The notes under the pieces are model-generated. The model was not told the DNA's origin. It made no database searches and saw only the letters and a program-made list of their open reading frames with translations. Shown piece by piece: positions 1-56,267 of a stretch of DNA of 56,267 nt (the stretch's first letter is position 1; every line of letters begins with the position of its first letter). Where the stretch lies: the NCBI GenBank assembly GCA_021801525.1, contig JAJYXW010000029.1:1-56267 (forward strand), read 5' to 3'. Source of the stretch: Actinomycetes bacterium. GTDB lineage: Bacteria > Actinomycetota > Acidimicrobiia > Acidimicrobiales > JAJYXR01. The translations under genes were made by a program, and so were the position numbers.

Positions 1-18
1 GTTCATCCAGACGAGCAG

Positions 19-103
19 GGCAAGGCGGAGGAGGAAGGGCAGGCTGGAGTGCCTGTCCGACGACGACAACGCCGCAATGCGAAGTCTGGGGGACGGCAAG
101 CCC
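19..103. repeat. Dispersed structured repeat, copy A
   Basis: This stretch aligns over its whole length with 10317-10400. Shared blocks are GGCAAGGC at the left, GAGGA.GAAGG, a central hairpin, GACGA.AACGCCGC, TCTGG and AAGCCC at the right. The hairpin here pairs 39-44 (GCAGGC) with 51-56 (GCCTGT). In the other copy four of the six pairs differ but still pair. No open frame with good coding character crosses it. It lies upstream of the response regulator promoter. Confidence 0.6.
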
Positions 104-110
104 GGCATCC

Positions 111-128
111 CTATCCGCTGAGCCTCTA
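111..128. repeat. 18-bp dispersed repeat, copy 1
   Basis: The 18 bases CCTATCCGCTGAGCCTCT recur exactly at 4147-4164, where a loosely similar G/C-rich stretch also precedes them. They directly follow structured repeat copy A, so they may be the right end of the same element. Confidence 0.5.
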
Positions 129-132
129 AGGT
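120..132 (+). promoter_or_regulatory. Putative -10 region upstream of response regulator
   Basis: GAGCCTCTAAGGT contains a TAAGGT box at 127-132. The identical 13 bases occur at 40785-40797 directly before another gene start, where the box sits 7 nt from a GTG. Transcription would begin near 139. A 34-codon open frame (146-250) would then be read first, ending in GTGA over the regulator start. Confidence 0.35.
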
Positions 133-246
133 TCTCCCAGGACCAATGACCCTGGCGGAGAGCCTTCTCGCGGGCAATGCTGTAACCGTGCGTACGCGAC
201 ATCCGGGCGAGGTCCACCGGAAGACCACCAGATGGGCATCCACCAG

Positions 247-900
247 GTGAGCATCAGGGTGTTCCTCCTCGACGACCACGAGATCGTACGCGAGGGCCTG
301 AGGATGCTGCTCGAGGCGGCCGGAGACATAGAGGTGGTGGGCGAGGCCTCCAACGCCGCCGAGGCGCTGAGGCGTGTGGGGGCGGCCGACCCCGACGTCG
401 CCGTTCTGGACGTGAGGCTCCCGGACGGAAGCGGCGTGGAGGTCTGCCGGGACATCCGCTCGGCGAGGCCGGAGATCGCCTGCATCATGCTCACGAGCTT
501 CGCTGACGACGAGGCCCTCGTCGCGGCGATCGTGGCCGGGGCGGCAGGCTACGTGCTCAAGCAGATCCGCGGCAACGACCTGGTGGAGGCGGTTCGCGAG
601 GCCGCTCGGGGCAAGTCCCTCATCGATCCCGGCCTGGCCGAGCGAGTGCGGCGGCGCCTGCGCTCCAGCCCAGCCGAAGACGAGCGCCTTGCCCGCCTCA
701 CCCCGCAGGAGCGCCGGATACTGGACCTCCTAGCGGAAGGGATGACCAACAGGCAGATAGGGGAGACCATGTACCTGGCTGAGAAGACGGTCAAGAACTA
801 CGTCTCGAACCTGCTCGCCAAGCTGGGCATGCAGCGGCGCACCGAGGCTGCCGTATACGCGACGCGCGTGGCCCAGCGATCGCCACGCCCGACGATCTGA
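247..900 (+). CDS. DevR/DosR-like NarL-family response regulator
   Basis: A two-component response regulator with an N-terminal receiver domain and a C-terminal LuxR-type helix-turn-helix. Counting from the alternative ATG at 232, the acidic pair is Asp14-Asp15, the phospho-acceptor is Asp60 in VLDVRLPDG, and the switch residues are Thr88 and Lys110. The DNA-binding helix region runs about 155-205 and contains AEKTVKNYVS and LLAKLGMQRRT, close to mycobacterial DevR (DosR), which controls the hypoxia/NO dormancy regulon. I chose GTG 247 because the protein then starts like DevR, and the GTG overlaps the TGA of an upstream 34-codon frame. No histidine kinase is visible here, but the window begins just upstream. 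The DevR resemblance is strong; the same regulon is only inference. Confidence 0.85.
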   Translation: MSIRVFLLDDHEIVREGLRMLLEAAGDIEVVGEASNAAEALRRVGAADPDVAVLDVRLPDGSGVEVCRDIRSARPEIACIMLTSFADDEALVAAIVAGAAGYVLKQIRGNDLVEAVREAARGKSLIDPGLAERVRRRLRSSPAEDERLARLTPQERRILDLLAEGMTNRQIGETMYLAEKTVKNYVSNLLAKLGMQRRTEAAVYATRVAQRSPRPTI

Positions 901-928
901 CCGCGAGAACCGCTCCGAACACCCCGCG

Positions 929-1306
929 TCACGTATCGTCGTGCGTGAACTTGCCCTCGGGCATCGTGGGAGCCGCCTGCGGTCCAGCGAACCCGCCCGG
1001 ACCCGGAGCGCCGGGCGCGCCGGGCGCGCCGGGCGCGCCGGATGTGCCGGATGTGCCCGGCGTCAAGTCGATCGGTCCCTCCTCGGCGGCAAAGGCGTCG
1101 AGTGCTCCAAGAGCGTCGAGAACCGCCTGATTCGCCCCACCCCGCCTCTGCTCAGCGTAGACAGCCGCCCCGAGATCGCGGAGCAGCGCGTCGGTGTGGC
1201 GCTTGGACTGCATCTGGTCGAGCTTCGCCTGGCCCTGGGCCATCCCCTGCTGCGCCTTGGTCATGGCCTGCTCGGCCTGGGCCTTCACCTTGTCGAGTAG
1301 TCCCAC
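929..1306 (-). CDS. Small coiled-coil protein with Gly-Ala-Pro tail
   Basis: A 125-residue protein of unknown function. The first ~45 residues are rich in Lys, Gln and Ala with heptad-like spacing (GLLDKVKAQAEQAMTKAQQG) and probably form a coiled coil. The middle is helical, followed by a low-complexity GAP/GTS tail encoded by a 9-bp tandem array. The start is GTG 1306 because a near-ideal AAGGAGG site lies just upstream; longer readings run into a non-coding 15-bp repeat. It converges on the response regulator with only 28 nt between them. Similar short helical proteins are common in actinobacteria, but I cannot name a function. Confidence 0.75.
   Translation of the reverse strand: MGLLDKVKAQAEQAMTKAQQGMAQGQAKLDQMQSKRHTDALLRDLGAAVYAEQRRGGANQAVLDALGALDAFAAEEGPIDLTPGTSGTSGAPGAPGAPGAPGPGGFAGPQAAPTMPEGKFTHDDT
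1008..1061. repeat. 9-bp tandem array inside the coiled-coil protein gene
   Basis: Three perfect GCGCCGGGC units (1008-1034) continue as degenerate copies to about 1061. On the minus strand they encode repeated Gly-Ala-Pro and Gly-Thr-Ser. The unit length keeps the reading frame. Confidence 0.8.
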
Positions 1307-1333
1307 CTCGATACCTCCTTGCTCGTCTCGACC

Positions 1334-1378
1334 AAATCCTCGGTTGGCAAATCCTCGGTTGGCATTTCCTCGGTTGGC
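1334..1378. repeat. 15-bp x 3 non-coding tandem repeat
   Basis: Two exact copies of AAATCCTCGGTTGGC and a third differing at two bases lie between the ribosome binding site of the coiled-coil gene and the stop of the membrane protein gene. Confidence 0.85.
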
Positions 1379-1394
1379 ATGAACAAAGTGCGCC

Positions 1395-1841
1395 TCAAGC
1401 GTCGGGCGGGGCTCCTTCCGGCTCGCCGAGCGCACGCAGGGCGCCGCCAAGCACCACAGCCGAGAGCACGATACCTCCCCAGCACCCGGCGGACAGGTAG
1501 CTCGGGTGAAGGTGCAGGAGGAACTTCAGCACGACGAAGCCGGCCGCCACGCTGGCGGCTGCCACGCGCGCCTGGGGCCAGGTTATCGGCAGAACAGGCA
1601 GCTCGACCCGCGTGAGCTTCGCGAGGATCACATGGGCCGCGATCCCAGCGGCGAGAAGGAACGCGAGCACGCCGAGGAAGCTGTCGGGTGCCCCGACGCC
1701 CGTGTCGCTCGCCGACACGAAGCCAAGGCTGATGCTCCACCACGGCAGAACCAGCAGGTCCAAGGCAAGCAACACGCTTCCGACCCCGACGATCCAGTCA
1801 GCCCGGGTCAGCTTGTCGATCCCTACGCCATCAGTTCCCAT
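1395..1841 (-). CDS. Small polytopic membrane protein, unknown function
   Basis: A 148-residue protein with a short polar N-terminus and about four hydrophobic segments: roughly residues 17-37, 52-72, 83-103 and 113-133. A Trp-Trp pair sits at the end of the first segment. The start ATG 1841 is chosen because GGAGG lies just upstream; the open frame continues further but without membrane character. It precedes the coiled-coil gene on the same strand with 88 nt between them, so the two may be co-transcribed. I do not recognise the family. It resembles the many four-helix inner-membrane proteins of actinobacteria, and no catalytic motif is visible. Confidence 0.7.
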   Translation of the reverse strand: MGTDGVGIDKLTRADWIVGVGSVLLALDLLVLPWWSISLGFVSASDTGVGAPDSFLGVLAFLLAAGIAAHVILAKLTRVELPVLPITWPQARVAAASVAAGFVVLKFLLHLHPSYLSAGCWGGIVLSAVVLGGALRALGEPEGAPPDA

Positions 1842-2120
1842 TTTCAACCTCCGCCGGCTGGCTCTATCTGGGCCGGTGCTCTGACGGGAGCGCCCAATGG
1901 AGCACCCGCTCTGCACCGGGTGAATGGTATCGAAGTCCGTGCCTCCACGCATCGGGAAGCTGCCCTATTGCTACATTGCTACTAGGTCGTGGCGCGCTGC
2001 ACCATGCTTTAGGGTGCTCGTGAAGCCCTTCAGGGTGGTCGTGAAGGGGGTGGATGCGGCGCCGGGCGGGGCGCCCGGCCGCGCCGTCACGAGCGCCCCC
2101 TGGCCTGAACTTGCGACGGT

Positions 2121-2133
2121 TAGGCTGGCCGGA
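2121..2133 (+). promoter_or_regulatory. TAGGCT -10 box, leaderless start of deacetylase gene
   Basis: TAGGCT (2121-2126) is followed by six bases and then ATG 2133. This spacing predicts that transcription starts on or next to the A of the start codon. No Shine-Dalgarno sequence lies in between. The 1842-2132 interval otherwise holds only degenerate short repeats (ATTGCTAC twice near 1970-1981). Confidence 0.5.
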
Positions 2134-2972
2134 TGGGAGGTAGCGGGCAGGGTAGGCAGGTCGGAGCCACCAGCACTGGTGGCCCCGGAGGACAGACCGA
2201 TCAGATCGAGCACCGCGGCCGGGGCGTCCGGTTGCTCGGCGCCGCTGGCGCCTCAGCTGCTGCGTTCCACCTGCTTCCTAGCGCGTTGGCTCTGGGCACC
2301 TGGACTTCACTGCGGCGTGCGCCGGGGGGACTCTGCCATTGGCGATTGGCGCGCGCCGAGAGCGGATCGGACGGCGAGAGGGGTCGCTCCATTGCCCTGA
2401 CGTTCGACGACGGGCCCTCCGAGGACTCCACTCCCCACATCCTCGACCGCCTGGATCGCCTGGGCCTGAGCGCAACCTTCTTCTGCCTCGGCTCGATGGT
2501 CGACTGCTCGCCCGAGCTCGTAGGCGAGATAGCAAGGCGCGGTCACAGCATCGCGACCCACGGATACAGCCACGAGCCTCACCTGCTCAGAAGCCCTCTA
2601 TGGGTAACACGCGACCTGGCAGCCGCCAAGGGCTCGATGGCTACAGCCGGTGCAGGCGTACGCTGGTTCAGGCCGCCCTACGGAGTCGTGAGCGGAACGA
2701 CGATCCTTGCATCTCGCCGTCTCGGCATGGGAATAGTGCTGTGGTCGGCTTGGGGACGCGAGTGGGCCGACCCGGAACCTCGGGCCGTCGCCGAGCGCAT
2801 ATGCCGCCGGCTCGAGCCCGGAGCGATAGTGCTGCTCCACGACGCGGACTCGACCAGCCCGCCAGGCACGTGGAAGGTGACCTTCGAAGCCCTGGGCCAC
2901 ATAGCCGACGAGATCCACGCACGGGGCCTCGAGACGGTGAGCGTAGACGCGCTGGCGGATTCTCCGGCGTGA
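2133..2972 (+). CDS. Polysaccharide deacetylase (NodB homology, CE4)
   Basis: A 279-residue carbohydrate esterase family 4 protein, expected to remove N- or O-acetyl groups from cell-surface polysaccharide or peptidoglycan. The polar N-terminus is followed by a hydrophobic segment at about 34-56 (membrane anchor or signal). The NodB domain spans about 85-275 with motif 1 TFDDGP (90-95), the zinc motif THGYSH (His143, His147), motif 3 RPPYG (180-184) and LLHDAD near 233. The gene appears leaderless and overlaps the next glycosyltransferase by GTGA. The pair therefore probably works on the same envelope glycan or glycolipid. The family is clear; the substrate is not determinable. Confidence 0.9.
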   Translation: MGGSGQGRQVGATSTGGPGGQTDQIEHRGRGVRLLGAAGASAAAFHLLPSALALGTWTSLRRAPGGLCHWRLARAESGSDGERGRSIALTFDDGPSEDSTPHILDRLDRLGLSATFFCLGSMVDCSPELVGEIARRGHSIATHGYSHEPHLLRSPLWVTRDLAAAKGSMATAGAGVRWFRPPYGVVSGTTILASRRLGMGIVLWSAWGREWADPEPRAVAERICRRLEPGAIVLLHDADSTSPPGTWKVTFEALGHIADEIHARGLETVSVDALADSPA

Positions 2973-4081
2973 CCCGGGCGCTCCTCTTAAGCGGCTCCAT
3001 CGGACATGGGCACGACTCCGTGGCCGACGCGTGCGTCGAGGCGCTCGGCGCCGCCGGAGTCGAGGTCCGCGTCCGGGACTGCATGAAGCTCCTCGGCACG
3101 CTGCGCCGCTCCTTCGGAGTCCACGCCTACAGGCGCATCCTGTCCTTCCCGGGCGTATTCGACGCGTTCCACTTCGCGCAGCTCCGCGACGGCGGGCGCT
3201 TAGCCGATCGTGCCGACCACGCAGCTTCGCGCGTGCTGGCCGAGCGCCTGGCCCAAGACCTCGCATGGGTTGGCGACGGCATGGTGATCTCGGTGTTCGC
3301 CACCGGAGCCGGTGCAGCCGCGCTCGCCAAGTCGAAGGGCTTGCCTGCACGGTCGATCGCCATGGTGACCGACGCGACGGCGCACCGCCTCTGGGTGCAC
3401 GAGGAGACCGACTTGTTCCTCGTGGGCTCGCATCTGACGGCAACGACCGTCCGCCAGCACAGGCCGCTGGCCCCTATAGCCATCCTCCCCCCTGCGGTGC
3501 GCTCGGGCTTCTACCGCGCGCCGTCCCGGGAAGACGCTCGGCGCGCCCTCGGCCTTCCCGAAAGCGCCCAGGTGGCCCTTCTCATGACCAGCGGGTGGGG
3601 AATCGGCCCCCTGGTCGAGTCTGCCTCCGAGCTCACCCGCGAGGGGTGGTGGGTGCTAGGCGTGGCAGGGTCGAACCGACGGGTCGAGCGCCGCCTGTGG
3701 CGCCTCGCACGTACCCTGCACCAGGACCCGAGTGCCAAGGGGGGCCTCGTGCCCTTCGGATTCACCCGGCGCGTCCCCGAGCTGATGGCAGCCTGCGACG
3801 TCGTGATCACCTCGTCGGGGCAGGCCTGCCACGAGGCGAGGGTCGTAGGAAGGCCCATGGTGCTCCTCGACATCGTCCCGGGCCACGGGAGGGAGAACAT
3901 GCTCCACGAGCTCGAGCAGGGGGGAGCCATGGCCTGCCTCGGCAACGCCCGCTCGGTCGCCGCTGCCGCCGACGCCTCGCTCGCGCTGCCCGGCGATGCC
4001 GAACCGTGGCCGCTGAGCACGGCAGCAGAGTGGTCGGAGCGCTTCGCAGCTTCCCTCGCCGAAGCCGGGGTGGAGCTCTGA
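2969..4081 (+). CDS. MGDG-synthase-like (GT28-type) glycosyltransferase
   Basis: A 370-residue GT-B glycosyltransferase. Its start resembles monogalactosyldiacylglycerol synthase and diacylglycerol glucosyltransferases: a Gly-rich loop SIGHGHDSVADA that receives lipid acceptors, then ALGAAGVEVRVRDC. The C-terminal half holds the nucleotide-sugar site, including SSGQACHEARVVGRPMVLLD and the following GHGREN. It probably glycosylates a diacylglycerol or other membrane lipid at the inner leaflet. GTG 2969 overlaps the stop of the deacetylase (GTGA), so translation is probably coupled. No N-terminal signal is seen, as expected for these peripheral enzymes. The sugar donor and lipid acceptor are unknown. 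Confidence 0.8.
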   Translation: MTRALLLSGSIGHGHDSVADACVEALGAAGVEVRVRDCMKLLGTLRRSFGVHAYRRILSFPGVFDAFHFAQLRDGGRLADRADHAASRVLAERLAQDLAWVGDGMVISVFATGAGAAALAKSKGLPARSIAMVTDATAHRLWVHEETDLFLVGSHLTATTVRQHRPLAPIAILPPAVRSGFYRAPSREDARRALGLPESAQVALLMTSGWGIGPLVESASELTREGWWVLGVAGSNRRVERRLWRLARTLHQDPSAKGGLVPFGFTRRVPELMAACDVVITSSGQACHEARVVGRPMVLLDIVPGHGRENMLHELEQGGAMACLGNARSVAAAADASLALPGDAEPWPLSTAAEWSERFAASLAEAGVEL

Positions 4082-4146
4082 GCGCGCCCTCACAGCTCTC
4101 CTCAGAAGCCGCGGTTCTCTGCCTGGGGCGCGACGGGCCCGCCGCG

Positions 4147-4164
4147 CCTATCCGCTGAGCCTCT
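4147..4164. repeat. 18-bp dispersed repeat, copy 2
   Basis: An exact match to 111-128, lying in the 105-nt gap between two convergent genes, preceded by a G/C-rich stretch loosely similar to the tail of structured repeat copy A. Confidence 0.5.
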
Positions 4165-4186
4165 CAGCCGAGTCTGCCGAGCAGCA

Positions 4187-6784
4187 TCATCCAGCTGTGT
4201 AGTAACCCACCACGTCCACGAGCACGTTGGTGGAGCCGGCCTGGTTGTAGACGCTCATCGACCCGTTGGATGCGAGCCCCGTGAGAACGAGGTTCGCCAC
4301 GGTGTCGCCCGGCGGCCAGTTGAGGTCGGATGTCGCCGGGCGCGGAACCGATCCGCCGGGCCACACGGTCAGGTAGCCGCCCGAGGTCGGCCCGACGACG
4401 GTGACGTTGGCCACCACCGCTGCCACACCGCTCGACGGGAGCCCAGCGACCCCGGCAACCTGGACTACCAGGGTGGAGCCGCTCTGGAGAGTCTGACCGC
4501 CGCATTGTGCCGCGCCGCCACTCAGCCCGGAAGGGTTCCCCGGCCTGGTGTCGCATATCCTCGTGGGCACCACCGGCACGAACAGGTCACCCATAGTGGA
4601 GGACGTGGAGCTGGCTATCCACCCGCCGACGTCGACAATCACGTCGAGCGACGACGAAGAGCCGTTGTAGAGGGAGATCTGGCCGGTGGAGGAAACGGGA
4701 ACGACCACCCGGTTCGGCACAGTCTCGCCAGGCGACCAGTTGAGGTTCGACACCGTGGCGCGGGGTTGGCCTTCGGGCCAGACGCTCAGGTAGCCGCCCG
4801 CAGCGTCACCGGTCACTGTGACGTTCAGCACCACTGCAGCCACTCCGGACGCCGGGACACCGCCCACGCCGGTCACAGTCACGTTGGCGGTCGCTTGCGC
4901 CGCGAGCGGCCCGACACCGGCATTCGCTGCCGGAAGGTTCTCGCCCGCGCAGTAAGACGGGGCCGGGCTCGCGGCGCAGCGGGTGTCGACCAAGCGGGCC
5001 GGAGTGATCGGGTTGTACGTCCCTGCAACGCTTGGCGTGCTCGAAGCAGCGCTGTAGTAACCCTCGACGTCGACAGTCAAGTTGGTCGTGCCGCCGGACC
5101 CGTTGTAGATGGAGACCTGGCCCGACGATGGGACGGCCACGGTCACCAGGTTGGGGATCGCCCCTTGGAAGTTGGAGGACTGCCAGTTGAGTATGGAGGT
5201 GGTCGGTCGAGCGCTCCCGGCCGGGAACACGCTCAGGTACCCGCCAGGCGCGCTAGACCCTGCATAGGTGACGTTCAGCACAACGGCCGTCACCCCGGTC
5301 GCGGGAACGTTGCCCACGCCGGTGACGGTCACGTTCTCGGTCGAAAGGGCTGCCAGCGGTCCCACCCCGGCGTTCGCCGCCGGAAGGTTCTCGCCCGCGC
5401 AGTAGGACGGGGCCGGGCTCGCGACACAGCGGGTGTCGACCAGGCGGGCAGGGGTGAGCGGCGTGTAGGAGCTCGGGGTGGCAGGGGGCGGGGTGGACAC
5501 CGTTCCCTCGTTGGTGGTCGCGTCCATGAACACGGAGCCGTTCTGGCCCGGGAAGCTGCCGCTGGCCGGCATGGGAGGCATCCCCCCCGCTGCAAAGCAA
5601 TCGGCCGTGGTCGGGCACGCAAGGCCGGACACCGGCGGAGGGGGCTGGGTTGTGGACGAAGCAGGGGCGGGCAACGACTGGCTGCCCCAACTCGTCCCGC
5701 CATCGACCGTGGCACTTGCAGCCTGGGTGTTGTTGGCTGCCACGCATTCGGAAGTGGTCGGGCAGGCGATCACGGCGTTCTCGGCCTGCGGGCTACCGCT
5801 GGTCGGGCTCCAGGTACTGCCCCCGTCGGTAGTCACGAGAACCGCAGACGAGGATGCGGAAGGAACCCCCGCTGCGTAGCACGTGGAAGCGCTCGGGCAG
5901 GCGACCGACGCGAGCATCGACTCAGAAGTGGCCTGTTGGGCGGCCCAGGTGGATCCCCCATCGGAGGTGGTGAGTATCTCCGCCACCTGGGTGGTCCCGC
6001 TGCCCGGGTATGCCACCATGCTGTTGTCGCCCACCGCTACGCAGGCAGCGGTGCTCGTGCAGGCTACCGAGTTGACGCCTATGCCCGAAGCCGCGCTCGG
6101 CGCGGGCTCGGCGCTCCAGGTGGATCCCCCATCGGAGGTGGAGTAGATGGCCGGGGACTCGCTCATCGTCCCTGTGCTGGACGGTGCCAACACAAAACCC
6201 ACCGCGACGCAGGCGGTCGCTGTGGCACACGAAATGCTCCTGAGCTGTACCTCGCTAGTGGACGAGGAGCTCGACGCGGGCAGGCTCTGGAGCGTCCACG
6301 ACTGGCCGGCGTCAGTGGAGACCGCTGCGATCGGCACCGGCATGGAGTTGGTACCCGTGGTGTTGCCGGCGGCGAAGCAGGTCGTGCTCGTCGGACAGGC
6401 CACTGCGGTTAGGGATGCACCCGAGGGAGCCGTGCCAGTAGCCCATGCCTGACCGCCGTTTGTGCTGAGCAGCACCTCGGCGCCGGTGATCATGACGCCA
6501 GAACCGCCTGAAGGAGCGGGAGCGTAGGTGCTCCCTACGGCCACACAGTCGGTGGCGCTGGGGCATGAGATGCCCTGGAGCATGTAGCCGCTCTGGCTCG
6601 GCGTCGTCGACGTAGGAGGCGGTATCGTCTGGGAGACCCAGGTAGCGGTCGGGGTCGCCGCGGATGCCGGCAACGACCCTGCCAGGGCGGCCAGTGGCGC
6701 GGTTACCAACAAGAGGGCCGCTGTGGCAAAGGCGACCCTCCCCGATGAGCGAAGGGCGCTTCGAGGCTGCTGGCGAGCGTGCAC
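4187..6784 (-). CDS. Secreted BNR/Asp-box propeller protein with three VDTR domains
   Basis: An 865-residue exported protein of unknown function. GTG 6784 is chosen because AGGAGG precedes it by 6 nt. It gives a signal peptide with Arg/Lys, a hydrophobic core (VAFATAALLLVTAPLAAL) and an Ala-x-Ala-like cut near residue 43. The first ~430 residues are about eight sialidase-type repeats, each with SCPxxxxCxAVG and TTSDGGSTW, predicting a beta-propeller. Three ~120-residue modules follow, each beginning PARLVDTR or PTRICDTR and ending near VDVxGYYxA. Two of these share a nearly identical Cys-containing loop. The repeats are protein-binding or glycan-binding scaffolds in other actinobacteria; no catalytic residues are visible. 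It is the first of three large propeller proteins here. Confidence 0.75.
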   Translation of the reverse strand: MHARQQPRSALRSSGRVAFATAALLLVTAPLAALAGSLPASAATPTATWVSQTIPPPTSTTPSQSGYMLQGISCPSATDCVAVGSTYAPAPSGGSGVMITGAEVLLSTNGGQAWATGTAPSGASLTAVACPTSTTCFAAGNTTGTNSMPVPIAAVSTDAGQSWTLQSLPASSSSSTSEVQLRSISCATATACVAVGFVLAPSSTGTMSESPAIYSTSDGGSTWSAEPAPSAASGIGVNSVACTSTAACVAVGDNSMVAYPGSGTTQVAEILTTSDGGSTWAAQQATSESMLASVACPSASTCYAAGVPSASSSAVLVTTDGGSTWSPTSGSPQAENAVIACPTTSECVAANNTQAASATVDGGTSWGSQSLPAPASSTTQPPPPVSGLACPTTADCFAAGGMPPMPASGSFPGQNGSVFMDATTNEGTVSTPPPATPSSYTPLTPARLVDTRCVASPAPSYCAGENLPAANAGVGPLAALSTENVTVTGVGNVPATGVTAVVLNVTYAGSSAPGGYLSVFPAGSARPTTSILNWQSSNFQGAIPNLVTVAVPSSGQVSIYNGSGGTTNLTVDVEGYYSAASSTPSVAGTYNPITPARLVDTRCAASPAPSYCAGENLPAANAGVGPLAAQATANVTVTGVGGVPASGVAAVVLNVTVTGDAAGGYLSVWPEGQPRATVSNLNWSPGETVPNRVVVPVSSTGQISLYNGSSSSLDVIVDVGGWIASSTSSTMGDLFVPVVPTRICDTRPGNPSGLSGGAAQCGGQTLQSGSTLVVQVAGVAGLPSSGVAAVVANVTVVGPTSGGYLTVWPGGSVPRPATSDLNWPPGDTVANLVLTGLASNGSMSVYNQAGSTNVLVDVVGYYTAG

Positions 6785-6798
6785 GGGTTTTCCTCCTG

Positions 6799-6933
6799 TC
6801 ATCGGCGCTCGCCAGGCGCCGCGTACTGGGAAAGTTCCCCGCTGGCTGGGCGGGTGCTCCAACTCGACCACCGGCAGGATGTGCCGGTTACCGCTGCAAC
6901 CACTTCCACCGCATCCATCACCGCATCCACCAC
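6799..6933 (-). CDS. Possible 44-residue leader ORF before the propeller gene
   Basis: A short minus-strand frame starts with consecutive GTG codons after GGAAG. It encodes VVDAVMDAVEVVAAV then a Trp/Ser-rich stretch. Its stop TGA lies 14 nt before the propeller gene start and abuts that gene's AGGAGG site. A TAGGCT box at 6971-6976 could drive it. The position suggests translational coupling, but composition gives little support and it may be spurious. Confidence 0.2.
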   Translation of the reverse strand: MVDAVMDAVEVVAAVTGTSCRWSSWSTRPASGELSQYAAPGERR

Positions 6934-7068
6934 TGCCTTCCGCAGGTCTCCGAGGAGCCCGTGTCGGCGCAGCCTACACTCCGCGCGCCCTGCGTGCACT
7001 TGCCGGCATGGGCGGTGAGCCCGGCATGCCTTCCGGCCGTTGCAGCCGAGTGAGCAGCAGTGAGCTCC

Positions 7069-10000
7069 TCATGCCGCAGCTCGTGACCCGGCACCGGCGG
7101 CGCGAAGGGCTGGCATCACCACGGGTGCTACCAGCTCTCCGCCAAGGGCGGTCACGTGGACGCCCTCGGCCCAGCGGGCCACGACTCCCCCGACCACGAG
7201 AGACCAGTGCCCGCCCGGATCGAGGAGGGCGTTCAGGTCGAGAAAGCTCACAACTCCAGGGTAGAGACGCGGGAGCACGCTCAGGAGGCTGTTGATCTCG
7301 TCCACGCGGATCGGGTTCGTCTCGGGGAACAGCCCGGCAGCGGGATCCCCTCCGAGCTGGTAATAAGGGGCGGACAGCAGCACGACCCGGGCTCCGCCGC
7401 TCGAAGCAATACCGATCGCCTGCTCCAAAGAGGCGGCGAGCAGGGAATCGAAGGCGGCCTTCCCGACATGAGACCACCTGCCGCCCACCTGGCGGTCTAC
7501 GGCCTCCCAGCGGCCGATGAGCAAGGCCACCACGTCGGGGTGCTGCGACGCGACGTCCGCTCGCCATATCGCGGGCCATCGCCTGCAAAGAGGCGTTGCG
7601 GGGTAGGTGACGCCCGAGTTGACGATGGCCCCCGTGGCAAGGACTCCGCAACCGAGGACACCGTCGTCCTCCACCCTCGACCCGTACGAAGCCCCCACCT
7701 CCGCAAGCCCGGTGCCAAGAGTGAGAGCGACGGAGTCCCCCATCACGGCTACTTCGAGCGTCCCCCCGGACTTCACGCCGGAACCCGAGCTCGCCGAGGT
7801 GACACCAGGCGGAGGTGAGAGGCCGCCGGCAGCCTCGGGCAGGCTGAGGCTCGGTGCCGCGAGCACCTTGGGCACGGGCAGGACGGGCGGGAGCGCTGCC
7901 CAGCGGGCCTTCTGGCCCACGTCGAGGCCGGCCAGTGGATCGGTGACCTTGCGAACCCGGCCGTTGCCGCCATCGGCGATGTAGAGGTTTCCGCGGGGTC
8001 CCAGCGCCACCCCGGTCGGCTGGTCGAGCACTGCACGGCGCGGTACGCCACCGCCGCTGGCGTACCCGAGCGCCCCGGTGCCTGCGACCGTGACGCCCGC
8101 CACGGTCGCCGCAACGCGTCCCCCGTGAGCGACGAGCACCTGGACGCGGTTGGCGTCCTTGTCCGCGACGAAGAGGTCCCCGGTGCTCCCGACCGCCACC
8201 CCCCAGGGAAACGCCAGCGGTGTGGCCGTGCCCGGGCCGGCAACGGTCGCAACCCTGCCGGTTCGCAGGTCGACTGCCTGCACGCGGTTCGCGAGCATGT
8301 CGGCTATGTAGAGCACGTGGCCGTCAGGGGAGACCGCCACGCCCGTCGGGTCGTCGAGGCTCCCCCGCTTCGCAAGAGCGCCGCCTCCGGGGCAACCCGC
8401 CACGTTGCCTGCGACGGTGGAGATCCTCCCCGTCGCCAAGTCGACTGCCAGCACGAGGTTGCTGCCGCTGTCCGCTATGTAGAGCACGTGGCCGTCAGGG
8501 GAGACCGCCACGCCCGTCGGGTCGTCGAGGTTCGCCCGGCTGGCCAGACCGGAGCCTCCGGAGCAACCCGCCACACCGTTGCCCGCGACGGTGTGGATCC
8601 TCCCCGTGGCGAGGTCGACCGCCATCACCCTCTGACCGAGCTCGTCTGCGACGTAGAGGGTGTGGCCACGAGGAGACAGGGCGACGCCGGCGGGAGCTTG
8701 GAGGCGCGCCCGCTTCGCAAGGTCGCCACCTCCTGCGTAGCCCGCCACCCCGCCCCCTGCGACGGTGGAGATCCTGCCGTTGGCCAGGTCCACCGAGCGC
8801 ACGCGCCCGTTGCCGGTGTCCGCGACGTAGAGCGTGCCGCCTGGCGATACTGCCACGGAGGAAGGGACGGCGAGCTGGGCCCTGGTCGCCGGACCCCCGT
8901 CGCCGGAGAAATCGATGCTGCCGTTGCCAGCCACGGTGCTCACCATCCCCGTGACGAGGTCGACGGAACGAAGGCGTAGGTTGCCAGTATCGGCGACGAG
9001 CAGCCGGACCGGCGGGGACGAAGAGCTGCGCACGGCCGGGGCCGGGTTGCCAGGTACAAGAGCGAGCCCAGTCGGGTCGTCGAACGCAGCGAGGGTCGCC
9101 GGACCCCCCTCGCCGGAGTAGCCGAGCACCCCCGTCCCGGCAAGGGTGGTGATGATCCCCGTCGAGAGGTCCACGGCGCGCACTGCGCCGTTGTCGTGAT
9201 CGGCGATGTAGAGGAACCCGCCGCCAAGCGCGAGGCCTGCCGGAAAGGAGAGCCTCGCGTGCCTGGCAGGCCCCCCGTTGCCCGAATAGCCTGCCAGCCC
9301 GTCACCGGCGACCGTGGTGATGATCCCCGTAGCGAGGTCCACCGCGCGCACGACACTGTTGTCCGTGTCGGCTATGTAGAGAGTGCCTGCGGAGACAGCC
9401 ACTGCCTCGGGGAACGAGAGCGAGGCGCTGGTCGCAGGACCCCCGTCGCCCGAATAGCCGTGGGAGCCGTTGCCGGCGACCGTGGTGATGATCCCCGTAG
9501 CGAGGTCCACGGCGCGCACCTGGTTGCCGAGGGTGTCGGCGATGTAAAGAGTGTGGCCCCCAGGCGAGAGCGCCACGCCGTCTGGCGATCCGAGCGAGGC
9601 ATCCACGGCCGGACCCCCGTCGCCCGAGGAGCCGACCTGGCCACCTCCGGCGACCGTGGTGATGATCCCCGTAGCGAGGTCCACCCGCTGCACCCGGTTG
9701 TTGCCGCTGTCTGCGATGTAGAGCGATGGACCGGGCCCAGCAGCCAAGCCCATCGGCATGTTCAGCTCTGCCGCTCGCGCAGGTCCTCCGTCTCCCGACC
9801 AGCCCGCCACCCCGGTCCCGGCTACCCGAGTCTCGGCACCTGTCGAAAGGCTCACCGCCCACACGATGTCGTTGGCGGAGTCCGACACGTACGCGACGCC
9901 ACCCAGCACTGCGACCCCGCTCGGACGCTGGCCGATCGACCTCGCGGGCGCGCTCGACGGCCCAGCACCACCGGCGACGGTGGAGATCCGAGCCGGCGCG

Positions 10001-10248
10001 TCCGCCGGAGGTGTGCCCGGAGCCGACCCGGAACGAGAGCCGTGGCTCGTACGGGACGAAGCGAGCACTCCGACACCGGTGCCGGCCGCAGCGAGAGCGA
10101 CTGCCAGCACCACGACGGTCAGCTTCGCCCGAGCGTCCTGCTCGGATTCGCGCCCCGGTCCGGGACCGGGTACGCATCCCGGCTCGGATCCCGGTCCGGG
10201 TACGCATACGGGTCCATCTCGATGGTGCAGGTACCGGCGAGCCCCCAC
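7069..10248 (-). CDS. NHL-repeat beta-propeller protein with C-terminal SGNH hydrolase module
   Basis: A ~1059-residue exported or membrane-anchored protein. A hydrophobic segment (LTVVVLAVALAAAGTGVGVL) follows a Pro/Gly-rich start. About twelve NHL repeats come next, each with YIADxxNxxVRAVDLATG and STVAG, forming one or two propellers. The last ~220 residues are an SGNH/GDSL esterase-type module with the nucleophile motif GDSVAL, a conserved GRWE block and a terminal EGVH. The usual catalytic Asp before the His is replaced by Glu. This module normally follows membrane acyltransferase-3 domains in actinobacteria (from memory). The start at GTG 10248 is preferred because TAGCGT lies 8 nt upstream; the longer frame to 10314 runs through an inverted repeat. 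A neighbouring protein (12476-14911) carries the same module. Confidence 0.8.
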   Translation of the reverse strand: MGARRYLHHRDGPVCVPGPGSEPGCVPGPGPGRESEQDARAKLTVVVLAVALAAAGTGVGVLASSRTSHGSRSGSAPGTPPADAPARISTVAGGAGPSSAPARSIGQRPSGVAVLGGVAYVSDSANDIVWAVSLSTGAETRVAGTGVAGWSGDGGPARAAELNMPMGLAAGPGPSLYIADSGNNRVQRVDLATGIITTVAGGGQVGSSGDGGPAVDASLGSPDGVALSPGGHTLYIADTLGNQVRAVDLATGIITTVAGNGSHGYSGDGGPATSASLSFPEAVAVSAGTLYIADTDNSVVRAVDLATGIITTVAGDGLAGYSGNGGPARHARLSFPAGLALGGGFLYIADHDNGAVRAVDLSTGIITTLAGTGVLGYSGEGGPATLAAFDDPTGLALVPGNPAPAVRSSSSPPVRLLVADTGNLRLRSVDLVTGMVSTVAGNGSIDFSGDGGPATRAQLAVPSSVAVSPGGTLYVADTGNGRVRSVDLANGRISTVAGGGVAGYAGGGDLAKRARLQAPAGVALSPRGHTLYVADELGQRVMAVDLATGRIHTVAGNGVAGCSGGSGLASRANLDDPTGVAVSPDGHVLYIADSGSNLVLAVDLATGRISTVAGNVAGCPGGGALAKRGSLDDPTGVAVSPDGHVLYIADMLANRVQAVDLRTGRVATVAGPGTATPLAFPWGVAVGSTGDLFVADKDANRVQVLVAHGGRVAATVAGVTVAGTGALGYASGGGVPRRAVLDQPTGVALGPRGNLYIADGGNGRVRKVTDPLAGLDVGQKARWAALPPVLPVPKVLAAPSLSLPEAAGGLSPPPGVTSASSGSGVKSGGTLEVAVMGDSVALTLGTGLAEVGASYGSRVEDDGVLGCGVLATGAIVNSGVTYPATPLCRRWPAIWRADVASQHPDVVALLIGRWEAVDRQVGGRWSHVGKAAFDSLLAASLEQAIGIASSGGARVVLLSAPYYQLGGDPAAGLFPETNPIRVDEINSLLSVLPRLYPGVVSFLDLNALLDPGGHWSLVVGGVVARWAEGVHVTALGGELVAPVVMPALRAAGAGSRAAA

Positions 10249-10262
10249 GCACGAGAACGCTA
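10249..10262 (-). promoter_or_regulatory. TAGCGT -10 box, leaderless start of NHL-SGNH gene
   Basis: On the minus strand TAGCGT (10262-10257) is followed by eight bases and GTG 10248. There is no Shine-Dalgarno sequence. The box overlaps the left arm of an inverted repeat (10260-10281). Confidence 0.45.
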
Positions 10263-10427
10263 GTGGCCCGTCCCGCAAATGGCGTGACGTTGGCCGCCGA
10301 GCCAGGGGCGTCATCTGGCAAGGCCGAGGACGAAGGCGTAGCTGGAGCTACGGCGAGGACGAGAACGCCGCCAGGGGCGTCATCTGGCCGGCGGAAGCCC
10401 AAGATCATTTGCGGGACGGACCACTAG
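10260..10427. repeat. 168-bp element bounded by 22-bp inverted repeats
   Basis: The arms 10260-10281 and 10406-10427 are inverted copies with one mismatch. Inside are 19-bp exact direct repeats (GCCAGGGGCGTCATCTGGC) at 10301-10319 and 10370-10388, and structured repeat copy B between them. The whole lies in the gap between two minus-strand genes. It looks like a small non-autonomous element or a folded RNA; no transposase or obvious target duplication is seen. Confidence 0.65.
10317..10400. repeat. Dispersed structured repeat, copy B
   Basis: It aligns end to end with 19-103. Its central hairpin pairs 10337-10342 (CGTAGC) with 10347-10352 (GCTACG) around a TGGA loop. The bases differ from copy A at four of six pairs while pairing is kept. 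Confidence 0.6.
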
Positions 10428-11308
10428 TGGCCTTGCCCTGGAGACCAGGCTGCAGCAGCCGACAATGCGGCTGACGCGGCGCCGGCCAGCGACGTTTCGT
10501 CCGTGTCGAGGACACGCACCTGCCCACATTCGGGCCAGATTCCCACCACCCTGCCGGGCAGCGCTCTCGGACCACGCCGCATCCCTGTGACGAGCGCCGG
10601 AAAGGCCAGCTCCACCCCCCAGGTGCCCGGCGGCAGCCCTGAGCAGACGACGAGAGCCGAGGAGTGCTCACCAACTCGCCCGGCGGTGCCATTACCGAGG
10701 CGCATGACGACGTCGGCCCTGCCCTTCAGTGCGACCCTTCGGTTGGGGGGGACGTCCCACCACTCGTAGCCGCCCATCGAGGGCACGCCGCCGATCACCT
10801 GCCAGTCGACGGCGCTCCACGCGGCGCTGGCCCACCGGGATGCCTCTGCCAGCACCACCGACTTTGCCCATGGATCGAGAGACACGTACCAGGGGCCCCA
10901 CCAGAACGCACCGGAGCCGTACGCCGGGTCCCCAATGGCCGAGCCATCCTCGACTTCGGCCAGCAGCTCCGCTACAGCGTCCGCGGGCGCCATCGGAGGC
11001 CGGCGCTTGACGGCGCGAGACAGCGCCAGGATGCCGATGGCTCGCCGCACCAGGGCGGGGTTCGGATGGAACTCGTCCTCGGTGCCGGCGCACTGGTCCG
11101 GACAGGAAAGCGCTCTTCCCAGCTTGTAGACGTCGATCACCAGCGAGGGGCCTGGCTCCGACATCCCCGGCAAAGCGGAGACCCCGGCAACGAGGCGCTC
11201 GCGGATGCGCTCGAGCTTCTCCGCGGAGATGTCGTGCGAACGGGGCTCCATGAGAACCGCCGTCACCTCCGACGCACGCGGCAGTGACACACCGATGGTC
11301 ACCCCCAT
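10424..11308 (-). CDS. Probable inactive PD-(D/E)XK paralogue partnering the RecB-like nuclease
   Basis: A 294-residue protein that looks like a degenerate copy of the preceding nuclease. By eye its VALKGRADVVM matches VTLAGTFDLVL of the neighbour, SALVVCSGLP matches the catalytic SVCIVEVKSGK, and ELAFPALVTGMRRG with GRVVGIW matches DLHFYALLETLRSG with FRVATFY. An upstream helix (AEASRWASAAWSAVDWQ) also matches. The catalytic Glu and Lys are missing and the C-terminal Cys cluster is absent, so cleavage activity is unlikely. An N-terminal CPDQC pair is present. The start ATG 11308 lies after GGAGG and overlaps the nuclease gene by 10 nt; GTG 11302 is an alternative. A structural or DNA-binding partner role is inference. 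Confidence 0.65.
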   Translation of the reverse strand: MGVTIGVSLPRASEVTAVLMEPRSHDISAEKLERIRERLVAGVSALPGMSEPGPSLVIDVYKLGRALSCPDQCAGTEDEFHPNPALVRRAIGILALSRAVKRRPPMAPADAVAELLAEVEDGSAIGDPAYGSGAFWWGPWYVSLDPWAKSVVLAEASRWASAAWSAVDWQVIGGVPSMGGYEWWDVPPNRRVALKGRADVVMRLGNGTAGRVGEHSSALVVCSGLPPGTWGVELAFPALVTGMRRGPRALPGRVVGIWPECGQVRVLDTDETSLAGAASAALSAAAAWSPGQGH

Positions 11309-12366
11309 GACGCCTCCGCGCCCGGTGAGGCTCCTAGGCCCGGGGCTTCCTCGCGAGCCGCGATGCTCTTCTGGCCCGGAGCGCAGGTGGCGAGCTCGGA
11401 GCACCACGGGCACAGCGGATTGGGTGTGCGCTCGGGCTCGGAGCCCGCAGCCAACCTGCAGAGCCGGAGAGTGCCGTCGATGACGCGGCGCACGGTAGCC
11501 GTCAAGATGTCCTCGGAGATCGCCTCTACGTCGAGATCGCCGCCCGAGGTGTAGAAGGTGGCGACGCGAAACGGTGGGGCGCCGGAGCGCAGCGTCTCGA
11601 GCAGCGCGTAGAAGTGGAGGTCGGCCCGGTGCTCGACGCGCCGCTTCCCCGACTTGACCTCCACTATGCACACTGACGCCAGCTCGGCGGCCGGGGCGCC
11701 GAGGACCAGGTCGAACGTGCCTGCCAGCGTCACCCGTCCCCCGGCGAAGGGCAACCTCACCCGATCCTGCGTGCGAGGCAGCCAGGCACCGGGCAGGCGC
11801 TGCCAGTGGCGTTCCACGATTGCGCTGTGAGCAGCTACCTCCACCGCGAGAGCGTCGCGCTCGCGGCGCGTAAGCGACGCCACGAGGGCCACCACCTCGG
11901 AATCCCTACGCTCCCCCGACACCGCCAAAGCGGCAAGCGGGCCTGCAAGAGGATCGTCACCTGCACACGAAAGCCCTGAGGTCACCTGGGCACGGAAGGC
12001 CACGTCGACGAGCGACCCGAGAGCTATCTCGCGAGTCACCGGCTGGGGGTCCGTTCGCAAGGCGAGCGTATGTGCCTCGCAAAGCAGCACGGAAGTAAGC
12101 GGCCCCTTTGCCACGCTCACCCGTGGAACGGAAGGAGGAAGCTCCGCAACCGCGTCCGCCAGCTCGTCCTCTATCCACTCGCGCAAGCCCCCGGCCAGCG
12201 CGGGGTCGACCGGCGGGCGCTCGCAACTGCGAAGGCGCTCGAGAACGCTCGCAGGAGCGCTGATGCTCGCAGGAGCGCTGACGGTCGGAGGAGCGTCAAC
12301 AGTCGGAGAAGCGTCAACAGTCGGAGAAGCGTCAGGAGCGTCGGTGATCTTCATCACCCGCATCAT
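11299..12366 (-). CDS. Cas4/AddB-like PD-(D/E)XK nuclease with Cys cluster
   Basis: A 355-residue protein of the RecB-like PD-(D/E)XK superfamily. The core has GTFDLVL (Asp of the motif), then IVEVKSGK (catalytic Glu-x-Lys), then a helix with HFYALLETLRSG corresponding to the QxxxY region. Near the C-terminus the spacing CPWCSELATC, together with an upstream Cys, matches the iron-sulfur cluster ligands of Cas4 and AddB nucleases. No helicase domain is fused and no cas, addA or recombination gene is adjacent. The N-terminal ~40 residues are a 6-residue repeat encoded by an 18-bp array, so the true start may lie downstream of ATG 12366. It overlaps its degenerate paralogue by 10 nt, implying coupled translation. 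A repair or defence role is plausible but unproven. Confidence 0.8.
   Translation of the reverse strand: MMRVMKITDAPDASPTVDASPTVDAPPTVSAPASISAPASVLERLRSCERPPVDPALAGGLREWIEDELADAVAELPPSVPRVSVAKGPLTSVLLCEAHTLALRTDPQPVTREIALGSLVDVAFRAQVTSGLSCAGDDPLAGPLAALAVSGERRDSEVVALVASLTRRERDALAVEVAAHSAIVERHWQRLPGAWLPRTQDRVRLPFAGGRVTLAGTFDLVLGAPAAELASVCIVEVKSGKRRVEHRADLHFYALLETLRSGAPPFRVATFYTSGGDLDVEAISEDILTATVRRVIDGTLRLCRLAAGSEPERTPNPLCPWCSELATCAPGQKSIAAREEAPGLGASPGAEASWG
12247..12336. repeat. 18-bp x 5 tandem array at the 5' end of the nuclease gene
   Basis: Five 18-bp units, the first pair and last pair nearly identical. On the minus strand they encode a six-residue Ala/Ser/Pro/Val repeat before the nuclease domain. 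The array could instead lie in the leader if translation starts downstream. Confidence 0.8.
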
Positions 12367-12475
12367 CCCAGAGGGGTGTAACGGCGAGCCGTGTGCAGGA
12401 GGGCCACGGCAGCGTTCTGGTACTTTCGGCGTCGAACAGCGGTGTATCGTTCACGGTTCGGGGTAGGGGGCTCGA
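12367..12475. promoter_or_regulatory. Divergent promoter region, nuclease pair / propeller-SGNH gene
   Basis: A 109-bp gap between divergent starts. Toward the right, TATCGT (12445-12450) could be a -10 box giving a short leader that includes GGGGTAGGGGG before GTG 12476. Toward the left, TTACACC lies 8 nt before the nuclease ATG but is a poor match to TANNNT. Confidence 0.3.
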
Positions 12476-14911
12476 GTGAACCGACCGAAAAGCATCTCAT
12501 CGACCGCTGCCCAACCGGCGCCCTTGCTCAGACGATCTCGCGGGATTCGCTCAGGCGGGCACCTGGTGGTCTCGGCGTCGCTGCTGATGGCGGGACTGAC
12601 CAGCCTCTTCCCCCGAACCTCGATCCTCCCCCACATGTCGCCTCGGCCCTACGCTTCACCCAGCGCCGCTTCACTCCAGGGCATCTCCTGCCCCTCTGCC
12701 TCCACCTGCACGGCGGTTGGAAGCGGAGGAACCGTGCTGGGCACAACCGACGGAGGATCTGACTGGCTGGACGAGCCGTCGGGAACAAGCGCCCTGCTGC
12801 ACGCGGTCTCCTGCCCCGACGCTTCGAGCTGCTTGTCCGTGGGCAGCAGCGGCGTAGTCCTGGCCACGACCAACGGGGGGAAGACTTGGCGGGACGAAAG
12901 CTCCGGAACCGACCAGTCCCTCTGGGGGGTCGCCTGCGCGTCCACCTCCTCGTGTGTTGCGGTGGGCGACGGTGGGACGATAATCCGCAGCGACAACTTC
13001 GGTATCTCATGGGTTCCCGAGCGCTCCGGCACGACCGACCTGCTGACCGGCATCTCGTGCCCGAGCTCCACTGACTGCGTGACGGTGGGCAACGACCTCG
13101 AGGCTCTGGCAAGCAGCGACGGCGGATCGACCTGGAAAGCTGCACCTACCGGCACGTCGGCCTTCCTGGCGGCGATCTCCTGCCCGGTTGCCGGCACCTG
13201 CCTGGCAGCGGGGAACTCCATGACGGTCGACCTGACCACAGACCAGGGTGCCGCCTGGTCCCCCTTCGAAGTGACCGGCCATTCCCAGATCGCCCTCTGG
13301 GGCGTGTCCTGCCCTTCCACGACATTCTGCGTCGCCGTGGGCAGCGCCGGGACCATCGTCGTGGGTAACGTCAGCGCGCAGGGCAGTTCCGGGATCGAGC
13401 GCTCCGGCACGAGCGAGGACCTCCACGGGGTCGACTGCCCAACGGTCCTGGTCTGCTACGCGCTGGGAGCGTCGGGGACCATTCTCGCCAGCTCTGACGG
13501 CGGGAGGATCTGGACCTCCGTGGGCCATAGCCTCAACGGCGTCTCCCCGGTGAAGGTTCTAGTCACGGGAGACTCCGTGAGCATGACGCTAGGGTTCGGA
13601 CTCGCGAGCGTCGCAGGCGACTACGGAGTCCAGATCACCAACGACGCCATACTGGGCTGTGGCGTTACGGACGGAGGGCCCATTGAGGTCCAGGGCCAGG
13701 TGATACCGGCCGCATACATCGCCTCCGCTTGCAACGGCCTGCCAGGCAGCGAGCAGTGGCCGCAGATCTATGCGCAGGACGTCGCAGCTACGAACCCTGA
13801 CGTCGCCCTGTTGCTCGTAGGGCGCTGGGAAACGGTGAACCGCTACCACGACGGCCAGTGGAGCTGGCCGGGCCAGCCCGCTTACGACGCCTACTTGGAG
13901 TCCCAGCTCGAAACCGCTGTGCGAATCCTCTCAGCACGTGGAGCGCGAGTCGCCCTGCTCACTTCTCCCTATTTCGACGAGCAGCCGCCGCCGCCCGGAG
14001 GTGGAACATGGCCCGAGGACCAGCCAGCCAGGGTCCAGGCTGTCAACAGCATCATCTACCAAGTCGCCGCGCAGTTCCCCGGCACAGCTACCGTCATCGA
14101 CCTGAACGCCAAGCTCGACCCCGGAGGTGCTTACGCGAGCGTCATCGACGGCGTGACCGTTCGCACCTCCGACGGGGTGCACATAACCCTTGCAGGAGGC
14201 GTGTGGCTCGCTCCCTGGCTCCTCCCCAAGCTGGTGGCGCTCGCAGCCGGACGCCCAGGTGCCAGCAGCTACTGGGAGGAGGGTGCGGACGGAGGCGTCT
14301 ACTCCTTCGGGGACACGGGATTCTTCGGCTCCATTCCGGGACTCCCGCAAACGAGCAAGCCGGCCAGCCCGGTCGTCGGCATGGCCGCCACCCCTGATGG
14401 GGGCGGCTACTGGGAGGTGACCGCCGCAGGCGGGGTGTACGCGTTCGGGGACGCCCCCTTCGAGGGGTCGATGGCCGGCTCGCGGCTCGCCGCGCCCGTG
14501 GTGGGCATGGCCGCCACGCCTGACGGGGGCGGCTACTGGCTCGTAGGCGCCGACGGCGGGGTCTTCGCCTTCGGGGACGCCCCCTTCTACGGCTCGCTGC
14601 CCGGCCTGCCTCCACAGGCCAGACCCACCACTGCTGCCGTCGCGCTCGTACCCACACCTAACGGGGGCGGCTACTGGGAGGTGACCGCCGCAGGCGGGGT
14701 GTACGCGTTCGGGGACGCCCCCTTCGAGGGGTCGATGGCCGGCTCGCGGCTCGCCGCGCCCGTGGTGGGCATGGCCGCCACGCCTGACGGGGACGGCTAC
14801 TGGCTCGTAGGCGCCGACGGCGGGATCTTCGCCTTCGGGGACGCCCCCTTCGAGGGGTCGATGGCCGGCTCGCAGCTCGCCGCGCCCGTGGTGGGGATCA
14901 CGAGGATCTAG
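12476..14911 (+). CDS. Secreted BNR propeller-SGNH hydrolase with C-terminal FGDA repeats
   Basis: An 811-residue exported protein in three parts. After a signal-like N-terminus (VVSASLLMAGLTSLF), residues ~65-355 are seven BNR-type repeats of ~43 residues (SCPxxxxCxAVG, TTDGGxxW). Residues ~360-590 are an SGNH module with nucleophile Ser367 in TGDSVSM, a GRWE block and the catalytic pair Asp566/His569 in SDGVHIT. Residues ~595-811 are repeats of GGYWxVxADGGVFAFGDAPF type, common in Acidimicrobiia secreted proteins. Part of the tail is duplicated exactly over 130 bp (14399-14528 and 14663-14792). Unlike its homologue at 7069-10248, the catalytic residues look intact, so it could be an esterase or acyl-transferring enzyme on surface polymers. 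The substrate is unknown. Confidence 0.8.
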   Translation: MNRPKSISSTAAQPAPLLRRSRGIRSGGHLVVSASLLMAGLTSLFPRTSILPHMSPRPYASPSAASLQGISCPSASTCTAVGSGGTVLGTTDGGSDWLDEPSGTSALLHAVSCPDASSCLSVGSSGVVLATTNGGKTWRDESSGTDQSLWGVACASTSSCVAVGDGGTIIRSDNFGISWVPERSGTTDLLTGISCPSSTDCVTVGNDLEALASSDGGSTWKAAPTGTSAFLAAISCPVAGTCLAAGNSMTVDLTTDQGAAWSPFEVTGHSQIALWGVSCPSTTFCVAVGSAGTIVVGNVSAQGSSGIERSGTSEDLHGVDCPTVLVCYALGASGTILASSDGGRIWTSVGHSLNGVSPVKVLVTGDSVSMTLGFGLASVAGDYGVQITNDAILGCGVTDGGPIEVQGQVIPAAYIASACNGLPGSEQWPQIYAQDVAATNPDVALLLVGRWETVNRYHDGQWSWPGQPAYDAYLESQLETAVRILSARGARVALLTSPYFDEQPPPPGGGTWPEDQPARVQAVNSIIYQVAAQFPGTATVIDLNAKLDPGGAYASVIDGVTVRTSDGVHITLAGGVWLAPWLLPKLVALAAGRPGASSYWEEGADGGVYSFGDTGFFGSIPGLPQTSKPASPVVGMAATPDGGGYWEVTAAGGVYAFGDAPFEGSMAGSRLAAPVVGMAATPDGGGYWLVGADGGVFAFGDAPFYGSLPGLPPQARPTTAAVALVPTPNGGGYWEVTAAGGVYAFGDAPFEGSMAGSRLAAPVVGMAATPDGDGYWLVGADGGIFAFGDAPFEGSMAGSQLAAPVVGITRI
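14399..14792. repeat. Exact 130-bp duplication inside the propeller-SGNH gene
   Basis: 14399-14528 and 14663-14792 are identical as read, with a period of 264 bp (88 codons). The flanking copies of the same protein repeat have diverged, so this is a recent duplication or gene conversion. Confidence 0.85.
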
Positions 14912-15072
14912 CGCTCCGCCCCCGAAGCAGATGACGGCGTTCGCGCAGGGGCCAATCAGCGGAATGCCCAGGGACACCACGCCTCGCCTCGCCCACCTCG
15001 AGCAGCTTGGCAGCGAAAGCGACGCTTGAAGTACTCGACGCTCAGCCAGCCCTGGCGGGTCAGCGGCTCGGC
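14912..15072. other. Convergent intergenic gap
   Basis: 161 bp between the propeller-SGNH gene and clpC, which converge here. I see no strong hairpin, tRNA or open frame. Confidence 0.4.
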
Positions 15073-17565
<2,493 letters not shown>

Positions 17566-17743
17566 CCAACCGCCTCCCTCGACGGCTCGACAATTGTGGA
17601 TAGTCTACCGGCAGGGGTGTGACATGCGATACCAGGAGGAGATATTCCCTGGTAGAAGCAGCGAGATTGCTCGCAGATCCTGCCGATCTGCCCCAAGACG
17701 CGCCTCCGGGGGTGCTGGGGACCGTCCCACGGCTCCCCGAGCG

Positions 17744-17803
17744 CATCTCCGTGCCTCCCATCTCCGTGCCTCCCATCTCCGTGACTCGCATCTCCGTGAC
17801 TCC
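17744..17803. repeat. 15-bp x 4 tandem repeat between clpC and polyprenyl synthase
   Basis: Four copies of CATCTCCGTGMCTCS: the first two are identical, the last two share one further change. They lie in the 301-bp divergent gap between clpC and the next gene. The rest of the gap (17566-17743) holds the clpC leader and nothing else recognisable. Confidence 0.85.
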
Positions 17804-17855
17804 CTTGCAGGGTCCTCCGGAAGGCTGCCATTCCCGGGCACCCTGCCGCGTGGCC

Positions 17856-17870
17856 TATCGTTCACTATGG
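17856..17870 (+). promoter_or_regulatory. TATCGT -10 box before polyprenyl synthase
   Basis: TATCGT (17856-17861) lies 5 nt before ATG 17867 and 8 nt before GTG 17870. No Shine-Dalgarno sequence is present. The spacing fits a leaderless transcript, perhaps starting at the GTG. Confidence 0.4.
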
Positions 17871-18865
17871 TGAACGTCGCAAACGTCCTCTCCCTTCCCC
17901 TTGTCGACCAAGATCTTGCGCGCCTTGAGCCACTTTTGCGCGAATCGGTCCAATGCGGAGACCCATTCCTCGACGAAGTGGTGACCCACCTGATCTCGGC
18001 AGGAGGAAAGCGCCTCCGTCCCAGCCTGGCGCTGGCCGCCGCCACTGCGGGCGACAGGCCGGCCGAATACGACGACCTCCGGGGAGCAGTAGCCGTCGAA
18101 CTGGTCCACCTGGCGTCGCTCTATCACGACGACGTGATGGACGAGGCGACGATCAGGCGCAACGTGGACAGCGTGAACGCCCGGTGGGGGAACCTGGTCG
18201 CAATAGTCGCAGGCGACTTCCTGCTCGCGCGCTCGGCGGAGATAGCGGCGTCGCTCGGAACGGAGATCGCCGGCCTGCTCGCCAGCACCCTCGGGCAGCT
18301 CTGCCAGGGGCAGATCGCCGAGGTGCAGTCCGCGTACCAAGTCGAGCGCACCGAGGAGCAGTACTTCGACGCGATCGCTGGCAAGACGGCCGCCCTCATG
18401 GCGACGTCGTGCCGGATCGGAGCGCTGACCGCAAGGCTAGGGCGCGACCAGGTAGAAGCCCTCACGACCTTCGGTCGCTCCTTCGGCATGGTCTTCCAGA
18501 TCCGTGACGACGTGCTCGACGTGGTGGGCACCGAGGAGGAGCTCGGAAAGCCGGCCGGCCAGGACCTGGCCGAAGGCATCTACACGCTGCCCGTCCTCGC
18601 CGCCATGGCCGACCCGGCCGCCGGACCCGAGCTGCGCGATCTGCTCGGCTCCCCCCTTGCCCAACCCGAGCGTGACAAGGCGCGTGCCATAGTCGCCACA
18701 TCGGGAGGCATAGCCAGAGCGCTGGAGCGGGCGGGCCTGTACGCCGCCGAGGCTGCCGAGGCTGCCGAGGCTGCTGCTGCGCCAAGATTGGCGAGGGCAC
18801 TCGGCAATCTCGCTCACGCCATGCTCGAGGGCATAGCGGGGGATCGCTCGGGACGGCGGGCATGA
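17867..18865 (+). CDS. All-trans polyprenyl diphosphate synthase
   Basis: A 332-residue isoprenyl diphosphate synthase of the IspB/HepT type, condensing isopentenyl diphosphate onto an allylic primer to make long chains, most likely for menaquinone. Conserved regions are GGKRLRP (46-52), the first Asp-rich motif DDVMD (88-92) and the second motif QIRDDVLD near 211-218. Bulky residues before the first motif (LASLY) fit a long-chain product but do not fix its length. Near the C-terminus a 9-bp array (18746-18772) adds repeated Ala-Glu-Ala. The stop overlaps the mutase start by ATGA. The assignment to the family is firm; the chain length is open. Confidence 0.92.
18746..18772. repeat. 9-bp x 3 tandem array in polyprenyl synthase gene
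   Basis: Three exact GCCGAGGCT units encoding Ala-Glu-Ala repeats just before the last helix. Confidence 0.8.
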
Positions 18866-20475
18866 CCACCGAGGACCGCCCACAAGGCTCCAGCGAGAGC
18901 AACGCCCGGCGCACCGACTCCGGCATCGAGGTACGCCCCGTCTACACTCCCGCAGACGCTTCGGGGTGGGACGCGGAGACGAAGCTCGGCATGCCCGGCA
19001 AACCGCCTTACACCCGGGGCATCTACCCGACGATGTACCGAGGCCGCCCCTGGACCATGCGGCAGTACGCGGGCTTCGGGACTGCCGAAGCCACCAACGA
19101 GCGCTTCAAGTTCCTCCTCGAGGCGGGCCAGACGGGGTTGTCGTGCGCCTTCGACCTACCCACCCAGATGGGCTTCGACTCCGACCACCCCCGGGCGGAA
19201 GGCGAGGTAGGCAAGGTCGGCGTAGCCATCGACTCGCTGGCCGACATGCGCCTGCTGCTCGCAGGCCTGCCGCTCGACAAGGTGACGACGTCGATGACGA
19301 TAAATGCCACCGCTGCGATCCTCCTCCTCCTCTACGAGCTCGTCGCCGAGGAGAACGGAGTGGCGCCGGAGGTGCTCGGCGGCACGATCCAGAACGACAT
19401 CCTGAAGGAGTACGTGGCACGGGGCACCTACGTCTACCCCCCGCGGGCGTCGATGCGCCTCGTCACGGACACCTTCGCCTACTGCGCGGATCGCCTGCCC
19501 AGCTGGAACACGATCTCCATATCCGGTTACCACATCCGCGAGGCCGGCTCGACGGCAGTGCAGGAGATCGCCTTCACGCTGGCCAATGCCATCGCATACG
19601 TGCAAGCAGCCATCGACGCCGGGCTCGACGTGGACAGCTTCGCACCGCGCCTGTCGTTCTTCTGGAACGCCCACAACAATCTATTCGAGGAGGTGGCGAA
19701 GTTCAGGGCCGCCAGGAGAATGTGGTACCGCCTGATGGACGAGCGCTTCGCAGCGAGAGACGAGCGCTCCAAGCTGCTGCGCTTCCACACCCAGACTGGC
19801 GGCTCCACGCTCACGGCCCAGCAGCCCGAGAACAACATCGTCCGAGTCACCCTCCAGGCGTTGGCCGCGGTCCTGGGCGGCACCCAGAGCCTCCACACGA
19901 ACGGCTTCGACGAGGCGCTGGGACTGCCGACGGCAAAGGCCGCGAAGACTGCGCTCCGGACCCAGCAGGTCATCGCCCACGAGTCGGGTGTGGTCGACAC
20001 CGCGGACCCCCTCGGAGGGTCATGGTTCGTCGAGTCGCTGACCGACGAGGTGGAGAGAGCGGCGTGGGCCTACATCGAGCGCATAGACAAGTCAGGCGGC
20101 GCCGTAGCTGCGATCGAGGCGGGCTTCATGCAGGCGGAGATCGAGCAGGCTGCATATGCGTACGCGAAGGCGGTGGACGACGGCGAGAAGCTGATCGTCG
20201 GGATGAACCGCTTCGTCGAGGAAGATGGTGGGGCAACCGAGGTGTTCCCTATCGACCCGGCGCTCCAGAAGGCCCAGATGGAGCGCACCAGGAAGGTCCG
20301 CGCAGCGCGCGACCAGGCCGCCGTCGAGGCTGCACTGGCCGACGTCGAGGCTGCCGCACGGGGAACGCAGAACCTCCTCGTCCCGATGCGCGCCGCCCTT
20401 GCAGCGATGGCGACACTGGGGGAGGTGTCCGACGCGCTCCGGAACGTCTTCGGCGTCTACCAGCCAGGGCGCTGA
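18862..20475 (+). CDS. Methylmalonyl-CoA mutase family, stand-alone catalytic subunit
   Basis: A 537-residue TIM-barrel subunit of the B12-dependent acyl-CoA mutases. It has the substrate-channel motif [19 protein letters not shown] (from ~56), [15 protein letters not shown] and [10 protein letters not shown]. Tyr59 and Arg199 occupy the positions that bind the methylmalonyl carboxylate in true MCM (from memory of Propionibacterium MCM); isobutyryl-CoA mutases differ there, which favours methylmalonyl-CoA or a similar dicarboxylyl substrate. The C-terminal cobalamin-binding domain (DxHxxG) is absent, so a separate small subunit must exist elsewhere. ATG 18862 overlaps the upstream stop (ATGA). 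An acyl-CoA carboxylase chain and biotin ligase close by suggest a propionyl-CoA/methylmalonyl-CoA link. Confidence 0.9.
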
Positions 20476-20531
20476 AGACGGCGCCGCTCCCGCACGCCCC
20501 TCCCGCACGCCGCTCCCCGACCGTTCCCACA

Positions 20532-20550
20532 GGCCGATCGCGTGTCGGCC
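20532..20550. terminator. Hairpin between convergent genes
   Basis: GGCCGA (20532-20537) and TCGGCC (20545-20550) form a 6-bp stem with a 7-nt loop, between the convergent mutase and amidohydrolase genes. There is no T-run, so this is only a candidate. Confidence 0.35.
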
Positions 20551-20571
20551 AGCCGGGGATGCCAACCGGTT

Positions 20572-21807
20572 TCAGCCAGGCAGCGGAGCCGGGCCCCCGG
20601 CCAGCAGGCGCGTCCGAAGCGCGGTGTCCGTAGCGGCGTCTATGACCGTCCAAGCCATCGCCAGGGCGCCGTCGTAGAGCGCCTTCGCTGCGGACTCCCC
20701 TACGCAGGCGGCGGTGAAGGCAGGTTGATGGTTCACGGCTCCCCTGGCATCTATCCCGATCAGCGGGTGGATGGACGGTATCGCCAGGGAGACGTTTGCC
20801 ATGTCCGTGGACAGCGTCGGAGGCGGCTCACCCGAGTCGTCCAACTCGTAGCTGCGGCCCAGCGCCTCGGCGTTTCGCCGCCATGCCTCGAGCAGAGGCC
20901 CGTCGCTCAGCATGTGGGAATAGGTCGGGGAGAGCTCCTCCACTTGGAGGGTCGCCCCGGTCGCCAGTGCGCCTGCTTCGAAGCAGCGTTCCACAGCTTT
21001 CCTCACTCGGGAAAGGGATTGGAGCTCCGGCGCCCTCACCATGAAGCTACCCGCTGCTGCTCCCGGCACGACGTTGGGCGCATCGCCTCCGTGGGTGACT
21101 ATCCCGTGCACCTGGTCGCCTGGGTGCAAGTGCTGGCGGAGCAGGCCTATGGCGACCTGGGCCACGACGAGAGCGTCCGCGGCGTTCACACCCTCCCAGG
21201 GCGCGGCGGAGGCATGGGCGCTGCGCCCGCTGTAGCGAACTGCAAGGTGGTCGACGGCCAGGCAGGCCGCAGCGAGGCGATCGACCGGCCAGGGGTGGAC
21301 CATCATCGCTGCGTGGGCTCCGTGGAACCCACCGCGCTCGAGCAGGAGGATCTTCCCGCCGCCTCCCTCCTCTGCCGGCGTGCCGACCACCAGCACTCTC
21401 ACGCCGATGCTCCCGGCCACGCTCGCGAGCGCCATCCCGGCTCCCACCGCCGACGCCGCTATCAGGTTGTGCCCGCAGGCATGGCCTATCCCCGGGAGCG
21501 CGTCGTACTCGGCGCACAGCGCGACGGTGAGGGGGCCGCTCCCCACCTCGGCCCTCAGCGCCGTGTCGAGGCCGCACACGCCTCGTTCGACCGCGAACCC
21601 CGCCGACTCGAGCATCTCGGCCACACGCGCTGCAGCCCGGCGCTCCTCGAAGCACAGCTCCGGCTCACCATGGACAGCCTCGCTCAGCGAGACGAGATCG
21701 TGCATGTCTTCTCGAAGGCGGCGCTCGGCTGCCGCCTTGGCTCCGGCAGCTCCCGCGGTTCCGGCCGCTCCGGTGCCTCCGGCGGGCGCTGCCGAAGCAG
21801 TGCTCAT
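20572..21807 (-). CDS. M20-family amidohydrolase (AbgB / PM20D2-like)
   Basis: A 411-residue zinc amidohydrolase of the M20D subfamily, which hydrolyses N-acyl amino acids or p-aminobenzoyl-glutamate-like amides in the cytoplasm. Metal-site motifs are CGHN (in [10 protein letters not shown]), the catalytic Glu pair in PAEEGGGGK and a His in MMVHPWP. NVVPG and the dimerisation segment follow in usual order. ATG 21807 overlaps the stop of the carboxylase gene (ATGA), so the two are coupled. The N-terminal ~25 residues are low-complexity Ala/Gly. Substrate cannot be read from sequence; coupling to an acyl-CoA carboxylase may point to acyl-amino-acid or acyl-CoA catabolism. Confidence 0.85.
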
Positions 21808-23612
21808 TCGATAACGGCCACCACGTCGCCGGTGCCAACCGACTCGCCCGCGGAGACCCTGACCTCCTTCACGACGCCGGACTTCTCGGCGGCAATGGCG
21901 TTCTCCATCTTCATCGCCTCGAGGATGCAGACGCTCTGGCCTACTTCCACGCTGTCGCCCACCTCGACCAGAACTTTCACTACGGTTCCCTGCATGGGGA
22001 CGACCACAGTCCCTGATCCGCTGCCCGTGGCAACCGGCCGCGGGTGGGCAACAGGGCCGGTACCGCGCCTGGCAGAGGAATGCCCCGCCGGGCCTCCTGC
22101 CCGCAGCGCCGGGCCTGCGGCCTGCTGGTCTACGGGCACCCACAGCTTCACCTCGTAACGCCGACCGGCGACCTCTGCGGTCACCTCGCGGAGCACTTTC
22201 TCCGAGCTCGTGCCCACCTCGTCCGCCATGAGATCCGCGCTGGAGCCCGAGCTGGCGGCAGAGACGCCTGAGAGGTCCAGGCGATCCTCCACCCAGCGAG
22301 TCGAGTGGCGTGCTGCCACGAAGTCCTCCGCCGACAAGATGGCCACGTCAGCAGGGATCGTCGTGGCCACTCCGTCTATCTCGGTCTCGGAGAGCGCCCG
22401 GAGCATGCGCCGCCGGGCCGACTCTCGGTCCGAGCCCCAGACGACCAGCTTCCCGACCAGGTTGTCGTAGTGCTGGCTGACCGAGTCGCCCGCCTCGTAG
22501 CCAGCATCGAGACGCACGTTCGGCCCGCCGGGGATTCTGAAGCGCGTGAGGCGGCCCGGCGAGGGGAGGAAGCGCCCCCCGGCGGGATCCTCCGCGTTGA
22601 TCCGCACCTCGATTGCGTGCCCCTGGCGGCGCACTTCGTCCTGGGTGAAGCCGAGGGGCTCCCCGGCTGCGATCCTGAGCTGCCACTCTACGAGGTCGAG
22701 CCCGGTGACCATCTCCGTTACCGGGTGCTCCACCTGGAGCCTCGTGTTCATCTCGAGGAAGTAGAACTCGCCGTCCTGGTAGAGCATCTCCACGGTGCCG
22801 GCGTTCACGTACCCGCACGCACGGGCTACCTTCACCGCCGCCTCGCCCATGGCCACCCTCACCTCGTCGGGGAGATCGGGCGCCGGGCTCTCCTCGATCA
22901 GCTTCTGGTGGCGGCGCTGGCAGGAGCAGTCACGCTCGCCGAGCCAGAGCACGTTGCCATGGGTATCGGCCATGACCTGCATCTCGATATGCCTCGGCCA
23001 GTCCAGGTAGCGCTCGAGATAGATCTCCGGCCTGCCGAAGTACGCCTCGGCCTCGCGCCTGGCGGACTCGACAGCGTCTGGAGCCTCAGCCGCGCTGCGC
23101 ACCACCTTCATTCCCCGGCCGCCCCCACCGAAGGCGGCCTTGACCGCGACCGGCCAGCCATGCGCCTCGCCGAAGGCCACCACCTCTTGGGGGTCCTCCA
23201 CCGGCTCGGAGCGTCCGGGCACTCCCTCCACCCCCGCTCGCTGCGCCGCGAGGCGAGAGCTGATCTTATCGCCCATTATCTCGATAGCCTCCGGGGGCGG
23301 GCCGATGAAGGTGACACCGCGTTCGGTGACGGCCCGGGCGAAGTCGGCGTTCTCCGAGAAGAACCCGTAACCCGGGTGAAGCCCGTCGGCGCCGCTGCGC
23401 TCGAGCGCGTCGATGATGGCTGGCGTGTTCAGGTAGCTCTCCGCCGCGCTCGACCCGCCAAGTGCGTAGGCCTCGTCGGCCAGGCGCACGTGGAGGGCGT
23501 CGCGGTCGACATCCGAGTAGACGGCAACCGTAGCAACCCCGAGGTCGCGGCAAGTCCTGATGACCCGGACTGCGATCTCTCCACGGTTGGCAATGAGGAC
23601 TTTGTTCAGCAC
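21804..23612 (-). CDS. Acetyl-/propionyl-CoA carboxylase alpha subunit (biotin carboxylase + BCCP)
   Basis: A 602-residue fused biotin carboxylase and biotin carrier. The BC part begins [20 protein letters not shown], then the ATP-grasp Gly-rich loop ([11 protein letters not shown]), the [11 protein letters not shown] and [14 protein letters not shown] segments and [11 protein letters not shown] low-complexity linker leads to the biotinyl domain with Lys568 in EAMKM. It carboxylates biotin for a separate carboxyltransferase (AccD/PccB-like), which is not in the window. GTG 23612 follows AAAGG with suitable spacing. A divergent biotin ligase gene lies 71 nt away, a sensible pairing because BirA must modify Lys568. 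Acetyl- versus propionyl-CoA use is undecided; the mutase nearby favours propionyl-CoA. Confidence 0.93.
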
Positions 23613-23670
23613 GCTCGGCCTTTCACGCTAGGTACGCTCGACCCCGGCGCCAACAGACTGTCACGAGCCG

Positions 23671-23684
23671 TAGGGTTGGTGCCA
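23671..23684 (+). promoter_or_regulatory. TAGGGT -10 box, leaderless start of birA
   Basis: TAGGGT (23671-23676) lies seven bases before ATG 23684, with no ribosome binding site. The opposite-strand carboxylase gene starts 71 nt away, so this is a shared divergent region. Confidence 0.5.
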
Positions 23685-24652
23685 TGCCTCTGCCAGGAGC
23701 GCCCTCGGAGCCGACCGAGCTCGCTGGTCCCTCCGGCACGCGCTTTCGCCGGGTCACGTGGTTCAGGGAAATCGACTCTACCAACCGCCACCTGCTCGAC
23801 CTCGCCCGCGCAGGCGCCGCCGAGGGTGCGGTCGCCGTAGCCGACTACCAGAGCGCGGGCCGCGGAAGGCTCGGCCGGCGCTGGGAAGCGCCCCCCGGCG
23901 AGAACCTGCTCGCGTCGGTGCTGCTAGTGCCCGAGCTCGAGCCCGAGGAGCTGCACCTCGCCACCGCGGTCGTGGCGCTCTCCGCAGCCTCGGCCTGCCG
24001 GCGGGTGGCGGGTGTGAAGCCGGGGCTCAAGTGGCCCAACGACCTGGTGGTCGGGGAGCGCAAGCTTGCAGGCGTGCTCGCGGAGTCCCTGGAGCGGCCC
24101 GGAGGGCGAGCAGTAGTGGTCGGCATCGGGATGAACGTCGGCTGGGCGCCTCCGGGCGACGAGGCCCCGGGGCAGGTGGATCTGCCCGCCGGCCTGCCCT
24201 CTGATCTGCCCGCCAGTCTGCCCGCCAGTCTGCCCGCGACATCGCTGGCCATCGAGTGCGGGCACGCAGTGGACCGCTTCGAACTGCTCGGCGCCATGCT
24301 CGAGGACCTCGACACACGCCTCGGGCTCCTGGCCACTCGCGACGGGAGGATCGGCCAGGCCCGCGAGTACCGTTCCGCTTGCACGACGCTCGGGAAAAGG
24401 GTGCGCGTCCTGACGGGAGCGCAGAGCCCACGGGACGGTGGCGGTGGCGGTGGCGGTGGCGGTGGCGGTGCCGGTGCCGGTGGCGGTGGCGGTGGCGGTG
24501 GCGGTGGCGGTGGCGGTGGCGGTGGGCAGCTGCAGCACGATCCGGTGGAAGGTGAAGCCGTGGACGTGACCGTCGAGGGACATCTCCTCGTCCGGACCTC
24601 GTGCTGCCTCGAGACAATCGCTGCAGGCGACGTAGTCCACCTTCGAACCTGA
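23684..24652 (+). CDS. birA: Biotin--[acetyl-CoA-carboxylase] ligase
   Basis: A 322-residue class I (no DNA-binding domain) biotin protein ligase that makes biotinyl-AMP and transfers it to the carrier lysine of the divergent carboxylase. Conserved parts are DSTN (31-34), the adenylate loop GRGRLGRRW (59-67), KWPND (116-120) and the catalytic Lys in GERKLAG, then VGIGMNV. Two unusual insertions are present: a 12-bp array giving repeated Leu-Pro-Ala-Ser (about 167-186), and a run of about thirty Gly/Ala residues (about 252-281) encoded by (GGTGGC)n inside the C-terminal SH3-like domain. Without them the length matches the family. Function should be retained because the C-terminal domain resumes in register. 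Confidence 0.93.
   Translation: MPLPGAPSEPTELAGPSGTRFRRVTWFREIDSTNRHLLDLARAGAAEGAVAVADYQSAGRGRLGRRWEAPPGENLLASVLLVPELEPEELHLATAVVALSAASACRRVAGVKPGLKWPNDLVVGERKLAGVLAESLERPGGRAVVVGIGMNVGWAPPGDEAPGQVDLPAGLPSDLPASLPASLPATSLAIECGHAVDRFELLGAMLEDLDTRLGLLATRDGRIGQAREYRSACTTLGKRVRVLTGAQSPRDGGGGGGGGGGGAGAGGGGGGGGGGGGGGGGQLQHDPVEGEAVDVTVEGHLLVRTSCCLETIAAGDVVHLRT
24182..24241. repeat. 12-bp x 5 tandem array in birA
   Basis: Five units of CTGCCCGCCAGT type; the third and fourth are identical. They encode Leu-Pro-Ala-Ser repeats in a loop of biotin ligase. Confidence 0.85.
24436..24525. repeat. Hexanucleotide (CGGTGG)n microsatellite in birA
   Basis: About fifteen hexamer units, interrupted by two GGTGCC variants, encode a Gly/Ala run. 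Copy number changes would stay in frame. Confidence 0.9.
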
Positions 24653-24702
24653 TTGTGGGGTGCGCCGGGGAAGCTCGGGACGGGGTGGCGGCGCGCCCCG
24701 TC

Positions 24703-24717
24703 TACGATGGCCTGCCG
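24703..24717 (+). promoter_or_regulatory. TACGAT -10 box, leaderless start of rfbB-like gene
   Basis: TACGAT (24703-24708) precedes GTG 24717 by eight bases. It would start the sugar-nucleotide operon independently of birA, whose stop is only 64 nt upstream. Confidence 0.45.
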
Positions 24718-25718
24718 TGCGATTGATGGTCACCGGCGGGGCCGGCTTCATCGGCTCCAACTTCGTCCACTACTGGCTGGACAAGCACCCCGGCGATGCC
24801 GTGGTCGTCTACGACGCGCTCACCTACGCGGGTAACCGCCCGAACCTCGAAGCTGTCGAGGACAGGATCAGCTTCGTCCAAGGCGACGTGTGCGACCTGG
24901 AGCTCGCTCTTCGCACCATGGAGGACCACGAGGTGGACACCGTCGTCCACTTCGCGGCAGAGTCGCACAACTCCCTGGCCGTGCTCGACCCGGGAAGGTT
25001 CTTCCGCTCCAACGTGCTCGGCACGCAGACGATGCTCGAGGCCTCCAGGCGTACCGGGGTGGCGCGCTTCCACCACATATCCACCTGCGAGGTCTACGGC
25101 GACCTCCCGCTCGAAGGCGGCGAGGCCTTCACCGAGGAAAGCCCTTACCGGCCGCGCACTCCCTACAACGCGTCCAAGGCGGGAGCCGACCACGCTGTCA
25201 GGGCCTATTCGGAGACCTTCGGCCTGCCCGTGACCATCACCAACTGCTCCAACAACTACGGACCGTTCCAGTTCCCCGAGAAGCTCGTACCACTCTTCAC
25301 CGCCAACGCCCTCGACGACCGCCCTCTCCCGATGTACGCATCGACGGGCAACAAGCGCGAGTGGCTTCATGTGGTCGACCACTGCCGGGCGATAGAGGCC
25401 GTGCTCGAGCGGGGCCGGCCGGGCGAGACCTACCACGTCGGCAGCGGCGTGGAGGCGAGCATCGAGGAGATAGCCGACAAGGTGCTCGAGGTCCTGGAGA
25501 AGCCATCTTCGCTCAAGACCATCGTCCCCGACCGACCTGGCCACGACCGCAGGTACCTTCTCGACTGCTCCAAGCTCCGCCGCGAGCTCGGCTGGGAGCC
25601 CACGGTGGACTTCGAGGACGGCCTTTCGGCGACGGTCAAGTGGTACGCGACGCACCGCTCGTGGTGGGAGCCCCTTCGCGCGAGAGCGCCCGTCTCCGAG
25701 GCATCCTGGTCCGGATGA
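24717..25718 (+). CDS. rfbB: dTDP-glucose 4,6-dehydratase-like SDR (Asp-to-Cys variant)
   Basis: A 333-residue extended short-chain dehydrogenase, expected to convert dTDP-glucose to the 4-keto-6-deoxy sugar using bound NAD. It has the NAD loop GGAGFIGS (7-14), HFAAESHN, the catalytic Tyr150-x3-Lys154 (YNASK) and CSNNYGPFQFPEKLVPL typical of RmlB. The usual catalytic STDEVYG reads STCEVYG: the Asp that donates a proton in RmlB is Cys, while the following Glu is kept. I recall related actinobacterial and archaeal proteins with the same Cys. GTG 24717 (VRLMVTGG) is the family start. It heads an operon with rfbD-like, ugd and uxs-like genes. Assignment is strong for the subfamily, less so for the exact reaction. 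Confidence 0.82.
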   Translation: MRLMVTGGAGFIGSNFVHYWLDKHPGDAVVVYDALTYAGNRPNLEAVEDRISFVQGDVCDLELALRTMEDHEVDTVVHFAAESHNSLAVLDPGRFFRSNVLGTQTMLEASRRTGVARFHHISTCEVYGDLPLEGGEAFTEESPYRPRTPYNASKAGADHAVRAYSETFGLPVTITNCSNNYGPFQFPEKLVPLFTANALDDRPLPMYASTGNKREWLHVVDHCRAIEAVLERGRPGETYHVGSGVEASIEEIADKVLEVLEKPSSLKTIVPDRPGHDRRYLLDCSKLRRELGWEPTVDFEDGLSATVKWYATHRSWWEPLRARAPVSEASWSG

Positions 25719-25728
25719 CACTCCACCG

Positions 25729-26655
25729 ATGACTCAACTCAGGGTGCTGGTGACGGGGGCCGGAGGCCAGCTCGGGCGCGACCTCGTGGACGCGCTCTCG
25801 GGCGAGGTCCCCGCCGGCGGGCTCGCAGGCGACCCCTCGACCGGAAGGCTCGGCGCCCGCCCTCCCTGCGACGTCCTGGCCGCGACGCACAGCGATCTCG
25901 ACGTCTCCGACAGGACCGCTGTGCTCAGCCTCGTCGAGGCCTTCCGGCCGGACGTGGTGCTGCACGCGGGAGCCTGGACTGCCGTGGACGCCTGCGAAGG
26001 GGATCCAAGGCGTGCTTTCGCCGTCAACGCGATCGGTACCCGCAACGTGGCCGAAGGCGTGAGCCGCTTCGGTGGCCACCTCGTCTACATATCGACCGAC
26101 TACGTGTTCGACGGCACATCGGACCGACCCTACGTCGAGTGGGACCGGCCCAACCCGATATCCGTCTACGGCCGTTCCAAGCACGCCGGGGAACTCGAGT
26201 GTGCTCCGGCCTCGACCATCGTGCGAACGTCGTGGGTATGCGGAGCCCACGGCTCGAACATGGTCAAGACCGTGCTCCGGCTATCGGCCGCTCCAGGGCC
26301 CCTGCGCTTCGTGGACGACCAGCGCGGCTGCCCCACGTTCACGGCGGACCTGGCAGGGGCTCTCACCCTCCTGGCCACCGAGCGCCTCCCGGGCATCTAC
26401 CACGTCACCAACCAGGGGGCGACGACCTGGTTCGACCTCGCCAGAGCCGTCCTGGCGGCCACAGGACAGGATCCCGGGCGCGTCGAGGCGATATCGACTG
26501 CCGACCTCGTTCCTGCCCGCCCCGCCGCCCGGCCGGCGAGCTCCGTGCTCGACAACATGGCCATGCGGGCCACAGGCCTCGCGCTCCTGCCCGACTGGCA
26601 CGACGCTCTGGAGAGGCTCGTGAAGACCATCACCACGGAGAACCAGCCGGCATGA
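25729..26655 (+). CDS. rfbD: dTDP-4-dehydrorhamnose reductase
   Basis: A 308-residue SDR that reduces dTDP-4-keto-L-rhamnose to dTDP-L-rhamnose with NAD(P)H. It has the nucleotide loop TGAGGQLGRDLV, HAGAWTAVDACE, the catalytic STDYVFDG and YGRSK motifs, and the RmlD-type RTSWVCG and DDQRGCPTFTADLA segments. It lies 10 nt after the dehydratase and overlaps the next gene by ATGA. The pathway also needs RmlA and the 3,5-epimerase RmlC; no rmlC is visible here, and RmlA activity could come from the pyrophosphorylase at 31773. L-rhamnose is probably used by the WbbL-like transferase downstream. Confidence 0.93.
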   Translation: MTQLRVLVTGAGGQLGRDLVDALSGEVPAGGLAGDPSTGRLGARPPCDVLAATHSDLDVSDRTAVLSLVEAFRPDVVLHAGAWTAVDACEGDPRRAFAVNAIGTRNVAEGVSRFGGHLVYISTDYVFDGTSDRPYVEWDRPNPISVYGRSKHAGELECAPASTIVRTSWVCGAHGSNMVKTVLRLSAAPGPLRFVDDQRGCPTFTADLAGALTLLATERLPGIYHVTNQGATTWFDLARAVLAATGQDPGRVEAISTADLVPARPAARPASSVLDNMAMRATGLALLPDWHDALERLVKTITTENQPA

Positions 26656-28019
26656 GCCCGCGCCACGCCCGATCCCGAGCCGCCACCGCCACCGGTACCG
26701 AGGCCGGCGAGCTGCCCGCCCGGTCGGCACGGCGCAGTGCCAAGGTCGGGGTGGTGGGCGCCGGGTACGTTGGGCTCGCGACATCGGTCTCCCTGGCGTA
26801 CCTGGGCCACGAGGTCTGCTGCGGCGACATCGACCGGGCCAAGGTGACCAAGCTCGCCCGAGGCGAGCCGACCATCGTGGAGGAGGGGATCGAGGAGAAG
26901 CTCCGAGAGGGGCTCGCATCCGGGCGGCTCCGCTTCGTCGAGGGCGCCGCCAGGGCCGCGGCGGGGGCTGCCTTCGTGTTCCTCTGCGTGCCAACGCCCC
27001 GACGTGACGACGGCTCCGCGGATACCGCCGCACTCGAGGCTGCCGCGAGCGAGATCGGGCCTCATCTGGAGCACGGAGCGGTAGTGGTCAACAAGTCCAC
27101 GGTCCCCGTAGGTTCGACGCTGCTCGTGGAGCGCATGATCGGGCGGGCCGACGTGAGCGTCGTGTCCAACCCCGAGTTCCTGCGAGAGGGTTCTGCCGTA
27201 TACGACTGCCTGCATCCCGACCGCGTGGTGGTAGGCGCGGACGACCCGGGATCAGCCGCCCGGGTGGGGAGCCTCTTCGCCGGCACCGGCGCGCCGCTGA
27301 TAGTCACCGACGCCGCGACCGCAGAGACGATCAAGTACGCCTCTAACGCGTTCCTCGCGACCAAGCTCAGCTTCGTGAACTCCGTGGCAAGCCTGTGCGA
27401 GGCGGTCGGCGCCGACGTGCGCGACGTGCTCCTCGGCATGGCGTACGACCGGCGGATCGGCTTCGAGTACCTTCGACCCGGACCTGGATGGGGAGGCTCG
27501 TGCCTGCCGAAGGACACCCGCGCTCTGGTCTACCTGGCAAGGCAGGCAGGCTACGACTTCGAGCTGCTGCATGCAGCCATCGAAGCCAACGACCGCCAGC
27601 TGCACCAGGTCGTGGAGAAGATCCGCGTCGCGGCCGGGGGTGAGCTCTCCGAGCGCGTCGTTGCGGTCTGGGGCCTCACGTTCAAGGCGGGCACCGACGA
27701 CAGGCGGGAGTCTCCGGCGCTGGAGGTGTCCCGGCGCCTCCTCGCCGCAGGAGCCTCGCTCAAGGTGTACGACCCGACGGTGAAGGAGCAGATCCCGGGC
27801 CTGGACGGCTCGGTGGAGATATGCAGGGACGCCTATGGGGCCTGCGGCGGGGCGCATGTCCTCGCAGTCCTGACGGAGTGGGAGGAGCTTCGCTGGCTCG
27901 ACTTCGCCAAGGTGAAGGACCTCCTCGCGTCACCTTGCGTGGTGGACGCCCGCAACCTGCTCGACCCCGCCGCGCTCCGGAGGATGGGTTTCGCCTACAC
28001 AGGCATAGGGCGTCCGTGA
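26652..28019 (+). CDS. ugd: UDP-glucose 6-dehydrogenase
   Basis: A 455-residue enzyme oxidising UDP-glucose to UDP-glucuronate with two NAD. A ~28-residue low-complexity start precedes the NAD fold ([21 protein letters not shown]). It also has [24 protein letters not shown], the catalytic Cys284 in GGSCLPKD and [14 protein letters not shown]. Length is as usual for the family. It overlaps the preceding gene by ATGA and the following UDP-xylose synthase-like gene by GTGA, so UDP-glucuronate is probably passed directly to decarboxylation. Product use is in surface polysaccharide. Confidence 0.95.
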
Positions 28020-28978
28020 TCGGCGCCGGCCGTGGCCGCGTGGTGGTGACCGGGGGCGCCGGCTTCATAGGCTCGCATCTCTGCGACGCCCTCGTCTCGC
28101 GGGGCTCCTCCGTGGTGTGCGTGGACGACCTGTCGAGCGGCCGGCGCGAAAACGTCGCCCACCTGGACGGCGAGCCCAGGTTCGAGCTCGTCGTCGCCGA
28201 CGTCACCAGGGAGATCCCGGTAGAGGGCAGGGTGGACGCTGTTATGCACCTGGCCAGCGCAGCCTCGCCTGCCGACTACCTGGCGCGTCCCATCGAGACC
28301 CTTGCCGTGGGCAGCGAGGGCACGTCGAAGGCTCTTCACCTGGCTGCCGAGAGCGGCGCCCGCTTCGTGCTCGCCTCCACCAGCGAGGTGTACGGCGACC
28401 CCGCAGTGCATCCACAGATCGAGACCTACTGGGGGAACGTGAACCCAATAGGTCCCCGATCGGTGTACGACGAGGCCAAGCGCTTCGCCGAGGCCCTCAC
28501 CATGGCTTGGAGGCGCACCCACGGGCTCGACGCGGGGATCGCCAGGATATTCAACACCTACGGCCCGAGGCTGCGCCCGGGAGACGGCCGGGTGGTGTCG
28601 AACTTCCTCGTGCAGGCCCTCTCGGGAACGCCGCTCAGCGTGTACGGGCAGGGCCGCCAGACGCGGAGCCTCTGCTACGTGGACGACCAGGTGGCGGGCT
28701 TGCTGGCTCTTCTCGACTCGGGGCACGCCGGACCGTTCAATATCGGCAATCCAGAGGAGACGACCGTGCTCGACCTGGCCCACCTCGTCCTGGAGATGAC
28801 CGGGTCGCGATCGACGATCGAGCACCACGATCTTCCCGAGGACGACCCGGGGCGTCGCTGCCCGGACATCTCGGCCGCCCGGAGGGACCTCGGATGGACG
28901 CCGCGAGTCCCGCTCGTGGAGGGCCTTTCCCGCACGATCGAGTACCTCGCCCCACTGGTGAGCTCGGAGCGCGGATGA
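28016..28978 (+). CDS. UDP-glucuronate decarboxylase (UDP-xylose synthase)-like
   Basis: A 320-residue extended SDR. It has the loop [53 protein letters not shown] (catalytic Tyr-x3-Lys) and [10 protein letters not shown] with GRVVSNF, which match UXS enzymes more closely than other decarboxylating or epimerising SDRs. It would turn UDP-glucuronate from the adjacent dehydrogenase into UDP-xylose (or the 4-keto intermediate). GTG 28016 overlaps the upstream stop and the gene ends in ATGA over the next, so it sits in the middle of a coupled operon. A 4-epimerase-like SDR at 32873 could convert UDP-xylose to UDP-arabinose; that step is inference. Confidence 0.85.
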
Positions 28979-29748
28979 GCACGGACGGGGAGGGCGAGAG
29001 GGGTGGAGATCCGGTGAGCAATGCGGACACGTACAGTCCCGCCGAGCGGCCCGCGTACAGGACCCTGTCCGTGATTGTCCCGGTGTACAACGAGCGGAAC
29101 ACCGTCGCGGAGGTGATCCGGCGGGTGAGAGCCGCGCAGACCGGCCTGGAGCTCGAGGTAGTGGTGGTCGACGACGGATCGACGGACGGCAGCGACAAGG
29201 TGCTCGCAGCGTTGACGGACTCCACCGTGCGGGTGGTGACCCACCCCGGCAACCTGGGCAAGGGGGCGGCCATACGAAGCGGGCTCGAAGTAGTGCGCGG
29301 CGATCTAGTCCTCGTGCAGGACGCCGACCTCGAGTACGACCCCGACGACTGGCCAAGGCTCCTCGACCCCCTGATGAAGGGCAAGGCCGAGGTGGTCTAC
29401 GGAAGCCGGTTCACCGGCGAGCGCAAGAACATGCTCCCCTCCCACTGGCTGGGCAACAGGCTCCTGTCGCTCATCACCAACGTCTTGTACCGTACGACGC
29501 TCTCCGACATGGAGACCTGCTACAAGCTCTTCGACCGCCGTGTCATCGAGGGGATCACGGTCGACTCGAATGGTTTTGCCTTCGAGCCGGAGATCACGGC
29601 GAAGGTGCTCAGGCGAGGGTATCGGATATACGAGGTCCCGATCTCCTACGCGGGGCGCGAAGTCGCCGAAGGCAAGAAGATCACCTGGGTGGACGGCTTC
29701 AGGGCCATTTACACCCTGCTGCGCTACCGCGTGGGCCGTGTGCGCTGA
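28975..29748 (+). CDS. GT2 glycosyltransferase, polyprenyl-phosphate-mannose synthase-like
   Basis: A 257-residue family 2 GT-A glycosyltransferase of the DPM1 type, lacking the C-terminal membrane helices. Motifs: [32 protein letters not shown], the metal-binding [14 protein letters not shown] and DMETCYKLF. It probably moves a sugar (mannose, glucose or a pentose) from its nucleotide to polyprenyl phosphate for export. ATG 28975 overlaps the upstream stop; a later GTG (29014) after a GGTGGAG-like site is an alternative that removes a low-complexity 13-residue lead. The donor sugar is not determined. Confidence 0.88.
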
Positions 29749-30799
29749 GGGCTGGCAGCGGCCGCCGGAACGCTCTCCTCGCTCCGCGGGCCCCCCCTCT
29801 TCACGCGTAGCAGCCGTCGTGGTCGACCATGCCTCCGGAGACCTTCTGACGCGCTGCGTGGAGTCCATCAGGCGCGAGGGCGCCTCCGAGATAGTCGTGG
29901 TGGACACCCTCCCGCTAGGAGAGCCCGCTGTGCCAGGCGCCACGGCTGTGCCCGGCGCCACGGCCGTGCCCGGCGCCCAGGCTGTGCCAGCAGAGGCTGT
30001 GCCCGCGGAGGCTGGGGTAGATGGCCCGGGTCGGCTCGAGCCCGTCGTCATCCGATGCGGTGTGAACCTCGGATACGGCCGGGCGGCAAACCGTGGGATA
30101 GCCGCGACCTCGGCGGAGCTGGTCCTCGTGAGCAACCCGGACGTCGTTCTCCACGAGGGAGCCCTGGCGCAGCTCGTGTCAACCGCCGAGAGCGACCCGG
30201 CACTCGGGATCGTCGGTCCTCGCATCCTCGATCCCACGGGCAAGCGCTACCCGTCTGCCCGGAGCTTTCCCTCCCTGGTGGATGCCGCCGGGCACGGTCT
30301 GCTCGGGCTGGTGTCCCCCAACAACCGCTTCACCCGCCGCTACCGCCTTCCCGAGCCAAACGCCTCAGGCGGGGAACAAGGCAGCGTCCAGGCGGCCCGG
30401 ACGCAACCCGTGGACTGGGTGTCGGGCGCATGCTTCCTCGCGAGGCGCCAGCTCCTGGAGGAGCTGGGCGGCTTCGACGAGGCGTACTTCATGTACGCAG
30501 AGGACGTCGACCTCTGCTGGCGGGCGCACCTCTCGGGCTGGGGCGTCGGTTACGTCCCCGGGGCGGTGGTGACCCACGTGCAAGGTGTCTCCACCTCGCG
30601 GCGCCCGTATCGGATGCTTGCCGCCCACCACCGGTCGCTGCTCCGGTTCGCGTGGCGAACGCTCGGGGGATGGCGCAAGGCGTACATTGTCGCCGTCGGC
30701 CCGGCCGTCGGCGTCAGGATGCTCGTGGCCTGGGCAGACCACGCCTGGCGGGGCCGCTCGAGGAGGGATCGCACGAACAGTGCTCCCGGCCCGTACTAG
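29738..30799 (+). CDS. WbbL-like GT2 rhamnosyltransferase
   Basis: A 353-residue GT2 enzyme like WbbL, which adds L-rhamnose to decaprenyl-diphosphate-GlcNAc to start the arabinogalactan linker in mycobacteria. It has NLGYGRAANRG, the donor-binding VSNPDVV, RYPSARSFPSL, WVSGACFLARR, GGFDEAYFMYAEDVDLCWR and THVQGVSTSRRP. A Pro/Ala-rich insert (29927-30010 array) interrupts the first strand region. GTG 29738 overlaps the preceding gene by 11 nt; no better start precedes the domain. Position directly after dTDP-rhamnose genes and before the pyrophosphorylase parallels the mycobacterial rmlD-wbbL-manC order (from memory). The acceptor here is unknown. Confidence 0.8.
   Translation: MCAEGWQRPPERSPRSAGPPSSRVAAVVVDHASGDLLTRCVESIRREGASEIVVVDTLPLGEPAVPGATAVPGATAVPGAQAVPAEAVPAEAGVDGPGRLEPVVIRCGVNLGYGRAANRGIAATSAELVLVSNPDVVLHEGALAQLVSTAESDPALGIVGPRILDPTGKRYPSARSFPSLVDAAGHGLLGLVSPNNRFTRRYRLPEPNASGGEQGSVQAARTQPVDWVSGACFLARRQLLEELGGFDEAYFMYAEDVDLCWRAHLSGWGVGYVPGAVVTHVQGVSTSRRPYRMLAAHHRSLLRFAWRTLGGWRKAYIVAVGPAVGVRMLVAWADHAWRGRSRRDRTNSAPGPY
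29927..30010. repeat. 18/15-bp tandem array in the WbbL-like gene
   Basis: Three 18-bp units (GCTGTGCCAGGCGCCACG type) followed by two 15-bp units. They encode repeated Ala-Val-Pro-Gly-Ala in a loop after the first beta strand. Confidence 0.85.
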
Positions 30800-30814
30800 G
30801 GTTGCACTCCGACC

Positions 30815-31765
30815 ATGGCTAGGAAAGCAACAGGAAAGTGGGTGGCGCGTGCTGCAGCCACCGGTGGGGGGCGCACCTATCGCGGCCAGGCTCCGATCAA
30901 CTGGTACCTGAGCCTGGTGGTCATATGCGTGCTCGGCCTGATCTCGGTTGCCTACAGCCGCTACGAGCTGCAGCATCCTTCGAGCTCCTCGGCGAGCAAG
31001 GCTGCGCCGGCCGTGGGGACGCACTGGTACGAAGCCGTCGGCTTCGACATCTGCGGGAAGGTGGAGCCCAACCTGCCGCAAAACCCGCCGTCTGGTCCCA
31101 AGGCGTCGACGCCGCAGATCTTCACCGCCGGCGACGGTCTCATCCACGTGTCGCCGACCACTTCGGCGTACGCCGGCGCAAACGCCACCCTGGGGCGCTT
31201 CGTATCGGGCTACAAAGGTCTGGAGCTGACTGCGACGACGCTGCGCTACCCGGGATCTCCGACATACAGCAACGGCAAGCGCTGCCCCAAGGGCACCCCC
31301 GACGCCGGCAAGCCCGGCAAGGTGCAAGTGCGTGTCTGGTCCTCGCCGACGTCCAGCTCCTCCACCCTGGTGAAGGGCAACCCGGGAAGCCTCCACCTCC
31401 AGGACGGGCAGATGATCACCATTGCGTTCCTCCCCAAGGGCGCCCCGTTGCCCAAGCCTCCGGCCCTCGACATCACCACCTTGCTCAAGACCCTCGCCGG
31501 CACCAGCGCCAGCAGCTCCACCTCCCTACCCTCCACCGGCGTATCCGTACCTTCCACCGGCGTATCCGTACCTTCCACCGGCGTCTCCGTACCTTCCACC
31601 GGCGTCTCCGTACCCTCCACCGGCGTCTCCGTACCCTCAACTGCGACCTCGGCGCCCTCCACCGCGACCTCGGCGCCCTCAACTGCCACCTCGGCGCCGG
31701 CGTCGTCAGGATCTCCCTCGAAGAGCTCCCCGCCGGCCAAGGGGACGTCGAGCTCCGGCAAGTGA
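30815..31765 (+). CDS. Single-pass membrane protein with STGVSVP repeat tail
   Basis: A 316-residue protein of unknown function. After ~28 basic residues there is one transmembrane helix ([18 protein letters not shown], about 30-47). An extracellular domain of about 160 residues follows, with two Cys (FDICGK, GKRCPKG) that could form a disulfide. The C-terminal ~90 residues are Ser/Thr/Pro/Val 7-residue repeats encoded by a 21-bp array, which would form a wall-spanning stalk or an O-glycosylated tail. TAGGGT lies 12 nt before the ATG, leaving a very short leader. It stands just before the pyrophosphorylase gene (7-nt gap). I do not recognise the domain. Confidence 0.75.
31533..31700. repeat. 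21-bp x 8 tandem array in the membrane protein gene
   Basis: Units of GTATCCGTACCTTCCACCGGC type, five near-identical, then three diverged ACCTCGGCGCCCTCAACTGCC units. They encode the Ser-Thr-Gly-Val-Ser-Val-Pro tail. Confidence 0.9.
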
Positions 31766-31772
31766 TCTGAAC

Positions 31773-32882
31773 GTGAGAGCCGTCGTGCTCGTGGGCGGCG
31801 AAGGGACGAGGCTGCGCCCTCTCACCCGCACAACCCCGAAGCAGATGCTCCCCGTCGTCGAGCAGCCGATGATCGAGCGCGTCCTGGCCCAGCTGGGACG
31901 CCACGGCATCGAAGAGGCGGTCCTGTCGCTCGGGTACCGCCCCGACGCGTTCACGCGCGCGTACCCCGAAGGCCGGGCATCGGGGGTCTCGCTCGCGTAC
32001 GCTCTCGAGAGCGAGCCCCTCGACACTGCGGGAGCCATCCGCTTCGCAGCGCGCCACGCAGGGATCGACAGCACCTTCCTCGTCGTGAACGGGGACGTGC
32101 TCACCGACCTCGACATCGGGGCGCTGCTCTCCTTCCACCGCAGAACCGGGGCAGCCGCGACCGTCACGCTCACTCCCGTGGAGGACCCGTCCCGCTTCGG
32201 GGTGGTAGACGCAGACCATTCCGGCAGGGTGCGCTCTTTCGTCGAGAAGCCTGAGCCCGGCAAAGCGCCGAGCAACTTGGCAAATGCCGGCACTTACGTG
32301 CTCGAGCCGGGAGTGCTCGACTTGATACCAGGCACGGGCAGGTCCTCGGTAGAGCGCGACACATTCCCGCGCCTCGCCTCGCTCGGATCTCTGTACTCCT
32401 TCCCGAGCGACTGCTACTGGCTCGACGCAGGCACGCCCGAGTCCTACCTCCGGGCCCACCTGGACCTGATGAGCGGGGCGAGGGGCCTTCCGCCGGCCCC
32501 CGGAGCCATCGAGGTCGCGCCGGGCGTGTGGTCCGCCGGCGAGGTGCGAATCGACGGGGAGGTGTCCGCCGGATCGTTCCTCGGGGCGGGAGCCGTCGTG
32601 GAGGCCGGGGCAAAGGTGGTGCGCTCGGCGATAGGCGCGGGTGCTCGCGTGGCCGGAGGCGGCAGCGTCGAGGCTTCTGTGCTTCTCGCTGGGTCGCGGG
32701 TGGAGCCGGGCGCGCTGGTGAAGGGGTCCGTCCTCGGATACGGGTCCGCCGTCGAGCAGGACGCCGTCGTGGAGTGCACCAGCATCGTGGGCGACGGGGC
32801 CACGGTCCCTGCTGGGGCTCACCTCGAGGGTTCCAGGCTCGAAGGGCCTCTCCCCGGAGCGCAGGCTGCGCCGTGCGCATGA
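31773..32882 (+). CDS. NDP-sugar pyrophosphorylase (ManC/RmlA2-like) with LbH tail
   Basis: A 369-residue nucleotidyltransferase. It starts [18 protein letters not shown], the nucleotide-binding signature, followed by [22 protein letters not shown] and [11 protein letters not shown]. The last ~120 residues form an incomplete left-handed beta-helix. This layout matches mycobacterial ManC/RmlA2 (mannose-1-phosphate guanylyltransferase) rather than the shorter RmlA. GDP-mannose production fits the presence of ManB and a phosphomannose isomerase at 53-56 kb, though dTDP-glucose cannot be excluded. GTG 31773 is the first codon giving the family N-terminus. The end overlaps the next gene by 10 nt. 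Confidence 0.85.
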
Positions 32883-33820
32883 TGGTGACCGGCGGCGCCG
32901 GTTTCATCGGGTCCACGCTCGTCGACCGGCTACTCGCAGAGGGCCACGGTGTCGACGTCGTGGACGACCTCTCCACGGGGACTCTGGCCAATCTGGCCGA
33001 CGCCCGGCGCCAGGCTGACCGCGCGCTCACGTTCCACCAGCTCGATGTCCGCTCCCCCGAGATGGTGGACCTCATGCTGCGAAGACGCCCAGAGGTCGTG
33101 TTCCATCTCGCTGCCCAGGCGGACGTGCGCGTCTCGGTGGCGCGGCCGGTGTTCGACGCAGAGGTGAACATCCTCGGCACCTTGCGAGTCCTGGAAGGAG
33201 CGCGTTCATCCGGCGCGGCACGCGTGGTCTTCGCTGCGAGCGGCGGGACCCTGTACGGCGATCCCGACCCGACACATCTTCCCCTTGGTGAGAGCCATCC
33301 TCAACACCCCCTGTCGCCTTACGGGGTCGCCAAGAAGGCGGCCATCGACTACCTGCTCTCCTACCGGGAGCTCCATGCCGTGGAGTTCGCGGCCCTGGCG
33401 CTGGCGAACGTCTATGGTCCACGCCAGGATCCTCACGGCGAGGCAGGCGTGGTCGCCATCTTCGCCGAGCGCCTGGTGCGCGGTGAACCGGTCACGATTT
33501 ACGGTGACGGCTGCCAGACGCGGGACTTCGTGTACGTCGACGACGTGGTCGACGCCTTTGCCCGGGCAGCCACCAGGGGCGGCGGGCTACTGATGAACAT
33601 AGGAACGGGGAAGCAGGTCAGCGTGAACGACCTCGCGGCAGTGATGGCGGAGGCGGCGGGAGTCGCAGCGCCGCCGGTCTACCAGCCAGAGAGGCCTGGC
33701 GAGCTGCGCCACAACGCCCTCGACGCAGGACGCGCGGGGATACACCTGGGCTGGCGCCCGTGGACTGACCTCGCGGACGGCGTGGCCGCTGTCATCGAGC
33801 ACGTGCGCTCACGCGCCTGA
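32873..33820 (+). CDS. NAD-dependent sugar-nucleotide epimerase (GalE-like SDR)
   Basis: A 315-residue extended SDR with the loop [44 protein letters not shown] (catalytic Ser/Thr region) and SPYGVAKKA (Tyr-x3-Lys), then NVYGPRQDP and YGDGCQTRDFVYVDD. These match UDP-glucose/UDP-xylose 4-epimerase relatives; the exact substrate cannot be read. VRMMVTGG from GTG 32873 is the family start and overlaps the pyrophosphorylase; ATG 32879 (ATGA overlap) is an alternative. It is the last gene of the operon beginning at 24717. Confidence 0.85.
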   Translation: MRMMVTGGAGFIGSTLVDRLLAEGHGVDVVDDLSTGTLANLADARRQADRALTFHQLDVRSPEMVDLMLRRRPEVVFHLAAQADVRVSVARPVFDAEVNILGTLRVLEGARSSGAARVVFAASGGTLYGDPDPTHLPLGESHPQHPLSPYGVAKKAAIDYLLSYRELHAVEFAALALANVYGPRQDPHGEAGVVAIFAERLVRGEPVTIYGDGCQTRDFVYVDDVVDAFARAATRGGGLLMNIGTGKQVSVNDLAAVMAEAAGVAAPPVYQPERPGELRHNALDAGRAGIHLGWRPWTDLADGVAAVIEHVRSRA

Positions 33821-33847
33821 GAGGAGCAACCGGCACCTGGCTGGGGT

Positions 33848-33891
33848 GGGGCGTCTGGGCGGGGCGTCTGGGCGGGGCGTCTGGGCGGGGC
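33848..33891. repeat. 13-bp x 3.4 non-coding tandem repeat
   Basis: GGGGCGTCTGGGC repeated exactly three times plus five bases, in the 75-bp gap between the convergent epimerase and cofE genes. The unit is not a multiple of three. Confidence 0.9.
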
Positions 33892-33895
33892 AGGT

Positions 33896-34687
33896 TCAGC
33901 GGAAGAGATCCTCGGCCGGCGGGCGCACCACCTCCCCGGCCACCGACGAGCGCCGGAACCATCCGCGCTCCACCCCGCGCACGATCGCTGCCGGCACGAA
34001 CCTGTCCTTGCCCATTACGAGCTCTGCTGCCGCTGCGATCTCGTCCGCGACGCAGACCTCGGTTGCCACCAGCTCGCGTCCCATGGCATCGGCCTCGCCC
34101 CTCAGGTCGAGGATCGCAGCAATCCCGGCACAGCCGATGGCCACATCCGTCACACCCCGCCGCCAGGCACGGCCGAAGGTGTCGGAGATAACCACCGCCA
34201 CGCTCACGGCGGCCAGGGCCCGGAGCGCATCACGCAGGCGCCTGGCGGAGCGATCCGGGTCGAGCGGCAGCAGGCAAGCATGCCCGTCCTCGACGTTGGA
34301 GAGGTCGACGCCCGCGTTGGCGCAGACGAACCCGTGCACCGTCTCGGTTATCCTGAGCTCACCGCGACGGCGCAGCACCCTCACCGCTTCGCTCTCCACC
34401 AGGCGCACCTTGGCCTCGGGATCTGCCGGGTCGAGCTCGACCAGGCGACCTTCCGCCTTGGACACGACCTTCTGGGTCACCACGAGCACGTCGCCATCGA
34501 GCAGTCCCGCTCCGCAGGTCTGCAACGCGTCCCATAGCACCGACGCGAGGTTGCAGCCCCGGGCCACCTCGCCTACCCCGACGACAGGCAGCACCAGGAG
34601 CCCCGCTGCAGGCGCCGCCGGCACCGCCGGAATGTCCTGCGCCGCGGGCCCGGGCCGGAGCTCAGCCACCGGGACCGCCCACCGCAT
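33896..34687 (-). CDS. cofE: Coenzyme F420:L-glutamate ligase (FbiB N-terminal type)
   Basis: A ~263-residue GTP-dependent enzyme adding glutamates to F420-0. It has GDVLVVTQKVVSKAEGR, TVHGFVCANAGVD, the metal/GTP residues in SDTFGRAWRRG and TDVAIGCAG, and AAELVMGKDRFVPAAIVRG. It lacks the C-terminal FMN-reductase domain fused in mycobacterial FbiB, so the dehydro-F420 reductase must be separate. ATG 34687 overlaps cofD by 26 nt; GTG 34669 gives a 257-residue protein with a smaller overlap. The N-terminal ~28 residues are Pro/Ala-rich. Product F420 would serve F420-dependent oxidoreductases in this organism. Confidence 0.93.
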   Translation of the reverse strand: MRWAVPVAELRPGPAAQDIPAVPAAPAAGLLVLPVVGVGEVARGCNLASVLWDALQTCGAGLLDGDVLVVTQKVVSKAEGRLVELDPADPEAKVRLVESEAVRVLRRRGELRITETVHGFVCANAGVDLSNVEDGHACLLPLDPDRSARRLRDALRALAAVSVAVVISDTFGRAWRRGVTDVAIGCAGIAAILDLRGEADAMGRELVATEVCVADEIAAAAELVMGKDRFVPAAIVRGVERGWFRRSSVAGEVVRPPAEDLFR

Positions 34688-35600
34688 CGAGGGCGACCCT
34701 CGCCAGGCGCTCCGCGGCCGCTGGCGAGCTCATCAGGCTGGGCGCCACGACGCACCTGCAACCTGTGCGCTCCACCTCGGCAGCCAAGTCTCGGTCGGCC
34801 TCGTCGACGACGAGCGTTCCAGCCACCTCCGCGTAGACACCAGCTACACCGCTTACGGATGCTTCGATGCCGAGCTCCGCGAGCATCCTGGCGGCTGGGC
34901 CCTTGACCGCGGCGCCGGCGACGATCGGCGACACCGCCACAACAGAGTCCCGGCGGCAGGACAGGCCTGCAGCAACACCGGGTAGGGCCAGGATGGGCCC
35001 GATGGACACGATCGGGTTGGACGGGCATATGACCACGACGTCGGCCGCGGCAATCGATTCGAGCACTCCCGGTGCGGGGGAAGCGGCGTCGACCCCCGCG
35101 AAGCGGATCCCCCTGATCGGCACATCGTGGGCCAGGCGGACGAAGTAGTCCTGAAAGCTCACCTCCTCCCCGGAGGCAAGCTCGACGCGGGTCTGGACCG
35201 GGTCGTCGGACATCGGCAGGACACGAACGCGGACCCCGAGCGCCGATGCAATCTCGGCCGTCACCTGCGACAAGGTGGCACCGCTGCGGAGCCTGCCGCT
35301 GCGGAGCAAGTGGGTGGCGAGGTCGCGATCTCCCAGGCGGAACCACGTGCCACCCCCGAGGGCAGCCAAGGCGTCCATGACGTTCCACGTCTCACCGGCA
35401 AGGCCCCAGCCCCTCTCCTCGTCGGACAGCCCAGCCAGGGTGTAGACAACTGTGTCGACGTCCGGGCTCACGTGCAGGCCGTGGAAGACGTCGTCGTCGG
35501 CGGTGTTGGACACCACTGTCACCTGCGTCGGCGGCACGGCTCGGGTGAGGCCCCGGAGGAAGCGGGCAGCACCAACCCCGCCGGCAAGAGCGACGATCAT
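34662..35600 (-). CDS. cofD: 2-phospho-L-lactate / phosphoenolpyruvate transferase for F420 (CofD/FbiA)
   Basis: A 312-residue enzyme that joins the LPPG or EPPG intermediate to Fo to give (dehydro-)F420-0. Recognisable are VALAGGVGAARFLRGL, VVSNTADDD near 29-37, LGDRDLATHLLRS, PMSDDPV and ICPSNPIVSIGPILALPG. The start is ATG 35600 with TAGCCT eight bases upstream; the long open frame beyond it is the antisense of a glycosyltransferase gene. It is co-transcribed with cofE through a coding overlap. Actinobacterial FbiA uses phosphoenolpyruvate-derived EPPG, which I assume here. Confidence 0.95.
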   Translation of the reverse strand: MIVALAGGVGAARFLRGLTRAVPPTQVTVVSNTADDDVFHGLHVSPDVDTVVYTLAGLSDEERGWGLAGETWNVMDALAALGGGTWFRLGDRDLATHLLRSGRLRSGATLSQVTAEIASALGVRVRVLPMSDDPVQTRVELASGEEVSFQDYFVRLAHDVPIRGIRFAGVDAASPAPGVLESIAAADVVVICPSNPIVSIGPILALPGVAAGLSCRRDSVVAVSPIVAGAAVKGPAARMLAELGIEASVSGVAGVYAEVAGTLVVDEADRDLAAEVERTGCRCVVAPSLMSSPAAAERLARVALDAVGGPGG

Positions 35601-35614
35601 CGCAGGCGAGGCTA
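35601..35614 (-). promoter_or_regulatory. TAGCCT -10 box, leaderless start of cofD
   Basis: On the minus strand TAGCCT (35614-35609) precedes ATG 35600 by eight bases with no ribosome binding site. Confidence 0.5.
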
Positions 35615-35699
35615 GTGCGCCAGCACGGCTCCCCGTTTCTCCTGCTGAGCTCACCATCGCGTGTGCGGTGCTCGCTATCTCGTGTGCAAGGCTCTGGCT

Positions 35700-36968
35700 G
35701 TGAGCGCCCTGTCCCCGCCACGCCGTAGCGCCGCAGCTCTCAGGGTCGCGCTCGACGCCACGCCGCTCATCGGTCGCAGGACGGGGGTGGGAGAGTTCGT
35801 GGCAGGTGCGCTCTGCGCTCTGACGAAAGAAGCGCCTCGACGCAACATGTGGCTCGGAGCGTACGCAGTGACGCTGCGCGGCCGCGGCTCGCTCGATGCC
35901 CACCTCCCTCCGGGGGTGAACGCCATAGCCGGCCTGATGCCGGCGAGGCCCCTGCACGCCGCGTGGAGAGCTGCCGGACTCCCTCGCATCGAGCACTGGA
36001 CAGGTCCCCTGGACGTCGTCCACGGGACCAACTACGTGGTCCCCCCGGCCAGGAGGGCAGCCAGGGTCGTGTCGGTCCACGACATGGCGGTGGTGCGCTT
36101 CCCCGAGCTGTGCGACCCCGCAACGCTCGTCTTCGCGAAGCTGGTGCGCCGCGCGCTCCGCGGCGGAGCCTGGGTGCAGACGCCCTCCAAGGCCGTGGCG
36201 GAGGAGGTCATCGACGTATTCTCCGCTGACCCCGGCATGGTGCGCGTGGTTCCCTACGGGGTTCCCACCGAGCGCTCGGACGCTGCGGAGAGCGCCGGCG
36301 AGGCAGGCCTCTCCCATGAATCCCGCGAGCCCGGTACACCCCACGAACCCGGTAAACCCCACGAGCCCGGCACGACCAGCGCGCTCGGCGACCTGCTGCC
36401 CGCGGGCACGTCGCGCTACGTGCTAGCCCTTGGGCGAGTGGAGCCTCGAAAAGACCTCACGACGCTGGTGAGCGCCTTCGGCGCCATCGCCGCGGCACGT
36501 TCCGGGACCGCCCTGGTCGTCGCCGGACCAGACGGATGGGGCACCGAAGCGTTCGAGCAGGCACGCCGGGGTTCGGCGTGCCCGGAGCGCATCGTGCGGG
36601 TGAGCTCCGTGAGCGACGAGCTGCGAGAGCTGCTCCTGGCCAACGCCAGCGCGTTCGCGTACCCGTCGATCTACGAGGGGTTCGGATTCCCCCCGCTCGA
36701 GGCGATGGCGACGGGGGTGCCAGTAGTGGCGACTGACACGGGATCGCTCCCCGAGGTACTCGGGGACGCCGCTCTGCTCGTGCCAACTCGAGACAAGCAT
36801 GCGCTCGCGGAGGCTCTTGCAGCCATCCTCGACGACACGAAGCTTGCAGACAACCTCGCCCAGCGCGGTAGAGAGCGCGCGTCGCTCTTCACCTGGCAGG
36901 CCTGCGCCGCCGGCCTCGCCGATCTCTACCAGGATGCTTCTGCCGCCATGGGTGGCACGAGGCCTTGA
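35700..36968 (+). CDS. GT4 glycosyltransferase (1 of 4 in tandem)
   Basis: A ~422-residue GT-B enzyme of family 4. The N-terminal domain opens VALDATPLIGRRTGVGEFV, with DVVHGTNYVVPP and VHDMAVVRFPE. The C-terminal domain has LGRVEPRKDLTTLV and the phosphate-binding YEGFGFPPLEAMA (Glu-x7-Glu). An 18-bp array (36327-36377) adds a His-Glu-Pro-Gly loop between domains. The start is uncertain: GTG 35700 or in-frame GTGs at 35661 and 35682. It is closest to the next gene, suggesting tandem duplication. It is divergent from cofD. Donor and acceptor are unknown; location in a glycan locus suggests polysaccharide assembly. Confidence 0.87.
   Translation: MSALSPPRRSAAALRVALDATPLIGRRTGVGEFVAGALCALTKEAPRRNMWLGAYAVTLRGRGSLDAHLPPGVNAIAGLMPARPLHAAWRAAGLPRIEHWTGPLDVVHGTNYVVPPARRAARVVSVHDMAVVRFPELCDPATLVFAKLVRRALRGGAWVQTPSKAVAEEVIDVFSADPGMVRVVPYGVPTERSDAAESAGEAGLSHESREPGTPHEPGKPHEPGTTSALGDLLPAGTSRYVLALGRVEPRKDLTTLVSAFGAIAAARSGTALVVAGPDGWGTEAFEQARRGSACPERIVRVSSVSDELRELLLANASAFAYPSIYEGFGFPPLEAMATGVPVVATDTGSLPEVLGDAALLVPTRDKHALAEALAAILDDTKLADNLAQRGRERASLFTWQACAAGLADLYQDASAAMGGTRP
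36327..36377. repeat. 18-bp tandem array in first GT4 gene
   Basis: Two 18-bp units and a partial third (GAGCCCGGTACACCCCAC type) encoding Glu-Pro-Gly-x-Pro-His in the interdomain loop. Confidence 0.8.
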
Positions 36969-36987
36969 CACACAGTGGGCCATTGCC

Positions 36988-38139
36988 GTGACGCGAGGTG
37001 CGAGCGCCATCCGCGTCTGCTTCGACGCCACCCCGCTCCTCGGTGAGATGACCGGCGTGGGCAGGTTCGCGGCCGGTGCCCTCGAAGCGCTCACCCGGCG
37101 TGACGACGTGAACGTTTCCGCGTACGGGCTTACGTGGCGAAGGCGGGCGGCCCTGGCGGGCCGGCTACCCGAAGGAGCGCGCCTCGCGGGGATCGCCATG
37201 CCTGACCGGCCGCTCAGGTGGTGCTGGAGCCACGGCGGCCTGCCACCTGCGGAGTGCTTCCTGGGCAACACCGACGTGCTGCACGGCACCAACTTCACGG
37301 TCCCGCCAGCCAGGCGCTCAGCCCGGATCGTCACCGTGCACGACCTCACCCCCATCAGATACCCCGATCTCTGCGAGCCAGGGGCACGCGCGTTCGCAGG
37401 CGCGCTCCGCCGGGCGGCGGCAGACGGAACATGGGTCCACACTCCGTCGCGCTTCGTAGCAGACGAGGTCGTGGAGGAGCTGCACGTGGACCCCGCCCGG
37501 GTTCGCTGGGTGTACCACGGCATCCCGGCGCTCGGGGTCTCCCACGCCGACCAATCGCTGGCAACGCCCGGCCTGCCGGCAGACCTCGGGCGCTACGTGC
37601 TAGCCGTCGGAACGGCAGAGCCGCGCAAGGACCTGCCGACCCTGGTACGCGCTTTCGACCTACTAGCCGGTCCCCACCCCGACCTGGCGCTCGTGATCGC
37701 AGGGGGAAGCGGCTGGGACGGCGGTGCCCTCGAGCGGGCGATAGCCTCGTCGCCCAACCGCAACCGGGTGGTCCGCACCGGCTACCTCGGAGACGAGGAG
37801 CTGGCACCTGTTCTCGCCAGTGCAACCCTGCTCGCGTTCCCGTCGCTGTACGAGGGTTTCGGGTTCCCGCCGCTGCAGGCGATGGCTGCCGGCGTGCCGG
37901 TGGTGGCTACCTCGGCGGGGGCGCTCCCCGAGGTGCTCGGGGAGGCTGCGCTGCTCGTGCCTGCAGGCGACGCCGAGGCGCTCGGCCAGGCAATGGACGC
38001 GGTGCTCGACGACGACACCCTGGCAGCCAAGCTCGTCGAGAGCGGTCTCGTTCGCGCAGCGGAGCTCACCTGGGAGCGCTGCGCTGCCGGCCTGGCTGGC
38101 CTCTACGCCGCGGCGGCGGCCGACCGAGCCAGACGCTGA
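36988..38139 (+). CDS. GT4 glycosyltransferase (2 of 4 in tandem)
   Basis: A 383-residue GT-B family 4 enzyme, clearly paralogous to the preceding one: VCFDATPLLGEMTGVGRFAAGAL, DVLHGTNFTVPPARRSARIV, VHDLTPIRYPD, VGTAEPRKDLPTLV and YEGFGFPPLQAMAAGVPVV. The interdomain insert of its neighbour is absent. GTG 36988 lies 19 nt after the preceding stop. Retaining GT4 enzymes usually use UDP-, GDP- or dTDP-sugars; GDP-mannose is made by neighbouring enzymes but the true donor is unknown. Confidence 0.88.
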   Translation: MTRGASAIRVCFDATPLLGEMTGVGRFAAGALEALTRRDDVNVSAYGLTWRRRAALAGRLPEGARLAGIAMPDRPLRWCWSHGGLPPAECFLGNTDVLHGTNFTVPPARRSARIVTVHDLTPIRYPDLCEPGARAFAGALRRAAADGTWVHTPSRFVADEVVEELHVDPARVRWVYHGIPALGVSHADQSLATPGLPADLGRYVLAVGTAEPRKDLPTLVRAFDLLAGPHPDLALVIAGGSGWDGGALERAIASSPNRNRVVRTGYLGDEELAPVLASATLLAFPSLYEGFGFPPLQAMAAGVPVVATSAGALPEVLGEAALLVPAGDAEALGQAMDAVLDDDTLAAKLVESGLVRAAELTWERCAAGLAGLYAAAAADRARR

Positions 38140-38142
38140 GCG

Positions 38143-39375
38143 ATGAGCGACTCGGGCAATGCGGGCGGTTCGGGCAATGCGGGCAGTGCGCACGAAGCAG
38201 GCGGTTCGGGCAATGCGGGCGGTCCCCGCATGAGCGTGCTCGTGATGGCGGAGCAACTGCGCCGCCAGGTCCCAGGCGGCATAGGGACTTACACTCAGAG
38301 CCTTCTCGAAGCCGTGGCGAAGCTCTCCGCCAGCGGTGTCGACACGCCCGAGGTCTCCGTCGGTGCCAGCAGCACCCTGGCCAAGCGCCTGGCAGCACGG
38401 CCTTCCGACAAGGATCCTGCGATCGCCGATCGCGCTGGCACGCGGCCCGGACTTGGGTACTCGAGCGATCTCGGGATGCCGGTCAGGTCTTCCAGGCTCC
38501 CGGGACGCCTTCTCACGCTGGCTTGGGATACCGGGCTGCTTCGCGCACCCAGCGGTTTCGACGTCGTCCACGCGACGTCCTTCCCTGCTCCACGGCTCGC
38601 CGGCGGGGCCCTCGCCATCACCATCCACGACCTTGCATGGAGACGGGTGCCTGACGCCTTCACGGCAAGTGGAGCTCGGTGGCACGAATCGGCCTTGCAG
38701 CGCTCGCTCCATCGCGCGACGCACTTCGTGGTCCCGTCACCTCCGGTAGCAGAGGACCTCGTAGCGGCGGGCGCATCGGCTGAGCGCATCTCGGTCGTCC
38801 CTGAAGGGTCAGACCACCTTCCCCCCCCAGACGTCGAGCGAGCGCGCGACCTCCTGGACCGCCTGGGCGTCGGGGAGCCTTATCTCCTGTCGGTCGGGAC
38901 CATCGAGCCGCGCAAGAACCTCGCGACCCTGGTGTCTGCATACAGCATGTGCCGCAGCAGGCTGCCCGGCCCCTGGCCCCTCGTGCTCGTCGGCCCAACC
39001 GGCTGGGGACCGCGCCTGGACCCGAGCCCGGGGGTGGTGCTCGCGGGCCGCGTCGACGGCAATGTGCTCGCAGGCCTGTACCAGGGTGCTCGACTGGTTG
39101 CCTACGTCCCCGTACACGAGGGGTTCGGGCTGCCCGTCCTGGAAGCCATGACCGCGGGTGCTCCGGTAGTCGCCACGAAGGTCCCGAGCAGCGGTGGCGC
39201 CGCGCTCGAGGTCGACCCCTACGACACTTCTGCCATGGCCGACGCCCTTGTGGCTGCCGCATGCGATGAGCGGCTCAGGGCCGAGCTGGTAGAAGCGGGG
39301 CACCGGCGCGCAGCATCGCTCACATGGGAGGCCGCGGCCCTTGCACACCTCGACATCTGGAGACGCATCCGGTGA
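38143..39375 (+). CDS. GT4 glycosyltransferase (3 of 4 in tandem)
   Basis: A 410-residue family 4 glycosyltransferase. A Ser/Gly/Asn/Ala-rich leader of 29 residues, encoded by an 18-bp array, precedes the conserved MSVLVMAEQLRRQVPGGIGTY; Met30 (38230) is therefore a possible true start. Other motifs are FDVVHATSFPAP, IHDLAWRRVPDAF, VGTIEPRKNLATLV, and HEGFGLPVLEAM. It begins 3 nt after the preceding stop and overlaps the following gene by GTGA, so the four GT4 genes form one unit. The PGGIGTY loop is typical of mannosyltransferases, but that is weak evidence for substrate. Confidence 0.87.
   Translation: MSDSGNAGGSGNAGSAHEAGGSGNAGGPRMSVLVMAEQLRRQVPGGIGTYTQSLLEAVAKLSASGVDTPEVSVGASSTLAKRLAARPSDKDPAIADRAGTRPGLGYSSDLGMPVRSSRLPGRLLTLAWDTGLLRAPSGFDVVHATSFPAPRLAGGALAITIHDLAWRRVPDAFTASGARWHESALQRSLHRATHFVVPSPPVAEDLVAAGASAERISVVPEGSDHLPPPDVERARDLLDRLGVGEPYLLSVGTIEPRKNLATLVSAYSMCRSRLPGPWPLVLVGPTGWGPRLDPSPGVVLAGRVDGNVLAGLYQGARLVAYVPVHEGFGLPVLEAMTAGAPVVATKVPSSGGAALEVDPYDTSAMADALVAAACDERLRAELVEAGHRRAASLTWEAAALAHLDIWRRIR
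38152..38223. repeat. 18-bp x 4 tandem array at 5' end of third GT4 gene
   Basis: Units of TCGGGCAATGCGGGCGGT; copies 1, 2 and 4 are nearly identical, copy 3 diverged. They encode Ser-Gly-Asn-Ala-Gly-Gly. Confidence 0.85.
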
Positions 39376-40724
39376 GCGGTGATTCGGGCTCGGGCGCCAT
39401 GCGAGGTGCCCGCGCCCCGGCCGGGGCAGAAGCCGGAGCAGCAGCCGGAGCAGGCGAACCGGGAACAGCACGCCACCCGAACGAGGCGCCTCTGCGTGTC
39501 TCCATAGACGCGACGGCGGTGCCCGCGCGACCGGCCGGCGCAGGGCGTTACGTGGTGGACCTGGTGCGCTCGCTCGCCAGGCGGGAGGACGCGGCACTGA
39601 CGATCTGGGTGCGCCGCGACGACTCCACCAGGTGGGAGAGAGCCAACCCTGAAGCAGTAGCCCGCGCCGAGGCCAGCGGCAGAGCCAGCGTCAGAGCCAG
39701 CGGCAGAGCCAGCGTCAGGGCCGCCGCAGCAGGCGACGGCGCGGGTGGATCCCTCACGATCGAGGCATGCGCCCCCCGCTCACGCGCAGCGCGCCTCGCA
39801 TGGGAGCAAGCCAGGCTCCCGTCACTACTCGCTGCGAATGCTCCCGCCGTCCATCACGCGCCCCATTACACGATGCCCGAGCGGGCTCGACTGCCCCGTG
39901 TCGTAACGATCCACGACCTCACGTTCTTCGACCACCCCGAATGGCACGAGCGCTCCAAAGTTCCCTTCTTCCGGAGAGCCATCCGGAGAGCGGCTCTCGG
40001 AGCCGACGCATTGGTATGCGTGAGCGAGCGCACCGAGCAGAGGCTGATCGAGCTGCTCGCGCCGTCAGCCCCGGTGTTCGTGGTCCCGCACGGGGTCGAT
40101 GCCGAGCGCTTCCGACCCCTCGGAGACTCCTCCGAGGAGGACGAGCTGCTCGCTCGCTACGGCGTGAGAACGCCTTACCTGGCCTTCGTCGGCACCATAG
40201 AGCCGAGGAAGGCCGTGCCCGTGCTGGTCGAGGCCTTCGACCTCCTCGCGAGCTCCCACCCAGAGCTGCAGCTCGTCCTGGCGGGCGGCGAGGGATGGGG
40301 GACCGACGCATCCGCCTCGGCGATCGCGCATGCGCGGCACGGTAGCCGGATAGTCCGGACGGGCTATGTTCACGACGACGACCTGCCAGCCCTGCTCCGG
40401 CGGTCCGCCGCTGCCGTGTACCCTGCGCTGCTCGAAGGATTCGGCTTGCCGGCCCTCGAAGCCATGGCCTCGGGCGTGCCGCTCGTCACCACCAGCGGGA
40501 GTGTCATGTCGGAGCTGGCAGCGGGAGCGGCATGGGAAGCGGAGCCCGGCTCGGCGAGCTCGCTCGCCGAGGCCATCGAGTGCGCGCTGGCCGGTGGCAC
40601 CGAGGTGGCCAGGCGCGTGCAGCTGGGCCTGTCCGTCGCGGCGAGGTGCACCTGGGAAGTGAGCGCAGGCAGACACATGGAGGTATACCGCTTCGCAGCG
40701 CGCAGGGAGACACGCCGATCCTGA
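39372..40724 (+). CDS. GT4 glycosyltransferase (4 of 4 in tandem)
   Basis: A 450-residue GT-B family 4 enzyme: VSIDATAVPARPAGAGRYVVDLV, VHHAPHYTMPERA, IHDLTFFDHPEWH, FVGTIEPRKAVPVLVEAF and LEGFGLPALEAMASGVPLV. A 24-bp duplication (39672-39719) inserts Arg/Ala/Ser repeats in the N-terminal domain. The first ~30 residues from GTG 39372 are Ala/Gly-rich. GTGA overlap links it to the preceding gene. It is the most divergent of the four and ends the cluster. Confidence 0.87.
   Translation: MSGDSGSGAMRGARAPAGAEAGAAAGAGEPGTARHPNEAPLRVSIDATAVPARPAGAGRYVVDLVRSLARREDAALTIWVRRDDSTRWERANPEAVARAEASGRASVRASGRASVRAAAAGDGAGGSLTIEACAPRSRAARLAWEQARLPSLLAANAPAVHHAPHYTMPERARLPRVVTIHDLTFFDHPEWHERSKVPFFRRAIRRAALGADALVCVSERTEQRLIELLAPSAPVFVVPHGVDAERFRPLGDSSEEDELLARYGVRTPYLAFVGTIEPRKAVPVLVEAFDLLASSHPELQLVLAGGEGWGTDASASAIAHARHGSRIVRTGYVHDDDLPALLRRSAAAVYPALLEGFGLPALEAMASGVPLVTTSGSVMSELAAGAAWEAEPGSASSLAEAIECALAGGTEVARRVQLGLSVAARCTWEVSAGRHMEVYRFAARRETRRS
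39672..39719. repeat. 24-bp x 2 tandem repeat in fourth GT4 gene
   Basis: GCCAGCGGCAGAGCCAGCGTCAGA duplicated with one change; each half is itself a 12-bp near-repeat. Confidence 0.85.
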
Positions 40725-40748
40725 CGCTGCGCTCCTGACGCTGCGCTC
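40721..40748. repeat. 14-bp x 2 repeat across the GT4 stop codon
   Basis: CTGACGCTGCGCTC occurs twice in tandem, the first copy containing the stop of the glycosyltransferase. Confidence 0.8.
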
Positions 40749-40784
40749 CTGACACGGCATGCCAGGAGACACAGCTTGCCCGAA

Positions 40785-40805
40785 GAGCCTCTAAGGTCGG
40801 AACCG
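40785..40805 (+). promoter_or_regulatory. TAAGGT -10 box, leaderless start of Rmd-like gene
   Basis: TAAGGT (40792-40797) lies seven bases before GTG 40805. The 13-base GAGCCTCTAAGGT is identical to 120-132 ahead of the response regulator. Confidence 0.5.
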
Positions 40806-41698
40806 TGAGAGCTCTGGTTACAGGAGGACGGGGGTTCGTGGGTACCTGGTTGGCAGCGCACCTGCGAGACGAGGGAGACGTCGTCACGCTAACCGACCAC
40901 GAGGCGGACGTGACCGACCCGGAGGCCATCTCGCGCGTGCTGCGGCAAGCGGAGCCCGAAGCCGTCTACCACCTTGCGGCGTCCAGCCACGTAGGACGCT
41001 CCTGGGAGGAGCCGGCCCGCGTATTGCAGGTCAACGCCGTGGGAACGCTCAATGTCCTCGAAGCCGCCCGGCGCTGCGACCAGCCTCCGGTCGTGTTGAT
41101 CACCAGCTCGGCCGAGGTATACGGCACCGTAAGCGAGGAAGATCTTCCCCTGCGTGAGTCCTCCGCACTCCGGCCCGTGAGCCCGTACGCTGCGAGCAAG
41201 GTGGCCGCGGAGTACCTGGGGGTCCAAGCACACCTCGGCTACGGCCTGTCCGTGCTGCGCGTGCGTCCGTTCAACCATGTCGGGCCGGGCCAGTCCGACC
41301 AGTTCGTCGTAGCAGCGCTCGCCGCACGCATAGCCAGAGCGCTGCGATCCGGGGAGAAGGAGGTGCGGGTCGGCAACCTGACGGCGAGGCGCGACCTGAC
41401 AGACGTGCGCGACGTAGTGCGTGCGTACCGCCTGCTCGTCATGCACGGCCGGCCGGGAGAGGTCTACAACGTGTGCTCCGGAGTGGACACCGCTATTTCC
41501 GAGATCGCAGAGACGCTTGTCCGCCTGGCCGGCGGCAACCTGACCCTTCAAGTGGATCCTGAGCTCGTTCGCCCGGTCGACCTGCCCGTGCTGCGGGGAG
41601 ACCCGGGGCTGCTGGCAGCCACGACCGGCTGGGCGCCCGAGCACGACCTCGAGGGAACTCTCGCCGACGTCCTCTCCCACTGGCAGGCAGCGTGCTGA
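40805..41698 (+). CDS. GDP-6-deoxy-4-keto-mannose reductase (Rmd)-like SDR
   Basis: A 297-residue extended SDR. It has VTGGRGFVGTWLAAHL, HLAASSHVGRSW, TSSAEVYG, SPYAASK (Tyr-x3-Lys), then FNHVGPGQSDQFVV and GNLTARRDLTDVRDVVRAY with YNVCSG. This combination is characteristic of the GDP-mannose 4,6-dehydratase/Rmd group, and the short length fits Rmd, which makes GDP-D-rhamnose. The dehydratase partner Gmd is not in the window. It may be transcribed alone from a leaderless promoter. An epimerase activity on another 6-deoxy sugar remains possible. Confidence 0.8.
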   Translation: MRALVTGGRGFVGTWLAAHLRDEGDVVTLTDHEADVTDPEAISRVLRQAEPEAVYHLAASSHVGRSWEEPARVLQVNAVGTLNVLEAARRCDQPPVVLITSSAEVYGTVSEEDLPLRESSALRPVSPYAASKVAAEYLGVQAHLGYGLSVLRVRPFNHVGPGQSDQFVVAALAARIARALRSGEKEVRVGNLTARRDLTDVRDVVRAYRLLVMHGRPGEVYNVCSGVDTAISEIAETLVRLAGGNLTLQVDPELVRPVDLPVLRGDPGLLAATTGWAPEHDLEGTLADVLSHWQAAC

Positions 41699-41783
41699 GG
41701 ACCTTTATCGACGTGTCTGCACACCTCGATCGGCCACCGCCAGCTCGGAAGCTTCCTCACCAATCGACCTGATCGATCGACGG

Positions 41784-41816
41784 CAGGTGGCCCGTCCTCG
41801 AAGGACGGGCCACCTG
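41784..41816. terminator. Strong bidirectional hairpin
   Basis: CAGGTGGCCCGTCCT (41784-41798) pairs perfectly with AGGACGGGCCACCTG (41802-41816) around a 3-nt loop, between convergent genes. No T-run follows. The rest of the 353-bp gap to 42052 shows only a short GCGGGCTCCCCAG direct repeat near 42005-42030. Confidence 0.7.
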
Positions 41817-42051
41817 GCCGGAGCGTACCGGCGGGGTGCACCGGTCGCTGCGGGCCGTCCTGCGGGGGCTGGGACGGCCCTTCCCGAGGGCCGGCTGGGG
41901 ATTGCGCGGCCCTCAGTCGCGGCGTCTGGAGGGGGGCCGGACGCCTGCGGTCTCTTTCCGCCCGGATGGGACGAGCAGCACACCGCCCACACCCTCCTAC
42001 GGTGCGGGCTCCCCAGCGCGGGCTCCCCAGTGCAACCAGGCAGTCGCCTGC

Positions 42052-42426
42052 TCAGGCTGCTATCGCGCTGATGAGCTCCACGAGCTGCTGACGCACCTCG
42101 CGAGCCTGCGAGTGTGCCTGCTTCACCAGATCGCGTGCGGGAGCGGGAAGCCGTTCCTCTATCGGCTCGAGGCTAGCCTCGATCCGATCGATCACGGCCT
42201 CCACCTTGCCGTCCACGTCCTTCGTGCGCTTGGAGAGCTCGCTACGCGCCACCTTGAGCGTGTCCTCGACGCGGCTGCGCGGCTCGGCAAGGCGCTTGTA
42301 CAGCTCCTGGCGCCGCACCTGTGCACGCTGGAACCCGAGCACACCCAAGCCGACCACCACGTAAGCAGTGTCGCGGGCGGTCTTCGCGATCTCTTCCGTC
42401 ACATCCTTCAGTTCGGGCATCTTCAC
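42052..42426 (-). CDS. Small helical protein with one hydrophobic segment
   Basis: A 124-residue protein of unknown function. A short hydrophobic stretch (DTAYVVVGLGVLGF, about 19-32) is followed by a long, highly charged amphipathic region rich in Arg, Glu, Lys and Gln (about 35-120), probably a coiled coil. This resembles actinobacterial HBHA-like or apolipoprotein-like cell-surface or septal proteins, but identity is too weak to name. GGAGA precedes the ATG by 6 nt, and a TTGCAA-17-TACAGT promoter lies upstream, giving a leader of about 40 nt. It stands alone between two larger units. Confidence 0.75.
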   Translation of the reverse strand: MKMPELKDVTEEIAKTARDTAYVVVGLGVLGFQRAQVRRQELYKRLAEPRSRVEDTLKVARSELSKRTKDVDGKVEAVIDRIEASLEPIEERLPAPARDLVKQAHSQAREVRQQLVELISAIAA

Positions 42427-42467
42427 GTCTCCTAAGGGTCATCAGGGTGAATCCCTGTGTGCTAGCT

Positions 42468-42496
42468 ACTGTAACACGCTTTGCTAACCATTGCAA
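42468..42496 (-). promoter_or_regulatory. Sigma70-type promoter of the small helical protein gene
   Basis: On the minus strand TTGCAA (42496-42491) and TACAGT (42473-42468) are separated by 17 bp, the best -35/-10 pair I found in the window. Confidence 0.55.
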
Positions 42497-42650
42497 GCAC
42501 CCCGGGGAACCGCCTGCCATAGCGATGCACTAGCCTCATTCGCCTGGTGGCACCTCTCACACCTGCAGCACCTCGCACAACTGCGGCGCCAACCGGGATG
42601 CCGGCCACGGCACCCGCTGCACGCATAGCTCCCCCTGCAGCCATCGGAGC

Positions 42651-42697
42651 CATCGGAGCTATGGCAGCTATGGCAGCTATGGCAGCTATGGCAGCCG
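42651..42697. repeat. 9-bp tandem array upstream of GT2/membrane gene
   Basis: CATCGGAGC occurs twice, then AGCTATGGC about four times. The gap 42427-42767 also contains TAGCCT (42531-42536) on the plus strand. The downstream gene's frame is open through the array but has no start codon before 42768. Confidence 0.8.
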
Positions 42698-42767
42698 GCC
42701 GAGCTATGCCGTCCCGGTACTCGACGGAGCACCTCCCCTGACGCCCGAGGCCTCGCCTGCTCCGGCG

Positions 42768-45700
42768 GTGGTCGCGGTGCTCGTGGCACACGACCCCGGA
42801 AGCTGCTTCGAGGAGACGCTCAGCGCCCTCGGCAGCCAGGACTACCCGGCGCTGACAGTGTCGATCATCGACGCCGCAAGCGAAGACGACCTGTCGGAGC
42901 GTGCCGGTGCCGCACTACCCGGCGCCTTCTTGCGGAAGCTCCCCGCCAACCGCGGCTTCGGCGCCAGCGCCAACGCTGTCCTGGAGATGGTGGAGGGAGC
43001 CGACTTCTTCCTCTTCTGCCATGACGACGTGGTGCCCGACCCCGACGCGCTCGGTCTCATGGTCGAAGAGGCCTACCGCTCCAACGCGAGCATCGTGTCG
43101 CCAAAGATCGTGGCCTACGACAACAACGAGAGACTGCTGCACGTGGGGATGGCGGCTGACAAGACCGGGGCCGTCGTGGACCGTGTGGAGCCCGGCGAGA
43201 TGGACCGTGGCCAGCACGACGCGGTGCAAGACGTGTTCGTGGCTCCTGGCGGGTTCACCCTCGTTCGTGCCGACCTATTCAGGGAGCTGGGTGGCTTCGA
43301 CGAGAACATCACTGCTCTCGGCGAAGACCTGGACCTCTGCTGGAAAGCAAGAGTCGTAGGCGCCAGGGTGGTTGTGGCCCCGGCGGCACGCGTCAGGCAC
43401 GCTGAGCTGACCGCGGCGGGAACTAGGGCGGTACCGCCCGCGGCCGGCGCGCGCGTCAGGCACGGCTGGTCGCCTCGCCGCGCCTCTCGGAAGCACAGCG
43501 CGGACCCCTCTCTCCAAGCCCTCCAGAGGCGCCACGAGATGCGCGCCGCCCTCAAGTGCTACGAGCCCTGGCACCTCGTACGCGTCATACCGCAGATGCT
43601 GCTGCTCGGTCTGGGCGAGATGGCGATCGCCTTGGTGACCGGCCACACCGACCGCGCGCGATCTGTAGTCGGTGCATGGACCTGGAACCTTGCGCGCCTG
43701 CGCGACGTGAGAAGAGAGCGCTCTGCGCTCGCCGCCAAGCGCGTGCTGAGCGACCACGAGGTCCGCCAGCTCCAGCTCCACGGCTCGGCCAGGCTCACCG
43801 TGTACGTCCGCCGCGCTCTCACCCACGGCCTGCACGTGGCCCACCTCAGGGAGCTCTCCCCTCTGAGGATGGCGGCACCCGACGACCCAGGGCGCGGGCA
43901 GTACGTGACGCTTCGCGCCGTCGCCTGGGCGGCGGCCGCGCTGGTAGTGCTCTTCGGCCTCCACCAACTGCTGACGGGCCCCATGCCCGTCGTCGGAGAC
44001 TTCTTGCCGCTTCCATCGTGGCATGCCCTGCTCGGGGGCTTCTCCTCGGGGTTCCACGACGTGGGTATGGGGTCGACCGCTACGGGCCCCCCGGGCGCGG
44101 CGCTGCTAGGAACCGCCGGGCTGCTCATGGGCGGCTCGATGGGGCTCGTCGGTACGGTGCTGGTGCTCGGCTGCATACCAGTCGGCGCTCTGGGAGCCGC
44201 CAGGCTGGTGCGACCGCTCGACTCGCCGCGCGCCCGCCTGGCGTCGGGAGTCGCCTACCTCCTGATCCCAGTGGCCTACAACGCCATCGCCGGGGGAAGC
44301 CTGCCGGGACTGATCGCTTACGCAGCTTCGCCCTGGATCCTTTCGTGCCTCGCACGAGGGTCGGGTAGACCCCCCTTCGGCACCCCCGATCGCACGCCCC
44401 TGGCCGATCTGCTCACCGCCACGCTGTCGCTCGGCGTCATAACAGCGATCGCCGGTTCGCTCGCCCCGGAGCTGCTCGTCCTCCCCGCTGTCCTCACGGC
44501 CGGGATGGCAGCAGGTGGGCTCTTGGTGCACGGCCCTGTCGCGCCAGAGGCGCGCACTGAGCCTGTCGCGCCAGAGGCGCGCACTGAGCCTGTCGCGCCA
44601 GAGGCGCGCACTGAGCCTGTCGCGCCAGAGGCGCGCACTGAGCCTGTCGCGCCAGAGGCGCGCACTGAGCCCCGCACGGCTGCTACGACAGCCCGTGTGC
44701 TAGCAGTTGGCGTGGGCGGAACGATCACGGCCCTGGTTCTGCTGGCCCCGTGGTCGGTGCACCTGCTGTCGGGCCCACTGCGCTGGTCTCTTCTCGGAGC
44801 ACCACGAGTCGACGCGGCTACGGCGTCGTCGTGGTGGAACCTCCTCCGGCTGGCAGCGGGTCCTGTGGGCGACACCCCGCTTGCCTGGGGCATCCCCGTG
44901 GCGGCTGCCCTGGCTCTGCTCATCGGCTCGGGCTGGCGGCTCGCCTGGGCCTCCAGGATGTGGATGGCGGCTCTGGCATGCCTGGTGCTCGCGTGGCTCG
45001 GTGGAAGGGGATGGATGGGGCCGTTCGCGCCCCCCGAGCCAGTCATGCTCGCAGGAGCAGGGGCGGCGATGTGCCTGGCAATCGGGCTCGGCACGATGTC
45101 GTTCGAGGCAGACCTGAGAGCGCACAGGTTCGGTTGGCGCCAGGGTGGGGCCTTGGTGGCCACCGCAGGTCTCGTGCTCGGTGTGCTCCCCGCCTTCGGC
45201 GCGGCCGGAACGGGTCGCTTCGACCTGCCGCCGTCGGGCTACCGACAGGCGCTCTCGTGGATGGACAAGGGACCCTCCGCGAAGGGGCGGGTGCTCTGGC
45301 TCGGAGACCCGCGGGTGCTCCTCGGCACGGGATGGCCACTGGGATCCGGACTCGCGTACGTGCTCACCAGCCACGGCATTCCCTCCGAGGCAGCTCTGTG
45401 GCCCGGTTCGTCACCAGGTCCTGCCGCAGCTATCGCTTCCGACGTGAGGCTCGCCCGCGAAGGCCAGACCGTGCGGCTCGGGCGCCTGGTGGCTCCATAC
45501 GGTGTGCGCTTCATAGTCGTGCTCCGCTCGCTGGCCCCAGTGATACCCGGGCTCCAGCAGCCCCAGAGCTACGGCTCGGAGCAATCGCTCACCTCCGCCC
45601 TGCGCTCTCAGGAAGACCTTCGCGAACTGGCGGGCGAACTGGGCTACACGGTCTTCGCCGACCCCGTGAGCGCGCATCCCATCCCCCGAGCCAGGAAGAC

Positions 45701-45839
45701 CCACGGTTCCTCGGCGTTGCATCTCTTGGAGCTCTGGGGCGAGGGAGCAGCGTGGCTAGCCGTGATCGCGGGACTGGTAGCGCTGAAGCGGGCCCGGCGG
45801 CGCTCTCTACCCTCCCGACCAACCGGGGAGATCGCATGA
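42768..45839 (+). CDS. GT2 glycosyltransferase fused to a large membrane domain
   Basis: A 1023-residue protein. Residues ~1-215 are a GT2 domain: VVAVLVAHDPG, NRGFGASANAVL, the acceptor FLFCHDDVVPDPDAL, GGFTLVRADLF and the catalytic GEDLDLCWKAR. After a basic linker about ten to twelve hydrophobic segments follow (from ~265 to ~815), then a ~200-residue exported C-terminal part. A perfect 27-bp x 5 array encodes PVAPEARTE repeats in a loop (about 590-634). Actinobacteria have such GT2-membrane proteins beside DUF5719 genes, and the next gene fits that. The start is uncertain: GTG 42768 is the first usable codon, though the upstream frame looks coding-like. It probably extends or exports envelope glycan. 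Confidence 0.82.
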   Translation: MVAVLVAHDPGSCFEETLSALGSQDYPALTVSIIDAASEDDLSERAGAALPGAFLRKLPANRGFGASANAVLEMVEGADFFLFCHDDVVPDPDALGLMVEEAYRSNASIVSPKIVAYDNNERLLHVGMAADKTGAVVDRVEPGEMDRGQHDAVQDVFVAPGGFTLVRADLFRELGGFDENITALGEDLDLCWKARVVGARVVVAPAARVRHAELTAAGTRAVPPAAGARVRHGWSPRRASRKHSADPSLQALQRRHEMRAALKCYEPWHLVRVIPQMLLLGLGEMAIALVTGHTDRARSVVGAWTWNLARLRDVRRERSALAAKRVLSDHEVRQLQLHGSARLTVYVRRALTHGLHVAHLRELSPLRMAAPDDPGRGQYVTLRAVAWAAAALVVLFGLHQLLTGPMPVVGDFLPLPSWHALLGGFSSGFHDVGMGSTATGPPGAALLGTAGLLMGGSMGLVGTVLVLGCIPVGALGAARLVRPLDSPRARLASGVAYLLIPVAYNAIAGGSLPGLIAYAASPWILSCLARGSGRPPFGTPDRTPLADLLTATLSLGVITAIAGSLAPELLVLPAVLTAGMAAGGLLVHGPVAPEARTEPVAPEARTEPVAPEARTEPVAPEARTEPVAPEARTEPRTAATTARVLAVGVGGTITALVLLAPWSVHLLSGPLRWSLLGAPRVDAATASSWWNLLRLAAGPVGDTPLAWGIPVAAALALLIGSGWRLAWASRMWMAALACLVLAWLGGRGWMGPFAPPEPVMLAGAGAAMCLAIGLGTMSFEADLRAHRFGWRQGGALVATAGLVLGVLPAFGAAGTGRFDLPPSGYRQALSWMDKGPSAKGRVLWLGDPRVLLGTGWPLGSGLAYVLTSHGIPSEAALWPGSSPGPAAAIASDVRLAREGQTVRLGRLVAPYGVRFIVVLRSLAPVIPGLQQPQSYGSEQSLTSALRSQEDLRELAGELGYTVFADPVSAHPIPRARKTHGSSALHLLELWGEGAAWLAVIAGLVALKRARRRSLPSRPTGEIA
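44535..44669. repeat. Perfect 27-bp x 5 minisatellite in the GT2/membrane gene
   Basis: CCTGTCGCGCCAGAGGCGCG plus CACTGAG is repeated five times without a change, encoding Pro-Val-Ala-Pro-Glu-Ala-Arg-Thr-Glu. Perfect identity implies recent expansion. Confidence 0.95.
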
Positions 45840-47290
45840 GGCGCTTCCTCGCGGTGGCGGGCGTACTCGTGGTGATAGGCGCAGCAGGCGTCACGGACGC
45901 CCTGGTGAGCCGCGGCCCGGTTCCGGGGTCTAACGTCCAGCCCGCTATCGCCTACGCCGTGTCCTCCGGCGCCGCAGAGTCCTCGGCGTGGACCTGCCCG
46001 GGCGCCAGCGGCAGGTCGGGACCAGATCCCGCCCGTGTGGTGATGACGAACGCATCCGGGCACGCGCTGGATGCGACCATTACGGCCGTCAGCTCCGGAG
46101 GGGAGAGGAAATCAGCCCCCCTGAGCATCCCGGCGGGGGGACAGGTCGCCGTCGTACCGGCCACCATGGTCCAAGGAGCCTGGGTGGGAGCGACGGTGCT
46201 CATCGACGGAGGAGGAGCCTCGGTCTTCGATGTGGCCGGGAGCGCCAGCGCTTACAGCGTGGCACCTTGCGCGTCTACCCCGTCCACCAACTGGTACTTC
46301 GCGGGCGGCTCGACGTCCGGGGGCCGCTCGCTGGATCTGGCTCTGATGGATCCGGGCGACACCTCGGCAGTAGTGGACCTCTCCTTCTCCACCGGGGCCG
46401 GGACGACGAGCCCCTCCTCCCTCCAGGGGATAATGGTGCCTGCAGGTGCCTTGCGCGTCATCGACCTCGGGCGCCACCTCCGGGGCAAGCGGATCATCGC
46501 CACGTCGGTGACAGCGTTGTCCGGCACAATCGTGGCCACCGAGACCGAGCGCTCGGGTCCATCCGGCTCGGTCGGGATGGCCATGTGGCTCGGAGCGACC
46601 GCTCCCGCGACATCCTGGTCGCTGCCTACCACGACCGACGCTCGCGGCTCACTGGTGTCAGTGGACATCTACAACCCTTCGCGACACGCGGCCCGTGTGA
46701 GGCTGAGAGCAGCCGCGGGCTTGGCCGGGCTCGCGACCTTCGCGCGAACTGTCCCTCCGCGATCGGTCTACCGCTTCGTAACGACGGCAGAGCACGCGAT
46801 TGCGTTCGACACGCCCTTTTCCCTCGAAGTCCTGTCCACCAACGGCGTAGGCGTGGTCGTCGAGCGCAGCGTGAGCGCCAACCCAGCAGCCCCCGTCCCC
46901 CGCTACGGAGCGACTTCTGCCATGCCGCTTTCCGCCAACCACTGGATCGTCCCAGCCGTCACCCCACCTGGCGACGCGGCTTGGAGCCTTACGGTCTCGG
47001 ACCTCGCCGGGCATGCCGTCACCGCCAGCGTCATGGCACTCGACGCCGTGGCCGGACAAGCGCTCCTGACGCCAGTCCCGGGGCTCTTTCGCAGGACAGT
47101 CACCCCGTCTGCGGCGCTCAGCACGGTCGACATGCCGGGCGCCCCGATCGGCACCCAGCCACTCGAGGTGATCGCCAGCGGTCCGGTAGCCGTAGCCCTC
47201 GACGCGCTGCCGAGCGGCAGCCCCGGCGTCGTGACCATGCCTTGTTTCCCAACCGCTCAGGGCTTCCCGGCTAGCTCAGGCGCCGGCTAG
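45836..47290 (+). CDS. Secreted DUF5719-like protein
   Basis: A 484-residue exported protein with a signal peptide (RRFLAVAGVLVVIGAAGVTDAL) and repeated beta-sandwich-like segments: STNWYFAGGST, LMDPGDTSAVVDLSF, VDIYNPSRHAARVRL. These and the pairing with a GT2/membrane protein match DUF5719 proteins of actinobacteria (from memory). ATG 45836 overlaps the upstream stop (ATGA) and follows GGGGAG. No catalytic motif is visible; three or four Cys may form disulfides. It probably assists the coupled membrane glycosyltransferase outside the cell; that role is inference. The last codons run into a short direct repeat at 47255-47306. Confidence 0.75.
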   Translation: MRRFLAVAGVLVVIGAAGVTDALVSRGPVPGSNVQPAIAYAVSSGAAESSAWTCPGASGRSGPDPARVVMTNASGHALDATITAVSSGGERKSAPLSIPAGGQVAVVPATMVQGAWVGATVLIDGGGASVFDVAGSASAYSVAPCASTPSTNWYFAGGSTSGGRSLDLALMDPGDTSAVVDLSFSTGAGTTSPSSLQGIMVPAGALRVIDLGRHLRGKRIIATSVTALSGTIVATETERSGPSGSVGMAMWLGATAPATSWSLPTTTDARGSLVSVDIYNPSRHAARVRLRAAAGLAGLATFARTVPPRSVYRFVTTAEHAIAFDTPFSLEVLSTNGVGVVVERSVSANPAAPVPRYGATSAMPLSANHWIVPAVTPPGDAAWSLTVSDLAGHAVTASVMALDAVAGQALLTPVPGLFRRTVTPSAALSTVDMPGAPIGTQPLEVIASGPVAVALDALPSGSPGVVTMPCFPTAQGFPASSGAG

Positions 47291-47306
47291 CTCAGGGCTT
47301 CCCGGC
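47255..47306. repeat. 17-bp direct repeat across the DUF5719-like stop
   Basis: GCTCAGGGCTTCCCGGC at 47255-47271 and 47290-47306, interleaved with two CCGGCTAGCTCAGG copies. Confidence 0.75.
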
Positions 47307-47378
47307 GAACAGATACTCCGGCCGAGAACCTCGGCGTGACCGCTGCCGGACATCTGGGGCCGAGAGGGGAGCGGGCGC

Positions 47379-49565
47379 CTAGAGGCGGCGGACGACCGTC
47401 CCCTGAGTGTCACCACCAGGTTCCACTTCACCACCTGGACCTGCTTCTTCACCACCAGGCTCTGCGTCACCATGAGGCGCTGCGCCGACGCCAGGCTCCG
47501 ATGGCGGCTCGGCGCCGTCGGAGCCCGAAGAGGCTGCTGGACCTGCCGGAGCTGCCGGAGCTGCCAGACCTGCCGGAGCTGCCGGAGCTGCCGGAGCTGC
47601 CGGTTTGCTCGCCTCGGGCATCTTTGCAGTGCTGAAGTGAGGAACGGAACCGGCTCCGTTCGCGTGGACGGGCCGACCGTACGCGCCGTCCACCAGGGCG
47701 GCCACCTCGCTGCCGTCGAGCGTCTCGCGCTCCAAGAGGGCGTGAGCCACCGCCTCGAGCCCGGAGCGGTGCCTGGTGAGATGCTCGATGGCCCGCTTCT
47801 CCTGCTCGAGTAGGATCTTCGCAACTTCGGCATCGATGATCCTGCTCGTGTCCTCGGAGTAGTCCCGCGAGTGCATGAGATCCTCGCCCAAGAAGACCAT
47901 CCCCTGCGAGCCCCAGGCCATCGGTCCGAGCTCGCCGCTCATCCCCCACTCTCGGACCATCTTCCTCGCCAGCTCGGTGTTCCCGACGAGGTCGTTGCTC
48001 GCACCCGTCGAGAGGTCGTCGTAGAGCAGGAGCTCGGCTGCACGACCGCCCATGCGCACCGCTATGGAGTCCTCGATCACGTCACGGGGGTAGATGTGGC
48101 GCTCTTCTAGCGGGAGCTGCTGCGTGACGCCGAGCGCCATCCCCGTGGGGAGGATCGTCACCTTGTGGACCGGGTCCGCGTGGGGGAGCACGTAGGCGAG
48201 CACGGCGTGACCGGACTCGTGGAAGGCGACCCGCTCCTTCTCGGCGTCGGACAGCACCAGGCTCTCGCGGCGCTGCCCCATGAGCACCCGGTCACGAGCA
48301 GCCTCGAAGTCCTCCGTCTCGACCTGGCTCGACCCACGGCGCACGGCGTGGAGCGCCGCCTCGTTCACGAGGTTCGCCAGGTCGGCGCCGCTCATGCCCG
48401 GTGTGCCTCTGGCCACGAGCTCCAGGTCGACGTCCGGAGATATTCGCTTGTCCTTGCAGTGGACCTTCAGGATGGGAAGCCTCTCCTCGAGATCGGGAAG
48501 GGGCACGACGATCTGCCGATCGAACCGGCCCGGCCGCAGCAAGGCAGGGTCAAGTATGTCGGGCCTGTTGGTGGCGGCGATGATCACGACGCCCTCCGCC
48601 GGGTCGAAGCCGTCCATCTCCGAGAGCATCTGGTTGAGCGTCTGCTCACGCTCGTCGTGCCCGCCGCCGAGCCCTGCTCCTCGCTTGCGGCCGATGGAGT
48701 CGATCTCGTCGATGAAGATGATGGCCGGGGCCTGCTTGCGGGCTGTCTGGAACAGGTCGCGGACCCTGCTCGCTCCGACGCCGACGAACATCTCCATGAA
48801 ATCGGACCCGCTCACCGACATGAACGGCACGCCCGCCTCGCCTGCTACCGCCCTAGCCAGCAGTGTCTTGCCGGTGCCTGGCGGCCCCACGAGGAGGATC
48901 CCCTTGGGGATCCGGGCCCCCACGTCGCGGAAGCGGCTCGGGTACTTGAGGAAGTCCACCACCTCGCTTATCTCCGTCTTCACGCCCGGGTACCCGGCTA
49001 CGTCGGAGAAGGTGGTTCGTGGTCGCTCCGTGGTGTAGAGCTTGGCCTTGGAGCGGCCGATGGACATGATGCCGCTCATCTGGCCCTGGGCTCTCCGGGT
49101 CATCCACAAGAAGGCTCCGATGATGAGGATGACCGGGAGCAGGTACTCGATGATCGACAAGAGGGCATTGGTGTTGGGCGTGCTGAAGTCGAGCGCCACC
49201 CCGTCGGCCTGCATGAGCTTCACATCCGAAGCGATGGCAGGCTCGGGGCCATTCACCGTGTATTTGGTGCCGTCGCGCAGGCGGCCGGTGATGTTGCCCG
49301 TGTTGTTGTTGACCGTAGCCGTGGCGACGCCCTTGGCCTTCACGTCGTTCAGGAAGCTCGAGTAGCTGAGGCTCTTCGCCGACGGCTTCGAGAAGAGGGG
49401 CGGCACCACCAGGATCGCCAGCACCGCGAGCGTGAGCAGCAGAAACACCCACCGCCAGCTCTGATCACCACCGGTGGGGCCTTGTTGGCCCTGGGGGCCC
49501 TGGGAACCACGCGGGCCGATCGGCGTCTGTCTCCCGGGACGGCGGTCCGTCTGCAGCGGGCTCAT
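47379..49565 (-). CDS. ftsH: ATP-dependent zinc metalloprotease FtsH
   Basis: A 728-residue membrane AAA+ protease that degrades membrane and short-lived cytosolic proteins. A Gln/Gly/Pro-rich N-terminus precedes TM1 (~38-58), a ~75-residue periplasmic domain, TM2 (~137-155), the AAA domain with Walker A GPPGTGKT (227-234), Walker [10 protein letters not shown], the second region of homology, and the zinc site HESGH (449-453). The C-terminal ~80 residues are low-complexity, including a 9-bp array giving Pro-Ala-Ala-Pro repeats. A TACCAT box lies 6 nt before ATG 49565, suggesting a leaderless message. Divergent from the CPBP gene with 83 nt between starts. Confidence 0.97.
47545..47598. repeat. 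9-bp x 6 tandem array in ftsH tail
   Basis: GCCGGAGCT repeated with one diverged unit; on the minus strand it encodes Ala-Pro-Ala type repeats in the disordered FtsH tail. Confidence 0.85.
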
Positions 49566-49577
49566 CGCACCATGGTA
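49566..49577 (-). promoter_or_regulatory. TACCAT -10 box, leaderless start of ftsH
   Basis: On the minus strand TACCAT (49577-49572) precedes ATG 49565 by six bases, no Shine-Dalgarno. Confidence 0.5.
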
Positions 49578-49635
49578 CGCGCCCTGACCACCTGTGGTGC
49601 GCCGGGGTGCCCGATGGCAGTGCGCCCAGCCTCGC

Positions 49636-49649
49636 TAACCTCTCCACGG
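49636..49649 (+). promoter_or_regulatory. TAACCT -10 box, leaderless start of CPBP gene
   Basis: TAACCT (49636-49641) precedes GTG 49649 by seven bases. Together with the ftsH box it forms an 83-bp divergent promoter region. Confidence 0.5.
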
Positions 49650-50452
49650 TGGAGCATCCGGACGCCATGGCACCCCTCGATCCCGCGCCCTACCTCCCCC
49701 GGAGCGTCCGCGACGCCTGGAGCTGGTTGCTCCTGGCTCTCGGCGGGTACTTCGGCGGCCAGGTCCTGAGCACGGTCGTCGTCGTGGTCGTAGGGATCTC
49801 CATCGGCGAAGGGGCGCACCTGTCGTCAGCCCTGCGCTCGAGCATCCCCCCGGCATGGGTCGTGCTTTCGGGGCTGGGCGGCCTGTGGGCCGGTTTCGCC
49901 GCGGCAATCCTCATAGCGAGCCGCAGGAGGGGCACGGGCAGCGTGGCAGCCGACATGGGACTTCGGTTCTCCACCTGGGACCCCCTTGTCGGGCTCGGTA
50001 TCGGTGTGGCCGGCCAGGTGCTGCTCGTCCCGCTCCTGTACCTGCCGCTCCAGCCCCTCATCCCGCACCTCGACCGCCGGCTCGGCGGCCCTGCCCAGCG
50101 CCTGACTGGCGGGTTCCACGGCGCAGACCTCGCGGTCATCGGGGTTCTCACCGTGGTCGTCGTGCCGGTAGTGGAGGAGCTCTTCTTCCGCGGGCTCCTG
50201 CTGCGCTCGCTCCTCCGGCTGACGAACGGCGCCGGCCGGGTGCTAGGTCCCGTCCTCGCGGTGGTGGCGACCGGCGTGCTCTTCGGCCTGGCCCACGCCG
50301 AGACGCTCCAGCTCCTCGGCCTAGCCGCGTTCGGCATCGTGCTCTCGGCGCTCGCCTACCGGACCAGACGGCTAGGGCCCGGGATCTTCGCCCACGGCGC
50401 CTTCAACTTGGTGGCGGTGCTCGCCCTGGCAGCCAGGAGCGCCAGCCGATGA
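49649..50452 (+). CDS. CPBP-family intramembrane metalloprotease
   Basis: A 267-residue polytopic membrane protein with about seven helices. It contains the CPBP (Abi/CAAX protease-like) motifs: EELFFRG (motif 1, Glu-Glu-x3-Arg), FGLAHAE (motif 2 His) and a final HGAFN (motif 3 His/Asn). These residues lie in the membrane and are proposed to form the metal or catalytic site. Family members process prenylated proteins or confer bacteriocin self-immunity; which applies here is unknown. GTG 49649 is chosen because it sits 7 nt after a -10 box; the open frame upstream is short and uninformative. Confidence 0.88.
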   Translation: MEHPDAMAPLDPAPYLPRSVRDAWSWLLLALGGYFGGQVLSTVVVVVVGISIGEGAHLSSALRSSIPPAWVVLSGLGGLWAGFAAAILIASRRRGTGSVAADMGLRFSTWDPLVGLGIGVAGQVLLVPLLYLPLQPLIPHLDRRLGGPAQRLTGGFHGADLAVIGVLTVVVVPVVEELFFRGLLLRSLLRLTNGAGRVLGPVLAVVATGVLFGLAHAETLQLLGLAAFGIVLSALAYRTRRLGPGIFAHGAFNLVAVLALAARSASR

Positions 50453-50501
50453 GCTGCGGCGACGCCCGGCGTCCCCCGCCTTCGGGCACGATGGTACCTG
50501 C

Positions 50502-52733
50502 ATGCGCCGCCCCTCCGCTGCCTCGATAGCCACATTCGTCGCCGTAGCCGGAGCAGTCGGCATCGTGTTCTGGCAGCTCGACCCGGCATTGCTCCTGTCG
50601 AGGACCACGATCGACGGCGGCGACACCGGCGCCCACGTGGCAACCGCAGCGTTCTTGAAGTCCTACCTGATCCCGAACGGGCACCTGACCGGCTGGGATC
50701 CGGGCTGGTACGACGGTTTCCCGCTCTACACCTTCTATTTCCCGCTGCCCGACCTCTTCGCCGCGCTCGGCGGGTACGTCGTGCCGTTCAACATAGCCTT
50801 CAAGCTGGTCACCGCCCTCGGATCGCTCATGCTGCCGGCAGCAGCGTGGGCCTTCGGGTGGCTGGCCGGCCTCGAGCGGCCCCGCCCGGCCTTCCTCGCG
50901 GCGGCCACCCTCCCGTACCTGTTCGACCAGACCTACACGATCTACGGCGGGAACCTTTATTCCACCCTCGCCGGGGAGTACGCGTTCTCCTTCGGGCTGG
51001 CACTGGCCATCGTGTTCCTCGGAGTCGTGGTGCGCGCCATGCGCACCGGGCGTTACCGCGCCCTCGGCGCAGCACTGCTCGCGGCGATAGTCCTGTCCCA
51101 CATCGTGGCCATGGGCTTCGCGCTCCTCGGAGCGGGCATCGCCTACCTGATGGCAGGACCGACGCGCCGGCGCACCTGGTGGATGGTCACCACGATCGGC
51201 ACCGCGGGGCTCCTCACCTGCTGGTGGGGACTCCCGTTCAGCTTCGAGCAGTCCTACACGACGAACATGGGCTGGCAGAACCTGACGACCTACGCGGCCT
51301 CCCTCGCTCCAGTGGCAGACCGCTGGGCACTCGGCCTGGCGGCTCTAGGCGTGGTCGTAGCGCTCTGGCGCCGCGACAGGGCGACGCTGCTGCTGGTCGC
51401 TCTCGGAGCCATATCCGCAGTGGCCTTCGTGGTGGATCCCCAGAGCAAGCTCTACAACGCGCGCTTCCTCCCTCTGTGGTGGATCTGCGTCTATCTGACA
51501 GCCGGGATCGCCGCGGCCGAGGTGGGGGTCTGGCTGGCCCGGATGTGGCGACGCCGACCCGGCTGGGATGCACCTGGCGGCCTGGCAGAGCGGGTCCGCG
51601 CCGCTCCGGGAGCCATCGGGTTGCCTCTCGCTGGCCTGGCCGGAGCATGCCTGGTCGTGCTCCCGCCCGTGCTCATACCCTACGGTTCACCGGGGATCTC
51701 CATCGGCCCCGTGCACGTCCGAGCCAGTGCAGTCCCCGAGTGGGTGCGGTGGAACTACTCCGGCTACCAGAGCAAGCCGGGGTGGCCCGAGTATCACGCG
51801 ATCGTCACCACCATGGAGAAGGTCGCCGGCCGCTACGGCTGCGGAAGGGCCATGTGGGAGTACAACCCCAGCCTGAACCGCTTCGGCACGCCCATGGCGC
51901 TCATGCTCCTGCCCTATTGGACCGGCGGGTGCGTCGACTCGATGGAGGGCCTGCTCTTCGAGTCCTCGCCCACCACGCCCTACCACTTCCTGAACCAGGC
52001 CGAGCTCTCGGCCCAACCCTCGGAAGCCATGGTGGGGCTGCCCTACGGCCCCCTCGACGTCCCGCTCGGTGTCGAGCACCTCCAGATGCTCGGGGTGCGC
52101 TACTTCATGGCCTCGTCCCCGATCGTCCAGGCCGAGGCGGCCGCGGACCCCGCGCTCGAGCAGGTGGCCGTGACCGGCCCGTGGCACACTCCGTACCAGG
52201 GCCAGGTGCTCACCACGACTTGGAAGATCTACCTGGTGCGTGCATCATCGGTAGTCGCCCCCCTCGCCGGCAGGCCTGCAGTCCTCACCGGGGTCGGCCC
52301 CGGCCAAACGTCGTGGCTCCCCGTCGCTGTCCACTGGTACGACAACCCGAGCGACTGGGCGACCGTTCTCACCGCCGGAGGACCTCGTTCCTGGACACGG
52401 GTGCGAGCAGGGTCCACCCCGCCAGCAGCTCCCCTGCGCCCCGTGACCGTGAGCAAGGTGAAGGTCACCACCAGCACCGTCAGCTTCCACGTCAGCCGGA
52501 CGGGGATCCCGGTCCTGGTGAAGGTCTCCTACTTCCCGGCATGGCACGCAACGGGGGCCAAGGGGCCCTGGCGCGCCGTTCCCAACTTGATGGTCGTGGT
52601 CCCGACGAGCAACAACGTCACCCTCACCTACGGCTCGACGCCGGCGGGCACAGCCGGTGCCGCCCTGTCCGCCCTCGGCCTCCTGGCCCTCGGGGTGCTC
52701 GTGGCAAGGCGGCGTGCGCTCACTGTTCCCTAA
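50502..52733 (+). CDS. Large polytopic membrane protein (PTPS-related / GT-C-like)
   Basis: A 743-residue membrane protein. About eleven helices (residues ~8-400) include an early loop with DGGDTGAHVATAAFLKSY and WDPGWYDGFPLYTFYFPLP, typical of the '6-pyruvoyl-tetrahydropterin synthase related' membrane family and resembling acidic first loops of GT-C glycosyltransferases. A ~300-residue extracytoplasmic domain (about 405-705) follows, then a last helix at the C-terminus. It may transfer sugars from polyprenyl phosphate outside the membrane; that is inference. GATGGT lies 6 nt before ATG 50502, a weak leaderless-type box. It stands 49 nt after the protease gene. Confidence 0.75.
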   Translation: MRRPSAASIATFVAVAGAVGIVFWQLDPALLLSRTTIDGGDTGAHVATAAFLKSYLIPNGHLTGWDPGWYDGFPLYTFYFPLPDLFAALGGYVVPFNIAFKLVTALGSLMLPAAAWAFGWLAGLERPRPAFLAAATLPYLFDQTYTIYGGNLYSTLAGEYAFSFGLALAIVFLGVVVRAMRTGRYRALGAALLAAIVLSHIVAMGFALLGAGIAYLMAGPTRRRTWWMVTTIGTAGLLTCWWGLPFSFEQSYTTNMGWQNLTTYAASLAPVADRWALGLAALGVVVALWRRDRATLLLVALGAISAVAFVVDPQSKLYNARFLPLWWICVYLTAGIAAAEVGVWLARMWRRRPGWDAPGGLAERVRAAPGAIGLPLAGLAGACLVVLPPVLIPYGSPGISIGPVHVRASAVPEWVRWNYSGYQSKPGWPEYHAIVTTMEKVAGRYGCGRAMWEYNPSLNRFGTPMALMLLPYWTGGCVDSMEGLLFESSPTTPYHFLNQAELSAQPSEAMVGLPYGPLDVPLGVEHLQMLGVRYFMASSPIVQAEAAADPALEQVAVTGPWHTPYQGQVLTTTWKIYLVRASSVVAPLAGRPAVLTGVGPGQTSWLPVAVHWYDNPSDWATVLTAGGPRSWTRVRAGSTPPAAPLRPVTVSKVKVTTSTVSFHVSRTGIPVLVKVSYFPAWHATGAKGPWRAVPNLMVVVPTSNNVTLTYGSTPAGTAGAALSALGLLALGVLVARRRALTVP

Positions 52734-52778
52734 TATGGGCCTTACCTAGATGTAACGGATGGCGGAGATGATGTACCC

Positions 52779-53111
52779 ATGAGGTCACTCGCGAAGTCGA
52801 CCAAGGACGCATTTGGCAGGCCGGGTACCTGGCTCACGACACTGGCCCTGTGCGCGGGAGCCGCCGCGGGGTGCGGCACCTCGAATGCCTACCACGTCGT
52901 AGGCGGGCCGGGTACAGCTGCGATCGCCACGAGCCGGCAGGCGGGCCCCACAAGCGCGAGCACCGGCACCAGCACCGCGAGCGAGCCACCTGCGAACGGC
53001 ACGCCGGGCGTCTCAGCCCTCGACAGCCAGACGCTCACAGAGCTCGACAACGAGCTGAGCCAGCTCGACAACAGCCTGAACCAGGCCAGCTCCGACTTGG
53101 GCAACCCCTGA
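52779..53111 (+). CDS. Small putative lipoprotein
   Basis: A 110-residue exported protein. Basic N-terminus, hydrophobic core (WLTTLALCAGAAAGC) and a possible lipobox ending at Cys32 (Ala-Ala-Gly-Cys), weaker than the Leu-x-Gly-Cys consensus. The mature part is Ser/Thr/Ala-rich, then a short helix with LDNELSQLDNSLNQASSDL that may form a coiled coil. No family recognised. A GATGAT sequence lies 6 nt before the ATG and TAATAT at 52732-52737 is another possible -10. It precedes manB by 84 nt. Confidence 0.65.
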   Translation: MRSLAKSTKDAFGRPGTWLTTLALCAGAAAGCGTSNAYHVVGGPGTAAIATSRQAGPTSASTGTSTASEPPANGTPGVSALDSQTLTELDNELSQLDNSLNQASSDLGNP

Positions 53112-53195
53112 CAGCTCCGGCGAGCAGGCGCACAGGCCTCTCCTCGACCAGGCTCCCGCCGGGAAGGCTCCCTGCCGGATAGGCTCGCGCCCGCT

Positions 53196-54704
53196 ATGGC
53201 AAGCCTGTCCTCGGTGTTCAAAGCGTACGACGTACGCGGAGTGGTCCCCGACGAGCTCGACGAGCGCGCGTGCCGCGCCATCGGGCGCGCGTTCGCAGCG
53301 TTCGCGGCGGCACCGAGGATCCTCGTAGCTCGCGACATGCGCTCCTCGGGCGTGAAGCTCGCGGCAGCCTTCGCCGAGGGCGCCTGCTCCACCGGCACCC
53401 AGGTCGTCGACCTGGGGTTAGCCTCGACAGACCTCCTGTACTTCGCCTCGGGACGCCTGGACGCTCCCGGTGCGATGTTCACCGCTTCGCACAACCCGGC
53501 GCGCTACAACGGGATCAAGCTCTGCCTCGCGGGCGCAAAGCCCGTCGGCGAGGAGACCGGGCTCAGGGAGATAAGGGCCAGGGCCGAAAGCTTCATCGAC
53601 TCGGGTGAGGACACCGCCGACCCTGCCGCGCACGCCGCCCAAGTCGACCCTGCCGCGCACGCCGCCCAAGTCGACCCTGCCGCGCACGCCGCCCAAGTCG
53701 AGCACCGCGACATGCTCGCCGAGTTCGCTGCACACGTCCGTTCCTTCGTGGACGTGGACAAGCTGCGTCCTCTGAAGGTCGTGGCGGACGTGGCCAACGG
53801 GATGGGGGGCCTGGTCGTCCCCGCCGTCTTCGAGGGTCTGCCGTTCGACTTGGAGATCCTCTACCCCGAGCTCGACGGGACCTTCCCCAACCACCCTGCA
53901 GACCCGATACAGCCTGCCAACCTCGCCGACCTGATCGCTACAGTAAAGCTCCGGCACGCGGACGTGGGCCTCGCGTTCGACGGAGACGCTGACCGGGTGT
54001 TCCTGGTGGACGAGCACGCAGAGCCGGTGTCGGGCTCGCTCACCACGGCTCTCGTGGCCAGGGCCATGCTTCGCAAGCACCCCGGGGCTACCGTGCTGCA
54101 CAACCTCATCTGCTCCAAGGTCGTCCCCGAGACCATCCTCGAGAACGGCGGCGTGCCGGTCCGCACGCGAGTCGGGCACTCTTTCATCAAGCAGGTGATG
54201 GCGCAGACCAACGCGGTGTTCGGCGGCGAGCACTCGGGCCACTACTACTTCCGTGACAACTACCGGGCAGACTCGGGGCTCATCGCGGCCCTCGTCGTGC
54301 TGGAAGAGATGTCGGCCACCTCGTCGTCGCTGTCCGAGTTGCTCTCCCCTCTTCGCCGCTATGCAGCATCGGGCGAGCGCAACACGGAGGTGCCGGATCC
54401 CGCCGGGACAGTCGAAGCCGTCGCCGGCCTGCTCGCAGCACGCGGCACGAGGATCGACCGTACCGACGGTCTCAGCGTGGACAACGGGGACTGGTGGTTC
54501 AACATACGCCCCTCGAACACCGAGCCGCTGCTGCGCCTCAACGTCGAGGCAGCTACTCCCGAGGAGTGCGAGCGTAGAGTGTCGGAGGTGCTCGCGCTGG
54601 TGGCTCGAGCCAAAGTGGACGGCTCCACGTTCTCGGACGGGGAGGGACACAGCCGGCCGGAGGAAAGCCGGCCGGGGGAAAGCCGGCCTGAGGAAAGGAC
54701 GTGA
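53196..54704 (+). CDS. manB: Phosphomannomutase/phosphoglucomutase
   Basis: A 502-residue alpha-D-phosphohexomutase interconverting mannose-6-P and mannose-1-P (or the glucose forms). Catalytic Ser98 in TASHNP, the metal loop DGDADR (about 262-267), the sugar-specificity GGEHSGHYYF and the phosphate loop RPSNTEPLLRLNVE are in order. A 27-bp x 3 array (53619-53699) inserts DPAAHAAQV repeats between domains 1 and 2, and a 15-bp x 3 array gives an Arg/Glu-rich tail, explaining the length above the usual ~460. It overlaps the Trm112-like gene by GTGA, followed by the isomerase: together they feed GDP-mannose synthesis. Confidence 0.94.
   Translation: MASLSSVFKAYDVRGVVPDELDERACRAIGRAFAAFAAAPRILVARDMRSSGVKLAAAFAEGACSTGTQVVDLGLASTDLLYFASGRLDAPGAMFTASHNPARYNGIKLCLAGAKPVGEETGLREIRARAESFIDSGEDTADPAAHAAQVDPAAHAAQVDPAAHAAQVEHRDMLAEFAAHVRSFVDVDKLRPLKVVADVANGMGGLVVPAVFEGLPFDLEILYPELDGTFPNHPADPIQPANLADLIATVKLRHADVGLAFDGDADRVFLVDEHAEPVSGSLTTALVARAMLRKHPGATVLHNLICSKVVPETILENGGVPVRTRVGHSFIKQVMAQTNAVFGGEHSGHYYFRDNYRADSGLIAALVVLEEMSATSSSLSELLSPLRRYAASGERNTEVPDPAGTVEAVAGLLAARGTRIDRTDGLSVDNGDWWFNIRPSNTEPLLRLNVEAATPEECERRVSEVLALVARAKVDGSTFSDGEGHSRPEESRPGESRPEERT
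53619..53699. repeat. Perfect 27-bp x 3 minisatellite in manB
   Basis: GACCCTGCCGCGCACGCCGC plus CCAAGTC occurs three times exactly, encoding Asp-Pro-Ala-Ala-His-Ala-Ala-Gln-Val. Same unit length as the array at 44535 but unrelated sequence. Confidence 0.95.
54651..54695. repeat. 15-bp x 3 tandem array at 3' end of manB
   Basis: Three AGCCGGCCGGAGGAA-type units encode Ser-Arg-Pro-Glu-Glu just before the stop. Each contains GGAGGAA-like purines and may also supply the ribosome binding site of the next gene. Confidence 0.85.
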
Positions 54705-54991
54705 CCGCGATGGCTCTCGATCCGCTGCTGATAGAGGTGCTCGCCTGCCCCGAGGACAAGGGACCGCTCGTTTACTTCGCCGACGAAGCCAGGCTCTACA
54801 ACCCGCGCCTGCGCCGAAGCTACGAGATCCGTGACGGGATTCCGGTCATGCTCGTGGACGAGGCGACTTCGGTGGACGATGCCGAGCACGAGCGCCTGAT
54901 GGCCAAGGCTGCCGCCGAGGGCGCCCCGACCACCGGTTCGGGGGGTTCGGGGGGTTCGGACACAGGGACAGGTGGGGGCCCATCCTCGTGA
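54701..54991 (+). CDS. Trm112-family small protein
   Basis: A 96-residue protein of the Trm112/YcaR family: LLIEVLACPEDKGPL, then YNPRLRRSYEIRDGIPVMLVDEA. In other organisms these act as activating partners of methyltransferases or other enzymes. Only one Cys is present, so a zinc site is unlikely. The C-terminal ~25 residues are Gly/Ser/Thr with a 9-bp array (54935-54960). GTG 54701 overlaps manB (GTGA); ATG 54710 is an alternative. It ends in GTGA over the isomerase gene. Its constant place between manB and the isomerase in actinobacteria (from memory) suggests a role in mannose metabolism. Confidence 0.88.
   Translation: MTAMALDPLLIEVLACPEDKGPLVYFADEARLYNPRLRRSYEIRDGIPVMLVDEATSVDDAEHERLMAKAAAEGAPTTGSGGSGGSDTGTGGGPSS
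54935..54960. repeat. 9-bp x 3 tandem repeat in Trm112-like gene
   Basis: GGTTCGGGG repeated, encoding Gly-Ser-Gly in the tail. Confidence 0.75.
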
Positions 54992-56121
54992 GCGGGAGCC
55001 TCGCCGACCCTGCCGCGACCCATCCGGGCGAGGCTCCGCAAGATAGAGCTCCGGGGCAACATAGAGCTCCGGGTCACGGCGCTGCCCCGGCCGGAGCGCT
55101 CGACTCGCTCGGCATGTTCGAGGCCGCCGCGTCGCTTCCCGAGCAGGTGGCTGCCGCATCCCAGGCGGCCAGGGGGCTTTCCGGCCTGCCCGACCACGAT
55201 TACGTCGAGCACGTGGTGGTCGTTGGGATGGGGGGAAGCGGCATAGCAGGCGACGTAATGGTGGCGGTGGCAGGCCCATTCCTCCCGGTGCCGGTGAGCG
55301 TGGTGAAGGGCTACGACCTGCCCGACTTCGTCGGCACCGGCTCGCTCGTGTTCGCCATATCGTTCTCCGGCGACACCGAGGAGACCGTCGAAGCGGCGGA
55401 CGAGGCGCTCGATGCCGGCGCAAGCCTCGTGGCAGTCACCTCCGGCGGAGCACTCGAGAGGCTCGCCAGCGCTGCCGGGGCTCCCGTGGTTCCCGTCCCG
55501 CCGGCCATTCCCCAGCCCCGTGCGGCGCTCGGAGCGATGGCCATACCTCCCCTCGTGGTCCTCGAGGAGATCGGGCTCTTCCCAGGAGCTTCCAGCTGGA
55601 TCGACCTCGCCGTGAGCCAGCTCGGCAGGCGACGCGACCACCTGGTACAGCCGGGCAGCCTCGCCGAGGAACTGGCCGAGCGGATCGGGAGGACGATTCC
55701 CCTGGTGCACGGCGCCCAAGCCGTCGGAGCCGCTGCCGCGGCTCGCTGGAAGAACCAGGTGAACGAGAACGCCAAGGCGCCCGCCTTCTTCGCGGTCCAA
55801 CCGGAGCTGTGCCACAACGAGGTGGCCGGCTGGGGCCAGCACGGCGACGTGACCCGCCAGATCCTCACGCTCGTGAACCTGCGCCACGACGCCGAGCACC
55901 CCCAGGTGTCCCGGCGCTTCGCGATCGTCGAGGAGATCATGCGCGAGGTGGTGGCCGGCGTAGCCGAGGTGCGAGCGGAAGGCGACGGCGACCTGGCCCA
56001 GCTTCTCGACCTCATGCTCGTCGGCGACTTCGTGTCCTTGCACATGGCAGCTCGCGAGGGCATCGACCCGGGACCCGTTCCGGTGCTGAGCGAGCTGAAG
56101 CAACGCCTGCGCGAGGGCTGA
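54988..56121 (+). CDS. Bifunctional phosphoglucose/phosphomannose isomerase (SIS)
   Basis: A 377-residue enzyme interconverting fructose-6-P with glucose-6-P and mannose-6-P. After a low-complexity start (with an 18-bp x 2 repeat at 55043-55078) the first SIS domain has VVGMGGSGIAGDV, AISFSGDTEETVEA and AVTSGG. The second has KNQVNENAKAPAFFAVQPELCHNEV, carrying the catalytic Glu and His of the bacterial PGI/PMI family. Length and order match. GTG 54988 overlaps the preceding stop. It supplies mannose-6-P to ManB and so, with the pyrophosphorylase at 31773, GDP-mannose. Confidence 0.93.
   Translation: MSGSLADPAATHPGEAPQDRAPGQHRAPGHGAAPAGALDSLGMFEAAASLPEQVAAASQAARGLSGLPDHDYVEHVVVVGMGGSGIAGDVMVAVAGPFLPVPVSVVKGYDLPDFVGTGSLVFAISFSGDTEETVEAADEALDAGASLVAVTSGGALERLASAAGAPVVPVPPAIPQPRAALGAMAIPPLVVLEEIGLFPGASSWIDLAVSQLGRRRDHLVQPGSLAEELAERIGRTIPLVHGAQAVGAAAAARWKNQVNENAKAPAFFAVQPELCHNEVAGWGQHGDVTRQILTLVNLRHDAEHPQVSRRFAIVEEIMREVVAGVAEVRAEGDGDLAQLLDLMLVGDFVSLHMAAREGIDPGPVPVLSELKQRLREG
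55043..55078. repeat. 18-bp x 2 tandem repeat in isomerase gene
   Basis: ATAGAGCTCCGGGGCAAC followed by a near copy, in the disordered N-terminal segment. Confidence 0.8.
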
Positions 56122-56145
56122 GCCGGTGAAGCTGAACCGACGGAG

Positions 56146-56267
56146 CTGCTGGACCGACGAGACTGCTGGACCGACGAGACTGCTGGACCGACGAGACTGC
56201 TGGACCGACGAGACTGCTGGACCGACGAGACTGCTGGACCGACGAGACTGCTGGACCGACGAGACTG
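56146..56267. repeat. 17-bp x 7+ tandem array running off the window
   Basis: CTGCTGGACCGACGAGA is repeated seven times without error from 56146 and continues to the last base. It starts 24 bp after the isomerase stop. No stop codon occurs in any forward frame of the array, so it could be read through; a GTG at 56126 opens such a frame. More likely it is intergenic. There are no spacers, so it is not a CRISPR. Confidence 0.95.

Follow-up and report, generated by a model that had tools for sequence, protein, structure and literature searches.

The stretch of DNA analyzed here, referred to as the window, comprises 56,267 nt of contig JAJYXW010000029.1 (GCA_021801525.1, Actinomycetes bacterium, Acidimicrobiales), and the locus of interest in it consists of two genes, A and B, encoded on the same strand in different frames (Table 1). 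Both open reading frames were found where a preliminary description of this DNA had placed them, and the 355-residue product of A contains the GTFDLVL, IVEVKSGK and CPWCSELATC stretches listed there. The match of A to PF12705 (PDDEXK_1) lies above the Pfam cut-off (28.4 bits vs 22), and the protein combines the fold of the PD-(D/E)XK superfamily with its D...(D/E)xK motif. It also shows, as a sequence pattern, the four-Cys arrangement of Fe-S (iron-staple) nucleases, one N-terminal Cys and a C-terminal C-x2-C-x5-C, which could hold a 4Fe-4S staple. No family match was obtained for B in Pfam, NCBIfam, PADLOC or PHROGs. The N-terminus of A (window 12240-12330) carries a short degenerate repeat, DASPTV-DASPTV-DAPPTV followed by SAPASI-SAPASV, modeled by AlphaFold with low confidence.

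Table 1. Genes A and B and their main features, with positions in the window.
Feature	Position	Strand	Remarks
Gene A	11299..12366	-	355-aa Fe-S-type PD-(D/E)XK nuclease, predicted active
Gene B	10424..11308	-	Pseudonuclease of 294 aa, paralogous to A and lacking E, K and the Cys cluster
A/B overlap	11299..11308	-	10 nt if B starts at the ATG at 11308
A/B overlap, alternative	11299-11302	-	4-nt GTGA if B starts at the in-frame GTG at 11302
GGAGG	11313..11317	-	Possible B ribosome-binding site inside the 3' end of A, proposed from the sequence
A D219 (GTFDLVL)	11710..11712	-	First catalytic acid; D in 99/99 A rows, degraded ones included
A E236-V-K238	11653..11661	-	E-x-K active-site motif; no variation at E236 or K238 in alignment A3 (51 rows)
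A C96 (LLCEAH)	12079..12081	-	Putative first Fe-S ligand; invariant in A3 (51 rows)
A C319-x2-C322-x5-C328	11383..11412	-	Other putative Fe-S ligands; invariant in A3
B D199 (GRADVVM)	10712..10714	-	Acid kept opposite A D219; D 95 / E 5 of 100 B rows
B V220-V-C222	10643..10651	-	Opposite the lost E-x-K (hhalign)

The preliminary description had aligned the cores of A and B by eye, and profile comparison bore this out: hhalign of 100 B sequences against 51 A sequences gave a probability of 94.3% (E 1e-7, 248 columns), with V220 and C222 of B opposite E236 and K238 of A. The proposed loss in B of the active-site Glu and Lys and of the Cys cluster proved correct, with the addition that the first acid is kept as D199. 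Position 220 had no D or E and position 222 no K in the 100 B rows; a second set of 47 rows had D in 38 and E in 9 at position 199, no acid at 220, and K at 222 in two rows. The AlphaFold model of B (pLDDT 89.5) matched the structures of Dna2, AdnA, ACE1, Cas4 and AddB, among the matches listed, so that B presents the superfamily fold without its catalytic (D/E)xK, and the different fold that would have contradicted the preliminary description did not appear. That B could be a new fold was discarded, as it models as the same fold as A. Searched by sequence, the solved structures included no relative of A (E up to 1), and the sole match of B was a poly(ADP-ribose) glycohydrolase at E 1.6. In alignment A4, which combines the natural fusion P0220 with A and B sequences, the A rows fell on the B half. 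A and B are of common descent and share one predicted fold.

Linkage of the two genes was evaluated in relatives. Among 59 related genomes, A had a match in 42, with one strong match per genome and any others no stronger than E 1e-8; a search with the B protein of the window gave matches in six, always adjoining A, and the divergent B's recognized on reading the loci of genomes G033 and G020 raised this to 8 of the 42 genomes with an A match, a low proportion that we count against the explanation proposed below. A B profile run over 397 genomes of the order found B proper (E <= 1e-19) in families f1, f9, f20, f23, f40 and f45, to which inspection added f33 and f36, so the A-B pair is present in eight families, two of them on weaker scores. 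In 66 of the 78 loci read, a separate A immediately precedes B on the same strand (58 once eight loci that duplicate an already included genome, judged by identical scores, are set aside), and four carry A-B fusions; five loci were cut by a contig end, and in three the match was the stand-alone A itself. A is thus directly upstream of B or fused to it in 70/70 B loci with enough upstream sequence (62 without doubles), and the linkage check suggested by the preliminary description came out in favor of the pair. In 39 of the 66 unfused pairs (35/58 without doubles), the nearest B start falls within A, at exactly -4 (range -14 to +22), a measure biased to short distances by the choice of the nearest start. 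The natural fusions, in which A and B form a single protein, belong to one genus (G040, G086, G176, G150), and the metagenome protein P0220 is a further one; both strengthen the idea of a heterodimer. The order A-then-B is fixed and the ends are close or overlapping. Outside the order, the B profile gave weak matches alone, at E 1e-7 or weaker (396 genomes of the phylum and 296 of the class). Six loci from other classes were fetched, five of which had an A-type protein with no B found beside it; the other-class locus L200 had no A-profile match and a weak B-profile match (17.7 bits). The 29 named loci come from metagenome-assembled genomes labeled Acidimicrobiaceae, Acidimicrobiales or Actinomycetes, whose isolate names often refer to palsa or bog, and one of them, L150, carries an Acidobacteriota label.

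The state of the active site was then compared in 99 A rows (35 stand-alone and 64 paired; 107 before removal of identical rows), read as aligned at positions 219, 236 and 238 and at the four Cys, with L075 and L076, which are not orthologous, and the second copies L077, L078, L081, L089, L091 and L092 dropped before counting. All 35 stand-alone A's, that is, those with no B found beside them by a profile that is weak for f20/f33-type B's, keep D, D-x-K and the four Cys, and their contrast with the paired A's, being a single phylogenetic one, carries no independent statistical weight. Among the 64 paired A's, D and (D/E)-x-K are kept in 21 (20 with four Cys, one with three), and E-x-K is kept with the C-terminal Cys lost in three (the near-copies L160 and L161, and L166). 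Another 36, all unfused, have lost acid 236, K238 or both and show gaps at all three C-terminal Cys positions. In the four fusions, L040 and L093 read S-x-H, and insertions in L101 and L103 make their motif unsure, reading D-x-K and E-x-K as aligned. Degraded paired A's thus amount to 38/64 as aligned, or 40 as grouped in the trees, their dead status being what the aligned residues would predict. The "active plus dead" pair of the preliminary description therefore stands for some lineages, and fails in the 38 loci where A has also lost acid 236, K238 or both. Seven B's of f20, f33 and f36 have lost E-x-K (L070_B reads D-x-R) and kept the Cys clusters; L121 is truncated. A graded series can be read within one order, from a stand-alone active-type nuclease to an active one with a dead partner that has the Cys, then an active one with a dead partner without Cys, an active one itself without Cys, both degraded, and finally both degraded and fused. 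The new elements are the loss of catalytic residues in paired A's too, on at least two separate branches, while both genes stay under purifying selection, and the single A-B protein encoded in one genus.

These substitutions could also be read in another way, with A a metal-dependent nuclease everywhere, the catalytic Lys being substituted in the seemingly dead lineages, B a subunit with a role in allostery or folding, and the pair devoted to end processing throughout. PD-(D/E)XK enzymes with a replaced Lys exist, D219 is invariant (Table 1), and in 18 of the 36 unfused degraded A's an acid is kept at 236 and the Lys alone is changed (D-x-T and similar), so both acids are retained. However, position 236 is G, R, T, S, A or N in the remaining 18, and all 36 are gapped at the three C-terminal Cys positions, which makes activity everywhere unlikely in our opinion. 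The 18 rows with an acid, the two degraded A's in which K is kept alone (L041 and L164), the ambiguous L101 and L103 and the two B's with K222 are nonetheless counted against the explanation that we favor. With 38/64 paired A's degraded, cutting probably does not account for everything that the pair does, and the retention of both genes through separate losses of catalytic residues argues for binding as the common denominator.

In the trees, every B falls into one clade (support 99). The paired A's likewise all belong to a clade of their own, supported at 97, or at 99 when an outgroup is included and five long rows are omitted. The pair therefore most likely arose once. As for the timing of the duplication, B and the paired A's group at 64 with other-class stand-alone A's as outgroup, alternative groupings not being rejected (AU p 0.39 and 0.41). 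A careful tree was built without the motif columns from 60 paired rows (four long ones omitted) and six stand-alone rows. On it the degraded label requires three changes (3-5 over the bootstrap 5-95% range), at least two of them forced by well-supported branches; these would be losses rather than gains. NG86 estimates of dN/dS in degraded pairs were 0.12-0.43 for A and 0.18-0.40 for B (12 comparisons, some with a common locus, the saturated L099-L105 value for A being omitted and L160-L161 placed among the degraded because of its Cys); four active comparisons gave 0.19-0.42. Purifying selection acts on both A and B. The loss of catalytic residues and the high divergence of B might suggest a decaying duplicate without function, yet its dN/dS (0.18-0.41), its open frame, its conserved motifs and its linkage to A across several families make this hardly credible, and on dN/dS a pseudogene was rejected. 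The median pI is 8.85 in degraded A's vs 6.2-6.5, only indicative because trimmed and frame-extended rows were included, and 8.77 in the B family; B of the window is acidic (5.87), which also counts against our explanation.

The neighborhood of the pair is mostly of a housekeeping kind. Pfam analysis of 20 window open reading frames identified clpC, methylmalonyl-CoA mutase, biotin carboxylase, sugar-nucleotide and glycosyltransferase genes, ftsH, and NHL/SGNH proteins, with no helicase-nuclease and no cas gene, in agreement with the preliminary description, which had noted no adjacent helicase or cas gene. PADLOC analysis of 10 of these frames gave ClpC as sole match, to the AAA-type models PDC-M37B and DolB, which we read as general AAA similarity. 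A clpC-like gene is also found upstream of A in the family relative G001. Both large flanking proteins in the window (7069-10314, minus strand, and 12476-14911, plus strand) have propeller-type repeats (NHL or BNR) and an SGNH/DUF459 domain, and G001 likewise has an NHL-like protein, identified by eye, downstream of the pair.

In family f23, a typA/bipA gene (by eye) follows A-B on the same strand in 12 of the 13 loci with long flanks (not in G341, L144), 7-40 nt after B in the 8/12 where the end of B is resolved. Loci of this family with a degraded A-B followed by typA include L129-L138, L148 and L041, and a link of these degraded pairs to ribosome assembly or stress is possible. The broader proposition that the pair acts on RNA or ribosomes and not on DNA, the dead forms being RNA-binding pseudonucleases, seems to us distinctly unlikely. 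A helicase-like gene of 1397-1456 aa, which by eye we take to be Lhr-type, lies divergently beside A in L041, L129, L130, L137 and L138; as these are only 5/13 f23 loci with long flanks, a general helicase link was rejected.

The preliminary description had also suggested a role in defence, and a stand-alone anti-phage or plasmid nuclease with a regulatory dead subunit could find some basis in the weak PADLOC scores of A to DruK (21 bits, E 3e-5) and Cas4a2 (12 bits, E 0.036). Yet no cas or Druantia gene was seen among the neighbors scanned, position is largely conserved within families, as in the A-B-typA arrangement of f23, inheritance is clade-wise with a single strong A match per genome in the sample of 59, and lineages without catalytic residues exist. 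We therefore see defence as very unlikely, and a defence island was rejected on the mostly housekeeping neighbors scanned. A-B is most likely a chromosomal housekeeping pair and not a mobile defence module.

The pair does not qualify as Cas4, AddAB/AdnAB or Druantia. A resembles Cas4 in its Fe-S PD-(D/E)XK exonuclease fold, but is longer, with a predicted extra N-terminal helical part, has no cas gene among the 20 frames and only PF12705 as Pfam match, and is accompanied by an apparently inactive B. ACE1 (9iab, 9iac) is described as an Argonaute-associated Cas4-family protein, and no Argonaute gene was present among the A/B neighbors scanned; the same neighbors included neither the DruE helicase nor other Dru genes of Druantia. 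AdnA/AdnB and AddA/AddB are helicase-nucleases, whereas the A/B pair lacks a motor, no helicase domain of the AddAB, AdnAB or RecBCD kind being found in A (355 aa), in B (294 aa) or among the neighbors scanned. By titles and the beginnings of abstracts, no literature on the pair was found, in a search with subscription papers mostly outside its scope.

The nearest ways of working would be, by analogy, those of the RecC dead domain and the Ssd1 pseudonucleases. RecB and RecC join homologous active and inactivated PD-(D/E)XK domains in one machine, and the dead nuclease domain of RecC is reported to form a hoop for single-stranded DNA (PMC1185551). Those domains, however, are contained in a large helicase complex, while A and B are bare proteins of 300-350 aa, with the active half itself degraded in many lineages. 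B has the fold expected of a RecC-type inactive partner, and its binding to A is suggested by the overlap and the fusions. Dis3L2/Ssd1 pseudonucleases are reported to show repeated loss of nuclease activity with an older nuclease-independent role kept (PMC8097288), although they are eukaryotic, RNA-binding and of an unrelated fold (RNase II). Within the Cas4 group, PMC5704561 reports that Cas4 and Csa1 are a paralogous pair proposed to work as a complex, that solo-Cas4 is mostly inherited vertically under purifying selection, and that the archaeal virus TTV1 has a dead Cas4-like nucleocapsid protein; the pair and the viral protein indicate that this fold can serve in a pair or without catalysis.

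Taken with a probability of roughly 0.58, our explanation is that A and B, duplicated in tandem within one Cas4/AddB-type nuclease family, form a predicted heterodimer, in which A likely trims nucleic-acid ends, as predicted for the window, and B, lacking the key residues for cutting, would grip the strand or set its position, the lasting role being binding and the function a housekeeping one. The best reading of the complex is a helicase-free heterodimer derived from tandem duplication, which would have converted a stand-alone nuclease homodimer. The groove kept in the family may bind DNA ends or single strands, by analogy with the dead domain of RecC, and selection across the family would act on binding or capping over cutting, the latter being kept by A in some lineages such as that of the window. 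Judging from sequence, gripping nucleic acid is likely the lasting job of the pair, with cutting optional. More tentatively, and as a possibility that we would not yet bet on, this could be a new kind of helicase-free nucleic-acid clamp, a heterodimer derived from a duplicated Fe-S nuclease and selected for gripping DNA ends or strands, in which one subunit and later both shed cluster and catalytic residues in separate lineages, ending as a single-chain, entirely dead "double nuclease". In RecB-RecC the active/dead pair is an end state inside a large motor; the A/B genes of this order offer a graded series in minimal two-gene form, making it testable what makes Fe-S PD-(D/E)XK nucleases worth retaining once unable to cut, and whether the Fe-S staple is for cutting or for binding.

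Larger proteins with the same domain occur in these genomes. Contig C59 of the window genome has two large frames on the same strand, of 1171 and 1284 aa, that both match PF12705; the 1284-aa frame matches UvrD_C as well, which indicates a helicase-nuclease elsewhere in this genome. Among 26 genomes checked, PF12705 scores above 110 bits in frames of at least 900 aa, presumably AdnA-type, were found in 6/6 genomes with an active f1/f45/f9 pair and 6/7 stand-alone genomes, and in 0/7 f23 and 0/2 (incomplete) f45 genomes with degraded pairs; exceptions to a simple rule are the two f20 active-pair genomes, which have none (0/2), and G086 (f40, fused degraded pair), which has one. Most of the 26 genomes have a separate strong PF12705 match, distinct from A, in frames of about 265-422 aa. 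The window genome also contains a second, partial A-like fragment (L076, contig C8, 8331-8687), a 131-aa frame that keeps the CxxCx5C stretch, the remainder of the protein not being seen in frame.
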